The translations under genes and the position numbers were made by a program. Below the pieces are notes generated by a model, which was not told the DNA's origin, made no database searches, and worked only from the letters and a program-made list of their open reading frames with translations. A stretch of DNA of 64,000 bases from Deroplatys truncata (taxonomy: Eukaryota; Arthropoda; Insecta; Mantodea; Mantidae). Location: contig CM060978.1 of the NCBI GenBank assembly GCA_030765065.1, forward strand, positions 109,301,192 through 109,365,191, given 5' to 3'. Within the stretch, counting starts at the first letter, position 1. Each line of letters starts with the position of its first letter. Below are positions 1 through 64,000 of the stretch, piece after piece.

Positions 1-1640
1 TTTGTATCAAACAAGGCTTTATCTCAGAAAAAAATGTAAAACAATAGATATTTCGCAAACGGTAATTCCGCAAAATTTTATTTGACTCAGCTTCTATATT
101 TTAACGAGTATCGCATATTTTCTGCAGCAAAGTTTGGTTTATCTCGTGTATTTCCCAATTACACAAAAGAACGCAATAAGTACAGCACATACCTGCATTT
201 TACTTGTCACGTCAACATCTCATTAATAAACATCAGTATTGCCACTTTTTGAGAAAATAAAGGCAACACCAGTGGTGAGAGTATTGCAGAATATGGCACG
301 CCAATGCAATGCTTGTGTTCACCGCAATGGGCGTACGTTCCAACATTTACTTTGAATGAGAAAGCTGTGGTGTACTGAAACACCGAGGTGTTTGTGTGTT
401 CGTTCTTGTTCCAAGTTTATGTACCTTACTAAGATAAATACAAAACTGCAATTTGCGTTGTTCATTTTGTCGTATTTAAATGAAGTCCCGCACAAAAAAC
501 CATGCCTAAACAAAAGGTATTTCAATCATGTTACCTAGAAGCTCCCAGAGTTTGTCCGACTTATTTTGGGATATTCTGTATAGTTAGTATCAAATATACA
601 TCCACAATGGCAAATTACTAAAACAAAAATCGGTTACAGTTTTATTGTATGTATAATTTGAATTCGATTTCAGCAATTATATGTTATACAAGAATAAAAC
701 TAATTACTAAAAGTGCAACATAAAAATAAATTTCTCCTTTATTGCAATCATTTCAGAAAGATTCTGGTAATGTGTTTTATAGCTTGGGTATCCGTAATCG
801 TTAAAATGTATATTCTCTTATGAATATTTACAAAGTGTTATATTTTTGGAACCATAATTGCATTGAATGGTACGACACTTAAAGGGTAATTGAAATTTGG
901 AATTTATTCTACAATTAATTACATAAAAATCATCACGTATATACTCCAATGTTAACACTATTTTGTCTTCTAGTAGACAGAAATGTCAGGAAATTCTCCT
1001 AGCAATTCAACTGAAATTTAACGCATGTTATAAAGTTTATTGTATTGCCTGTTAAATTTCTATCGTAAAGTATTAAAGTAAATACTACAACTTGCTTCTT
1101 CTGCAGGCCATGTAATACGTACTTTGTTTAAGAGGCCGTAAAATTATTAACAGTGCGCAAAGCGATTAATTGCATTTTTACGTGCTAGCTTTTAGTCTCA
1201 TTTAACGCACTGTTATCAGGGCGGAAGATACAATTTTATGCACAGTCGGTATGGGGGTTGCGAAAAAAGAAAAAAATTAATTTATATGTGCACTTCAGCT
1301 CTAATGCTCTCCGCTGTTCATTTTGTTTTATGATTACTTTTTCCCAAAAGAGAATTATTAAAGGAATCGGTTTTTCACAACTGTACTCTCCGCTCTCCGT
1401 TTTCCAAACCCCACCCGAGATGACTACTTTCTCTACATTTTACAATTAACTTCTCTTCGACCGTTACATGCGTGGACAGAAAGCACGCTATGAGTTATGT
1501 TCAATTCTCACCAAGTGGGAATTCGTTAAGTTCTTTTTCCGAAGACAAATTAGCTCTATAGGATCGATGCCTGATCAGCTTAAGCAGGATTACCTAAATA
1601 TTTAACTGGTATATAGATAAATCAGCAACAAAAATGTTTT
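1..1640. other. No gene or repeat recognised
   Basis: This is AT-rich DNA with only short open frames that contain no recognisable motif. I see no RNA gene, simple repeat or copy of the dispersed families found elsewhere in the window. Confidence 0.6.
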
Positions 1641-2340
1641 ATACATCACCTCGTTTTTATTTCCTCTGCACCTAGTTATGTTAAAAAGAGGATGAATTGT
1701 ATTTCACCCGAAACTTGGTATCGAGATTTCAACGGAAATACATGCCTTTTGCCCCCTGAATTCAGAAAAAGCTGTGTGTGTCCGTGTGCGCGTATTGTTG
1801 GATTAATACCAAACCTGGTGTTTACGTTTTGCATCTTCCAGAATTGTGACACGAAGATTTTCAAGAAAATCCCCAACCCCAAACTATCCTTTACATGGAA
1901 AATAAATCGTTGTTTTTTATTTTCTCAAAAATGGCTATAGCGATTTTGATAAAAATATCATTGGTTTAAGGAATTTGCATGGCTAATAAAATGTATATCT
2001 TCAACTTTATGCCAATAGTCAGTTAAGTCTTCCATGCTCAACGAATTGCTATAAATAACCCATAAGCCAAACGAAAACTTCCTACATTAAAACGTCTATT
2101 TTTGCTTAAGCAAATTATTTAAAATTGTTTGCGAAGTAAATTTCTGAAATATACGTTACTATTCGTTTGAGTTTTCCAATATTTTATCAACATTTTCGAT
2201 GTGCTCGATATCATGCAAAGGTGTGGAATTTCAAAGGTAGTATATAGCGACTGGCTTTTTAATGATTTGACTATCCCTTCAGCGTCCTGTATCCCCCTTG
2301 TATCTGCACAGAAGTACATAATGAAACTATAAACTATACT
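1641..2340 (+). mobile_element. Degenerate repeat H copy (Helentron-associated-like)
   Basis: The order of conserved blocks matches the better copies at 44-45 kb. These are a 'tatttcacccgaaact / tatcgagatttcaacgg' block, a TG-rich stretch (gtgtgtgtccgtgtgcgcg), 'gacacgaagattttcaag', 'tttacatgga', and 'ctcaaaaatggct'. The 5' inverted repeat has decayed and the 3' hairpin end is not recognisable. Strand is given so that + means the ACTTTCTCTAC end lies on the left. The copy abuts the inverted dimer that begins at about 2352. Confidence 0.6.
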
Positions 2341-2351
2341 TATTATTATAG

Positions 2352-3696
2352 AAAAAAAATCTGATGTATTACACTCACATGACTTTCTCTACTCTTGTAT
2401 AAACCATTTTTACAAACGCTTATTCTCCATATGCTTCATGTTAATCGAGATATCGAGATGTCAATCTTATTGGTAATTTTCTTGTAGGTGCAAGGGGAAT
2501 ATGGTAGGTTTTAAGCGATAGTCAAATATTTTAACGCTGGTTGCTATGTGGCGCATTCCATTCTCTTTGCATGTCTAGGACATAATAAAATGAATAACGA
2601 ATTTGAGAAAATGTATAAATATTGGAAAATTTAAGGGAATAACAAGCAATATCTCGAAAACGGTTCACTCAACAAAAGAAATGTATATGACATAAATTGT
2701 GTATTTTAACGCGATCTGCATTTTTTGTGTAGTAAAATTTTGTCTATCTCTTATGGTTTACCAGTTATGCAAACGTCCTTCACAATGAAGAATAATTTTG
2801 GAGACATTCCCAGAAAATTCGAGATATTCATAATATATATATTCGATTTTGATTAAAATATCATATGTTTAAGATATTTTTATGACAAATAAAATGTATA
2901 TCTTGAATTTCCTGGGAATGTCTCCAAAAGTATTCTTCATTGTGAACAACTTTTGCATAGCTGGTATACCATAAGAGATAGACAAAATTTTACTCCACAA
3001 AAGATGTAGATGGCGTTAAAATACACAATTTATGTCATATACATTTTTTTTGTTGAGTGAACCATTTTCGAGATATTACTTGTTATTCCCTTAAATTTTT
3101 CAATACTTATTTTCTCAAATGGGAATTCGTTATTCATTTTTTTGTCTTGGATATGCAAAGAGTATTAATCTGTGGCAAAGGGAATGGTGCTGCACCTAGC
3201 AACCAGCTATTAAGAGATATGTATATGCTTAAATGCTACTGTATTTCCAAATTGCCCTTGTAAATATATATTCCCCTTACATCTACAAGAAACTTAGCAA
3301 TAAGATAGAGTCTACAAATGTTTATCTCGATTAACATGAAGTAGATAGAAAATAAGCGTTTGCAAAAATAGTTTGTACAAGAGTATAGAAAGTCATGTGA
3401 GTGTAACACATCAGATTTTTTGTCTTGGATATGCAAAGAGTATTAATCTGTGGGAAAGGGAATGTTGCTGCACCTAGCAACCAGCTATTAAGAGATATGT
3501 ATGTGCTTAAAGGCTACTGTATTTCTATATTGCCCTTGTAAATATATATTCCCCTTACATCTACAAGAAAATTAGCAATAAGATAGAGTCTGCAAATGTT
3601 TATCTCGATTAACATGAAGTAGATGGAGAATAAGCGTTTGTAAAAATACTTTGTACAAGAGTAGAGAAAGTCATGTGAGTGTAACATCAGATTTTT
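2352..3696. mobile_element. Inverted dimer of repeat H with an extra end module
   Basis: The left arm (about 2352-2830) is a repeat H 3' half read on the minus strand. The right arm (about 2845-3420) is the same half on the plus strand, so the two form a giant foldback around about 2835. Both outer borders are the element's 3' hairpin end: tctgatgtattacactcac on the left and gtgtaacacatcag on the right. The 5' halves are missing. A second copy of the last ~276 bases (3421-3696) follows directly on the right, joined at a T-run. Confidence 0.75.
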
Positions 3697-3762
3697 AAAT
3701 TTAAGATTGTTTGTGTGTGACTGATCTAAGCAGACAAGGCGTTTTGAATTATATCACGTTTT

Positions 3763-5495
3763 CACTTTTACTTTCTCTACCACGTACATAATAATTAAAG
3801 AAGGTATTGCATTCCACCCAAAATTGGATACCGAGATTTCACGGAAACACATGTTGAGGTTCCGAAAAAAGCATTTTTAGAAGAAGGTCCGTGTGTGTGC
3901 CTGTAAACAGCATAAAACGAAAAGTCGGAACAAATGCATAACTTGGTATTTAGATTCAGTGCCTTCCAAAGATGTGAGACATAGATTTTAAAGGAAATTC
4001 TCCTACCTCAAACTACCCATTACATGGAACATGTTTCGAATTTTTTTATTTTCTAAAAATGGCTATAACGATTTGAATTAAAATACCTATATTAAAGATA
4101 TTTACATTACAAATAAAATGTACATCTTAAATTTTCTGGGAATAGCCTGTGAAGTCTACTTCATTCGGAAGGAGTTTTCTGTAATCTTTATAACTGCGAT
4201 AGACGAAAATTCGGATCAACACCAAACTTAGTATTTAGGTTTTGTACCTTCCGAAGATGAGACACCAAGACATTCAAGAAAATTCCCCTACCCCAAATTA
4301 CCTTTTACATGGAACATTTTCCGAAAATTCTGTTTTCTAATAAATGGCTCTAACGATTTTGGCTAACATTACATATTAAAATGATATTTACATGACAAAT
4401 AAAACCAATATCTTGAATTTTCTGGAAATTCCCTTAAAGTCCTCTTCATGCGTAAGGAGCTATGTATAATCTTATACAGGTGGACCATTTAAGTTGATAC
4501 TGTACAATATCTCCAAAAATAAGCGTTGTGGAAAGAAATGTCTTTAATAAAAGTTGCTTGATATGGGGAAGAAGTAAATGAAATTAGTCGTGTTTTGTTT
4601 AGAGGACGTTACGATGGTCATTTTAAGGTCCATTTAATTTTTTTAAATGGAAACCTATATTTTTATGTTGTTTTCTCACTCCTCATAAAATACTAAACAA
4701 TATTTGCAATTGTTCTTAAACCAAAGTAAATAACGAAAATTCTGAATGGCTGTGTACGAAGAGCGCAATGAATGTTGAAGCATCCGTGGATGGTCATTTG
4801 AAGTTCAAGTCAAGTTTCTAATTAGGAACCAACGTTTCTTATTTTGTTTCCTTATTCCTCATCACAAAATAAACGGCTTTTTATAAACCATTTTCTAACA
4901 TACAAAAACTAGGTTACCATTTAAAAACATTAAATGTACCCTAAAATGACCAGCTTAACGTTCTCGAAACAAATCACAACTAATGGAATTTACTTTCTCC
5001 CATAATATCAAACAACATTTATTAAAGACGTTTCTTTCTACAACGCTTAGTTTTAGAGATACTGTACAGTCGCAACTTAAGTGGTCCACCTATATAACTG
5101 GTAAACGTTAAGCGATAGACGAAAACGTACTACATAAGAAATGTAGATCTCCTCAGGACAAACAATTTATTTAAAATAGTTGTTTTGTGGCATCAGCCAT
5201 TTCCGAGATATTCGTTATTATACTTAGCCATTCTTTTAAAGTGCTGTCAACATTCAGTTGTTTCTCAGATTCCATTGAAACAGTATGGCATTTTAGGATC
5301 AACGTATAGCGTCTAGTTCTTGAACATTTAACTATCGTTTTCCCTTTGTACCTATAATGAAATGTGCAATGTAGTTATTTCTGCAAAAGTTTATTTGGCT
5401 TAAAATGAAGTAGGTATAAAAATAAGCTTTAGTAAGACTAGTTTGTATATCCACCAATAAAAATAGAGGGTAGAGAAAATCATGTTAAGATATCG
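3763..5495 (+). mobile_element. Repeat H copy, internally rearranged and interrupted
   Basis: The copy starts with the 5' end 'acttttactttctctacc' and runs through the usual blocks to about 4190. It then jumps back to the 'cggatcaacaccaaacttag' block, so about 280 bases of the middle are partly duplicated (4197-4474). The 3' half resumes at 5095 (taactggtaaacgttaagcg) and ends near 5495 with 'agagggtagagaaaatcatg'. The break at 4477-5092 is a separate foldback MITE. The 3' half belongs to a diverged subfamily shared with 5500-6242 and 18876-19105. Confidence 0.7.
4477..5092. mobile_element. 616-bp foldback MITE, TA target duplication
   Basis: The termini are CAGGTGGACC on the left and GGTCCACCTA on the right (last base diverged), flanked by TA at 4475-4476 and 5093-5094. 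Inverted similarity continues inward for roughly 200-250 bases; for example, 'aagcgttgt.gaaagaaa.g' on the left matches the complement of 'tttctacaacgctta' on the right. Removing the element plus one TA restores the host repeat H text 'atcttataactggtaaac', which supports precise insertion. There is no coding capacity. The TA duplication suggests mobilisation by a Tc1/mariner-type transposase; the source element is not known. Confidence 0.85.
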
Positions 5496-5499
5496 CGGA

Positions 5500-6242
5500 C
5501 TTTTATAAAAAGGTCCGTGCGCGTTTCTGTGAACAGCTTAACTCAAAAACGAAAAGTCAGATAAATACCAAACTTGGTAGGTTCAGGCCATCCAAAGATG
5601 CGGCACGAGGATTTTCGAGAAAATCCCTCACTACAACTACTCTTTAAATGGAACATTTTTCGAATTTTTTATTTTCTAAAAAATGGCGATATGGTTTTGA
5701 TAAAAATATAATATATTCAAGATATTTACATGGAAAATAAAACGTATGTTTTGAATTTTCTGGGAATAGCCTTTGGAGTCCTCTTTTCGGAAGCAATTTT
5801 GTATAAGCTTGTATGACTGGTAAACTTTAAGTGATAGACGAAAACGTACCACAAAAAAAAATTTAGACCTCTTTAAAACACAAAATTTATTTCAAATAAC
5901 TTTCTTTGTAGCATCAGCCATTTCCAAGATACTCGCTACTAATGGTTCGATTTGTTATATGCTTCGTCAATCTTTTAAAGTCTCATCGATATTCAATTGT
6001 TTCTCGCGATTGCATGGAAACAATATGGAATTTTAAGACCAATATATAGCGTCCAGTTCTTAAACATATGACTTTCGCTATTCCCTTTGTATGTTAAGAA
6101 ATGTGTAATATTATTTCTGCAAAGGTTAATCTAGATTAAAATGAAGTAGATAGAAAAATAAACATTCGTAAGAATGATTTGTACACCCACTAATAAACGA
6201 TAGAGGGTACAGAAGGTTATGTGAATGTAACATATAGAACTT
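5500..6242 (+). mobile_element. Repeat H copy, 5'-truncated
   Basis: The copy starts at the 'aaaaaggtccgtgcgcg' block, so the first ~100 bases of the element are missing. It continues through 'gaacagcttaactcaaaaac', 'ggcacgaggattttcgag' and 'aaaatggcgatatgg'. It ends near 6242 with 'ttatgtgaatgtaacat' followed by a T-run, the decayed 3' hairpin end. The 3' half belongs to the subfamily with 'ccactaataaacgatagagg'. Confidence 0.65.
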
Positions 6243-7554
6243 TTTTAACTGGCATCTTAAACAAGAGGGCAATATTTAAGTCATCTTCAATAAAAATTCA
6301 AAATATCTTTAATTATGCAAACAAATTCTCAAAATTCTAATTGTCATTAATTGAGTCTTGGAAAGAGCCATTAGGCTTACTGTGTTTTTAAAAACTGTAG
6401 ACTGTTACTTAATGTATATTAAGTTACATGCCTTGTCCGTAACAATTAGCTAATACCACTACCGATATAAATTTTATTGATTTTTAAAATTCGCGTATGT
6501 TCTGTTTTCGGAAGGTAGACATGCCCAAGGTCACTCATGCACCTGCAGATCATAATTAAGTTAGTCACATGAATATAAGTGGAATTTCCCTTAAAAAGCA
6601 TAATTATATCTAAAGTAATCTGAGCTATGAATTGTTCATATATAGAATTTTAATAAAAAAAATTTGAGTCCAACCCAGTGCCTTGCAGAAGAGCAATTTG
6701 CATGATAAGTTTAAACTGTTGGAAAAAATGCAGTGATTTTACTAACTTTCATTTGAAATTGATGCTAAAGAATTGTTCTTCCTTTAACATCTCACTTTAA
6801 ATTGCCATTAAAGGGATATTGAATTTACAAAAGGCCTGAACACATTTAAGTTGAACTTAAATTTAAATTCATGAAGATAATGGTTGATGATAGATTTGTG
6901 CGTGTAAGCCAGAGCTTCTGTCTTTAAATAGTACAGTAAATTGAAATTTTCTTCATTTTGTACCTCCTTTAAGTCGTTCTTCCGCTTAAGTATTTTACGA
7001 GGTTTTAGTAAAGTTTCAGTCTCTTTTTATAATTTGAGTGATTATATTGAGAACACATGAGTATAAAGAAGTTTGGACAAGTTATATGACAAAAATCGAT
7101 TAAGTATAATATATTATATGAAAAAAAATCAAATAGAAAAATTCTAGAACCTATAAAATAATACCATAGGGGATTTACAACAGCAGGATTTCATATACAA
7201 TTAGATAAAGATATAGGTTTTGTGCATGTTATTTCACACCATAAGGAGTAAAAAGAAGTGTTACTAACATTTACACCAACATCTGGTTATATTTCCATCA
7301 AGTCACATACAAAACTCAAAAATCTCAATTTGACATAGGTCATTCTCATTTGCTATCCATTTTATCCTTTAAAATGAATAATAGCTTTCTGCACTTTGTG
7401 AATTGATATATCCGTAAATCTAGGGGGAAAACAAAAAGTAAACAAGCACTGCTCTCTTGCTTTTGATGACGATCAGTAATTAATGCGACAGCCACGATGT
7501 TGCTTTAGGTACAAATAAACATCAGGCGTGGCGAAAAAGTACCTGCTTACACAA
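6243..7554. other. No gene recognised
   Basis: AT-rich sequence without a recognisable coding frame, RNA gene or copy of the local repeat families. Confidence 0.5.
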
Positions 7555-7563
7555 TGAATAATA

Positions 7564-7608
<45 letters not shown>

Positions 7609-7701
7609 TATTATCATAATTATCACAGTAATTTCCTAGAACGAGGCCTAGTATTCGCGCAACAATAACGTGTGATATTGCAAATGATGATGATGATGAT
7701 G

Positions 7702-7732
<31 letters not shown>
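7555..7732. repeat. Two (AAT)n microsatellites
   Basis: Runs of AAT repeats occupy about 7555-7610 and, after a GAT stretch, 7684-7732. About 75 bases of unique sequence separate them. Confidence 0.9.
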
Positions 7733-7735
<3 letters not shown>

Positions 7736-7764
7736 TTGGTTATTATTAAACAATACATGTTTAT

Positions 7765-8510
7765 TTCATACATCACCTACCTACAGAAAGTACGGAAGTA
7801 CTGTATTCCATATAATTCGAAGTAGCGATTTCATAGGAAATAAAAGTTTTCAATTTCACTGAGCTCAAAGGCAGAATTTTAAGAAAAAAAGAAGCTCATG
7901 TGTAAGTGCGTCTGCGTGTCTATTCGCCTGTCTGTCTGTCTGTCCATCCATCAGAGAAACGTCGGATGAATACCAATTTTCAGACTTGAATCCTACATGT
8001 GTAATCATCATCCCAGATGAAAGTTTTCAAGCAAATTGCATCACCCTAAATTACCCTTTACGGGGAAAAAAGTTTGAGACTTTTCACTTTCTCAAACACT
8101 GCTCTACCGATTTTGATTAGAATAAATGTACTACGTTTGAGAAATTCATGTGACGAATTAAATTATATGTTATTTTATGTGAATAGCCTGTGAAGTCCTC
8201 TTCATACAGATTGAATTTTCAAGTTTATACAATCTAAAAATCACAGTAAAAGACAAAAGTTGGTATATAAAAATGTCTAGCATATTAATGTACATAATTC
8301 TTGTGAAATACATTTTTTCGTAGCCTTTGTCATTATTCTACGTTGCATGTTTACACTTTCCTAAGCACATCATCTGACAGAGATGCTTAAATGTTTATGA
8401 TCCTTGTTTTTTCTCCCTCCATCGTAAGAGCTATTTGAATGCTCATTCGGTATGTTTTATGTTCGTATTGCTTAATTTGAAATATTTCTAGGCAAAACTT
8501 TATGGTGAGT
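7765..8510 (+). mobile_element. Diverged repeat H copy, third subfamily
   Basis: It shares the block order of repeat H: 'agtactgtattccat', a TCTG-rich stretch at 7905-7950, 'cggatgaataccaatttt', 'aaagttttcaagcaaattgc', 'accctttacggggaaaa', and 'atagcctgtgaagtcctcttc'. Its 3' part (from about 8341, 'gttgcatgtttacactttcc') differs from the main family but recurs at 9061 and 33030. This defines a subfamily with another tail. Confidence 0.55.
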
Positions 8511-8589
8511 AACCTAACGTGGTAGAAGTGTGTGTATGAAGTCTAGTATATAACGAATAGAAACGTAGTGTGTGTTTGACCAGATTTTA

Positions 8590-9052
8590 TTAGCATGGCG
8601 GTAAATTTCGGTAGTTTATATAGTTGATGTTTAATGTGCCCAATTTTGCATCAACAGACTCAGTGCAACCATACATTCGATCCAACGAGTGTATCATCTT
8701 ACCAGTAACTCGCCGACGACCACATCAGTGCGATGTGGTAGCAAAAGTGAACTGAAGATGAAACATCCTTTAGGTCCACACCGGGACTGGGATAGTCAGG
8801 GCTTACGAATTTATCTAATAAAACATTCACACTTTCCATTTTATCCTGAATAACTTGGTCGCGAGCCAAGTATAGCATTCATCATGATTTTAATGACAAC
8901 AGCTGCTGTCTCCTGGAGTTCCGCTCGAGTTCATCGCTTCGAATTCGCAATCTTACACGTTCCAAAATCACATTTTTAATGAACACCATATCTGTTCCTA
9001 TCGGCAGACTATGCTCGCGTGCTTTTCTTAAGGTAACCTTAGTGTTCGTCAT
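8590..9052 (-). pseudogene. Unrecognised coding remnant, paired with 36640-37180
   Basis: On the minus strand this stretch can be read from a candidate ATG at 9050-9052 (MTNTKVTLRKARE...). It then reads through broken frames to a segment with ESVNVLLDK, then YPSPGVDLK, then LDRMYGCTESVDAKLG. A second locus at 36640-37180 encodes, on its minus strand, ESVNVLLDK, YPSSGFNLK and DRIVDCMLSADARLNTM. The similarity holds at the protein level (residue classes, spacing) and is better than at the DNA level, so these look like old copies of one gene. I do not recognise the family. It could be the accessory ORF of a mobile element or an old retrocopy. Stops (two consecutive near 'LLSLKS') and frame changes make it non-functional. 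Confidence 0.45.
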
Positions 9053-9055
9053 TTT

Positions 9056-9840
9056 CAAAACATTCTATGTTGCATGTTTACACTTTCCAAATACATCATG
9101 ATTGGACATGTTTGAACGTTCCTGTTTTACTTGTATTGCTTACCTAACTACCCTTTTGCTAGGGAAAATGTTCGTTAGTTTTTATCTACAAAAATGGCTC
9201 TAACGATTTTTATTAAAATACTATATGTTTAAGAATGAGTAATAAAATGTGTATCTCGAATATTCTGCGAATGAATTATATAACTTCTAAACTAAGAGGA
9301 GATATCCTAAAACCTACTCCACAAAAAATATAGATTTTCTTAAAACACACAATTTATGTCAAATACTTTTTTTTCAGAAATGTTTTTGTCATTGGCTTGA
9401 AGTTACCAATACTTTATATTCTTTTACAAGTGATAATTTACTATTCTTTTCTCCAATCCCCATGGCCAAGCAAAGAGTGGAATTCCAAAGTCAACACATA
9501 ACAACCTCCATTTCTTTAAAGCTTTGATTATCGCTTGAGATCATTGTATCTATCTTGTACCTTCAAAGAATCTGCAATGAAATCATTTCTGCAAGCCTTT
9601 ATCTCGATTAACAAGAATTAAATAGAGAAATAATGTTTTGTAAGAAAATATTTTGTAGAAGAATGGTTAGAGAAATTTCTGTGAACGTAACACATCAGAT
9701 TTCTTTTTCTTTCCATCGCAAGGGCCCATTACCACATCTGGACATTCGAATGCTGTTTCAATATCTTTACGTAACTAAGCACTTGTTGCATAATTGGAAA
9801 ACATCACTAGTAACAAACAGTGAATAACGTAACATGGATA
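9056..9840 (+). mobile_element. Repeat H copy, truncated and rearranged
   Basis: This begins with the subfamily tail text 'atgttgcatgtttacacttt'. It then enters the repeat H middle (aaaatggctctaacgattttt, 'attaaaatactatatgtttaag') and 3' half (tgtgaacgtaacacatcag at about 9680-9700). After that it switches to 'gtaactaagcacttgttgc', also found at 33175. It is probably two overlapping insertions. Confidence 0.5.
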
Positions 9841-9863
9841 GAATAATCATTTTATATAAATAA

Positions 9864-10390
9864 TGTGACGCAGCAGTCATGGCCCAAGGTTATCGGGAGG
9901 TCGGCGCCGGCCAGTCGGAGGTAAACAGAGATAAGCAGCGCACTTGTCCAGCGTAAACACCGGAAGCGCTATTGCCAGAGTCTTCTGGAGGTTTCCTCCC
10001 CCGCCTCCAGAATGCATGCCCAAACAGTTCTAGAATATTCCATGGAGTATTCCATTGGTTATATAAACGAATTAGTAAGTGCGTTTCTGCAGTTCTACAA
10101 GTGAGTTTGTGACGACAACTGTGACGTGTGGTGAGTGCTGATGATGCAGGAGAGACTGAAGAAGTATTGTGCTCAACTCCCCAGCTAGTGAATCGTCCGC
10201 AAGAATTAGCTACGTCGTGCGTATTTCATTAAGCCGCTACATCAAGAAGGAAAGTGAAGTGACGGGGAAACTGAACTAGTTCACATTAGCAAAGTAACAG
10301 TGTAAACTAAGTGAAGTTAAACCAGATCAAAAAGTGACAGTGAAAACTGAGAGAAGTGACATTGAAAAGCTGGACAAAGTCGCAGTAATA
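9864..10390 (+). promoter_or_regulatory. Heat-shock-like promoter and leader, or an LTR
   Basis: Two correctly phased heat-shock elements are visible: TTCtgGAGgtTTC at 9983-9995 (one unit imperfect) and TTCtaGAAtaTTC at 10028-10040 (perfect). An inverted CCAAT motif (attgg) lies at about 10054-10058 and a TATA box (tatataaac) at about 10060-10068. Transcription would start near 10090. What follows is an A-rich leader with repeated aagtga/agtgaa words, in the style of insect hsp70 5' leaders. GC content upstream is much higher than in the surroundings. The block begins TGTGACG, so it could instead be a retrotransposon LTR plus leader. A Tc1 element interrupts it at 10393, and no heat-shock protein frame follows at 11721, so it is an orphan either way. 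Confidence 0.5.
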
Positions 10391-10392
10391 TA

Positions 10393-11720
10393 CATTGCCG
10401 TTTGTGAAAATTGCAAAACCAAGAAAGAAACGCAAGAATCCAATGAATTTAATACCACAGGTTAGGTACATGACAAGTAACAAATGATAAACTTTTCAAA
10501 TCTATACATGACTTTTGAGCCCTAATATCCAGTATTTGGCGTGGCCTCCATGCGCTGCAATTAGAGCTGATATACGCCGTCGCATTGAATCAAAAAGCTC
10601 CTGAATAAGTTCCTGAGGGATTTCCCTCCACGCAGTTTGTATTCGAGCCCATAAATTCGTGACACTGGTTACTGGAGGACCGTGACGCACCAGGTGCCGA
10701 CAAACCATTTCCCAGACATGTTCGATGGGCGACATGTCAGGCGAACGTGCAGGCCAGGGAAGCAATGGTATCCGTCGCTTTTTGCAGAAGGCTTTTGTAT
10801 TCCTCGCAATATGTGGCCGGCATTGTCCTGTGGAGATGCCTGAAGCAGGGGGAGTACCTTAGGCTCTACAACCACCGTTAGGTACCGGTTGCTGTTCAAA
10901 GTGCCCTCAATTCGTAGGAGGCGAGATCGGTTGTTGTAACCAATGACGCCCTGAACCATCACACCTGGTGTTTGTCCGCTATGCCGCTCAACAATGCAGC
11001 CCTCCAGGTTGCGCTCACCACGGTACCTCCGGACACGTATACGACCATCACTGTAGGACACGTTGAAACATCACTCGTCCAAAAAGACTACAATTTTGCC
11101 ACTCAGCACGCCAGTAACGGTGTTCACGTGCTTGTGGTTTCTGGGCAATGGAAGCCAACGTAATGGCAACCAGTCCAACCTGCAGCTGACAGCGACGAAC
11201 CGTTGATGCAGACAAGTTCACATCTGTTTCAGTGTTCCAGCGTCGAGCCAACACTGTGGATGAAGCTGTACGGTCCGTTATGGCCATGCTGACAAGATGA
11301 CGGTCATCCCGTGCTTTGGTCATGTTGCTGGTCTAGTACCCGCTCTTCGCTGCGTACGACCTTCATCTATCCACTGCTTCCACACACGCATGCCCTGTAC
11401 AAGCCGAAATGTCACGGTATGACAAACCCGCTTCCCGGAGACCGATCCTTCTGCCCCGTTCGAACTCACTCACATGCCGATATGGCTCCCTTTGACGTCG
11501 ACGAGGCATACTGACACTCACTTTATTCTTTCCACCTTGCTTCACAGTCTGCACTGACTACACCGAGCGCAACACTGACCTTGTCGGACCGACACGAGAG
11601 GACTCTGCTCGGCCTACGTGTACCCTTTCTCTCTGCAAACCTAATCACTTATTGCTTGCACGCTCTTCTACACTTTCGGGAAATTCTTTCTTGGTGGTGC
11701 AATTTTCACAAACGGCAGTG
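10393..11720 (-). mobile_element. Tc1-family DNA transposon, copy 1
   Basis: The element ends are CATTGCCGTTTGTG on the left and the complement CAAACGGCAGTG on the right. TA flanks it on both sides (10391-10392, 11721-11722). The inverted repeats extend about 40 bases, up to the 'aagaaag' block. The interior encodes a Tc1 transposase on the minus strand. It is 1328 bp, typical for the superfamily, and closely resembles the copy at 33335-34731. It sits inside the heat-shock-like leader. Confidence 0.93.
10502..11509 (-). pseudogene. Tc1-type transposase, broken
   Basis: Start codon at 11507-11509 (MPRRRQREPYRH...). The N-terminal paired-like helix-turn-helix region is followed by a second DNA-binding segment (ASSTVLARRWNTETDVNLSA) and then a DDE catalytic core. 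The C-terminus reads PWPARSPDMSPIEHVWEMV, with the third acidic residue as E (DD34E type), and ends GGHAKYW. The first catalytic motif is hit: the DNA reads LDE followed by TGA where LDESRF is expected. Further frame changes separate the HTH and the core. The second D survives in the 'QDNAGHI' motif. The protein would cut and paste the element at TA sites in the nucleus, but this copy cannot make it. Confidence 0.9.
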
Positions 11721-11722
11721 TA

Positions 11723-13245
11723 TAATACAAAACGGAATTTTTTCATGAATACATAAAATCGTGAGTGTTCATGTTATATGTTATTTTCTTTACAATGCAA
11801 TTCAGTGATTCCAGGAAAACTAGGAATTCAAATTCAAATTATTTTAGGATTAATTATTTATTATTAATACAACAGTAGGTAATGCCCTCATTCAAATACT
11901 GTGATGGAACAAATAAATTAAAAGCTTAATGGACAATGAATCAAAGTGCTTTCCGCTATACACTGGGTGTTGTATGTGCCCCTAAACGTACAACGCATAA
12001 TTGTTTTTCATTTCTTTATTGTTGTATTAAGCCTAATTTGGTTTATACAGCACGATTTTAAATATATTTTAGTCAATTAAAGTTTGTTTCCTCTGCTGTT
12101 CACGTTTAATAGCATACTGAGTTGTGTACAGTTCAAGTGCGCGTTTTGGCACAAAAATGGTACAAATAATTTGAAACTGCGAAAATAAAGGCTGTTTAAT
12201 CGGATGTGTAACATTCGTGACACAAAAAATATGATCTCATACATTCACAGGACTTACATTAGTGTATTATGCAACAAATTATAATGGTAATAATTAAGAC
12301 GCGAGTTTCATAATTTTCATGTGAGCGTCTTAATTACCATTATAGTCAAGTTGCATAATACTGTTTTGCTCGACCACATTATAATTTCCAAACTTTGAGT
12401 TGTTATAAAAAGATATTACCCTGTTAGTCGTGTGTAATTAAATGCTGATCGGATGGCAGCATCTTTAGCGTTGTGAGTAGTGCAACAGATGGCAATACTA
12501 TTGACTCCACGCTGTATTTATTGGTTTTTTGCAGGTAACGTATATTGAATAGTAATAAAACAAAGAAAATGAACTCAGTTTATTAAAACATCAAGATTAC
12601 AACGAACAGATTTGATTTTATTTTAAATACACATATTTAATTGTTTATCTGGACTGCTGCTTTAAAAGTGTTAAAAGGTATGGGCGCGCGCAGCCGAATA
12701 AGATCATAATGAAAATAATGCATGCCATTCTAGTTCAGTTACGTCACATTTACAGCGTACTGTAGTGTTGTTGACCAAAATTATTTTAAATATGTGCGAT
12801 TATTATCTGTGGGTTTTCAAAAGAACATGTTAATCAAATTAGCGAAACTTTTGATTAATATGGAATAGTAAATAATATGTACTAAAGAAGGTTGTACTTT
12901 CCGTTTAATACTGTGGTGTCGTTCACTCTTCTGCATTCATACGATAACGATGAGCATTCGCTAAGGGAATAAACATGGCTGTTTCTACAGTTCTGAACAC
13001 GAGGCTAACGCGGAGGAATAGAAAATGTTTTGTTTTTTTTACATCAAATCCGGTTCTAAGGCAGAATCGATTATTAGGAATGACTTCAAATTAAGCAAAC
13101 AGTGCTTAGTTACAAAATGCCGAACAAGAGTTTGTGATAACAAATGGCATGAAAGAAAAATCTGGTTACCTCACATGATTCTCTGTGCCCGCTATTGTAT
13201 ATTTCCATGCTTCTTTGCAAGCTGTTTCTTCAAAAACCCATTTTT
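11723..13245. other. No gene recognised; contains one long hairpin
   Basis: AT-rich and mostly unique. The only structure seen is the inverted repeat listed at 12259-12362. Confidence 0.5.
12259..12362. repeat. Imperfect ~43-base inverted repeat (hairpin)
   Basis: The left arm 'agtgtattatgcaac...' and the right arm '...gttgcataatact' pair with a few small gaps. Inside them, 'ttataatggtaat' pairs with 'attaccattata' and gacgc pairs with gcgtc. The loop is about 22 bases. It may be a very small MITE or the core of a larger decayed foldback. Confidence 0.75.
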
Positions 13246-13249
13246 GCAG

Positions 13250-14030
13250 CTACTTAATGTTGAGATAAGTGTTTGCAGAATGGTTTAATTGCACATTTCA
13301 CAGGTACAAAGGGATACATGAGGCTAGCGCGATAATTAAATCTTTAACAGCGGATCGCTATATGCTGACTTTGAAATTTCGTGCTCTTTGCCTGACATCA
13401 CGAGAAATAAAGGAGTAGTGCCCCAACACTTTAAAAAATACGTAAGTATAGGAAAATTCCAATCAATAGCAATGACTATTTCGGAAACGTGAACTGCTAC
13501 TAAAAGATTTCTTTCAAATAAATTGTATATTTTAATGAGGCCTGTATATTTTGTGAAGTAAGCGTTTATCTCTCTTATTGTTTACCAATTATACAAAAGT
13601 CATTAAAATGGGGGCTTGACAGGCTATGTCCAAACAATTCAAGAAAAGGCTATACATTATAACAGCATTTATCTTAAGCATGTGGTATTTTAACCAAAGT
13701 CGCTAGGTCTATTTTTATCCAAATAAAGGCGAAAACAATTTCTTTTCGATGTAAAGGGTAGTTTGAGGTGCATTGTTTTGATAATCTTCGTGTCGCATCC
13801 TTGAGAGCTGCTGAACTTATATTTAGGTTTGATATTCATCCGATATTTCGCTTTTGTTTTAATTACGCTGTAATAACACACATATTGAAATTGTTCCTAA
13901 ATATTCTCTTTGGAGCATAGGCGGCATTAAATCTTACATATCCGTGAAATGTCAATATGGAATTCTGCGGCGAAATGCAATATTTACTCTACCTGCTATA
14001 GGTAGGTGATGCAGTAAAAAATAAATAAAG
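13250..14030 (-). mobile_element. Repeat H copy, diverged
   Basis: Read on the minus strand the blocks come in normal order. The 5' inverted-repeat end lies near 14000-14030, after 'gaaatgcaatatttactctacc', but its ACTTTCTC core has decayed. 'cttcgtgtcgcatccttgag' lies at about 13787 and the 3' half runs back to about 13250. There is no open reading frame. It is followed at once by a second copy in the same orientation. Confidence 0.55.
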
Positions 14031-14039
14031 AAAAGAATC

Positions 14040-14612
14040 GCTGCCAAAGTTTGCCCATTACATGATGAACCCCACTTGAAAATGGTGTGAACTTTCGAAA
14101 ACTGCTAATAGAAAGAAAATATTTTACATAAAATTGCATTTTTAGAACTCTACAGTTTTCCTTTATTAGGGTTTTGTCCGTCCCTTGTGGTTGCCTAGCT
14201 ATACAAAACTATACAAAACTCTATCATATAAAGACTTCACAAGCTATTTACAAAAAAATACAGGATACACATTTTGTTTTGTATGTCCGCAGTAACTCAA
14301 ACATGATATTTTATTCAAGGTCGTTGTAACCGATTATTTTTTGAAAATAAAAACTAACAATTTTCCATGTAAACAGTATTTTGGGGTGAAAACCTCCGTG
14401 TCGCTTGCTAGAATATGTGGACTTAAATACCAAGTATTGTACTTATCCTACATTTCATTTTTGAGTTGTGTGTTTCTCAAAAATATGCCCCAACAATCGG
14501 TCCTTCTTCCAAAAAATACATTTTAGTAGGGAGTTAATATGTGTTTCCGGTGAAATCACGATACCGAATTTTGGATGAAATACAATACTTCCTCTACCTA
14601 CTATAGATAGAT
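14040..14612 (-). mobile_element. Repeat H copy, 5' portion
   Basis: On the minus strand the element begins at the inverted repeat near 14612 (cagagaaagtaaaaat on plus). It runs through 'gatttcaccggaaacac', 'cacggaggttttcacccc' and the T-rich middle, and ends near 14040. The 3' module is missing. Confidence 0.6.
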
Positions 14613-14769
14613 GGCAGAGAAAGTAAAAATAATACAAAAAGATTATATTTTTGTGAACTGATTAGTTGATAAAAAGGTAGAACCAGACTAAAAAATTCAA
14701 TGTCATAGCCGAGATATTAACGAACTGAACTACCACGGCAACTTGCCGGTACGACATAAATGCCTAGTC

Positions 14770-15091
14770 AAAAAAGCCGAGTTTTATTTATGGACTGCTT
14801 TCTATCAACTAATGAACTTTGACTAGCTATGGTCCTTAACGTTCCATTCTATATTGGGCGTAAAAGTCCGTAATTTTGCTCAGAGGCCTCTTTATCAGGC
14901 TTGAGGTTCTATTATGTGCCGTAAATCTACGACACGGGACCACCTGCTATAATTCCCTTCCGAAGGAAGCCATGCTAAGGATTTTTACGCCCGAAAAAAT
15001 CCCTCACCTTCGCCGGATTTGAACCCATGACCTCGGAAGTAGAGGCTAGCATGGTAACCACTACACCACGTAGGACAGTACAAAACAATTT
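14770..15091 (-). mobile_element. SINE family alpha, near full length
   Basis: On the minus strand the head reads as a tRNA-derived promoter. An A-box-like segment (tggtgtagtggttaccatgc) and a B box (ggttcaaatcc) are about 30 bases apart. The body contains 'cacgggaccacc', the self-complementary 'cttccgaaggaag', and a tail 'ataaataaaactc' type. CCTAGTC occurs at both borders (14763-14769 and 15092-15098), a likely target-site duplication. Family members recur at 20597, 21964, 46812 and 49171. Confidence 0.85.
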
Positions 15092-15098
15092 CCTAGTC

Positions 15099-16003
15099 GG
15101 CTGCAGTTTCTGTTAACAAACTCTACGGAGTATAACACATGGTCGAACCTTTTATTTATTTTTACCATAATACAACTTATCCAATAAAGTTCTTACCGCT
15201 TTGAACACGATGATATTCTAAAATTAGTTATTATATAATCAAATGTTGCAAAAATATAGTAAAAATATAATCTCGTTGACAGCGGAATGGCTGAATTATT
15301 AGTACTGAATTTTTTTTAAAGTGCTAACGAAAAAATAGGCTTGACCAAAAAAACTCCGGTATTCTAAACATGTCGGACACATTAAAATTTCCCACTACTC
15401 AATAGCCTGTACGCAAAAATTCTATTTTATGCCTTTGATGTGAAAAACAAAATTCTGTCGGAGAACGATAATTACGTAAGCTACTGGCTGGAAAATGCAC
15501 AGATAATTTGTTTTATTGTTAAACGCATGCCATTTGCATAATAGAATGATTAGTTAGAAAACAAACGCTCTGTCATTGCAAAATAAATGTGTTTATTTGC
15601 GTTGGGGGCCATTAATAATAGCATTACAGCAGATAATGATTTAGTACAAAACTGCAGCCAAGCTAATATTTGGTTGATCTTTCTGCTCTTGAATTGGGAA
15701 CTGGGAAATAGAAATGGCTGCTTTGTATCGCCAACATAATGCACTAGTTATCATCGTCATCATCATCATCATCATAATCATTATACAGCCACATCAAACA
15801 CTATGTTATTATTTCATTACTATTATTGTTATTTATTTAGTTATTATTTATTGAAACCATCGTCCTCACCTTCATCACCTGATCCGTCTTGACCAACTCC
15901 TTATATGACATTTTGTCACTAGTTATGTCGCGTGTTTCTATCTCACCTATGATCTACTGACACTGTGGTTAATAATCCAGTGTCATTTATTCTGTTTGTG
16001 TGA
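15099..16003. other. No gene recognised; short (ATC)n
   Basis: Unique AT-rich sequence. A short ATC run lies at about 15750-15776. Confidence 0.5.
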
Positions 16004-16595
16004 AACCACTTTTTACTTTTTCTGCCACGAGAAGGTATTGCATTCGACACAAAACTTCAATACCGAGATTTCACCGGAAAAACATGTTTTGAGGCCCTTG
16101 AATCCAAAATAGGTATTTTTAGGAGAAAGGCCCGTGTTTGTGTGTGTCTGTGAACAGCGTAACCCAAAAACGAAAATTCGGATAAATACCACACTTGGTA
16201 TTTAAAATCAGTATCTTCCAAATGCGAAACGAAGATTTTCAAAAAAATTCCCCATCCCAACCACCAATACGTAATATTTTTCGAAATTTGTATTTTCTTA
16301 AAAAATGGCTTTAAGAATTTTGATTAAAATATATATATATATATATATATTAGCGATATTTACATGCCAAATAAACGTTATATCTTGAATTTTTGGGGAA
16401 TAGCCTGCAAAGTCCTCTTCATTCGGAATTTTATATAATGCATAATTGGTAAACGTTAAGCGATAGACGAAAACGCACTGCTCAAAAAAATGTAGATCTC
16501 TTTAAAACACAATTGATTTCAAATAATCTTTTTTTAGCATTAGCTGTTTCCGCAGATGTCCGTTATTAATGGTTTTAATTCTTGAATTCTCTGAA

Positions 16596-18875
16596 CACTA
16601 GTCTGCATTTTCAAACTTTTTGTCAGATGATTTCTTAATATTAGGTGTTCTTTAATCAAGTTTTATGCTGATTTCAGAAATAACTTCCGTTTTCTTCTAT
16701 CACATCAGGTTTTTACACAAAATAAGAAGTAATGTTTTGACAATTTTACTAATGAGCGTAGAAAAGTATTCAAATACCATTTCACACAAGATAAGTTTTT
16801 ATTCAAGAAACATTTTAAGAATACTCTCAAGAAATCCCCTAATTTATTTCATGACTACATTTTAACAAAACAAGCAGCCAAAGTGATTCATTTAAATTTT
16901 TTCAAACTTTCTCTTCTTCGACTTCCTTGCAGATCCTTGAAGATGACTGTCCCTCCTCAAAATCCAACAGTATTCGGCCATCATAGTTTCATTCCATCTC
17001 CCCTGGTACCACCTCTTCATTTCCTTAATATCTTGATGAAAACGTACACCTACTCTTCACTATAATGTCCTAGATTTTCTGGAAAGTAGTCGATATGTGA
17101 ATGCAGAAAATGCACCTTTACACTCATGTTACAACCAATCTTCTTGAAATTTTCCAACATTGTTTCGACAATGTCCTTATAATTAGGATCTTTGTTATTG
17201 CCTAAGAAGTTTTCAGTAACTGATCGGAAGGCGGTCCAGGCTTCTATTTCTCTCTCATTCGTTGTCTTCTCAAAATCTTCATCCTTCATCAATTTCTTTA
17301 TTTGAGGACCAACAAAAATTCCATCCTTTAATTTGTCTTGTGTATTTAAGGGAAATTTCTTGGAAAGTTACTTGAAGCAGGGTCCATCCTGTGGTAGAGC
17401 CCTTACAAATTGCTTCATCAAGCCCAATTTTATGTGTAGTGGAGGAACCAATATCTTTTGTCTCTCTACAGGATGTTTTTAGTTCCAGGCAACAAGTTTC
17501 TCCGCTGTGGCCATAATTTTACAATCCAATATTTTTGCTTTGCCCGACTCTCCCATTCGCATAGAAAACAAGGCATTTTTGTGAACCCAGCTTGTTATTC
17601 TAATAGTATCCCAATAACTTTGAAATCACCGCAGATACGCCATTTGTGTCCCTCGTATTGGATACTTGTTAAAAGTATCTTTACGTTTTCAACTGTCTCT
17701 TTCATTTAAATTGAATGTGCAACAGGAATGGACCCATACACATTCCCATTATGCAGTAACTCGCCTTTCAGGCTCCTCTTTGAGATAAGAAGTCTCCACT
17801 GAGTAGGATCATGTTCAATGCCATAAAAGTGCATTAACTCGTTTATGTTATTGCAGTAAACCAAGGACTCGATCTGTGAGAAAAAAAGGAACTACCTCTT
17901 GTTCTCTGTATCTGTACCATGAGTAATGTGTTCCTGGTTCCAGAAGATTCTTATTTTTAAGACGGGAGCCTAGTAACTCTGCAGATTCCTTAGACAAATT
18001 CAAATCACGCACTAGATCATTTAGTTCACTCTGAGAGAACAGTTGTGGCGTCACGTCGTATTCAGGATGGTAGACATCATCAGAATCGTCTTCGGTGATT
18101 GCATGAGGTTCACTTTCAACACCATCTTCTTCCAAGTTCTCTAAAACAGCTGGAGGAAGAGGAGCAGGTAGATCTTCTCTGTGTGGAACTGGCCTGATGG
18201 CTGAAGGAATACTTGGATACACAATGTGTTTCTTATTTTTCGAATTGCACCCCTGAACATTAACTAAACAGAAATAACAGTATTTAAGGTGATCTTTAGG
18301 CTCCCTCCACACCATAGAAATTCCAAATGGCTTGCATGATTTCTTTCCTTTTATCCAAATCTTAACCTCTCAATACAATAGCGGCAAACTGTCTTTGGAG
18401 CCCAGGCCTTGTCTTGGTCACCAAGTTTCATTTTAAAATAAGCATGGTACACTTTTTTCACAAAGTCTGTTATATCAGTTCTCTGCTGAAGCACTGTATA
18501 ATTTCCACAAATGTAGCAGAAAACATTTGGATTGTTCACACACTTGCGTGTAGACATAATGTATTTATAACTTCAATCACGATATAGCACTGGTAATGCA
18601 ATCCTCTGATATTAACAACAGCCTAAATTACAAATAGCAACCAGCATCTACAGGTGTAACAACTTAAAGACTCACAAGTATGTATTGAGAAATTTCCCTC
18701 CAAGAAGTGATAAATTTCCCTTCATCATCTACTGGCTCAACTCTACATTTTTGAAGTGAAATTGTGAAAAAACCGCATGTGATAGAAAAAACTAAAAGCA
18801 GTTCTGAAATCAGCATAAAAAGTGAGTCAGAATCACTTATTAGTTTTTATTCATCCGATATCATGCAGACTAGCG
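16596..18875 (-). mobile_element. Terminal-inverted-repeat element carrying a Cys-rich gene
   Basis: The left end CACTAGTCTGCAT (16596-16608) mirrors the right end ATGCAGACTAGCG (18863-18875). Inverted similarity continues for roughly 130 bases: 'ttttatgctgatttcaga' and 'ctatcacat' on the left (16661-16725) match the complement of 18761-18820. The gene fills the interior on the minus strand. The flanks are the two halves of one repeat H copy, so this is a discrete insertion. I cannot fix the target duplication (gaa on the left, taa on the right). The CACTA start hints at the CMC/EnSpm group, but nothing else proves it. Confidence 0.75.
16899..18557 (-). pseudogene. Cys-rich repetitive arthropod protein, function unknown
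   Basis: The start is the ATG at 18555-18557. The reading proceeds MSTRKCVNNPNVFCYICG (Cys pairs), WAPKTVCRYC, MVWREPKDH with CYFC, an acidic segment (TEDDSDDVYHPEY), LNDLVRDLNLSKESAELLG, an LVYCNNINELM block, KMPCFLCEWE, LHIKLGLMKQFV, IDYFPENLGHYSE, RFHQD, and WYQGRWNETMMAEYCW. It ends in a basic KSKKRKFEK tail with a stop near 16899. This order matches a highly multiplied family annotated as uncharacterised in many arthropods. The CxxC pairs suggest metal binding. About 550 codons survive, but at least two frameshifts (after RLRFG; after GHYSEE) and several in-frame stops inactivate it. The copy lies inside terminal inverted repeats, so it is probably transposon-encoded. Confidence 0.8.
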
Positions 18876-19105
18876 TAAAGTAGTTTAAAGTACTGTCGAT
18901 ATTCAGATGTTTCTCTTAAACATTTGACTAACGCTATTCCCTTTACATTTACAACGAAATATGTAATGTAGTTACTTCTGCAAAGGTTTTTTTCTCGATT
19001 AAAATGAAATAGATAGAAAAATAGCTTTCGTAAGAAAAGTTTCTATAACCATTAATAAATGATAGAGAGTAGAGAACTTCATGTGAATGTAACCTAGATT
19101 TTTTC

Positions 19106-20103
19106 TGCTAGTTTTACATTGCGGTAACCGGAAGTGTATGGTTCACCTGGACATTCACCACACTCAGAAAACACGCGTGTTTCTGAGCATAACTGACACA
19201 CAAGTATAAATAAATTGCAGCAATATCATGATGTAATAATCTCACGCTTCTTAAAATTCTATGCAATTGTGTGTGGTTATTAGTCTGAAAGAATATTAGC
19301 TTCCAAAAGGCATTGGAAGAAAACTTACAAACGTACTAGAGTATTTTGTTTTTTAAATTTTCCTTGAATAAATATTCGCCAAAGTTTTAAGAGAATTGCT
19401 CTTTATTTTAAAATAATATTTCATTCAAAGATATAAATCTAGCTTAATTTTAACAGGTTAATTTAATAAGTATGAAAAGATTACCTGTATAATTTTTAGG
19501 TATAGTTCTTTTAAAATGTGTGCAACCATTTAGAAATATAGTTTGGAGATAATCTTCACTGAAATTTAAGAGTGTTCATAAACTACGCCCTCAGCTTCTT
19601 GTCTGGTCTGCCAAATTGCTCAATCAGTCGTGTTTACCGACAGAATGTCGACAAGGAATGTCGAAGTGGCCACATTTTAGCATATTACATTGCAATGACT
19701 ATGTGAACTGAAGACGTTGTAGTTTAGAGTCCAGAAAGTAATAAAATTTACTTCGAAAACTATATTTATAAAGACACACTGAGATACCCTCGGAATTTCA
19801 ATAAAAGGGATACGACAGACCAGCATTTAAAAATAGGAACAACCTATTTAAAAACCTTTTCAAAAAGTTTAAGTGCTTCATGCGATCATAACTTATATGT
19901 CCTATGCCAGGAAAAATAATAAAATTTAATTTCTTGAAAAGGTAAAAATGTGTAATTTGGCCAATATAAATTTCCGGTTTCCCTTTTATACATTTAGTTC
20001 CACTTTTCTGACTTTATATTTATCTTGTGTAATAACTATTAGAGCATAAACGCCTTTCAGTGATTTTATAAATGGCTTATACATTACTTAAAATAATAAT
20101 GCA

Positions 20104-20106
<3 letters not shown>
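19106..20106. other. No gene recognised
   Basis: AT-rich unique sequence without supported features. Confidence 0.5.

Positions 20107-20176
<70 letters not shown>
20107..20176. repeat. (AAT)n microsatellite
   Basis: An uninterrupted AAT repeat of about 23 units. Confidence 0.95.
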
Positions 20177-20177
<1 letters not shown>

Positions 20178-20596
20178 GACCATACCTGGATTGGAGCGGT
20201 AGCTCATCTGCTTACTTGCTAGTAAGATAAAACAGAAACAAGACCATAAATGTATGCATATATATCTGCATTCTTTTTGTAGCGGAAACCATACAGTAGT
20301 ATTAATACATTTTATTTTTATGTTTTGGGACATATTAACAAAAGTCTTCAAATTTTAGGAAAGTCGTCAATGTTCTTCCAATTCTTATTGGTTCACCTAA
20401 ACTATAGTAATTAATTTAGGCTCTTCATAGAAACTACCCTTAATTCTGCAGCAGTTGCTATAAAATTTGAAGTGTGTCAAAAAAGTTTCTTCAAAGTGTT
20501 TTGTAAATAATGCTTCAACTCTCTACCTGTAATAATTCGTGGGTGTTCTAGATGCAAGGTTAGTAGGTGTTCCGTTACTGGTGAAGTATTTCAAAT

Positions 20597-20869
20597 TAAA
20601 AATTAAATTGAGTTTTTATTTATGGACGCTCTTAAACTACTATAGTCCAATTCTATACTCGACGTGAAAGACGGGAAATTTTGCTCAAAGGCATCTTTTT
20701 CAGGCTTGAGGTTCTTTTACGTGCCGTAAATCTACGACACGGGACCACCGGCTTTACTTCCCTTCCGAAGGAAGCCATGCTAAGGATTTTTCGCGCGAAA
20801 AAGAATCCATTGCCCTCCGATGGGTTTGAACCCGCGACCTCGGGAACTAGGGACCACCATGGTACCAAA
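20597..20869 (-). mobile_element. SINE family alpha copy
   Basis: On the minus strand the B-box region (ggttcgaa-like, here gggttcaaacc), 'cttccgaaggaag' and 'gtcgtagatttacggcac' blocks are present. So is the tail 'aaataaaaactcaattt'. The extreme tRNA head is diverged or lost. Confidence 0.85.
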
Positions 20870-20956
20870 AGATATTTCAAGTTGTACCAAACCACCTGGC
20901 GTATCTTAATTTTAATGCTGCGAAGGCATCAGTATAGAGGAAATAAAGAATGGTGA

Positions 20957-21750
20957 TAAGGATGACGCTTGACTTAATCTACTTTATTAGTTCTACATTG
21001 AAATCTTGTTAAATTCACTCCCCGCTCTAGTCATCAGAAGATGTCGAAAGCAGATGAAGTTCATTTCTTTTATTTTATAGGAGCATTAAGTTTTAACCGA
21101 CACTTAGTTTGAGGATATATCATTATAAATAATACACGGATTGTTTTCCCTATTCTGGAAGCTTACATTATTATGCTAATACTTATATGCTATCATACTA
21201 ATATAAATTATTCATCGATTACCAGTGGTTGGATTGTTACTATCGCTTCCGTAATACAGATGTCTCATAAAAAAGAGGCTTTCAATTTAGCTGAACCAGT
21301 TTTACTTGCTTTCTTAGCTTCAGCGAACGACACAGCATGCGAAGCGGTTCTATATATGTATATTAAAGTAAAGGCTTATTTGCGGGATTTCCGATTAAAA
21401 AATGTCTGTTAAAGCTATTTCCAGACAGCTTGCTCCAACTTCAAAAGGACTTCCGTATAGCTTTAAACCAGAGTAATGATAATGGTGCAGTAAAATAAAC
21501 TTAAAAACTTTCTAAAATCTATGTTCATAGCTTCCACTTTTCGCAGTATGAAGAGTGCTGCTAGTGGCAAAGCAAATACCTTCACAAGGAATGGGCACCT
21601 TGTTGTAGGATTTGCAATGGATCTCAAAAACAAGCATTTTGGCATTATCTTCTTCTTAACGGCAGATAATAGTGGTCTTTTTATCATTTATACCTCTTAT
21701 ACTTTATATGGGTCTAGGTAACACAAACATTCAATTTTTACTTTTCTGCA
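20957..21750. other. No gene recognised
   Basis: Short open frames only, none with a recognisable motif. Confidence 0.45.
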
Positions 21751-21751
21751 A

Positions 21752-22560
21752 CTTACCTATAATAAGTTGAGAAAGTATTGTAATCCACCAAAAATGCGAT
21801 ATCGACATTTCACCTGAAGCATACGTTTCGAGGTCCAATAATAAAAAAATTAGAGAAAGGAGTTTATGGGGGTCTGTGAACAACATAACTTAAAAACGAA
21901 ATGTCGAATAAATACCAAACTTGAGGTTTAAGCTCGGGATCTTCCAAGTTTGCGACAAGAAGAGATCGTCGTCCTCCGTGGTGTAATAGTTACCATGCTA
22001 GACGCTAATTCCCGAGGTCGCGGATCCAAACCCGGCGGAGGACGATGGATTTTTTGGGCGTAAAAATCGTTAGCATGGCTTTCTTCGGAAGGGAAGTAAA
22101 GCCGGTGATCTCGTGTTGTAGGTTTACGGAACGTAAAAGAACCTCAAGCCTGATTAAGAGGCCTCTGAGCAAAATTACCGGTCTTTCACACCCAATATAG
22201 AATGGGACGCTAAGGACCACAGCAGTTAAAGAGCGTCTATAAATAAAACTCAATTTAATTTTAGACAAGAAGATTTTCAAGAAACTCTCTCAACCCAAAC
22301 TAACCTTTACATAGAATAGGTACGTTTGTGCTACTTTTCTTATTTTCTCAAAAATGATTCTATTTGATTAAAATATAAAACGTTTAAGATATTTGCATGA
22401 CAAACAAAATGTATATCTTATGTGCAATAAATTATTTTGTGGCATTAAGCATTTCCATATGTTCTTTGTTATTGGTTAGAATTTTCGAATATTAAGTTCT
22501 AAGGCGCTATACATTTGCTTCTCGTATTCATACAAAGAGTGGAATTTCAACCGACAGAGC
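21752..22560 (+). mobile_element. Repeat H copy interrupted by a SINE
   Basis: It starts near 'gttgagaaagtattgtaatcc', a decayed 5' end. It runs through 'gatatcgacatttcacc' and 'ataaataccaaacttgagg', is split at 21964-22263 by a SINE, then resumes with 'gacaagaagattttcaag' and 'ttctcaaaaatgattct'. The 3' hairpin end is not seen. Confidence 0.7.
21964..22263 (+). mobile_element. SINE family alpha, full length with 10-base duplication
   Basis: GACAAGAAGA stands at 21954-21963 and again at 22264-22273, exactly flanking the element. The head has an A box (tggtgtaatagttaccatgc) and a B box (ggatccaaacc, slightly off consensus). The body and the tail 'aaataaaactcaattt' follow. This defines the family's length at about 300 bases. 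Mobilisation would depend on a LINE reverse transcriptase acting in trans (known for SINEs). Confidence 0.92.
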
Positions 22561-24850
22561 ACTTGGTTGATATCCCTTGAAATCATAATCAATAATAGTA
22601 ATAATACATATAGTAATGCAGCATCGTTGTGGGGTTTTATTTTGTTTTTCTAAAGAATTTGCTTAAGAATATCCTTCAACGCATGAATCAGTGCCGTACA
22701 AAGCCAAGAAAACTCGCAATTGTGCAGATAACTTGATCTTGATTAGATAACAAAAAAATACCATTCCATTGATTATGTTATGTTTATGATGACTTTTATC
22801 ACGATAACTTCATGAACAGCAAAAGTTTTCGCCGGTTGGGTTTAGGTTTAATCCGTGGTTTTTCCCTGAGTTCTTATACTGAATGTCAGGTAGCATCAGT
22901 ATTTATAAGAAGCCATCTTCTTATTTTCATATTCATTTCTTGCTTTCATTCATCTTCCTATTTGATCTACTTGGTTAAAGGACGTTAAACTTATAAAAAG
23001 GCAAAACAGAAAGGTTTTCTCCTTCCATGCACCTTTTTTTCCCCCAATTATGTCAAGCATTAAGACTTAAAAAAGGAAGTTCGAGCCAGATCGATAACAA
23101 CTGCCTTGTCACGTATTATTCTATTCCCTCTCTTTACTCTCTCTCTCTCTCTCTCTTCCTCCCTCTCTCTCGGGATGCAAAGTTGTAATCTATTTGCTAA
23201 TAAAGGAGGGGTTCAAATGGCTTCAGTTTAAAAAGTTCTTTTCATTAACAATTTAATTTAAGTTTGAGTGAAGTTGCAGATGAAAGCGTTGTTACGAAGC
23301 GAGAACAACCGACCTTAATGAAGGGGTTTCAGATACAATTGGAAACAAGTAATGTCTCCATCTCAATAGGTAAAAGAGAATGCAAATTTGATCACACTTG
23401 TTTCAAACTAGGATAAAGGAATGGCCAGATTAAATATTCCAAAACTCAAACTTGGAAATGCTATGATCTGTTTTAAACTTGGTATGGCTTTGATATCGGT
23501 ATTGCATTAGGATATATGGCATGGACCCATTCACTCTGAAGTTCATAGGAATCAACTGAGGAATTTCTTCACAGGGTTTCTACAAAACCGTGTGTTCCTG
23601 ACCGAGTACTTCGGAATGCTGCATGCATACCATTTTGTCTTATGGTATCTTCCACCCATGGTGCAGAGGCAGAATGCAACGGTGGTGCTGTAGGGTTTCA
23701 TACACAATTAAGGTTTGAGGATTAATCAGTTTAGTTTGAAAAGGAAACTGCAAAGTAATTGCTGGTATAAAATGTTTAATGACCGCGGAGTAATTGCTTA
23801 AAGGTTGGATTCATAGTCGTTTCAAGGAAGTCACTCTATCAGGTGTGCTTTGAAAATAAGAAACCGCTTAGCGTTGAGCACACAAATCCATCTATGCACA
23901 CCAAATGTAATAGACAAATTTTCTTATAAGAAAAAATACTTAATGCTTAAGCATCTCCTTCCGAATAAAGCGGCGACTGTGAATTCGGCTCTTAAGCCCT
24001 AAGTAATGTCATGGCAGATATATCACATAAAACACAGGAATAACATGGAAAATACTTGTTAAAAGGTTTATGCTATTAAATTGCATGTTGGTCATTGATA
24101 TGAATAGCAGGAAGTGGGACTATGTCTGTAGAGAAGGGAAGTTTGTGAACGAACTAGTTCATCTGAAAGACTCTTTAGAAAGCACCGGTGTTGCTTCGTA
24201 CGTTCCTGCGTTCGGTACAGTGCTGCTAATGCCCTATGTTACTGTTATGCTAATAAGTTCGGAACGGCCTATGATTGCTTTGGAAATAGAGGTCATACAT
24301 TATTCTTAATTAATAATCAGTGGCGTCTTCGAGAATGGTCTCGGCTCACTCCATCGCATGATTCACAAGACCAGGAGAACTTCTACCATCGTAGCATAAG
24401 ATTATACTGGATATTTTGAACGATAAATAGCTCAAACTGTTCTTTCTTATTGTCCAGACAGTAGAACGGTCCTGCCATCTAGCGGCCACAAACCAGCTAG
24501 TTCACCTAAATGATTCAATGAAATAATTCACGAGAATGAACTATGCCGCAAGTTACTACAACCCTGTTTACGTTCGCCAGTTCTTCTCGAAGAACGCAAA
24601 TAGGCAAAACTCTCTATTTACTTTACGTCGCTTTGGTCATATCGCGAGAGATCTGTTAGGAGATACCTTGTGGCTCAAAAACTTAAACCTTCTAGGTCTC
24701 ATCCTTGTACTATGCCATCTTGCTTCGTCACGTGTCCACAAAGGTCTTAGTGCTAAGCAACTATACCTCTGCTTCTTCACGTGGCGGGCAGATGGCATTA
24801 AGGTGTCGTTCAGTCTACTTGCTTTGATTATTTGTGGATAGATGGTAGAC
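22561..24850. other. No gene recognised; (CT)n at 23137-23172
   Basis: Mostly unique AT-rich sequence with a CT-rich run at about 23137-23172. Open frames here lack recognisable motifs. Confidence 0.5.
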
Positions 24851-24862
24851 CATTCGCTATTG

Positions 24863-25008
24863 TTGTATACCTAAGGTGGGCCGTGCTGTTTAATATCCAA
24901 TCGGCACTTACCTTGGCAATTGAGGAAAACCACGAAAAGAAGCCGTCAGATTGGTTGGCCCACGGGATTTGATGCCGGGACCTCCCGAATGCGGGCCACA
25001 GAAAAACT
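24863..25008 (-). mobile_element. SINE family beta copy
   Basis: On the minus strand a B box lies in 'ggcatcaaatcccgtgggc', preceded by 'cgggaggtccc'. The body contains 'gtggttttcctcaattgcc'. The A-box side is truncated. Related copies lie at 28290, 43748 and 50618. Confidence 0.65.
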
Positions 25009-25276
25009 GTTTGTTGTTTACTATTACGGAGTGCGTTCTCTGGTTGAATCGGATCTACGGCCCCGATTTGTTTCTATTCCCGCGTGATAACGGTTTTTCC
25101 TAATGGATGAGGGTTTGAAACAATTTTCATAGAGTACACTTTAGCATTTGTCTATTGCATTCTCTTGTTCTAAATACGAAAATTTATGGCATAAAAAGTT
25201 GAACGTAACAACAGAAAAGAGGAATAAAGCAGATAAAAAAATCTTCTAGGTCTTACACCATTCGCCGAAACCTCAT

Positions 25277-26460
25277 ATATTTTTACTTTCTCTACTACTT
25301 AAAGAAGTTAACTTTCAACTTAACTATTTCACTGGAACTGTACGTTTTGAGGCCTCCTGAATCCAAAACTAAAATTCAGATAAAAGGTCCGTGTGTGTAT
25401 GTGTCTGTGTACCTGTCTGTGAACAGATAACGAAAAGTTATATGAATACCGAACTTGGTATTTAACTTAAGCATCTTTCAAGGTGCGATACGAAGATTTT
25501 CAAGAAAATTCCGCCACCCTAAAATACCCTTTACATGAAAAATATTTCCTTAACTTTCATTCTCTCAAAAATGGCTCCAACGAGCCAATGTTTAAGATAT
25601 TTGCTTGACAAATAAACTGTATATCTCTTAATTTTCTGGAAAGTCTTCTTTATTCTGAATGACTTTTGTAGATACACAATAATTGTTGCTACACAAACAT
25701 TGTAGATCTCGCTGAAGCACACAGTGTATGTCAAATAAAAACTTTTGTGGCGTTAAACATTTCAAAGATATTTTTTGTTATTGGTTTCAATTTTGATAAG
25801 TCGCTATTTGTTTTATCTTGTGATCGCGCAAAGAACATGAAATTTCAAAGCCATTATATTGTGACATTTGGTTAGGGTAATGCTTGTTTGTTGGTTGGGA
25901 AATGTATGTACTAGTGTGTGGGTTGGTAACAGAGATCGGATGATGTCAGAATAGTGGGGGAAACCGGTTCGTTAGAAGGTAGCGTCAGTTGCTTCTCTCT
26001 CCTTTGCAAGGGAGCACTCGTGTAGGATGGCCACAACATGAACGACGCGTCGCCAACGGTAAACAGGTAACATTCTGTATCCATTTATATTCAATATGTT
26101 TTTGGTCAATTTTAAGTTCTGGCATGTGATTTTCAGTAGCTATTTGCTCCCTCTTCCTTCCCATACAATGTTTTAGGAATTTTCAGGTGTATTAGGAACT
26201 TTGTCGAGCTCGCCCCGCCGGACCTCGTGTAGTTTATGATGCCTTAAATACCGGTACCTATCGCTCTACCCCCCGTGATTTATTTAATCCGCTTTTTAAA
26301 AATCTGAATATTGCTTTAGCCTGCTGTGTCTTTCTTACCTACACGTACAACGAAATGTGTAAATGTTTATCATGATTAATAAGAAGTAGATAGAAGAGAC
26401 TTTTGTAAGAATTGTTTGTAAAAGAGTGAACAGAGAAAATCATGTTAATGTTAGACATTC
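25277..26460 (+). mobile_element. Repeat H copy with a ~450-base insertion
   Basis: A clear 5' end (tttttactttctctactac) at about 25277 leads through 'ggtccgtgtgtgtatgtgtc' and the middle blocks to about 25880. The 3' module resumes near 26335 (acctacacgtacaacgaaat) and ends with 'agagaaaatcatgttaatg' near 26450. The material between the two does not belong to the repeat. Confidence 0.65.
25880..26334. other. Unidentified insertion inside repeat H
   Basis: This segment is richer in GC than its surroundings and has no similarity to repeat H. It contains an ATG in good context (cacaacATGAAC, 26037) followed by ten codons and a GT site (aaacag|gtaaca) at about 26068. I found no terminal repeats. 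Its identity is open. Confidence 0.35.
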
Positions 26461-26583
26461 TCGGCAACACACTATACTGTGCTACCTGGGACAGATAGCT
26501 TTGCGTGTGTTCATCCATGGCCAAAGGAGGAACTATGTTGTTGTGAGTGATGGCTTATCAGTCGCTGCACGTTAAAACGATAA

Positions 26584-27351
26584 AGGCCCATTCGCAATGA
26601 AATGTAAGCGCAAGACTTCGCATCCATGCTATTTAATGGAAGTATTCACGTAGCGCAACGCAAGAGTTTGCAAACTCCAAACTTTATGCTTGCGTTGCGT
26701 GCATAGAGGAAGAATTCTACATTTCTTTCTTTTTGCATTGCCTGTTATTCAACAGGAGACGAACGCAATGCGAGACTTTACGCCGTCTAATGTACATGCA
26801 TGTTCCCTTCCATTTGGCCGTGCCAAACAAATTGTTGTGGGTCACTATTTCTCATTTACCTCAAGAGGTTACGGTAGTCTCCTTACTGAATCCTCCTTTC
26901 ATTTAATGGATGAACCCAGCATCTGCGCCTAGATTTCTTGGCTCACAAATCGTAAGGTGCAAAGAGATAATGCACATTGCATTAATATAACCTGTGCAGC
27001 TGTATCATCACATATATAACTTGCTGCAGTTTCCATACTTACACAATTATTTGCAATGTTTTAGTCAAACATTCGTGATGTCACTATCGCTACGATCGGC
27101 AGTTGGGCGTATATAAGTTTTTGTGACCTATTTATTTATAAAATACTGAGTGAGCCTTCTTATTTGGTAATGTTAGTTATATTATTCAATTTGAAACTTA
27201 CGGTGCGCGCGGAAGATTTCCGCAATTGGTTTAAGGATCTAGAAGTCCGTGGCAACTTCTTACGTTACGCCTACGGCTGCATTGTGTCTTCCCTCACGCC
27301 TGCACTTGTGGTGCGTTGTGTTAGCGCATACATTTCATTACGAATGGGCCC
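26584..27351. mobile_element. PIF/Harbinger-like MITE, TAA duplication
   Basis: The left end AGGCCCATTCGCAATGAAAT mirrors the right end ATTTCATTACGAATGGGCCC. TAA flanks it on both sides (26581-26583 and 27352-27354). Inverted similarity runs about 28 bases. A three-base TWA duplication with G-rich inverted ends is the hallmark of PIF/Harbinger elements. It is 768 bp, and I recognise no transposase inside. A subterminal perfect inverted repeat (CGCAACGCAAG / CTTGCGTTGCG) lies at about 26657-26698. Confidence 0.8.
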
Positions 27352-27354
27352 TAA

Positions 27355-28289
27355 CAGTGACACCAAACCGAACGCAAAGTTTATTATAGATGGAGAAGTA
27401 AGGCCGCTCTTCCGATGCGATGGTTTAATTTGTTTACTCCGCGCCGCTTTCAGTTATATATCACAAATGTTTGAAATGCTAAACTGAACGATTGAAAAGA
27501 GTAGTGTTTTATTTCTGCTGGTATTTCATACTTCAGCAGCTTCCATGCGTGCTGCGTGCTACATGAGAAATTTGTGCTTCCGGAATGACGTAACTTTCTC
27601 TGGCCAGTATTTTTCGTTGCGGTATCAATGGTTTCTCCATATACGCGCCACAAAACGGCTAAATGGAACCAAGGTACCATAATAGTCAAATTGTCTGCCG
27701 TCATTGACACTAATACCACAAAGCTGGGGATGGCGATGTAGCGCGAAATGCTCACAAAGGCTTCACACTTGTATGTTCTTTTTCAGGACTTGCATACAAA
27801 TTTTAATGTGTTTTGAAACTTCGATAAAATTATACAAAATGCAAGGCTTATTGCAATTGGGCTCTTTTTTCAACATTTTATGAAGTGTATTGGATTGAAT
27901 TTAATTGGATTGGATTGTAAAGCGGAGGGGATTCGACACCGATCCATGAATCCGGATATTGTACCTACGCCCTACGAGGGATCGCTCCCGAGAGGAAGGG
28001 ATGAGATAAAGGAAGACACCGGGTGGCCGGAACCAGGAGTGACGGCACAGCAATGAAAGAGTCTCTACAGTTTCCAGATATAAACGCCCCGGAAAAGGAA
28101 TAGCAGATAGGGGACCCCGCCCCACATTGGGTCCAACGTCTCCCTCGGGCGGTTCTTATACCCTGCCGAAGACCGAGGGACGGTGAAAGTTTACAGAGAG
28201 CATCCTTTTCCCTGCCGTCACCGAAACTCCATCGCTGACACTTCCAACCTTGAAACAGACCAAATGGGCGTGAAGAATGAATTAAATTA
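27355..28289. other. Unidentified GC-richer sequence
   Basis: No recognisable protein. From about 27900 to 28289 the sequence is GC-rich and looks repeat-like. A short inverted repeat (TCCCTCGG / CCGAGGGA at 28141-28148 and 28173-28180) is present. It leads directly into a SINE and may be an extended body of that element. Confidence 0.35.
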
Positions 28290-28472
28290 TTAATGGCACG
28301 AAATGGAGGTACAGGAAATTCGGGGACTGAAAGAAACCACTCCAGCATTCGCCTGACGATCGAGGAAAATCCCCAAAAAGACCCATGGGTCAGAGGGGGC
28401 GGTCGCCGGGGGATCGATTCCGGGACCTTCCGAATGGAGCCACAACTGTTGCCGGCTGAGCCATTCCGCTTG
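28290..28472 (-). mobile_element. SINE family beta copy
   Basis: On the minus strand a tRNA-like head starts 'ccaagcggaatggctcagcc' (A box) with a B box in 'ggaatcgatcccc'. The body follows with 'gatcgtcaggcgaatgctgg'. This body is shared with 43748-43913. Confidence 0.8.
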
Positions 28473-28585
28473 GTTATGAAGTGTACATTTAAGAGCAACA
28501 AAAGTTGAGCTATCACGTGGAAGAAAACGCTTCTGTTTATTTTTTTTCCAAGAGGCTCGTATACTGTTTTTTCATAGTAGTGTTC

Positions 28586-28826
28586 AACGGCCGTTCATAC
28601 TGAATACGTCACCACAGGCGGTGGGCACTGACGATACATGAAATTGAATGATAACTGAGAAAGGAAATTTGGAAACGAAACGTTCCACGCCTATGTTAAG
28701 GATACTTCCTCGGCATTTGCAGGTTATGAGGACTGAAGAAAACCTGGAAAATGTCTCAGTCAAGGAGGGCAGTCCTATCACATTTGAACCGCAGACCCCG
28801 CGTTCACATTTCGTGCCTTAACGACC
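28586..28826 (-). mobile_element. SINE family gamma copy
   Basis: On the minus strand the head reads 'ccgaggtcgttaaggcacg', followed by a B box in 'cggttcaaatg'. The body reads 'ccaggttttcttcagtcc'. It matches the plus-strand copy at 48669 in head and body. Confidence 0.75.
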
Positions 28827-28829
28827 TCG

Positions 28830-29756
28830 GCATTGGTAAAAAGGTTAGTAGATTTTAAGTATTTAAGTGAAAGCAAAAGAAAGACCTCCATTTTTTCGGG
28901 TTATTAAAACGGATAATTTTGTTGAGTGTTATGCATATTTTCATTTTCAATTGGCACAAATTCTGCAGAAAAATAAAGATGTAGACTACTGCCTGCAATT
29001 GCTGTTGGCTGTTAAGCTCAAATACCCAGAGTTTGGGATTCTAACAATAGTACAGATGTTTAAAGATGTTTCAGTAAACAGCATTTGATTGTGACGGGAG
29101 AATACCAATGGCAGAGCACAATGATGGGGTACTATTTCTTCAAATGTGTTAGTGATTCATGAAACCGCATGGCTTTTGTGTACTTTCTTTTTACTATTCT
29201 AGTTTTGTATCAGTATAAATGTGTAAGTTTTCTGTGTCATGCTTTAGCCTGTATCAATTTATTCCATTTTTTCTGTGTTACTTTAACCTATATTAATTAA
29301 ATAAGTGCACCTTTTACTTAAGCATATTTACCTCACTCTTAAACAGTTACAAAGTTTATTTTAATGTCGCATTAATTATATTTCAAATACATTACCCGCT
29401 TCTTAGAATTAACTCAAATTACGTTTGTTTATTCAGTACGTTCTTGAATACTAAACTGCAAATGTATAGACGCTATACATGATAAATGTAAAAATTAAAA
29501 TGCTAAATTTCTGATTTTCGTATATTTCTATATACGTAAGTTTGTGTGTAACACGGCAGCCAGACTGATTCGTCACATTTACTCTACGGCAAAATCTAGT
29601 TAGCATGCTCGCGTTCTTTTTCATTTACTATTCCTGAAAACTTGATATTTTGCGTCATTTTAACCTTTTGGAAGAATTTCAAAACCTTCTATTGTTGTCC
29701 TTTTGTGTTGAAATGAGTAAAAGTCCTGCATAAATACCGATTGCTGTAATGTTTTT
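28830..29756. other. No gene recognised
   Basis: AT-rich unique sequence; no supported feature. Confidence 0.5.
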
Positions 29757-29869
29757 GAAAACTCTTATGTGTTGTATTCACATGGCTTTCATACTCTTCC
29801 ACAAACCGCGCTTACAAGTATTATTCTTCTCTTATTCTTACCATAAATTACTTATTATTCTTGTTAACC

Positions 29870-29912
<43 letters not shown>

Positions 29913-30000
29913 TTTCATTACTACTTTTCTACAAACTATGCTTACAAATCTTACTCTTCTCTTATTCTTCCTATTAATTATTAACTATTCTTATTAAGTC

Positions 30001-30040
<40 letters not shown>

Positions 30041-30960
30041 ATTGCTATTGCTTTCTCTACTACTCTTCTACAAACTATGCTTACAAATCTTATTCTTCCC
30101 TTAATCTTTCTATTAATTAATTATTATTCTTATTAAATCTATTATTATTGTTGTTGTTGTTGCTGTTGTTGATTTTGTCTTCCCTAATACTCTTCTACAA
30201 ACTATGCTTACAAATCTTATTCTTCTCTTATCGTCCCTATAAATTACTGATTATTCTTATTAACCATATTATTATTATAATTATTATTATTGTTGTTTTC
30301 TGTACTACTATTCTACAAAAAGTCTTACAGGTCCTATTCTTCTCTTATCCGTCCTATTAATTAATGATTATTCTTATTAACTCTAATATTATTGTTGATG
30401 TTTTCCCTACTACTCTTCTACAAACTATGCTTACAAATATTATTCTTCTCCTATCCTTCCTATTAATTACTGATAATTCTTATTAACTCTATTACTATTG
30501 TTGTTGATGTTGTTTTCTGTACTACTCTTCTACACACTATGCTTACAAATATTCTTCGCTTATCCTTCCTATTAATTACTGATTATTCTTATTTTCTCTA
30601 TTATTTTTATTATTAATATTATTATTGTTTTCTCTACTAACTCTTCTACAAACTATGCTTACAAATATTATGCTTCTCTTATCGTTCCTATAAATTACTG
30701 ATTATTCTTATTAACTCTATTATTATTGTTATTGTTATTCTTTTCTCTACTATTCTTTACTACTCTTCTACAAACTATGCTTACAAATATTTTTCTTCAC
30801 TTATCCTTCCTATTAATTACTGATTATTGTTATTATCTCTATTATTATTATTAGTAGTAGTAGTAGTAGTATTGTTGTTGGTTCCTCTGGTACTCCTCTA
30901 CAAACTATGTTTACAAATCTTATTCTTCTCTTATTCTTCCTATTATTCTTATTAAATATC

Positions 30961-30997
<37 letters not shown>

Positions 30998-32005
30998 GTT
31001 GTTTTCCCTACTAATCCTCTACAAACTATGCTTTCAAATCTTATTCTTCTCTTATTCTTCCTATTATTCTTATTAAATCTCTATTATTATTAATATTATT
31101 ATTGCTTTCTCTACTACTCTTCTACAAACTATACTTACAAATCTTATTCTTCTCTTATTCTTCCTATTATTATCAATTCTCTATTATTATTATTATTGTT
31201 AATATTATTATTGCTTTCTCTACTATTTTTCTACAAACTAGGTTTGCGAAGTTTATTCTTGTTATTAATTTCTTATTATCCTTAGTATTTTTTATTATAA
31301 TGCTTATTAATCTAGATAAACTTAATTTAACTACAGATTTACAACTTGGTTGTACTTGTAAGATGAATATAGTAAGCTAAAGCGATAATAAAACTTTTAA
31401 AAAGCTGGTCGCTATGTGATGGCTTTAAAATTCTGTTCCCTTTGCATGACCAAAATAAGGAAATGAATAGCAACTTCTATTGGAAAAACGCAGAATAAGG
31501 GTTTGCATATTCAGGCTAATAACAAGTAATATCTCGGAAACAGTTAAGGCCAAAAAACGGTTTGTCATAAATTGCGTGCTTTAACGAGATCCCATAAATT
31601 TACCAAGTATACAAAAGTTATTGAAAATAAACAAGCACTTCAAGCCTAATCGAAGAACATTCAAGATATACATTTTATTTGTGATGAAAATATCTTAATC
31701 ATGTAATTTTTTAATGAAAATCGTTAATGTAAAGTATAGTTTTGGGGGATTTTCTTGAAAGTCTTCGTGTCGTGTTCCTGTAAGATGTTGAACTTAAATA
31801 CCAAATTTTGTATTCATCTAACTTATTATTTTTTAGTTATGCTGTTCACAGACACACACATTTTTATAAAAGGCACCTTTTTGATTTGTTCAGGGAGCCC
31901 CAAAGCATTTTCGGTGAAACCTCGTTATCCAGCTCTCATTATCATTGTAAACGGAATACAATAGGTACTTGCTCTATTTATAGGTAGTGGTAGAGAAAGT
32001 AAAAA
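29757..32005 (-). mobile_element. Repeat H copy expanded by an internal satellite
   Basis: Read on the minus strand, the 5' inverted repeat is at the right border (ggtagagaaagtaaaaag, about 31989-32005). The middle blocks run back to about 31385. The 3' terminus is at the left border: 'tcttatgtgttgtattcac' then 'atggctttcatactcttcc' at about 29762-29800, recognisable as the hairpin end. Between these lies a tandem array of about 1.5 kb. Without the array the element would be near the usual ~850 bases. Confidence 0.7.
29790..31265. repeat. Minisatellite, 13 units of ~100-135 bases
   Basis: Each unit has a conserved core of about 75 bases (ctactcttctacaaactatg, then cttacaaatcttattcttc, ctattaattactgattattc) and a (TTA)n spacer of varying length. 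The cores begin near 29797, 29926, 30059, 30187, 30305, 30411, 30521, 30639, 30763, 30891, 31013, 31115 and 31221. The core resembles the 3' terminal text of repeat H (tctctactcttgtacaaact), and the array lies within such a copy. Confidence 0.92.
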
Positions 32006-32504
32006 GAGTATTGTTACAAATGATTGTTGAAGCAAGAGAGAAATAAAGTCTACATTTCCAGGGACTTGGAAACCTTTCTTCCCATTCCTTCTGAAGCAAA
32101 TGACACGGCCACTCAACCCTTGTCAATAACGGGAATTTGCACTTAAAGCCCGCATGAAAGGAAAGTAGTTTTCTGCTCTTTCTTTAAACCTCAGCCATTC
32201 ATTGAATTCTGCACTTTGCAGAATAAATTGTGATCGAGCAACATGGCAGTAAATATCATTTTATAAAAAACAGATTAAATCAGTGCTGCTCATATTTTCA
32301 TTTTTCCACTCTATGATGTGTTTTCTATGAAATATCCTAAATTTTTTTTGCCCCACGAATATTTAGTGTATAACTCGTTTTATTTGTTAATAGTCACATG
32401 AGCGTATTAATGGGTTTATACTGCATTTGATTGCATGCAGCCTTGGGCATCATACACGTAACTGATGAATAAAATATAAGAAAATGAAAATCCCGAAAAG
32501 TTTA
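32006..32504. other. No gene recognised
   Basis: Unique AT-rich sequence between two repeat H copies. Confidence 0.5.
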
Positions 32505-33260
32505 TTTTCTCTACCACATACCTTTAAGTAGGTAGAGGTACTGTATTCTTCCTAAAATTTTGTATCCAATTTCACCAGGGTTACACGTCGTTTTGAGTGA
32601 GACCGAACCCATACAAAAGCCTGTGCACAGTACAACTCCAAAATGAAAAGTCGGATAAACACCAAATTTGGTATTTAAGTTCAGAATATCCCAACTATGC
32701 GACACGAAGATATGCAAAAAAATCTCCGCATCCCAAACCACCCCTTACATGGAACATTTTTCATTATGTTTTATTTTCTCAAAATTGGTTAGGAGGATTT
32801 TGATTAAAATATCGTATGCTTAACATATCTGCATGACTAATAAAATATATAAATTATATTTTCTAAAAATAGCCTGTAAAGTCCTCTTCGTGTAGATTGA
32901 ACTTTGTGCCATGTTGAATAACTGGAAAATGGTAAATACAAGGAAACTTACTACAGGAAAAGTGTATTAAAATACAATTTTGTGTCTAATATATTATTGA
33001 TAGGGTTAGGCATTTTCAAAATATTTCTTTTTGCCTGTTTACATTTGAAGTCTCTATGACTCTAACGGGCATGCTTAAAAGTTTGCGATTCTTCTTTTCC
33101 TCTTTCCGTTGTCAGAGCCGTTATACGAATATTACCACGGGGCTAAAACTTTGAGTGCTGTTATCCCATGTTTTATGTAACTAAGCACTTACTGCTTAAC
33201 TTCAAATCATTCCTAGGCCAAAAAAGTGTTATGAGTAACGTAATGTGTCAGAATAATACT
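32505..33260 (+). mobile_element. Repeat H copy, third subfamily
   Basis: The 5' end 'ttttctctaccacatacc' is followed by 'gaaaagtcggataaacacc', 'atgcgacacgaagatatgc' and 'cttacatggaacatttttc'. The 3' part (33027-33260) matches the alternative tail at 8341 and 9061. A Tc1 element follows 75 bases on. Confidence 0.65.
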
Positions 33261-33334
33261 TCTTATGTAAACATTATAGTATATAGCAAATATACATGGT
33301 GTTTTAGAATTTCTGTCCACTTCTTGAAGATATA

Positions 33335-34731
33335 CACTGCCATTTGTGAAAATTGCAACACCAAGAAAGAATTTCCCGAATATCTCCAAACTTGGTGGAA
33401 GTGTAGAAGAGTGTGCAAGTAATAAATGATTAGGTTTGCAGAGAGATGGGGTACACGTAGGACGAGCAGAGCCCTCTCGTGTCGGTCCGACAACGTCAGT
33501 GTTGCGCCCAGTGTAGTCAGTGCAGAGCTGTCAAACAAGGTGGAAACAATAAAGTGACAGCCAGTATGCATCGTCGACGTCAAAGGGAGCCATATCGGCA
33601 TGCGACTGAGTTCGAACGGGTCAGAATGATCGGTCTCCGGGAAGCGGGTTTGTAATACCGTGAAATTTCGGCTCGTACAGGGCATGCTGCTACGACATTG
33701 ATGCGTGCGTGAAAGCAGTGGATAGATGAAGGTCGTACGCAGCGAAGAGCGGGTACTGGACCACAGAACATGACCACAGCACGGAATGGCCGTCATCTTG
33801 TCCGCATGGTCATAAGGGACCGTACAGCTTCATCCACAGTGTTGGCTCGACGCTGGAGCACTGTAACAGGTGTGAACGTGTCTGCATCAACGGTTCGTCG
33901 CCATCTGCTGCATGATGGACCTGTTGCATGCATGCCATTACGTCGGCTTCCATTGTCCAGACACCACAACCTCCTTCGAATGCAATGGGCACGTGAACAC
34001 CGTCACTGGGGTGCTGAGTGGCCAAATGTAGTCTTTTTGGACGAGTCCCGCTTCAACGTGTCCTACAGTGATGGCCGCATACGTGTCCGGCGGTACCGTG
34101 GTGAGTGCAACCCGGAGGACTGCATTGTTGAGCGGCATAGCGGACAAACACCAGGTGTGATGGTTTGGGGCACCATTGGTTACAACAACGATCTCGCCTC
34201 CTACGATTTGAGGCCACTTTGAGCAGCAACCGGTACCTAACGGTGATTGTAGAGCCTGGGGTACTCCCCTTGCTTCAGGCATCTCCACAGGCCACATTTC
34301 AACAGGACAATGCCCAGCCAATTTTGCGAGGAATGTACAAGCCTTCTTCGAAGAGCGAGGGGTATCATTGCATCCCTGGCCTGCACGTTCGCCTGACATG
34401 TCGCCCATCGAACATGTCTGGGATATGGTTGATCAGCACCTGGTGCGTCACGGTCCTCTAGTAATGCGTGTCACGGATTTGTGGGCTCGAATACAAACTG
34501 CGTGGAGGGAAATCCCTCAGGAACTTATTCGGAACCTTTTTGATTCAATGCCACGGCGTATAGCAGCTCTAATTGCAGCGCATGGAGGTCACACCAAATA
34601 CTGAATATTAGGGTTCAAAGGTCATTAATAGATTTGAAAAGTTTATCATTTGTTACTTGTGATGTACCTAACCTGTGATATTAAATTCATCGAATTCATG
34701 CGTTTCCTTCTTGGTGTTGCAAACGGCAGTG
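33335..34731 (+). mobile_element. Tc1-family DNA transposon, copy 2
   Basis: The ends are CACTGCCATTTGTG on the left and CAAACGGCAGTG on the right, with TA on both sides (33333-33334, 34732-34733). The copy is 1397 bp and belongs to the same family as 10393-11720. It is the better preserved copy. Confidence 0.95.
33566..34604 (+). pseudogene. Tc1-type transposase, nearly complete but broken
   Basis: Start at 33566 (MHRRRQREPYRHATEFER). The N-terminal HTH reads on with TAA in 'REAGL*YREI' and TGA in 'TLMRA*KQW'. A long open stretch follows from 33770, with a second HTH (TASSTVLARRWSTVTGVNVS). The catalytic core shows D1 in VFLDESRFN, then VMVWGTIGYNN. A frame change follows, then D2 in FQQDNAQP and, after another frame change, the E in PDMSPIEHVWDM. 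It ends GGHTKY*. The DD34E residues are all present, but two stops and at least two frameshifts mean no active enzyme. Family length is about 340 residues, which this would match. Confidence 0.92.
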
Positions 34732-34733
34732 TA

Positions 34734-34994
34734 TCTTGTAATTGTGGAGGCGCGCCGGTAATATTGGTGGTAATTTGCAGGGGTAGTACAAATGTTAATC
34801 ACATAAGAGTTGTGGCTCTGTATACATAAAGTACAGTATATGCTACAGATATTAAAGTTTACAGACAGGGGCGGGATTCGGAATTCTAACTCGGAACCTC
34901 TTCGTTAGAAATTCGCCGCCCTAAGCATTCGTACACAACGCATAGTTGCTGATATGTAGGTCAAAGCAGATGTCTGATTCTTGACATATGGAAT

Positions 34995-34995
<1 letters not shown>
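34734..34995. other. No gene recognised
   Basis: Short unique stretch between the Tc1 copy and a microsatellite. Confidence 0.5.

Positions 34996-35063
<68 letters not shown>
34996..35063. repeat. (TTA)n microsatellite
   Basis: About 22 TTA units in a row. Confidence 0.95.
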
Positions 35064-35065
<2 letters not shown>

Positions 35066-35188
35066 TATACTTCAATTTTATTGTTATGCAAATAGACGTT
35101 ATAACAAGGTCAGTAAGGCATTCAAAATTATAACAAAAAGTTAGGAACGCTGTTTTAAGGAAGAAATGAAAATCAAGGACGTAAGCAA

Positions 35189-35350
35189 TTAAACTGCTGT
35201 GGATACATCATGAGAATGCCAGAGGAAACAACAGCCAGAGTTTGGGAATTATGTCCACCTGGGAGAAGAGACAGGGATGCAGGAAATAAGGACGGGGATG
35301 AAAGTAAAAGGACTGGAGGAGGAGGAGGAGGAGGAGGAGGAGGAGGAAGA
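35189..35350 (+). pseudogene. Possible LINE reverse-transcriptase tail; (GGA)n
   Basis: One frame reads CCGYIMRMPEETTARVWELC followed by PPGRRDRDAG. This resembles the 'GHxMRMP ... PPGRRxRGRP' motif found at the C-terminus of many LINE reverse-transcriptase ORFs. A GGA microsatellite (about 35313-35350) follows and disrupts the frame. Only about 40 residues are readable, so the call rests on motif likeness alone. Confidence 0.5.
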
Positions 35351-35568
35351 GCAGAAATGGAATGACAGAGATGAATGGAGAAGAAAAATAAAACTTTAGA
35401 GACAGAAAGATTATAAACATTGTAATTCCGTATATAAATATTATTATTATTACACTTATATGTGTTATGGAATATTATATTAGTATTCACGTTAAATCAT
35501 GTCAGTTAGACCTATATAACAATCAAAGTGTTTCCTACAAACGTCTGTTTAACGAATTATGTACACTG

Positions 35569-36350
35569 TATTTAACACACACTCATATCTTCACTGATGG
35601 ATCCAGACTTGATGGTCATGATGGATGTGCAGCGGTATTCCCTGATTACACCATACAATATATCTTGCAGTCTATTCTTGTGAATTATTCGCAATTCAAC
35701 TCTCATTGGAATATATACTTGAAAAAGATAACCTACACAATTACATAATATTCTCCGACTCGCTGAGTGCTTTAACATCCCTTCAATAAACCTCAATCTC
35801 CCAAAATATTGTTAAAGGACTTCAGAAACTGTACAACCAAATACTGGTGCCATTCGCCTGGACTCCGTCTCACGTCGGAATTCTGGGAAATGCATCAGTC
35901 GATCAGACAGCCAAAGAAGCCACCAAACATCCCGCTCAGGACATCAAGTTCCCACACACGGACTTCATCAACTTCATCAAAAAGACTTGCATTAATGAGT
36001 GGAGACAAACATAGAAAGCCACATCTAGAAACAAGTTACACGATGTCCACATTTCCAAGTCCAAATGCAACACTATCATTTCAATCCCAAAAACCAAGTT
36101 GTATTAACTCGACTATGTATTGGAACACACTTCTACAACGCACAAACATCTCCTCAACCGTGACCTTCCTCCTGTGTGCGACCTCTGCAGATCCAACCTC
36201 ACAGTTCATCATCCTGTCACAGCCTGCCTTCGCTATGTACAACACAGAGAAAGATGTGACATCCCCAACAGCCTACCAGACGCCCTAAATTCAGCACAAC
36301 AAAGAACCTTAAACTTTAGAAAGGTGACAAAATTGTATAACAATGTATAG
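35569..36350 (+). pseudogene. LINE fragment: RNase H domain and C-terminal Cys motif
   Basis: The RNase H part shows HIFTDGSRLDGHDGCAAVFP, then IFSDSLSALTS, then FAWTPSHVGILGN followed by SVDQTAKEA. These carry the usual D, D and H/D positions; the expected E between the first two is not recognisable. Downstream come INEWRQT and VVLTRLCIGTHF. After a frameshift come KHLLNRDLPPVCDLC and LTVHHPVTAC, a CxxC-H-C arrangement typical of the end of I/Jockey-type LINE ORF2. The frame is broken at least three times, with TAA after LTSLQ and TAG after EWRQT. The element is 5'-truncated, as is common for LINEs. Such an enzyme could have mobilised the SINEs here, but no link is shown. Confidence 0.8.
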
Positions 36351-36639
36351 CACACCTATATAGAAAATTTAATGTTGTATGCACTATTACCGTTCAAAAT
36401 ATTGCATTTTCATTCTAATTATTTTCTGTATTCTAAAATAGTCGCGATATGGCATTAAAGTTGAAGCAACAATAAAGAATATATAATAATCAAAGTCAAA
36501 TGTTAGTACACCAAATACCTACACTTGCCTTGTACGGGTTGAGAATGTTAGCAATACTAGAACGCTTTTAAATAAAATAACTGAAACAGAAGTAAGTATC
36601 CCTACGCAATATGATAAAACAGTAGACACCTATATTTTA

Positions 36640-37180
36640 CCACACGTGATTTGCAATTTGGGTTACATATTCGAACAAAGTGGACGGTGATTCGAGAACC
36701 GTGTATGTGAAAATGTCATGCGTGGAGAAAGTAGCGCATCAGATTTTACAATTCAAACAGCACCATATTCCTGCATTTTATTTCATTGTTACTCATTGTG
36801 TTCAATCTTGCATCAGCAGACAACATGCAATCTACTATACGATCCCACATGTCGCTAACTCCTTGACAGCCACAGCGAGCTTACTGGAAAGTGAAGACAC
36901 AAAGACAATATTCTTCAGGTTAAAGCCGGAGCTGGGATAACCACGGCTTACGGCCTTGTCTAATAAAACATTCACACTTTCTTTCTCTGGTTCTGGTCGA
37001 GGAGCTGTGCACACACAACCTTCACCCCGCAATTGCTTCCTCTCTATGTTGATAATTTAATGAAAACAACTGCTGGCTTCGGAAGTTCTACTTGAACTCA
37101 TTGCTTCACATTCGTAAGCTTGTGTATTTCAAACGCAGTTATAATGAATGATATATTTGTTACCTCACGGTAAACAAAGG
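36640..37180 (-). pseudogene. Unrecognised coding remnant, paired with 8590-9052
   Basis: On the minus strand it reads EKESVNVLLDKAVSRGYPSS, GFNLKNIVFVSSLSSKLAVA and VKELA. After a frame change it reads DMWDRIVDCMLSADARLNTM. The copy at 8590-9052 shares ESVNVLLDK, YPS.G..LK and DR...C..S.DA.L. The preserved protein pattern shows it once coded. I do not recognise the family. No terminal repeats were found around either copy. Confidence 0.45.
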
Positions 37181-38104
37181 CAACAATGCCCTTGGACTTT
37201 CTCCTAAGTGAACCTGGGATTGAATTTTCAATTTTTATAATGTCTAGTTATTTGTTCTAAAATACATACTTTTACCGTCGTTAGTCAAGTTAAAATGAAT
37301 TTTCGGCATGAACCTCGTCAGATATGTTAAAACAGACGTTTCAAGGACATTACAACATTGCCCTGAACATACTGCAGTAACCTTGAAATGTTAGCCTTCT
37401 AACATAATTTACAGGGTTTCCGCCGAAAATTAATTGTAAGCTAATTAGCTTAAATTTTGCACTATGTTCCTTGTGGTAGCATACTCTTATTGATGTGCAA
37501 CTTTCATTGTTGTAGGATAATTATTTTTCAGGTATTAAATATTTAATAAAAATGTAGTGGAAAATATTGATAGAACCTTAAGGACTCTGTAACATCAAAA
37601 TTGAAGTAGAGTAATAAAAACTTTCCTTGCTTTATGAGCTTAGAAGAATACGAGTAGTTATTAGATTTTATTTTCTTATGGAGATATTTTTTCAGATTAT
37701 TTTCAGTAAAACTGTATGAAAGTTCTGTATTATTAATTTTGTTGCCCAAATTAATAGCAACACGGAAAACATAATGACTAGGGCTGTGAATATGCTTGTG
37801 AAGTCAATCATAGTTTTCTTTTATATTAAAATTAAACCACAACTTTATTATATGTTGAAAAATTAATATAGGAGAAAAAAGAAAGAAAAAAAAGATATGG
37901 TTAAGCCAATCCCTCAAAAAATGTCATAATATAAAGAATCATGACACATGATAAGCATCGGTCTCAGGTGTCTGTACAAGTTTACAATTAAATATTATTG
38001 TGGTTTGTATTATTTTGTCATTTTTTGCCATCTCAGTCCTGGATCCTTAAGGTATAATTGAAGATTTTCTTTTCATTGACTAAAATTTAGCATTATCCGT
38101 GCGC
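37181..38104. other. No gene recognised
   Basis: AT-rich unique sequence; no supported feature. Confidence 0.5.
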
Positions 38105-38694
38105 AGTTTATTGGTTGTGGATTTTCTGGGACTCCCCGTCCCAAATTTTGCAGTATCTCTTCACTCCAGATGTCTAAATGCAAAAGTAATAAGATGCGTG
38201 TTTTTAAAATAAGTGCCGATAATTTTTTTTTAAAAATAACAGAACAAACAAACTTCTTGTTTCACAACATCGTCGGTTTTGAAACGTTTTTCACCAAGGA
38301 ATTTCTTAAAATAAAGAAACAGATGAAAATCATTTGGTGCCAAATCCGGACAGTAGGGTGGGTGGTCGAATTGCTCCCAGCCAAATGATGCGATCAGATC
38401 TTGAGTTTGTTTGGCTATGTGTGGCTGGCAGTGTCAGTCATTATTGTTTCCCCAAAAACCTCATAGAGTTGGTAATGAATGTTTGCTGGAGTGATATTTC
38501 TTGCATTCAAAAGCGAATCAATGATCTGACTTCACAGCCGGCGGGATGTTTGATTGTTTTGAACATTTCGAAACGTCCAACAACAGGAAAACACAGTGAG
38601 TGACGATCGCTCAGAGCTGCGTCTGGCTTACGAATGAATGAAGTAATCGCACATACTCAAAATATTAAAACTGTACCATAAAAAACACGCCTCG
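38105..38694 (-). pseudogene. Mariner transposase with the middle deleted
   Basis: On the minus strand an ATG at 38564-38566 opens MFKTIKHPAGCEVRSLIRF, the N-terminal helix region of mariner transposases, followed by stops. After about 120 bases the reading jumps to ASFGWEQFDHPPYCPDLAPN, DFHLFLYFKKFLG and KRFKTDDVV, the C-terminal core with the third catalytic D in APND. It closes with GVKRYCKIWDG. The middle of the protein, which should hold the first two catalytic aspartates, is missing. A possible terminal repeat (cgaggcgtgttttttatggt) ends at 38694, next to TA. The other end is not recognisable. Confidence 0.8.
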
Positions 38695-38696
38695 TA

Positions 38697-40924
38697 TAAA
38701 TAATAATGGCTGTACTAGTAAGCCCCATAGTACTGCTTGCTTCCCCAGGAGTATCATTTCCATAAGAACCATAAAATAGTCGCATAGCTAAAGGCTGTTG
38801 AAGACGGTTAGTATTCTTCTTCTTCCACTTTAAGGATAGACTTTAAAGTATGTTACACCTCATCTTCCAATCGTAATCTCGGTCTTGCTATTGTTGCGGT
38901 TAATATTAAAGTAACAAAATAGGTTTGTCTTTATTTGAACCCTTTAGGTTACAACAATTCTTCGCGCCTAAAATTTAGAAACATGCTAACCCCCCTCCAA
39001 ACACTAGAGATTAAAACATGCCACTTGCATTCATCTGGATAGCAAAACAGGGAAGAACTTCGTGAACAGGAAGTTCGCTACAGTTTTCGTAACTTACAAT
39101 GATAACAAGGCACCGCTGCCATACTAATGATGGCAAACAAGAGGAACTCTCATAAATAGCATCGTTTTGTAAGCTTCGCTTAACAATTCTAACACTGCAA
39201 TATTGCCAACGAAAATAATACTGGGGCATAAGCTGTATATTTAATCTTAAAATTAATGCTGCTTTCATTAAAATATCGAAGGTTCGCAAATATCATCATA
39301 GCATTATTTTAGGTTTAAGTTTGTATTAATAACCTTAACTAGTTAGAATGTTAACAAAGATGCATACTCGAGGAAAAGCAAAGAATTAAAATTGATTATG
39401 ATATTGGGACATTATAAATGGCATGACAACGTAGACTTGAGATTGCCATTCGTTAACATCACGCATGCCGTATAAAACCCGTATTAAACATCCATAAACG
39501 CTTCGCCAACCACAAAAAAAATCCATTGAGCGGACAGGTAAATATGGTTTAAAAACATTTATATTGAAGTCCCAAAAAGGTTAGTTGAACTTTTTTCCCA
39601 TATTTATAGAAAATGTGAATGTCCTTAAGCGCAATTAGATGCAGCTAAAACATGTTTGAGGAAGACTGAAAAATAACTTCAACTCAGCTTCAATAATTCG
39701 CTCAAGCAAGCTGCGAAGTTAAAACCACTCCATATCGACAAGTAAAAATGCAAGTCTTTCAGAACATTTATACTAAATTACTTCTTGAAATATTTCTTAT
39801 GTATTAGGATCATAGTTTTACCTAAATTTCTCTCAAAATGTGAGAATAAAAGCACTATTTGGTTAATGAACATAAAATCAGAGTACATAATTTTGATAGA
39901 AACGTATCGCTAGTGCAGCAAGTGATGAGATGACGCTTCTTGCAGACGTAGTAGCTAGAACAATAAAAAACAGAACTGAAATAAAAACTATTCTTCGGAT
40001 GAAAAGGTTTCAAAGATGGTGCTAAACAATGGCGAGTCCATTGTTTAGCGTTTCAGGAAAAGTCCCCATTCAACGCAAAATTGAGGTGCACTTTAGAAGC
40101 GAGCTCTCTGGCTACATTTCCATGTTTTATGACTACCCAGTCAAGTAACACAACGGCAGACTGCAGAAAGGAAATGTCCCTTCACTGTTGTATCGCCTCA
40201 TCAGGAACCATCTAGATAAACAAATTGAAACCAAACGTCACACAAATCCTAGACTAACGGTCGAATAAAATAAATTTGAAAGGTAACTTAGTTGCTATGT
40301 GGATGAGTTATGCAAATTGCTGAGGAATGGGCAAGAATTCCATGTGAACAGGTAATGTTTAATAACAAAAAAATATATTGCCTATAATTTATTTTGTATT
40401 ACATCATTTATTTTATTTTTTCCAGCAAAAAAGCTAAAATTCGAATGAAGCAAACAACTAAGGTATTTTATTTGCATGTGCTTACAGAACAAAAGAACAC
40501 TAAATCTTCAGGACAAGCATTATCACGTCCTTACTTCTTATCTCTTCTGCCAAAATTCTAAGATAAAATCAAATCTTACTGAAATTCTACTGCTAGTGAT
40601 ACCGAATTACCATTAAGCAATGATAGAAATGACATTTTGAAATAAGATAGTCGTAAAGTACTGTTTATTACAAAAGATACAGAAGCCATGATTTATTAAT
40701 TTGAATATATAATTCAATTATACCATTAACCATAACATACCTCCATTATGTTTCCAATAATAAATACGGATATTAAACTAATGACGTTAGCAACCAATAG
40801 CGCAAATAAACTATAACCTAGTGTTGTAGCAGATTCTGAAGAATGCGACAATATTAAAAGAACGTTTTAGAATTGGTATAATTAGTACACAAATGAGATC
40901 TTAAGTGAAAAATCTAATATCTGT
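38697..40924. other. No gene recognised; perfect hairpin at 40021-40049
   Basis: AT-rich sequence. The only structure is a perfect 12-base inverted repeat (GCTAAACAATGG, loop cgagt, CCATTGTTTAGC). Confidence 0.5.
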
Positions 40925-41262
40925 GGAGTCCAATAAAAGCTTTGGGTGCCTGGGTGTATAATTTGTTTAAAGCTCCTTAAATTAATATATCAGTCTTTCT
41001 TCAACATAAGTCACATTGTAAATCAATACATTTAGCCCAAACACATTCCGAAATTTCAATCCCTCGTTAAACTAGGATTTCTCCGACTGTGCAAAATAAA
41101 CGTCTGTCTCAGCTTCGGCCTCATCATTTATTGTCCGCCCAGACATTTCTTCAGATTTGAATCGCTAGGAGCCAAATCCTGTGAATATCATGCATCCCAG
41201 ACATTGTGAAGGCGCATTATCGTGATGAAACAGAGCCTTCTTTTTCACAAACTACTAATGCA
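40925..41262 (-). pseudogene. Mariner transposase C-terminal fragment
   Basis: On the minus strand it reads KKKALFHHDNAPSQCLGCM, containing the second catalytic D. It continues to a frame-shifted DLAPSDS (third D), then EAEAETDVYFAQSEKS, stop, FNEGLKFRNVFGLNVLIYN and VTYVEE. This fits the end of SETMAR-like mariners (ETEAYF..., Y/F.GI..L..R...C). About 20 residues between the two aspartates appear deleted. It belongs to a different mariner lineage from 38105-38694, judging by the motifs. Confidence 0.75.
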
Positions 41263-41264
41263 AA

Positions 41265-42292
41265 AGCATCTATTTCATGTTAATCGAGATCATTTACCCA
41301 GAAGTAGTTTTGTTACACATTTCCTTGTAGATACGGATTAGGGGTATACAGTAGGCTTAAGTGATAGTCAACTCTTCTAAGAGCGGATCGCTATGTGGTG
41401 GTTTTATAATTCCGTTCTCTTTGCATGATCACGAAGGAAAAAATCTGATGTATTACACTCACATGACTTTCTCTGCTCTTGTACAAACTATTTTTACAAA
41501 CGCTTATTCTCCATATGCTTCATGTTAATCGAGATATCGCGATGTTAATCTTATTGCTAATTTTCTTGTAGATGCAAGGGGAATTGGTAGGCTTTAAGCG
41601 ATAGTCAAATATTTTAAGAGCTTGTTGCTATGTCGAGTATTCCATTTTCTTGCATTACCAGGACAAAAAAAATGAATAACGAATTCCCATTTGAGAAAAA
41701 GTATAAGTATTGGATAATTTAAGGGAATAACAAGAAATATCTCGAAAATGGTTCACTCAACAAAAAAAATGTATATGACAAATTGTGTATTTTAACGCGA
41801 TCTACATTTTTTGTGTAGTAACGTTTTGTCTATCTCTTATGGTGTATCAGTTATCAAAAGTCGTTCACAATGAAGAATACTTTTGGAGAAATTCCCAGAA
41901 AATTCAAGATATATATTTTATTTGTCATAAAAGTATCTTAAATATATGATGTTTTAATCAAAATCGCTAGAGCCTTTTTGGAGAAAATCAAAATATTCGA
42001 AAAATGTTCCATGTAAAAGGTAGTTTGGGATATGGGGGGAGTTTCTTGGCAATCCTGTGTCACACTCTTGGAAAATACTAAACTCAAACAGTAAGTTTGA
42101 TATCTATCTGACTTTTCGTTTTTGTGTTATGCTGTTCACAGACAGACACACACACACGAACATGTTTCCAAAAATACTTTATTTAGATCAGAGCATCTCA
42201 AAACATGTATTTCCGGTGCAATCTCGGTATCGAATTTGTGGGTGAAATGCAATACTTCCCCTACTTAGTATACGAAGTAGAGAAAGTAAAAA
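41265..42292 (-). mobile_element. Full repeat H copy plus an extra 3' module
   Basis: The full copy is 41438-42292 (about 855 bp). Its 5' inverted repeat is at the right (gtagagaaagtaaaaa) and its 3' hairpin end at the left (atctgatgtattacactcac). Immediately to the left (about 41265-41437) stands another, more diverged copy of just the 3' module, in the same orientation. It is joined at an A-run. No ORF. Confidence 0.85.
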
Positions 42293-43434
42293 TGTATTTT
42301 TGAATTTTTCATAATTTTTGGTGAAATTTTACAGATGCAATCCTTAAGCTTGAATAACGGGGCTGAAACGCAGGCTTCGCCGGTAGCAGCCCAGACATAA
42401 AACACCACATAAGCAGAAGTTTAAGTACAGCGCCATAATTAATAAGTTCGTTCACAAATTTTATCATACGTGTGTAGTGTTTTATTCAACGGTGAATAGC
42501 TGCATATGGTTGCTTACTTTCAACTCGTCTGCTTTAAAATGAAGCAATATTCACTTCGAACTGAAAAGAAACACTTCAGCACGTGTTCTACCTAAGAAGA
42601 GTTGAACCTTTTGATAACTGTGTTGCAAAATAGGTAAATTGTTCAATAACCTTTTGTTGTTATTAAGCGAGGAGAGAAGCTTTTATTTTTTCGGAGTACA
42701 AAGGTTAGTTTCCAAGTGAATGCAGTAACAAATATCTTCCTGATCAATACACGAGTACTGCATACGGAAACTGTAATTGTATCGAGAATAATGCCGCTTT
42801 AATCGATTTATGCGATTTATATTTCTATACACTCTCATTCCGGCATGGGCGTTACGGATTTAAATTTATGATAGGCGCTGGTAATTTTATAAACCATGCC
42901 GACCCAGCTATAATTTTTAATTTTATTCATCACACGCAGTGGAAAACCGTAAATTCTGCCTACAACATATTTAATCCCTTCAGGGTGGGTTTAGGTTTTA
43001 ACGCTCGCTTGCTCTCTCCTGGGACTAAATGATGAAGCAAACTGTGTATTCTAACTTCTAGAGTAACTTTTGCCTTATAGCATTTGATCTAACGTCATTT
43101 GAAATGCTCAGGCTGTTTGGTCTTCAAATCTAATCCGGCCCATATGGGCTTCTAAACGCGTTTCCACCCTGAAAAGAAGTGTTATTGAAACTTTGTTCGG
43201 TAATTATTTACTTAAATATTCGGTGAACGATTTATTTCAAATCATGCTTAATGCGTACCAAATAATTCTCTAATTGTATTTGGGGCAAATGCTTAGTTTT
43301 GGAAATCAATAAAACGAAGCTAATTTTTTTATATTAACATACTTGTTTATTGAACCTTATCGTACCCGCATCGTTATTTCCTCCCATCCATCTCTCTGTA
43401 TCCCTTAACCCATTACACGTATAGGTACCACTTT
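42293..43434. other. No gene recognised
   Basis: AT-rich unique sequence. Confidence 0.5.
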
Positions 43435-43913
43435 AGGTTATACAACGACACATCGCACACTGTAACCTACACAGATCCATTGTGGCTAACAGCCTCAGGA
43501 GGAAGGGAGTGAGGTGGAGGAATTCACAGGAGGCTATAGGCCGCAGGCAGACAGGCCACAGAGACGCACGGAAGTGCCTAACAGCTCCAGGTTGGAAGAC
43601 CCGTTCCCTGCTGGAGCTACCTAGAGAGGACGACCGTTCGACCAAGCAGCCCTCTAGTGTCCACGAGAATAATATTTCCTTTGAGCAAGCATCCGGCACG
43701 GCTATATGCTACGAAACCTAGAAGCACACCCAATAAGAGGGAGACGGAATGAAAGGGAAAGGATGGAAAGGAAATCGTGATACATAAGGAACCACCGTAG
43801 CATTCGCCTATCGACTAGGGAAAACCGGAGGTCAGTGGACGGTCAACGGGAATCGAACCTGGGACCTCCCGAATACGAGCCTCACACGTCACCACAGAGC
43901 CATGTCGCCCGGT
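43435..43913 (-). mobile_element. SINE family beta copy with GC-rich extension
   Basis: On the minus strand the head begins 'ccgggcgacatggctctgtg' (A box), with a B box in 'aggttcgattcccg'. The body follows with 'ctagtcgataggcgaatgc' to about 43748. A GC-rich stretch continues to 43435 and may be more of the body or a second insertion. The short open frames in it are not recognisable as proteins. Confidence 0.75.
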
Positions 43914-44125
43914 TTCCTTAACCCCTTTCTCCATATTCTCATTCTGGTATTTATAGCTTACTTTTCACCCCTTAAAGCCACTTTGGTACATACTATCTGA
44001 AAAGATACGAACATCGTTGATCGGTTCTTTAGTGATCTCGTCTCTTTCATCACGATGCGATCTTACGCTTCCATTTGGGTTTTTATGACCACCTTTGTTG
44101 TCCAAATCCGTCTCCATGAACCCAT

Positions 44126-45862
44126 TTTTACTTTCTCTACTACGTATAGTAAGTAGGGGAAGTATTGCATTCCACCCAAAAATTCGATACCGAGATTTCA
44201 CCGGAAATACATGTTTTGAGACCTCTTGAATCCAAAAAAAGCATTTTTGGAAACATGTCCGTGTGTGTGTCTGTGTGTGTGTGTGTGTCTGTGTGTCTGT
44301 GTGTCTGTGAACAGCATAACTCAAAAACGAACAGTCGGATAAACACCAAACTTGGTATTTAGGTTGAGTATCTTCCAGAGATGCGACACGAAGGTTTTCA
44401 AGAAAATCCCCCCACCCCAGACTACCCTTTACATGGAACATTTTTCGAAAATTTTAATTTTCTCAAAAATGGCTCTAACGATTTTGATTAAAATATCATA
44501 TGTTTAAGATAATGTCATGAGAAATGAAATGTATATCTCGAATTTTCTGGGAATGTCTCCAAAAGTATTCTTCATTGTGAACGACTTTTGTATAACTGGT
44601 AAACCGTAAGAGATAGACAGAATTTTACTACACAAAAAATGTAGATCGCGTTAAAATACATAACTTATGTCATATACATTTATTTTGTTGAGTGAACCGT
44701 TTTCGAGATATTGCTTGTTATTTCCTTAAATTTTCCAATACTTATACTTCTTCTCAAATTCGTTATTCATTTTTACTTTCTCTACTACGTATAGTAAGTA
44801 GGGGAAGTATTGCATTCCACCCAAAAATTCGATACCGAGATTTCACCGGAAATACATGTTTTGAGACCTCCTGAATCCAAAAAAAGCATTTTTGGAAACG
44901 TCCGTGTGTGTGTCTGTGTGTGTGTGTGTCTGTGAACAGCATCACTCAAAAACTAACAGTCGGATAAACACCAAACTTGGTATTTACGTTCAGTATCTTC
45001 CAGAGATGCGACACGAAGATTTTCAAGAAAATCCCCCCACCCCAGACTACCCTTTACATGGAACATTTTTCGAAAATTTTAATTTTCTCAAAAATGGCTC
45101 TAACGATTTTGATGAAAATATCATATGTTTAAGATAATGTCATAAGAAATGAAATGTATATCTCGAAATTTCTGGGAATGTCTCCAAAAGTATTCTTCAT
45201 TATGAACGACTTTTGCATAACTGGTAAACCATAAGAGATAGACAAAATTTTACTACACAAAAAATGTAGATCGCGTTAAAATACACAACTTATATCATAT
45301 ACATTGTTTTTGTTGAGTGAACCGTTTTCGAGATATTGCTTGTTATTTCCTTAAATTTTCCAATACTTATACTTTTTCTCAAATTCGTTATTCATCTTTT
45401 TATGTCCTGGACATGCAAAGAGAATGGAATTCGCCACATAGCAACCAGCGATAAAATATTTGACTATCGCTTAAAAGCTACCATATTCCCCTTGCATCTA
45501 CAAGTAAATTACAAATAAGATTGACATCTCGATATCTCGATTAATATGAAGCATATGGAGAACAGGCGTTTGTAAAAATAGATTGTACAAGAGTAGAGAA
45601 AGTCATGTGAGTGTAACACATCAGATTTTTTTATGTCCTGGACATGCAAAGAGAATGAAATGCGCCACATAGCAACCAGCGTTAAAATATTTGACTATCG
45701 CTTAAAAGCTACCATATTCCCCTTGCATCTACAAGAAAATTACCAATAAGATTGACATCTCGATATCTCGATTAACATGAAGCATATGGAGAATAGGCAT
45801 TTGTAAAAATAGATTGTACAAGAGTAGAGAAAGTCATGTGAGTGTAACACATCAGATTTTTT
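44126..45862 (+). mobile_element. Repeat H copy A, host of a nested copy
   Basis: The 5' end is at 44126 (tttttactttctctactac), with a TG-rich microsatellite at 44262-44307 and middle blocks to 44769 (cgttattca). The sequence resumes at 45631 (tatgtcctggacatgc) and ends at 45862 with 'catgtgagtgtaacacatc' plus agatttttt. Together this gives about 872 bases. ACTTTCTCTACTAC at the 5' end is mirrored by gagtagagaaagt about 25-30 bases before the 3' end, and ATGTG...CACAT forms a hairpin between that and the T-run. Confidence 0.9.
44770..45630 (+). mobile_element. Repeat H copy B, nested in copy A
   Basis: A complete copy of about 855 bases, very similar to copy A, sits in the T-run of A between 'gttattca' and 'tatgtcctgg'. 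No target duplication beyond T residues can be distinguished. Its own counterpart of that site reads 'ttcatctttttatgtcctgg'. Confidence 0.9.
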
Positions 45863-46790
45863 AATTTTTTATTGTCTATAATGTTTTGTCAAAGATGCAC
45901 AACTTTTCAAGGAAATCATGAAAAAGTATGTTTGTCATCTATATGCTTATTCTGTGAGAAAACATTGATTTTAATGCATACAATAACTTTTAAAACAAAC
46001 ATAAGGTGCACGCGGATTTGAAAAACGAAAGAATATCGATAGTAATATTGTTGATTACACGCTGGTCATTTCAAGTAAAACTGATTTGTGATTCGTGTGA
46101 AACACATTTGAATGACATTTCAAGTAACGAAAATAAGATTTTACAGTCTTTTATTAAGCATAGCATTCTGAAAAAGCCGCTTACTTGTTAGAATTATGAA
46201 CGAGAGAATATTCGTTTCAACATTATCTATAAGTGCAGAAAGCCTTAACAACTGAGAACGTGGAGTGTGGTTGTTAACAATCTGATGCCTAATGAAAAAG
46301 CAGAATTGGCTCTGATACAACATTGGGAAACTTACGTTATTTTAAAGGCAAGTGTATTGAATTTTAGAGAAATAAACCTCAGGCGAGTTAAAAATCCATT
46401 GCTCTGCAATCATCTTTTGTCTTTCGATGTATGCTTATGATAGTACCTATGCTTATGAAGCATGCACGTTGTAATATTATTGTTTTCAAACATTTATCTT
46501 TGCCAAACCCAGCTTGAGGGCAAACCCCAAAAAAGACATCCCAAACGTCTATAGGGAATTTAGCACATATTATAAGAGGTTTGAAACAAATTAGTCACCG
46601 GCTGCTAAAGTAAATAATTATGCCTTGTTTCTTTCCGAGTTTGTTTTCTTTTCCACTAAAGCATGAGGCTTTTGTAGCACGAGACAAAGATGACATAATC
46701 GCTAGGAACACGCAGAAAAAAGAATCCCTGAGAGATGCAAATTAAGTTTAGGAAGAATTATTTAATGCAGCGTTAACCGTCAATTCTCGC
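45863..46790. other. No gene recognised
   Basis: AT-rich unique sequence; short open frames lack motifs. Confidence 0.5.
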
Positions 46791-46811
46791 TGGACGGGCC
46801 GTCCTGACGGT

Positions 46812-46905
46812 ATTTTGCCTCTGAGTAAAATTCGCGGTCTTTCACGCCCAATATAGAAGGACCACAGCGGTTGAAGAGCGTCCATAAATAAAGCTGTTTA
46901 TTTTT
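46812..46905 (+). mobile_element. SINE family alpha, 3' fragment
   Basis: It contains 'gcctctgagtaaaattcg', 'ggtctttcacgcccaatata' and 'agagcgtccataaataaa', the last ~95 bases of the family. An internal part (gggacgct) is missing. It is 5'-truncated. Confidence 0.8.
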
Positions 46906-47026
46906 TTCGGTTCTATAGGGTAATGCTGAGGTGAATTATACACTACCACGAATTTTCCCGAACCTCATTTTCTCTAACTTCGATTACTTTTATCTTGCAA
47001 GATATCAGGGTTAGTCACGGTGGAAG

Positions 47027-47260
47027 ATGGTGTGTGGCATAGTGCTAGGTGTGTCATTTCGTCCCTGGCAATTAAACTTCTGCCCGAACCTGTTCACGGG
47101 ATGGAGAAGTATCGAAGCCAGGCTTGGGAATGCTCAGTCTAGAAACACTAGAGATTCGCTGGGCTGCGCCTGCCAGCACAAGATTTGGTCGTCCTCTCTC
47201 TTCATCCCTTCCACCCGGAGATTTAGTGGGCACAATTAGCCGCAGTACCATCATCTTCCT
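47027..47260. other. GC-richer block of unknown nature
   Basis: A stretch of about 230 bases stands out by base composition. I recognise neither a protein nor a SINE head in it. Confidence 0.3.
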
Positions 47261-47331
47261 CTTCTAATACCTAAGCCTAACCCAGCGTTAGTAAAAAGCA
47301 TTCAGCTTATGATACTGGAGCGCACTTCAAA

Positions 47332-48440
47332 GAAAACTCTGTTGTGCTCCACTCACATGACCTTCTCTACTTTTTACAAACTGTTTTTACAAATGCTTAT
47401 TCTCCATCTACTTCATGTTAATCGAGATAAACATTTGCAGAAAGTACCTTATTATTAATTTTCTTGTAAGTGCAAGGGGAATTGGTAGGCTTTAAGCGAT
47501 AGTCAAATGTTTTAAGAACTGGTTGCTATGTGGAGCATTCCATTCACTTTGCATGTCCGGGACATAAACAAAAATCTGATGTGTCACGCTCACATGACTT
47601 TCTCTACTCTTGTATACAAACTATTTTTACAAACGCTTATTCTCCATATGCTTCATGTTAATCGAGATATCGAGATGTTAATCTTATTGCTAATTTTCTG
47701 TAGATGCAAGGGGAATTGGTAGGCTTTAAGCGATAGTCAAATATGTTAAGAGCTTGTTGCTATGTCGAGTATTCCATTCTCTTTGCATTACCAGGACAAA
47801 AACAATGAATAACGAATTGCCATTTGAGAAAAAGTATAAATATTGGAAAATTTAAGGGAATAACAAGCAATATCTCGAAAATAGTTCACTCAACAAAAAA
47901 TGTATATGACATAAATTGTGTATTTTAACGCGATCTACATTTTTTCTGTAGTAAAACTTTGTCTATCTCTTATGGTTTATCAGTTATGCAAAAGTCGTTC
48001 ACAATGAAGAATACTTTTGGAGACATTCCCAGAAAATTCAAGATATAAATTTTATTTGTCTTGAAGCTCTCTTATATATATGATATTTTAATCAAAATCG
48101 TTTGAGTCACTTTTGAGAAAATTAAAATTTTCGAAAAATGTTCCATGTAAAGGGTAATCTGGGGTGGGGGGATTTTCTTGAAAACCTTCGTGTCGCATCT
48201 CTGGAAGATACTAAACCTAAATACCAAGTTTGGTGTTTATCCGACTGTTCGTTTCTGAGTTATGCTTTTCACTGACAGACATACAAACAGACACACACAC
48301 ACGGACATGTTTCCAAAAATGCTTTTTTTGGATTCAGGAGGCCTTAAAACATATATTTCCGGTGAAATCTCGGTATCGAATTTTTGGATGTGGAATACAA
48401 TACTTCCTCTACTTACCATACGTAGTAGAGAAAGTAAAAA
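47332..48440 (-). mobile_element. Full repeat H copy plus an extra 3' module
   Basis: The full copy is 47571-48440 (870 bp). Its 5' inverted repeat is at the right (cgtagtagagaaagtaaaaa) and its 3' hairpin end at the left (atctgatgtgtcacgctcac; the stem ATGTG/CACAT is kept although the loop changed). To the left, 47332-47570 is a second copy of the 3' module in the same orientation. The same junction position is seen at 3420, 41437 and 45630. Confidence 0.88.
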
Positions 48441-48668
48441 CGCTTCCATATAGGCATATGATTCTGCTATGTAGCTTAAATTATGCAACGTAATTTTTGT
48501 TCATTTCTTTGTTAAATACTACCTAGCTTACCCAGAAGTTTAACCACTCGGCCACAGCGCCGCCGTGTGTTACATTTAACATAGATAAGTATTGGGATCA
48601 CTTCCATTAAAATACGAAAATATATAAACTTGACGATGTAATTTAAATTCTTATTATTCAATTAGCCC

Positions 48669-48905
48669 AACATTGGGTGGCCGAGTTGGTTAAGGCACAG
48701 ATTCGCGAACGGGAGGTCCAGTGTTCAATTCGCGCCAGGACGTTCCTTGAGTTATTTTTCCATCCAGTTTTTCCTCAGTTTTTGCCGGGGAAGTACCCTA
48801 AACTTAGGCCTGAAACTTTTTCAATTATCCTATTTATGATCATCTGTTCTCCCGCCTGTGATGCCGTATTTAGTAAGAATTGCATTAAACACACAAGTCA
48901 GGTCA
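48669..48905 (+). mobile_element. SINE family gamma copy
   Basis: The head 'gggtggccgagttggttaag' looks like the 5' part of a class II tRNA (Leu/Ser type). A B-box-like 'gtgttcaattc' lies about 40 bases on. The body includes 'tttttcctcagtttttgccg' and 'gtgatgccgtatttag'. It matches the minus-strand copy at 28586. Confidence 0.8.
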
Positions 48906-49170
48906 AATAAAACATATAGACGTTTTCTTTCGTTTCGTTTTTGTTATTGTATTCTTGTGGATGGCGAGAAGAAAATTATCGATGAAGATTAACTGCTTTT
49001 TCTTATCGATAACCTTGTGACAGACTATGTATATTGCCTATAAATTCTTACCACTTGGGGATGAGAACCTCCTCCACTCGGTCCCAATGTTCTGTACATC
49101 TAAGTTACGATGCACCACTGGCATAAAAGGACATCCTTAGTTTACGAAGTAACTGCTTTGATTTAAGCAC

Positions 49171-49593
49171 AGTGTGTCGTCCTCCGTAGTCCGGGTACCA
49201 TGCTAGCCTCTAGTACCCGAGGTCGCGTGTTCATACCCGGCGGAGGGCGATGAATGTTTTCGGGAGTAAAAGGTCCTTAGCATGGCTTCCTTCGAAAGCG
49301 AAGTAAAGCTGGTGGTGCCGTGTCGTAGATTTACGGCACATAAAAGAACCTGAAGCCTGATAAAGACGCCTCTGAGCAAAATTTCCGATCTTTCATTGAT
49401 AAACCAAAAATAAGAATAAATAAGAAAAGAAATGCTCTTTTACCCAAATTATTGTTTGAAAGTACTTTATATTCTAGAGAAGTAAATCAATAATGACAAT
49501 ACATATTAATCATCCCTACCATTTAGTTAACGTCCAAGATAGAATGAGACGCTAAAGAAAGAGCGTCCATAAGTAAAACTCATTTAATTTAAT
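49171..49593 (+). mobile_element. SINE family alpha, split by ~130 bases
   Basis: The head and body (49171 to about 49397, ending gatctttca) and the 3' part (about 49532-49593, 'acgtccaagatagaatgag' to 'aactcatttaattt') are contiguous in other copies. The 134 bases between them are unrelated AT-rich sequence. Confidence 0.8.
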
Positions 49594-50617
49594 TTCTAAA
49601 CGCAGTGCACTGGTGCTGGTAAAAGCCTTTAGCAGTTAAATATGCTTTACAGTAAGCGGTTGGGATACATCCCTGAAGATCCTTTAGGATGGATTCAAAA
49701 CTGCACATGAACCATGTGGTAATATGACAATGGGTATAGTTTAAAGCCATAGATGGCATTCTGAGATGTTCTACAGCTACCGTAAATAAACAGGGAAGCA
49801 ATATAACTTCTTGCTAAGGATGTTTCGTAAATATTTAACACCCTCACATTAATGCGTTTATATGCGTTCGTCCACTTAAAGGATGGGATTCTGAGCAGTT
49901 TCGATCTCTTCCTTCTAGTTTGAACAACTTTTCTTTCTGAAGTTGCACCATATTAGGTAAATAATCGATAATTCCGCATTATATTTAGGTATTCCTTACA
50001 TGTTCCTCTGTAGTCGGTGTTTTTCGGGTTTTTACAGCATATATATATTTAACTCTTGGTGCATGGTTTACCTTTCTTGTGCACCCGTTAACAGATTTCC
50101 GTAATCTCATCTTGGCTGTTTGTAGAATTTTTACTTCTTTTGCTCACGTCCTTTATAGGCTAAATGTACGAGCCCCTGACTACCAATCAACGCTGTGAAA
50201 ACTGGACATCAATAGCACTTTCCATTTCCGAAATATTTGCGATGCACTCTGTATAACTGTATATATGTATACGTATACCTGATGTATGTGTCGTTTTATT
50301 GCGTTGCTTTAACTTCTTGATCATAACGCGACAATTGCTGTAAGTTCATTCATTCACTTGACTCAGTATATGCCAGACAGTCTTAGTTGTTTACGTCGCC
50401 TTCCTGTATCTGTACCATCCATTTTGTTCCTATTGCACTTTGATCGAATGTGGATTTTGGGTTCCTGGCACTGCTGCTGGTTATTTTTTGTGTGTATACT
50501 TATTCACTGTAATGTTGAACAAATAGCCTTAGTAGCATAGTCGCCTATTTCTATTTATTTTTTTCTGTAAGTGAAACTTTGTGTCGTGATATTGAATATC
50601 CAAATTGGTATTTACGT
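49594..50617. other. No gene recognised
   Basis: AT-rich unique sequence. Confidence 0.5.
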
Positions 50618-50742
50618 CGAAGCTTAGGGAAACCACGGAAAAACTCCAGTCAGATAGACCAGTACATGGGATTTGTATCGCGACCTTCCCCAATGGCGTC
50701 GCAGACGCTACCGTCTGAGCCACCTCGCTTGGTATGTGTGAA
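50618..50742 (-). mobile_element. SINE family beta copy, short
   Basis: On the minus strand the head is 'ccaagcgaggtggctcagac' (A box) with a B box in 'gatacaaatccc'. The body contains 'gtggtttccctaagc'. A decayed repeat H 3' end (gagaaagtcttgtgagttttt) follows at 50756. Confidence 0.75.
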
Positions 50743-50799
50743 TTTATCATGTGCAGAGAAAGTCTTGTGAGTTTTTACATAAGATTTTTCTTTCATTAC

Positions 50800-51954
50800 G
50801 TTTCTTCTATCATATGAGATATACTGCATACTATATTTTGTTCTTCTTCTGGTTCTACTACTTGTGCCAGAAGAAGAAACATGGTCATATTGACGACACT
50901 CACCCAAGAGAAGGAATATCCTGTACACAAACTTAACCCACAGAGGACTGAGAGCCCTCCTAGGGATATTAATATCACTCAAAAACTACAATATTGTCTC
51001 GCTTACGAACAAGCCTTAAAGTTTTTAAGAAATAATATAGTGACATATTTAGTTTTCCTAATTAACATTTTAATTACCGTGATGTGTATAACAAACATAT
51101 TGCTATGCAGATGTGCCTTGTTTTGGAGAAGCCATGTCACATCCAAGTGAAATTCGCTAAGCCACTCTGGCGTTCAGGTAATTATCGATCATCAGGTGGA
51201 ATCCGTAAATTGGTTCTCAGCACGATACAGCTGTTCCGATGTTTCTTGCTCCTACTGCTGCTTCACCTTCCTGTTCCCTAGAGCAATTAATTTCCGTTCT
51301 GTCCGGCAACTATTATCCAAAGATAGGAGATTCCAAACATCACAACTTCAGGCGCATTTGTTCACTGAACTCGAATATCAAAGCTGTTTACAGCAATTAG
51401 CACAAGAGCAAGAGCTTCTGATCTGCCCTGGACTTGTGCAAATATCTCACAGGTTCTAAATATAGATATGTAGTTTTAGTGAAATCGCCGCCGTTATTTC
51501 TTTGTTTCTTCCTTTCCCTTTTTAGATTAATCAATCATCTTTGTGTAGGTTTTAACAAAGCGAACTTCAGCTTATAGGGAAGTCTTTTTCCACTAACTTT
51601 GTCAGTTTTTTCTGTAGCACTTCAAACTAATGTACTGCCACGGTCAAAGATGGAACTCCTAACTTAAGCAGAGGAACAGAAATTGTAATAGCAATATTGT
51701 TGTATCTTTCATAGTTTCGAAGATTTTAATAATCTTGTGCAACGTTTGCAATGTACATATATCATGTGTCTGGAAGGTTTAAACAGAGCAATTCACCCTT
51801 AAACGAAATTACACCAAGGCCACGAATTACCTGTATACAAGGGGAAAGTTTTTTTGCCTTCAAGTTTGCATTAAGTAAGCTCGGTTCTGTCTAGGGTTTT
51901 GTTTTTCCGGCAGTGTTAGTTGTGCGTCAACAGTGATACACAGCATTAGGGATA
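50800..51954. other. No gene recognised
   Basis: Several open frames of 60-90 codons occur, none with a recognisable motif. The leader of the transposase remnant at 51955 may reach back to about 51780. Confidence 0.45.
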
Positions 51955-52960
51955 AGTTTGTTGATGAAGAGATGGCCGATATATAAGTACCTCGTGTATG
52001 GATTCACTGAATGCAATGGGAGAGCGGCACAACGATGCTATGCCGAGCTGATCCCGCACCGACGGCAACCACATCACAGTACTTTTGCATTTGTACATAG
52101 ACCCTACGAGAAACCGGATTCATCCGTGTTAGAATGGAATAAATTAGCTGTGCGAGGTATGCCAGAACACCCGATCGGGAAGTGGATATGTTACCCGCGA
52201 TTGGTGACAATCTTCCCGCTAGTAGTCGGGACGTTGCACGAGTTCTAAACACAAACCACTCAACAGTTTTGAGAGTCGGATATGAACAATAATTGCATCC
52301 ATAACATCCACAGAAGGTGCAGTCATTGCAGCAGCGGACTTTCTATTTCGAGTGGAGTTTGCAAATTTAATCTTGCAGCAATGTGCAGAAAACTACAATT
52401 TTCCTAATTTAGTGGCATTTACAGAGGAGGCCAAGTTTACAGGAGAGGGCATGTTCATCAGTACAAATAACCACGTATGGGATTACGAAAATCCACACGC
52501 ACTGGTGTGTCGATCCTATCAAGCATTTTGCTTTGAATGTATTGAATGCTGGTATTGTTAACTATTTTGTGATTGCCTTAGTACTTCCTGATACTCTGAA
52601 CAGAGTTTTGTACAAAATGTTCCTTCAGAATGTCCTCCCATAGTTCCTAGAAGATGTGCCGCTGCGATATCGTCAGCTTATGTGGTTTCAACATGACGGG
52701 GCGCCGGCACACTGTGCACTCGATGTTAGGAACCACATTGATGCACAGTTTGGAAGACAATGGATTGGTCGCGGTGATTCTATTCCATGGCCAACTCTGT
52801 CACCAGGCATGACACCAATGGACTTCTTTTTCTGGGGTCATGTGAAGAGCCAAATTTACGGTCGATACTCGCATGAACGCGGCCGATTACCGTGGCTGCT
52901 GAGTACAACAAACTGCTGCAATGCTTGAGCGTGTAAGACAGTCGATCTTGGTGGTCGACA
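51955..52960 (+). pseudogene. Tc1/mariner-type transposase with DUF4817-like N-terminus
   Basis: The N-terminal segment reads KYLVYGFTECNGRAAQRCYA, then PHRRQPHHSTFAFVHR. This is the helix-turn-helix pattern of the DUF4817-type domain (YG...N...A...Y...P.RR.P...TF). Frames then break. The catalytic core follows: FTEEAKFTGEGMF with a HVWDYENPHA block, QLMWFQHDGAPAHCALDVRN, WIGRGDSIPWPTLSP, and MTPMDFFFWGHVKSQIY. D2 (QHDGAPAH) and D3 (PMDFF) are present, but the first acidic residue is E where FTDEA or FSDEA is usual. Stops and shifts separate the blocks. I could not find terminal repeats. It belongs to the same broad family as 55164-56224. Confidence 0.82.
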
Positions 52961-53059
52961 GTTTTAACAATACCTGTAATGGAACAGTTCTGCATTTGCT
53001 ACGCACTGTACTGTACATTGACAGATAAGATTGAACATAACTGTGGTAAAAGGATACGT

Positions 53060-54993
53060 GTTTCGTGTGCGGGATGTTGCATTACTGTGTGTGGTGTGTT
53101 GTGCGTTTTGTTATTGCATATTATATAGACTTCTTCATTGTTGTGAAGGTATTTTCACAGAAACAAGGGGGTTTGGGTAACAAACCGAATAAATTCTAAT
53201 TTCATTATTACTCTGTAACGATCAGCTGGAGACCATGGGTCCTTTATACTAAAATACTCGGAAGGTATCCCTAAACAACCTCTGAAAGTTTGTCGGTGGA
53301 GTTCTGGTTCACTCTGCACATTTAAAATATTTTTGTAGAAATAACCTTTATGGAATACAATAACGATCGGATTATTATCTGATATACTATCTTACGGGAG
53401 CGGAAAAAGAAACAAGAGTACTGTCTACAGAGATCAATAAAGAGGTTATACATTGTCATTCACTCTATCGATTACGTAACTTCGAAAGAGAAAAACAACA
53501 GAAGTGATAATCATGCAATTATTACTGTGCTTTGGATGAGTAAATGTAAATGATTTAATGGTATCTGTTTAAGCGGAAACTTATTTATAAAGTGAATATA
53601 TTCGCCAAAACAAACTAAGACTTTAAAATATCAAATTATATAACCAATGAATTACTAAATTATATTGATGGTTTGTATTTACTGCCATTAATTAATTAAC
53701 TTCTCTATACTTTTACTAAAAATTATATAATTAACACAATATGACCTGCTTAATATTAATATTAAATTGAAATGACAATGGTTTAATTAAAATAAACATT
53801 GATCTTGTAAATCAGTTGACGTTGATTCTCGTCGGATCATCAAATAAATAAATATTGGGTCTATGCGATATAGGAATGATGACAAAAACATCTATTATAA
53901 TATTAAAAGACCTTAGACAAATTTAATAAGATCTTAATATAAAAATTAAGAATATAAAATACAAAATTCTGTGTAACTGTGGTTGAGTTAATATTGACCT
54001 ACAGCTCGGCAATGCGAGTTCTTACACACATGACTAGTGTCTATAGCAGAAGGAAAACTGTCTAGACACTTTATTGACATTGAATCGAAGTTTATGATAG
54101 AAGAAATTTTAAATTTCAGTTTGATGCTACGGTGTCTCGTTATCAGACAATTCTTCTCGGCGCTGCAACATAATGTAGCACTTGTCATAATCACTGAGAA
54201 AGGTAGAACAAGCAGGAAAGTGGTACTAAGGAGGAAAGACTAGTGGAGGAAGCTGAGCGGGTCAGAAACTGCCCGGTTGTTGTACCCTTGCCTCACACAG
54301 TTGTTCTGACTTCGCCAGTCAACAAGGAGATACACCATAGCTGGGCTATATCACGTCGATGACGATGGTTAATGATGGTGGTCATGATGTTGAGAAATCT
54401 GGTAAATGTGTACTTATATATAAGGTGTATGTATCTTTGAAAATGTAGAATATAGTTTGTGAACGCACTACTCAAGACAATTTTTGTAAATAACGTAAAT
54501 GAAATGTTTTAAGCTGTGTGTTCAGAGATCCACACACACTGTTAAAACTAGTATTAGGCATTTTAATTTAATATTATTGAACATGTTTGTCGATATTTAT
54601 ACTCCTCTATATACAGGTACCAATTGCTGTGAAATTCCGTACATTATGATGCTTATCCTCATTATCTTAACCCAAGAAGAAATAGCGATATGGAGCTTGA
54701 AGTAGATCTCGAAATATCTCACTATTTCCTGAATAAAAATGCAATTAATACTTAAACGGTGCTTAGTTTCTAAGTCTTGTAAAATTATTCACGATTCCTG
54801 CGAAATGCTTCTAGGAAGGGAGAAGTAAAGAAAAATAATGGTCAATATTCTAGACAAAAACTTAACTTTATTAGATGCGTTGTAATAAAAGTAAATGGAC
54901 AGCTTTTATTCTAAGGCAACGAATTAGATTATATCTAAATATGTAATTTTCTGTACATCAATCTTATACTCCATACAAATTACCTTCCAGTTA
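53060..54993. other. No gene recognised
   Basis: AT-rich unique sequence; short open frames lack motifs. Confidence 0.5.
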
Positions 54994-54995
54994 TA

Positions 54996-56605
54996 CAGAA
55001 TGCAACAAAAATGTACGGCACAAATTGCAAGACATATCCCTCACGTTATATGAACGTGGGTCTGGAAACGCTGTTACCATGTTACAACTCATTTTCTCCA
55101 ACTCATTAATAATGGGAAAAACACAAGAATAGAACGTACCAGCATACCACATGCAACTCTTTCTCACAGGAGATGTTCAATATGCCCTCCGTGAGCATTG
55201 ATACATGCATCAACCCGCCGTCGTAGTGAATCCCGGATGCGCTGATGTATCCCTGGAGTATTACGTATGGTTTCGTAGCCTTCCACAATACGGACACCGA
55301 GACTCTGAACATCTGGTACTAGGTTTCGATACACAAGAGCTTTCAAATGCCTCCACAAATAAAAGTCCAGTGGGTTTAGGTTCGGGGAGCGTGGAGGCCA
55401 GGCAATTGGTCCACCTCTACCTATCTATCTGTCAACGAATCTGTTATTTAGAAGCCGACAGACATTAACACTAAAATGAGGAGGTGCTCCATCGTGCATG
55501 AAGTACATGTTTTGTCGCATAGCTAAAGGCACTTCTGCTAACAGATCAGGACATTCTCTACGAAATTATGGTAACTTTGTCCGTTGTGCCTGGATGGAAG
55601 AACGTGAGGCCCTACCAAATAGTCATCAACAATGTCAGCCCAAACAATGACAGAAAATCTTTGTTGATGACTTGCTTCTACAGTTGCGTGACGATTGACT
55701 TCAGTCCATACATGCTAATTGTGATAATTTATAATCTGATCTCGTTGAAACGACTGTAAACAGCACTGTTGCACTAAAATTAGAGTTGACACTTTGTTGC
55801 ATAAACCATTTGCAGAAGCGTACCCTTGCATGAAAATCAGCTGCTGATAGTGCCTGAACATGCTGTAAATGGTATGGATACAGCCGACCTCGTGTAAGAC
55901 TCGTCAGACAGTCAAGTGGTCAACATTCATTGTTGCACCTACTTGTCTTGAACTGACTCTAGGGTTGCCATCAACTGTCTGAAGAATTGCCGCCTCCCGT
56001 TGCGATGTTCTCTTCCTTCTAGGCCTGCCCCGGTCGCGAGTATCAGGCTGAAATGCCCCATGTTCCCTAAGACGACGATCAATGGCTTCAAACGTTTTCC
56101 TGTCGGGGCACCTTCGTCCTGGAAATCTCTCCCGGTACAAACGTTGAGCGCAAGCGCCACTGTCGTCTGCTAAACCATACATCAAATGGGCATTTGCCAT
56201 CTCTGGATTTGTGTACACTGCCATTGCACGAGCCAAGTCTGTGATCAACTCTACTAGTACGTAGTAACCTGTGTGCTTGCCAAGGTCGTATTGCTCACTG
56301 GAACAGTTGATATTACCTGTAAACAAGCAATGACGTAAGTCGCATGGCAACAGGGACATGTAAAACAAAACACTGGCGGTGCACCTAGGACAACGACAAC
56401 GTAACCAGATGTAACCAAGAGTGCATGTTCCCCATGATTCTAACATTCTGTTGGTGTGTGTTTCCCATGATTAATGAGTTGGAGAAAATGAGTTGTAACA
56501 TGGAAACAAAACGTTTCCAGACCCATGTTCATATAACATAATTTATTCGTCTACGTGTGAGGAATGTGTCCTGCAATCTGTGCCGTACATTTTTGTTACA
56601 TTCTG
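54996..56605 (-). mobile_element. DNA transposon with ~140-base inverted repeats
   Basis: The left end CAGAATGCAACAAAAATG mirrors the right end CATTTTTGTTACATTCTG. TA flanks it on both sides (54994-54995, 56606-56607). Inverted similarity extends about 140 bases, to 'caactcattaat.atgggaa'. The right repeat carries about 30 bases that the left lacks (around 'cgtctacgtgtgagg'). The element is 1610 bp and encodes the transposase remnant at 55164-56224. Confidence 0.92.
55164..56224 (-). pseudogene. Tc1/mariner-type transposase with DUF4817-like N-terminus
   Basis: Start at 56222-56224 (MAVYTNPEMANAHLMYG). The N-terminal HTH reads CAQRLYRERFPGRRCPDRKT, then FEAIDRRLREHGAF, then a basic GRPRRKR linker and SSRQVGATMNVDHLTV. 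A TGA then replaces an expected tryptophan, and a frameshift follows RVLHEV; the reading goes on as YPYHLQHVQALSAADFHARV. The core is badly broken between 55400 and 55800. The C-terminus is readable as HLKALVYRNLVPDVQSLGVR and RIRDSLRRRVDACINAHGGH. The protein would have cut and joined at TA sites, but this copy is dead. Confidence 0.88.
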
Positions 56606-56607
56606 TA

Positions 56608-57073
56608 TATTAAACCAAGTCAAACTTCAATTTTAAGCAAATTGATAAATAATCCTTTGTTTCTATAAAATAAAATCAACATAAGCGGAAAATTTGTAAT
56701 ATGTATTATAATTACTGCAGATATATACCGAAAACATGCTGTTTTCATGAACTACCTAGCTTTAGCCATACAACTATCTACAGAAGGACTTAATCAGTTT
56801 AAGAAACTGCGTTGGAGATGTGCTGCAGGATGTATGTAAGCTTTGAAATGCTGTAAGGGGGTTGTGTCAAACGTCGAAGAAAATCTTGGTTTTTAACCTT
56901 CGAAAATATTAGCGTTAAACTGTTTACAAAATTATTTTCGTGAGAAATTAAAAGAATGGGGAGAAATGAAGGAATCTGAAACAACTTAAAGTATGCAAAT
57001 AATTTCATATTGTTATAATTAATTATGTTTCAATATTTTCTCTCAACACGGATGTGTTTCTCTCTGTTACAGA
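56608..57073. other. No gene recognised
   Basis: AT-rich unique sequence. Confidence 0.5.
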
Positions 57074-57300
57074 AGATATCCTCAGACCTTCAGGCGGGGG
57101 ATAAAGCCACACTCTTACCGGACGGATCAGAAGAGGAGTGAAGTGGGACGAGAACCGACTTCCGGACAGCACTTTCCGTGACGTCAGGATTATGTGTGCC
57201 AAGATGTCGGGTCCATGGAAGAAATGTATTTCAGCAAGCTCAGAAATCGGACTCTGCAATTACGACTGCAGAAAGAGCAGTGAACTTTCATCAAAGTGTT
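57074..57300 (+). other. Possible exon-like GC island
   Basis: A pyrimidine-rich stretch ending 'ctctctgttacag' (about 57073) looks like a splice acceptor. It is followed by about 200 bases of clearly higher GC content in an AT-rich setting. The first frame stays open for only 22 codons (KISSDLQAGDKATLL...) before TGA, so at best it would be a terminal coding exon or UTR. No known protein is recognised. Confidence 0.25.
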
Positions 57301-59279
57301 TTATTTATTAATTTCGGAGAGTTTCCGGGGTTTTAAATGTGGAATTGGAGAAAGCTTGAACAAAAAATGCAGTTTTATCTATGTTATGTGGTGAGGTAAT
57401 AATAACCAAATGTTCTTTTGTTCTTTATCGCACCTTCCTTTCGTGATCTGTATAAAACTAGATGTTGCTTTCCCTAACAGTTGAGTATCACGAGGAAATA
57501 GAGCATATTTGTGTCGGGATGCTAAAGGAAAATGGGTATTTTAGGCAATGCTCATTTTCATTATCGCATCTGGAGCTATATCATAGTCGCCGAATTTCTT
57601 CCTAGAGGAATGTTTGGGATAGTGTCTTGAACTGCGTCCAGAAACTAGGATGATGATGATGATGATGATAATGATTGAATAAAGGTACTGATACATATTA
57701 CAAGTATCAGGAGTACAATGCAGAGAGTAAATGGTTAGATGACTTGAGACTTCTTTTAAAAATGGCTTGTTATAGACCTATGTTGTAATTAAAATATGTA
57801 ATATCTTATAAATAATTTCATTGATTAAATATATCCAATAGTTTGAAAAATATTAAGAGATTCTAAATCATGTACTAACTTTTCTAAGCGTTCTTCTCAT
57901 GTTTTGTTCATCAAATCATCAGTTACGTAACCTAAAATCTTATAGTTTATTGTTTGAAGATATATCAGATTAATCACAATTCGTGCTCTTATTTGGAGGG
58001 ACAATGTTCACTCAATTCTGCTATTAAACAATGGAGACTCTACAAAGTACTGTAGCAATTACTTCACACTTGCTCTTAATTTTAATGGGAAAAAGTGTAT
58101 ATTTACATCCTGTCTGTCAAATATCCATACAAAGCAGTGCTTTTCTAAAAGTGAAGCTTAAAATACAATTATTTTATTATCTTACAAATATCCATGATCA
58201 TTTGGATAGAAATGATCTGCTTGTTTTCAGGATAGAATTTAAAGAAAGTTCTGTATATTGTTAGATTAATCAAAAAATCCCATACCCACGCTTATTTAAA
58301 GCACTAAACCCATCATAACAAACGCTGTAGCTTCAATAAACTCGTGCAGGAAAATGCTGCGTAATTAGGATTTGGAACGTGACACCTAGATGTTTGTTCG
58401 AAAACACGACTTAAGATAGCCTCAAGGATACTAAATAAGAGATTTGAAATTTAAAACACATTCTAGCATGAATTATGGGCCATTAATTCTCGTGAGTTAT
58501 GCGTGTACTTGATGAACCTAAATTATAACTACCGGTTCATTGACAGAAATAAACAAGCTCTAAAGGGATGTTAAAGTAGACCATGCTATTCATCAGAAGG
58601 TCATAGCAGGCAAAGCCGTGGACAGTGTCGTAATATGATTCGTATGCTCACAAAAACTGTGAACGGCAAAAAGATAACATGGGCCCTATTGTGTTTTTTC
58701 CAAGCGCTACAGTCATAAAATTTCACACATCTACAGTGAGTCTGAAGTTACGGTTACATATTGTTATATCAAAGGAAGTTAGAAACTTTCTTAAATAGGC
58801 TAGAGAGAACCGGAGGGGTCTTTTAAATTTGATTTATTAAGAAGAATGTAGAACAGAAACAAAAACAACGCCGAGAACTGTGTTAAATTCTACAAATCTT
58901 GGTCTTGATGTCAATTTCATATTAAGTGATTTGAAAATGGGGCTCTAAGTGCTTTCAAATGGTGTTCATTCGTAAGAGTGCGACTGAGCATGGTGGTTGA
59001 AAGCATTCTACTTGCCGCCAGGTTCGATATGTATACTCTTTAATTTCTCAAGCTTGATTACGAGAAATTCTTATCTTTGTCATAGAAGACATTAGAAATG
59101 ATGTCCTAGCTATCACACCAAGAAGAAACGTAGCATTAATGGAACGATATATTTCTCCATGTGCTTATCGAGTTTGCCCTTGGCAAGAATGCCGTTCAGC
59201 GGTATACCTGTTGAAAACAGAACTCGTTCCTTAATTGTTTCGTATTACGTGCTACACTTCTGAAAAGTGCAGGAATTGT

Positions 59280-59334
<55 letters not shown>

Positions 59335-62300
59335 GTCTGTAACAACTTGTTTTCATATGGGGACGATACACGAGAACTGGTAGTTCTGAAGTGTGTTGAC
59401 ATCTTTGGCATTATAATATGCATACAAATAACACCATGACACTTAGTTTCGCGACCTAATACCTAATCGTATATTAGTCGCGGATACTGAATACCAGAGG
59501 TATCGAATGCAGCCATATGCCTCTCAGCTAGGGCTACTCGTGTTCCAGCGGTTGCACATTCAAGTGAAAGAATTGTACTTGTGTACTTTTTTATTTAATA
59601 ACATTTACAAGTTTGTAACTATCTGAAATTTAAATATAATGCTATAAATGCTTCAATGAATAAATATTAAAAATACCATTGCAAACCATACAAATTTATG
59701 GAAGCACGAATTTCTTGAAGGGCCAAACAAATCAGCTAACTTGGTTTTTACATCATTTTTAGTTTCCTTCCCTCTAAATAGGTTGCATACCTACTCTCTG
59801 CTCAGAAAGAAATAAAAAAATGATAGATTTGTATCATTTTTTTGAATAAGGATAAATAAACATCTGGTAGCAGTGAGACTCTATCCCGCATTCGTATTGC
59901 CTTTGCCTTTAAAGCTTCTTGTGGTATTTGTATTGCTGTATTTCCTACATGTGCTCTATGCTTGCTTCTTTTTTATCGGTGGATTCGTAACCAGCTTTTT
60001 CGTGCGCTATTATATTAAAATATAAAATAAAAATGAGCGAGAAACTGAACTCCCAGCAGATTGTATGTGTTATTGATTCGCTTCAAAGAGGCGGCTAGTA
60101 AAACATCCATTCCGCATTGAATCCCAGAGGAAAATGCAAGCGGCATTTCACTTGAGATTCAGAATGTAAAAGCTTCAAAGCATCTTTTGGATTGGACTTT
60201 TTTTTTCTAAGTAACTACGTTCATATAACAGCCAACATCAAGTGCAGAGATTATTCTGCTTCAATCACGATGTCTATAGAGGAACAAGATGGTTGACGTA
60301 CAAGCAGGAAATCGCATCATTACAACAGAGAGATTCAGTTTATATCGTCTGCTACCATATTTTTACATCGAGACTGGAATGTTCCTCGAAGAAGCTGACG
60401 TTGTTGGTAAAGTATTGTAATGTAAGCGCCGCATTTTGCTAGTCGATTAGGTGCATTTTTCTGTGCCTTGCAATAATTTGAATGCGAGATTTGTCATAGA
60501 TATGAATTAGGCTTTGGGAATAAACTAAATAATTTAGAAAAAGCTGGTGCCTTTATTACTCTGTACGACATAGGTCTTCCTGAGAGTAATTTAGTAAATG
60601 TTGCTTTGCCGTGAGTACATCACACTTCTGTATTCTAATGTAATTCTTCGACTTGCTAGAAGTTTCCGCCTATGGATAGTTGTACTGCCCTTTTGTACAA
60701 AGAAACGTTTGGCCATAGCTTAAAGGCACCATTTTATAACGATGTAGTTATGTACATTTGTTTTCGCTAGGTCGTATAAAAGGCTTCTATGGTGCATTGG
60801 CAGACACATGGCTTGTTTCCGAAACTGAATTGAAATTATGAGGTATGTACGGCAGAACAGGTGGTAGATAGCACTGTAACGCTAAAGAATCTAGAACATA
60901 ATGGTTCTGACTGCATTCCTGTTATCATAAGATGATTATTTTTACTATATATATAACATCTATCTGCCATGCTTACAGTTGACTACCGACGTTTGAGTGT
61001 TGTGCGTATGTAACAAACCTGACACAAACAACTTACTGGGCGTTAATAAACTGAGAATTAATAACCGTTCATTATACTTCCATTAAAACTTTTAATATAT
61101 ACTCTCAGCAGAAGTGTATTCCTGGTAACGACATATTTATTTTGTTAAGCCAACATAGCTCTAGCATATCAGCTGTCAAAGAAAGACATTGCAAAGATCA
61201 TTAACCCGTTGTGGATGCTGCTCTTTTAAGGCTGTATAAATTATGCATTGCTTCTTCCATCATGCCGTTAATTTCACAATCACTTGTTTTTAAGGAACTT
61301 TGTAAACTAGGAAGTGTTGAAGTTTAAGTCTTGATAATTTCACAGAAAGTTTAATGTCAAGTGCGACAAGGAATTTTCCACAGATTACACTGACAGACGG
61401 TCATGAATGATTGTAATTGGAACCATTCTCAGATTGGAGTTGTTAATAGCGAATACCTGGCATATGAAAAAATGGTAACTAAACTCTTGAGGCAATGCTA
61501 GAGTTGGCCAAGAATACAATGTGGTTCAAAATATTACAAGAGGTCTTAGCAATAATAGAAATTTAAGTTCACGTATTCAGTAGTAAGAGCCGGAATTAGT
61601 AGTCATCACGGATTTTGCTCACTAATAAAAGTATGCTTCGATACCGAAATTGATACCTATTTGTTGTTTAGTCTAACAGGCTCACACGCCTCATGATGAC
61701 TCGCTAAGACGTTTCGTGGCGTGAGGAGCAAAGTCGAGCCCTGGCTTCGGCAGAGATGTGCGTGTTTGTGTAAATGCCTGTGCATGTACGCCATGTGGGC
61801 AAAGAAACAGACCAACCAAATAGAGTAGACAAAGCACACAAATAAACAGTAAAAGCAAAAGAAAAGTAGCTACACTGGTTCACTTCCTCTTAAGAAATAA
61901 AGACAGGACATTTGAAGCTCGATCTTATCTGCTCCAGCAGCTGACGCAGTTTTAATTATTAGCCAAATGTGCTAGCATATGTTACCGTATCGAAAACAGA
62001 AGTTGACTGCACCGTACATTCCGTAGAAAAGAACTGGAAATACTGTAAAATCCAACTCATCCTAGTGTGACCCAAACCTCTTGGATCAAATTGATACGAT
62101 GGCACAGAAGTCCAAACTGAATATTTTGAAAATAAACGTCGATCGGAATGTCCATCTCAAGGCTCAACTATCGTTTAAGAATTAGCGAGTAAAAGAAATA
62201 TGTGCTATCCACTTCATTTTTACCTCCAATTCCAAAATCATAGCAACTATGAAACTGCTGTCCATCTACCCGATATATTCACCACATGGCATTTTTTCGC

Positions 62301-64000
62301 ACACTCCCAAATATTCCTGATGCTTGCTGTGGGGAAAAACAGGTAACTAGTAATCCAATGTCCAGTTTCTCCTTAGTTTTCACTGGAGTTTCTTAAATCT
62401 TAAAAACAGTTGAGTGATATGTAATCCAGCGATCATGCTAGTTCTTGAACGGGATACAAAGGTCTCTAAGAGCCTACTTACTAAAAAGAGACCATTCAAG
62501 GTTCATAATCATCTTGAAGCGATCTCCAATCTCAATTCAACTATTGGGAGCGAAATCCAAAGAGTTTTGAACATCAGCATCAAATTGGGGTGCGAGGCGC
62601 TTCGTCGTCATGTTGTCACATCTTCTCGGAGGAAAAGTGTTATACAGTATACTATAGCACTGGCAGCACATTTTGTGTCCATTCAAACATAGGGCCAAGC
62701 AGTTGTGTTTCTTTTTTATTTTTTAAAACGTATTCACTATTCAAGTTTTTGTGTAACTTGAGGTTGTTATTTCTTCAGAATGGTTCTCTATTTAAATAAG
62801 TCCAGTTTGTACTACTCTAACGCCTGTATTAATTTAACCCAAGAGATCTGTAAAATAATTATCATACATAACTATTCTCTTTGGAATGTTAGTTAGGCTT
62901 TAACATTACACAGCTCGCAGATACGTCTTATTAACCTTAAGACCTCTCTACAGTTCTACAATGCTCAGGAAGCAGCTAGTGTTTTGTTTATGTCAGGATC
63001 ATTCTAATAATCTTAGTAGCGTTTTTAAATATAAGCAGTGCCACTCTCGTTTCTTGCTTTGTTTTAGGATGTGTTAAGCTTCTTACCAGGAAAAGAATCT
63101 CTGAATAGCTGCAGAGTTTTAATATCTTAAGATGTTTTCCTTTTCCCCTTTTCTGACATGTAACTCCTCTTCATAAACGTTAAATGTGTATAAATACCTA
63201 CACCCTTTTCAGTTTCGGAAGTAGCATACGAAACAATATAAAGCTGTGAATGTGTATGTGTGAGTGCGCCTCTTGGTAATAGTTGAAAATGGCGGTTTCC
63301 TGCCATAAAAGCAAGGACGCAGAATAGCTCAGGACAGCTGCTATTCCAGCGAACTCCTTTCAAACATTTTCAGAAAATATTGAAGCTACCTTACTTACCT
63401 TCGGAGTAATCTGCATATTTCATTCTCATAGAAGGGGAAGAGTAGCAATTTTCTGAAAGAGCAAAGCATTTCGAGTGAAGTGATTGTGCTGAAAGCCTGG
63501 AAGTAGTGTAAACCTGAAAGTGTATTTAGAGCGAAAAAAAGAAAAAGAAAAAAACAGACTGAGTGTAAGTGATTGGACTAAGAGTGAATGAATGTACGCT
63601 TTTGGATAAAGAACAAGATACAGTGCGTTGAGTTAAGGCTTGGTGGTTCGAAATGAGATGATGCTGCATTATAAAAGCATTATAGACCTATATACAGGAA
63701 GTATTCTAAGTTTTGTACCTAACAGAAGGGTATGTTAACACGCAACTATAGGCTGCATTTTGCAAATAAAATGCAGGTGTTGCAGAACTAGTTGTTTTCT
63801 CTGGTTTCAAGTATGCCTCCTGAAATAAACATGGTATTTAAATATAAAAAAATGGTTCACTGAATAGAGGATAACTAGTTTTGAGATTAAACTCCATCTC
63901 TTTTGAAAGAAGCTATTGTTAACCACATTTCTTCAAGACGTTATAACAATATTTAGCAGAAGAAAAATGTTTAAGATACATAACTTAAAAGACATGGGTA
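57301..64000. other. Mostly unique AT-rich sequence with microsatellites
   Basis: I see no recognisable protein, RNA gene or local repeat family in this final stretch. A (GAT)n run lies at about 57651-57668. A purine-rich block at 63420-63660 could be an untranslated leader but has no further support. Confidence 0.5.
59281..59331. repeat. (CT)n microsatellite
   Basis: About 25 CT units in a row. Confidence 0.95.

What the first reader, a model, noticed from the sequence alone, without database searches (positions are those of the whole stretch)
16596..18875. A Cys-rich 'uncharacterised' arthropod gene family sits within terminal inverted repeats
The gene fills the interior of a unit with ~130-base inverted ends (CACTAGTCTGCAT...), and the unit splits a repeat H copy cleanly. 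The protein family is widespread and multicopy in arthropods by my recollection, without known function. The arrangement indicates that it is carried by, and may encode the transposase or accessory factor of, a DNA transposon that I cannot assign to a superfamily.
Basis: partly seen in the sequence, partly recalled or inferred. Interest (0 to 1): 0.8.

Follow-up and report, generated by a model that had tools for sequence, protein, structure and literature searches.

The report
Chapaev3 DNA transposon, dead copy
The gene between inverted ends is the decayed transposase of a Chapaev3-type cut-and-paste transposon that is abundant in this genome; it is a known kind of mobile element, so the find is ordinary, though its cysteine-bearing front end faintly resembles a domain of insect gene regulators.

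Summary
Of 64 copies with both ends, 44 have an exact 3-bp target duplication (39 TTA or TAA), none a 4-bp one; A precedes it in 54, T follows in 57. Ends read CAC in 53 and GTG in 54 (46 both). The gene is one intronless frame of ~561 codons in the copies' majority reading, with C(2)C, LH and H(4)H motifs and a candidate D259/D313/E511 triad. These are published hallmarks of Chapaev3 transposons (Chapaev-Mirage-CACTA group): the gene is the transposase and the superfamily can be assigned. The window copy is dead: frameshifts, stops, first D deleted, E replaced by V. A uniform ~1.0-kb internal-deletion form also exists. The N-terminal Cys module weakly resembles the insect ZAD domain, below Pfam's cut-off. 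New member of a known kind.

The parts
16596..18875 (-). whole Chapaev3-type element (coding strand is minus), 2,280 bp
   Evidence: same ends in 64 copies held
16596..16720 (+). left inverted end, CACTAGTCTGCAT...
   Evidence: score 100 against at most 58 in 500 shuffles
18762..18875 (-). right inverted end; its reverse complement starts CGCTAGTCTGCAT in this copy, where most copies have CACTAG
16593..16595 (.). left 3-bp target duplication, GAA
   Evidence: differs from the right copy at one base
18876..18878 (.). right 3-bp target duplication, TAA
18357..18557 (-). transposase residues 1-67: N-terminal Cys module (C14, C17, C58, C61), weakly ZAD-like, possibly the published 'Chapa' zinc domain
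17881..18366 (-). transposase residues 65-226, second frame
17469..17885 (-). transposase residues 225-365, third frame, 2 stops inside; D2 codon 17625-17627, C(2)C codons 17568-17570 and 17559-17561; the first D is lost in a 2-codon gap near 17784
17053..17469 (-). transposase residues 370-508, 1 stop inside; LH (His codon 17434-17436) and H(4)H (17110-17112, 17095-17097)
16991..17050 (-). transposase residues 510-529; the candidate catalytic E codon 17045-17047 reads V in this copy
18884..19104 (.). right part of the same repeat

Best explanation
This is an inactive copy of a high-copy Chapaev3 DNA transposon (Chapaev-Mirage-CACTA group of DDE transposases). The source elements coded one intronless transposase of about 561 residues. 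The N-terminal Cys module and following region are inferred to bind zinc and the ~120-bp ends and to bring two transposases together. [quoted passage not shown] repair of the gap gives the 3-bp TWA duplication. Shown here: ends, target site, 3-bp duplication, uninterrupted copies of the host repeat, copy multiplicity, the frame and its motifs, decay of the window copy. Inferred: catalysis, fold, zinc and DNA binding.
For: Other copies in the same genome share ends and length. 3-bp TSD exact in 44 of 64 copies, against a mean of 18.9 and a maximum of 31 in 5,000 partner shuffles; 39 are TWA; 0 of 64 with 4 bp; A before in 54 and T after in 57 of 64. CAC at one end in 53, GTG at the other in 54, both in 46 of 64. 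Three of six uninterrupted repeat copies fit a 3-bp gain without any gap near the junction. In 37 full-length copies the majority reading holds one open frame of 566 codons, 561 from the ATG. Motif residues in the rows of alignment A3 that cover each position: D1 17 of 19, D2 16 of 16, C(2)C 15 of 18 and 18 of 18, LH 22 of 22, H(4)H 20 of 21 and 20 of 21, E 15 of 17. Published Chapaev3 hallmarks match: TWA between A and T, CAC/GTG termini, 2,289 bp and 556 aa for Garfield_BM, C(2)C/LH/H(4)H, single exon in most families (PMC4079192, passages and sections 7 and 14 read). C(2)C and H(3-4)H between second D and E are shared by the wider clade (PMC12730594, passages).
Against: No published Chapaev3 protein was available for direct alignment or a tree. 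No sequence library names the protein a transposase: Pfam gave no family for P0001 at E up to 5, NCBIfam none at E up to 1, PDB only chance-level matches. Twenty of 64 copies, the window copy among them, do not have an exact 3-bp duplication, and the window copy lacks the flanking A and T. Fourteen of 78 copies were dropped because an end was missing or fell below my score threshold. In three of six uninterrupted repeat copies a gap lies near the junction, so these do not fix the length gained.
Confidence: 0.93

Rival explanations
1. The element is an EnSpm/CACTA-type transposon proper rather than Chapaev3.
For: Termini read CACTAG and the TSD is 3 bp, both compatible with CACTA elements as published (PMC12730594, passages).
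Against: The target is not free but ATWAT, as reported for Chapaev3 (PMC4079192). The protein gives no Pfam match at E up to 5, although Pfam has models for plant CACTA transposases (recalled). A single intronless ~560-aa frame in a 2.3-kb unit fits Chapaev3.
Confidence: 0.04
2. A PIF/Harbinger-type element with its TWA duplication.
For: The TSD is TWA in 39 of 64 copies, which PIF/Harbinger also makes (recalled).
Against: The CAC/GTG ends, the C(2)C plus H(4)H motifs between second D and E, and the absence of any Pfam transposase match do not fit (PIF end sequences recalled).
Confidence: 0.01
3. A host gene or gene fragment captured by an unrelated non-autonomous transposon.
Against: Thirty-seven copies of 2.1-2.34 kb carry the gene region between the same ends. 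Besides the gene blocks the window copy has no frame longer than 83 codons. Differences between full-length copies show no constraint (ratio 1.03), as expected of copies that decay after insertion while the source stayed coding. Three genome searches, which scored 40 of 2,874, 150 of 15,116 and 82 of 22,486 first-look candidates, gave matches of 70% identity or more; eight of the less similar ones that I read have the same ends or close variants of them. Not every match was read.
Confidence: 0.02

Closest known systems
Chapaev3 transposons Garfield, Merrow and Conan (PMC4079192, 2014; passages and sections 7 and 14 read)
   Same: CAC/GTG termini, TWA duplication between A and T, C(2)C/LH/H(4)H motifs; Garfield_BM is 2,289 bp with a 556-aa transposase; short internal-deletion derivatives exist there too.
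   Different: Here one exon (Garfield and Merrow have two; most Chapaev3 have one). The derivative seen here is ~1.0 kb and keeps the C-terminal coding third. Copy numbers in that paper's table 1 go up to 281; here 150 places including the window's match in one capped search. Sequence identity to those families could not be measured.
Other members of the wider clade: EnSpm/CACTA, Mirage, Chapaev, Transib and RAG1 (PMC12730594 and PMC4411706, passages)
   Same: C(2)C and H(3-4)H between second D and last E, CA..TG termini, TSD of 2 to 5 bp.
   Different: Target preference TWA and length point to Chapaev3; the RING finger of some Chapaevs and of RAG1 was not seen in Pfam scans.
ZAD (zf-AD) domain of arthropod zinc-finger transcription factors, Pfam PF07776
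   Same: The N-terminal module matches over most of the model (profile 2-59 of 75 in L034) in 11 of 14 copies, best E 1.5e-4; 0 of 9 shuffles with Cys kept in place match it.
   Different: L034 scores 18.1 bits against a curated cut-off of 28; the score of the best copy was not shown but must lie below 28 by its E-value (my estimate). The 14 copies are about 90% identical, so they are not independent. Shuffles gave chance matches to other zinc models down to E 0.015. No ZAD structure was found with the profile.

Membership tests
Chapaev3 | 5'-CAC ... GTG-3' termini | tested here: met
   CAC in 53, GTG in 54, both in 46 of 64 copies; hallmark from PMC4079192
Chapaev3 | 3-bp TWA target duplication inserted between A and T | tested here: met
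   44 of 64 exact 3 bp, 39 of them TWA, 0 of 64 with 4 bp, A before 54, T after 57 of 64; the window copy itself is degenerate, GAA/TAA
Chapaev3 | paralogous empty sites with a 3-bp gain | tested here: inconclusive
   38 of 41 pieces run uninterrupted across the site; of six aligned, three fit a 3-bp gain with no gap nearby, three have gaps near the junction; identity only 71-81%
Chapaev3 | C(2)C, LH and H(4)H motifs in the transposase | tested here: met
   C332/C335, H381, H489/H494
Chapaev3 | DDE catalytic triad in an RNase H-like fold | tested here: inconclusive
   candidate D259, D313, E511 by motif order; fold not testable, prediction switched off
Chapaev3 | N-terminal Chapa zinc domain (PMC4411706) | tested here: inconclusive
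   a Cys module is present (C14, C17, C58, C61 and more) with weak zf-AD matches; no Chapa model or sequence was held
Chapaev3 | transposase groups with Chapaev3 in a tree | not testable with these tools
   no published Chapaev transposase sequence was reachable; scans of viral contigs and genome contigs gave no relative
EnSpm/CACTA proper | 2-3 bp TSD and CACTA/G termini | tested here: met
   CACTAG, 3 bp
EnSpm/CACTA proper | match to a CACTA transposase model | tested here: not met
   Pfam returned no family for P0001 at E up to 5; that Pfam holds plant CACTA models is recalled
PIF/Harbinger | TWA TSD together with Harbinger transposase domain | tested here: not met
   TSD fits, no transposase domain match
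Kolobok | 4-bp TTAA duplication (recalled) | tested here: not met
   0 of 64 copies with a 4-bp duplication

The most novel reading that the evidence does not exclude
The N-terminal Cys module of this Chapaev3 transposase is homologous to the ZAD domain of arthropod zinc-finger transcription factors, and the same module is the 'Chapa' domain described in Chapaev, Chapaev3 and the N-terminal part of RAG1 (PMC4411706, passages). One transposase domain would then have fed both the vertebrate V(D)J recombinase and the insect-expanded ZAD regulator family.
Probability: 0.15. Interest if true: 0.65.

Novelty: new member of a known kind. Interest (0 to 1): 0.25.

Why it matters
The family adds an abundant Chapaev3 lineage from a 4.3-Gb genome and gives a likely function, by motif and anatomy, to a protein that Pfam does not name. 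Proteins of this type are, by recall, listed as uncharacterised in many arthropod annotations; labelling them as Chapaev3 transposase would remove a false gene family. If the ZAD likeness held up, it would offer a source for a regulator domain whose origin is, to my knowledge, not settled.

Tried and rejected
Superfamilies considered and rejected or ranked lower: EnSpm/CACTA proper, PIF/Harbinger, Kolobok (see membership test).

Searches that found nothing: plasmids by protein; viral contigs by protein, alignment and DNA pattern; genome contigs by alignment; PDB by sequence and profile, chance-level matches only; NCBIfam; Rfam and tRNA scans of the window. Eight of the less similar protein hits looked like other families, but on reading they are copies of the same family with frameshifts.

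Selection on the ~1-kb derivative: the nonsynonymous/synonymous ratio is 0.74 in 25 derivatives and 1.03 in 37 full-length copies. I do not read this as selection, because all 25 derivatives were found through protein score, which favours copies with few amino-acid changes; only part of the full-length set was chosen so. The weights for transitions in that count were my own choice.

Paper searches, nine in all: Chapaev (138 papers, 30 listed), Chapaev3 (4 papers), Chapa domain (1 paper), ZAD with transposase (3 papers), ZAD with transposon-derived (1 paper). No listing or passage that I saw derives ZAD from a transposase; PMC9810180 (passages) notes a THAP domain, akin to the P-element transposase, in a few ZAD zinc-finger proteins. 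Seen in part only: PMC4079192 (passages, sections 7 and 14); PMC12730594, PMC6004678, PMC4411706, PMC3630058, PMC9810180, PMC8576890 (passages).

Full report
Observation. The ends at 16595-16720 and 18762-18876 align as inverted repeats with score 100, against at most 58 in 500 shuffles. The interior holds one gene on the minus strand, broken into five blocks: 18557-18357, 18366-17881, 17885-17469, 17469-17053 and 17050-16991.

Other copies. The window's genome is held (4.29 Gb, 818 contigs; species not named). Searching it with the unit gave 39 further places among 40 scored of 2,874 first-look candidates. A protein search gave 150 matches, the window's own included, among 150 scored of 15,116 candidates, and a longer protein query gave 93 matches in 82 scored of 22,486 candidates. 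Candidates are not confirmed copies, so the true number is unknown.

Ends and target. I tried 78 copies (the window copy and L009-L086 without L029, which is the window locus); 64 had both ends, and 14 were dropped because an end was missing or below my score threshold. Of the 64, 44 show an exact 3-bp duplication and none a 4-, 5- or 8-bp one; shuffling partners gives a mean of 18.9 and a maximum of 31 in 5,000 trials. Thirty-nine are TTA or TAA. The base before is A in 54 and the base after is T in 57. The first three bases are CAC in 53, the last three GTG in 54, both in 46. By class, the exact count is 22 of 37 full-length copies, 20 of 25 derivatives and 2 of 2 intermediates. In a smaller, overlapping set it was 26 of 40. 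The window copy has GAA and TAA, one mismatch, and lacks the flanking A and T. The sample is not random: the full-length copies come from top DNA and protein hits, and 20 loci (L067-L086) were fetched because they looked like derivatives.

Uninterrupted repeat copies. A 440-base query made of the window copy's two flanks with one 3-nt copy kept found the host repeat elsewhere at 71-86% identity; 38 of 41 matched pieces cross the junction, two of the others are the window's own flanks and one lies to one side. Of six aligned examples, L089, L091 and L094 have no gap within ten columns of the junction; L090 and L093 differ by one base and L092 by more. So the insertion into an older repeat is clear, and a 3-bp gain is favoured but not fixed by these alone; the 64 copies carry that point.

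The gene. In 37 full-length copies the majority reading has one open frame of 566 codons (561 from the ATG) without introns. One copy, L021, keeps 529 codons open but has V at the E position; L040 reads through 560 codons if TAG is read as W but has N at the first D. Motifs in L040 numbering: D259, D313, C332-x-x-C335, H381 in PPLH, H489-x4-H494, E511. Among the rows of a 45-row alignment of copy fragments (A3; some rows come from the same copy) that cover each position, the expected residue is seen in 17 of 19, 16 of 16, 15 of 18 and 18 of 18, 22 of 22, 20 of 21 and 20 of 21, and 15 of 17. The window copy has lost the first D in a 2-codon gap and has V in place of the E, so it cannot be expected to be active. 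Differences from the majority within the last 184 codons of full-length copies are neutral in kind (ratio 1.03, 28 stops), as for copies that decay after insertion. Mean K2P distance to the majority is 3.3% for full-length copies.

Identity. PMC4079192 (passages and sections 7 and 14 read) describes Chapaev3 as having CAC/GTG termini, a TWA duplication between A and T in all Chapaev3 elements its authors examined, C(2)C, LH and H(4)H motifs, and for Garfield_BM 2,289 bp and 556 residues; most Chapaev3 transposases appear to have a single exon. PMC12730594 (passages) gives C(2)C and H(3-4)H between second D and last E, CA..TG termini in most cases and 2-5 bp TSDs for the wider clade that includes RAG1. 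The features that could be tested here agree.

Derivative. Twenty-five of the 64 copies are a uniform form of 949-1,013 bp with its own 3-bp duplications (20 of 25 exact). In the five compared with L021 it lacks coding-strand positions ~140 to ~1425 and keeps both ends and the last third of the gene, with LH, H(4)H and E. Its copies are somewhat closer to each other (K2P 2.5% to their majority). Eleven of 25 keep the retained 184 codons open, against 5 of 37 full-length copies, but the derivatives were selected by protein score, so this is no evidence of a kept function. A truncated transposase acting as an inhibitor is possible and untested.

N-terminus. The first ~70 residues match Pfam zf-AD (ZAD) below the curated cut-off: 11 of 14 N-terminal pieces, best E 1.5e-4; 12 of 45 members of the longer alignment, many of which lack the N-terminus; the window piece at E 0.0083; none for P0001 at full length. 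Nine shuffles that keep every Cys in place gave no zf-AD match. Against this: the copies are about 90% identical and not independent, the same shuffles gave chance matches to other zinc models down to E 0.015, and the real piece in that call scored only E 0.021. A profile of the module found no ZAD structure in the PDB. PMC4411706 (passages) reports a zinc-finger 'Chapa' domain in Chapaev, Chapaev3 and the N-terminal part of RAG1; whether it is this module could not be tested.

Verdict.

Noticed in passing
L041-L044, L046, L047, L049, L055, L067-L071, L073-L075, L077-L079, L081-L086: A uniform ~1.0-kb internal-deletion derivative of the element keeps the C-terminal third of the transposase gene open in 11 of 25 copies; possible inhibitor or simply young.
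   Followed up: partly
window 33770-34222 (+): A 150-codon frame with a Tc1/mariner-like stretch (VVFLDESRF...); likeness from recall only.
   Followed up: no
window 55904-56446 (-): A 180-codon frame with an Arg-rich, helix-turn-helix-like segment of the kind seen in mariner-like insect proteins; likeness from recall only.
   Followed up: no
window 29792-31298: Tandem array of 103-139-bp units mixed with ATT repeats, strongly skewed in base composition (GC 26%, GC skew -0.27 in 30-32 kb).
   Followed up: no
   Followed up: partly
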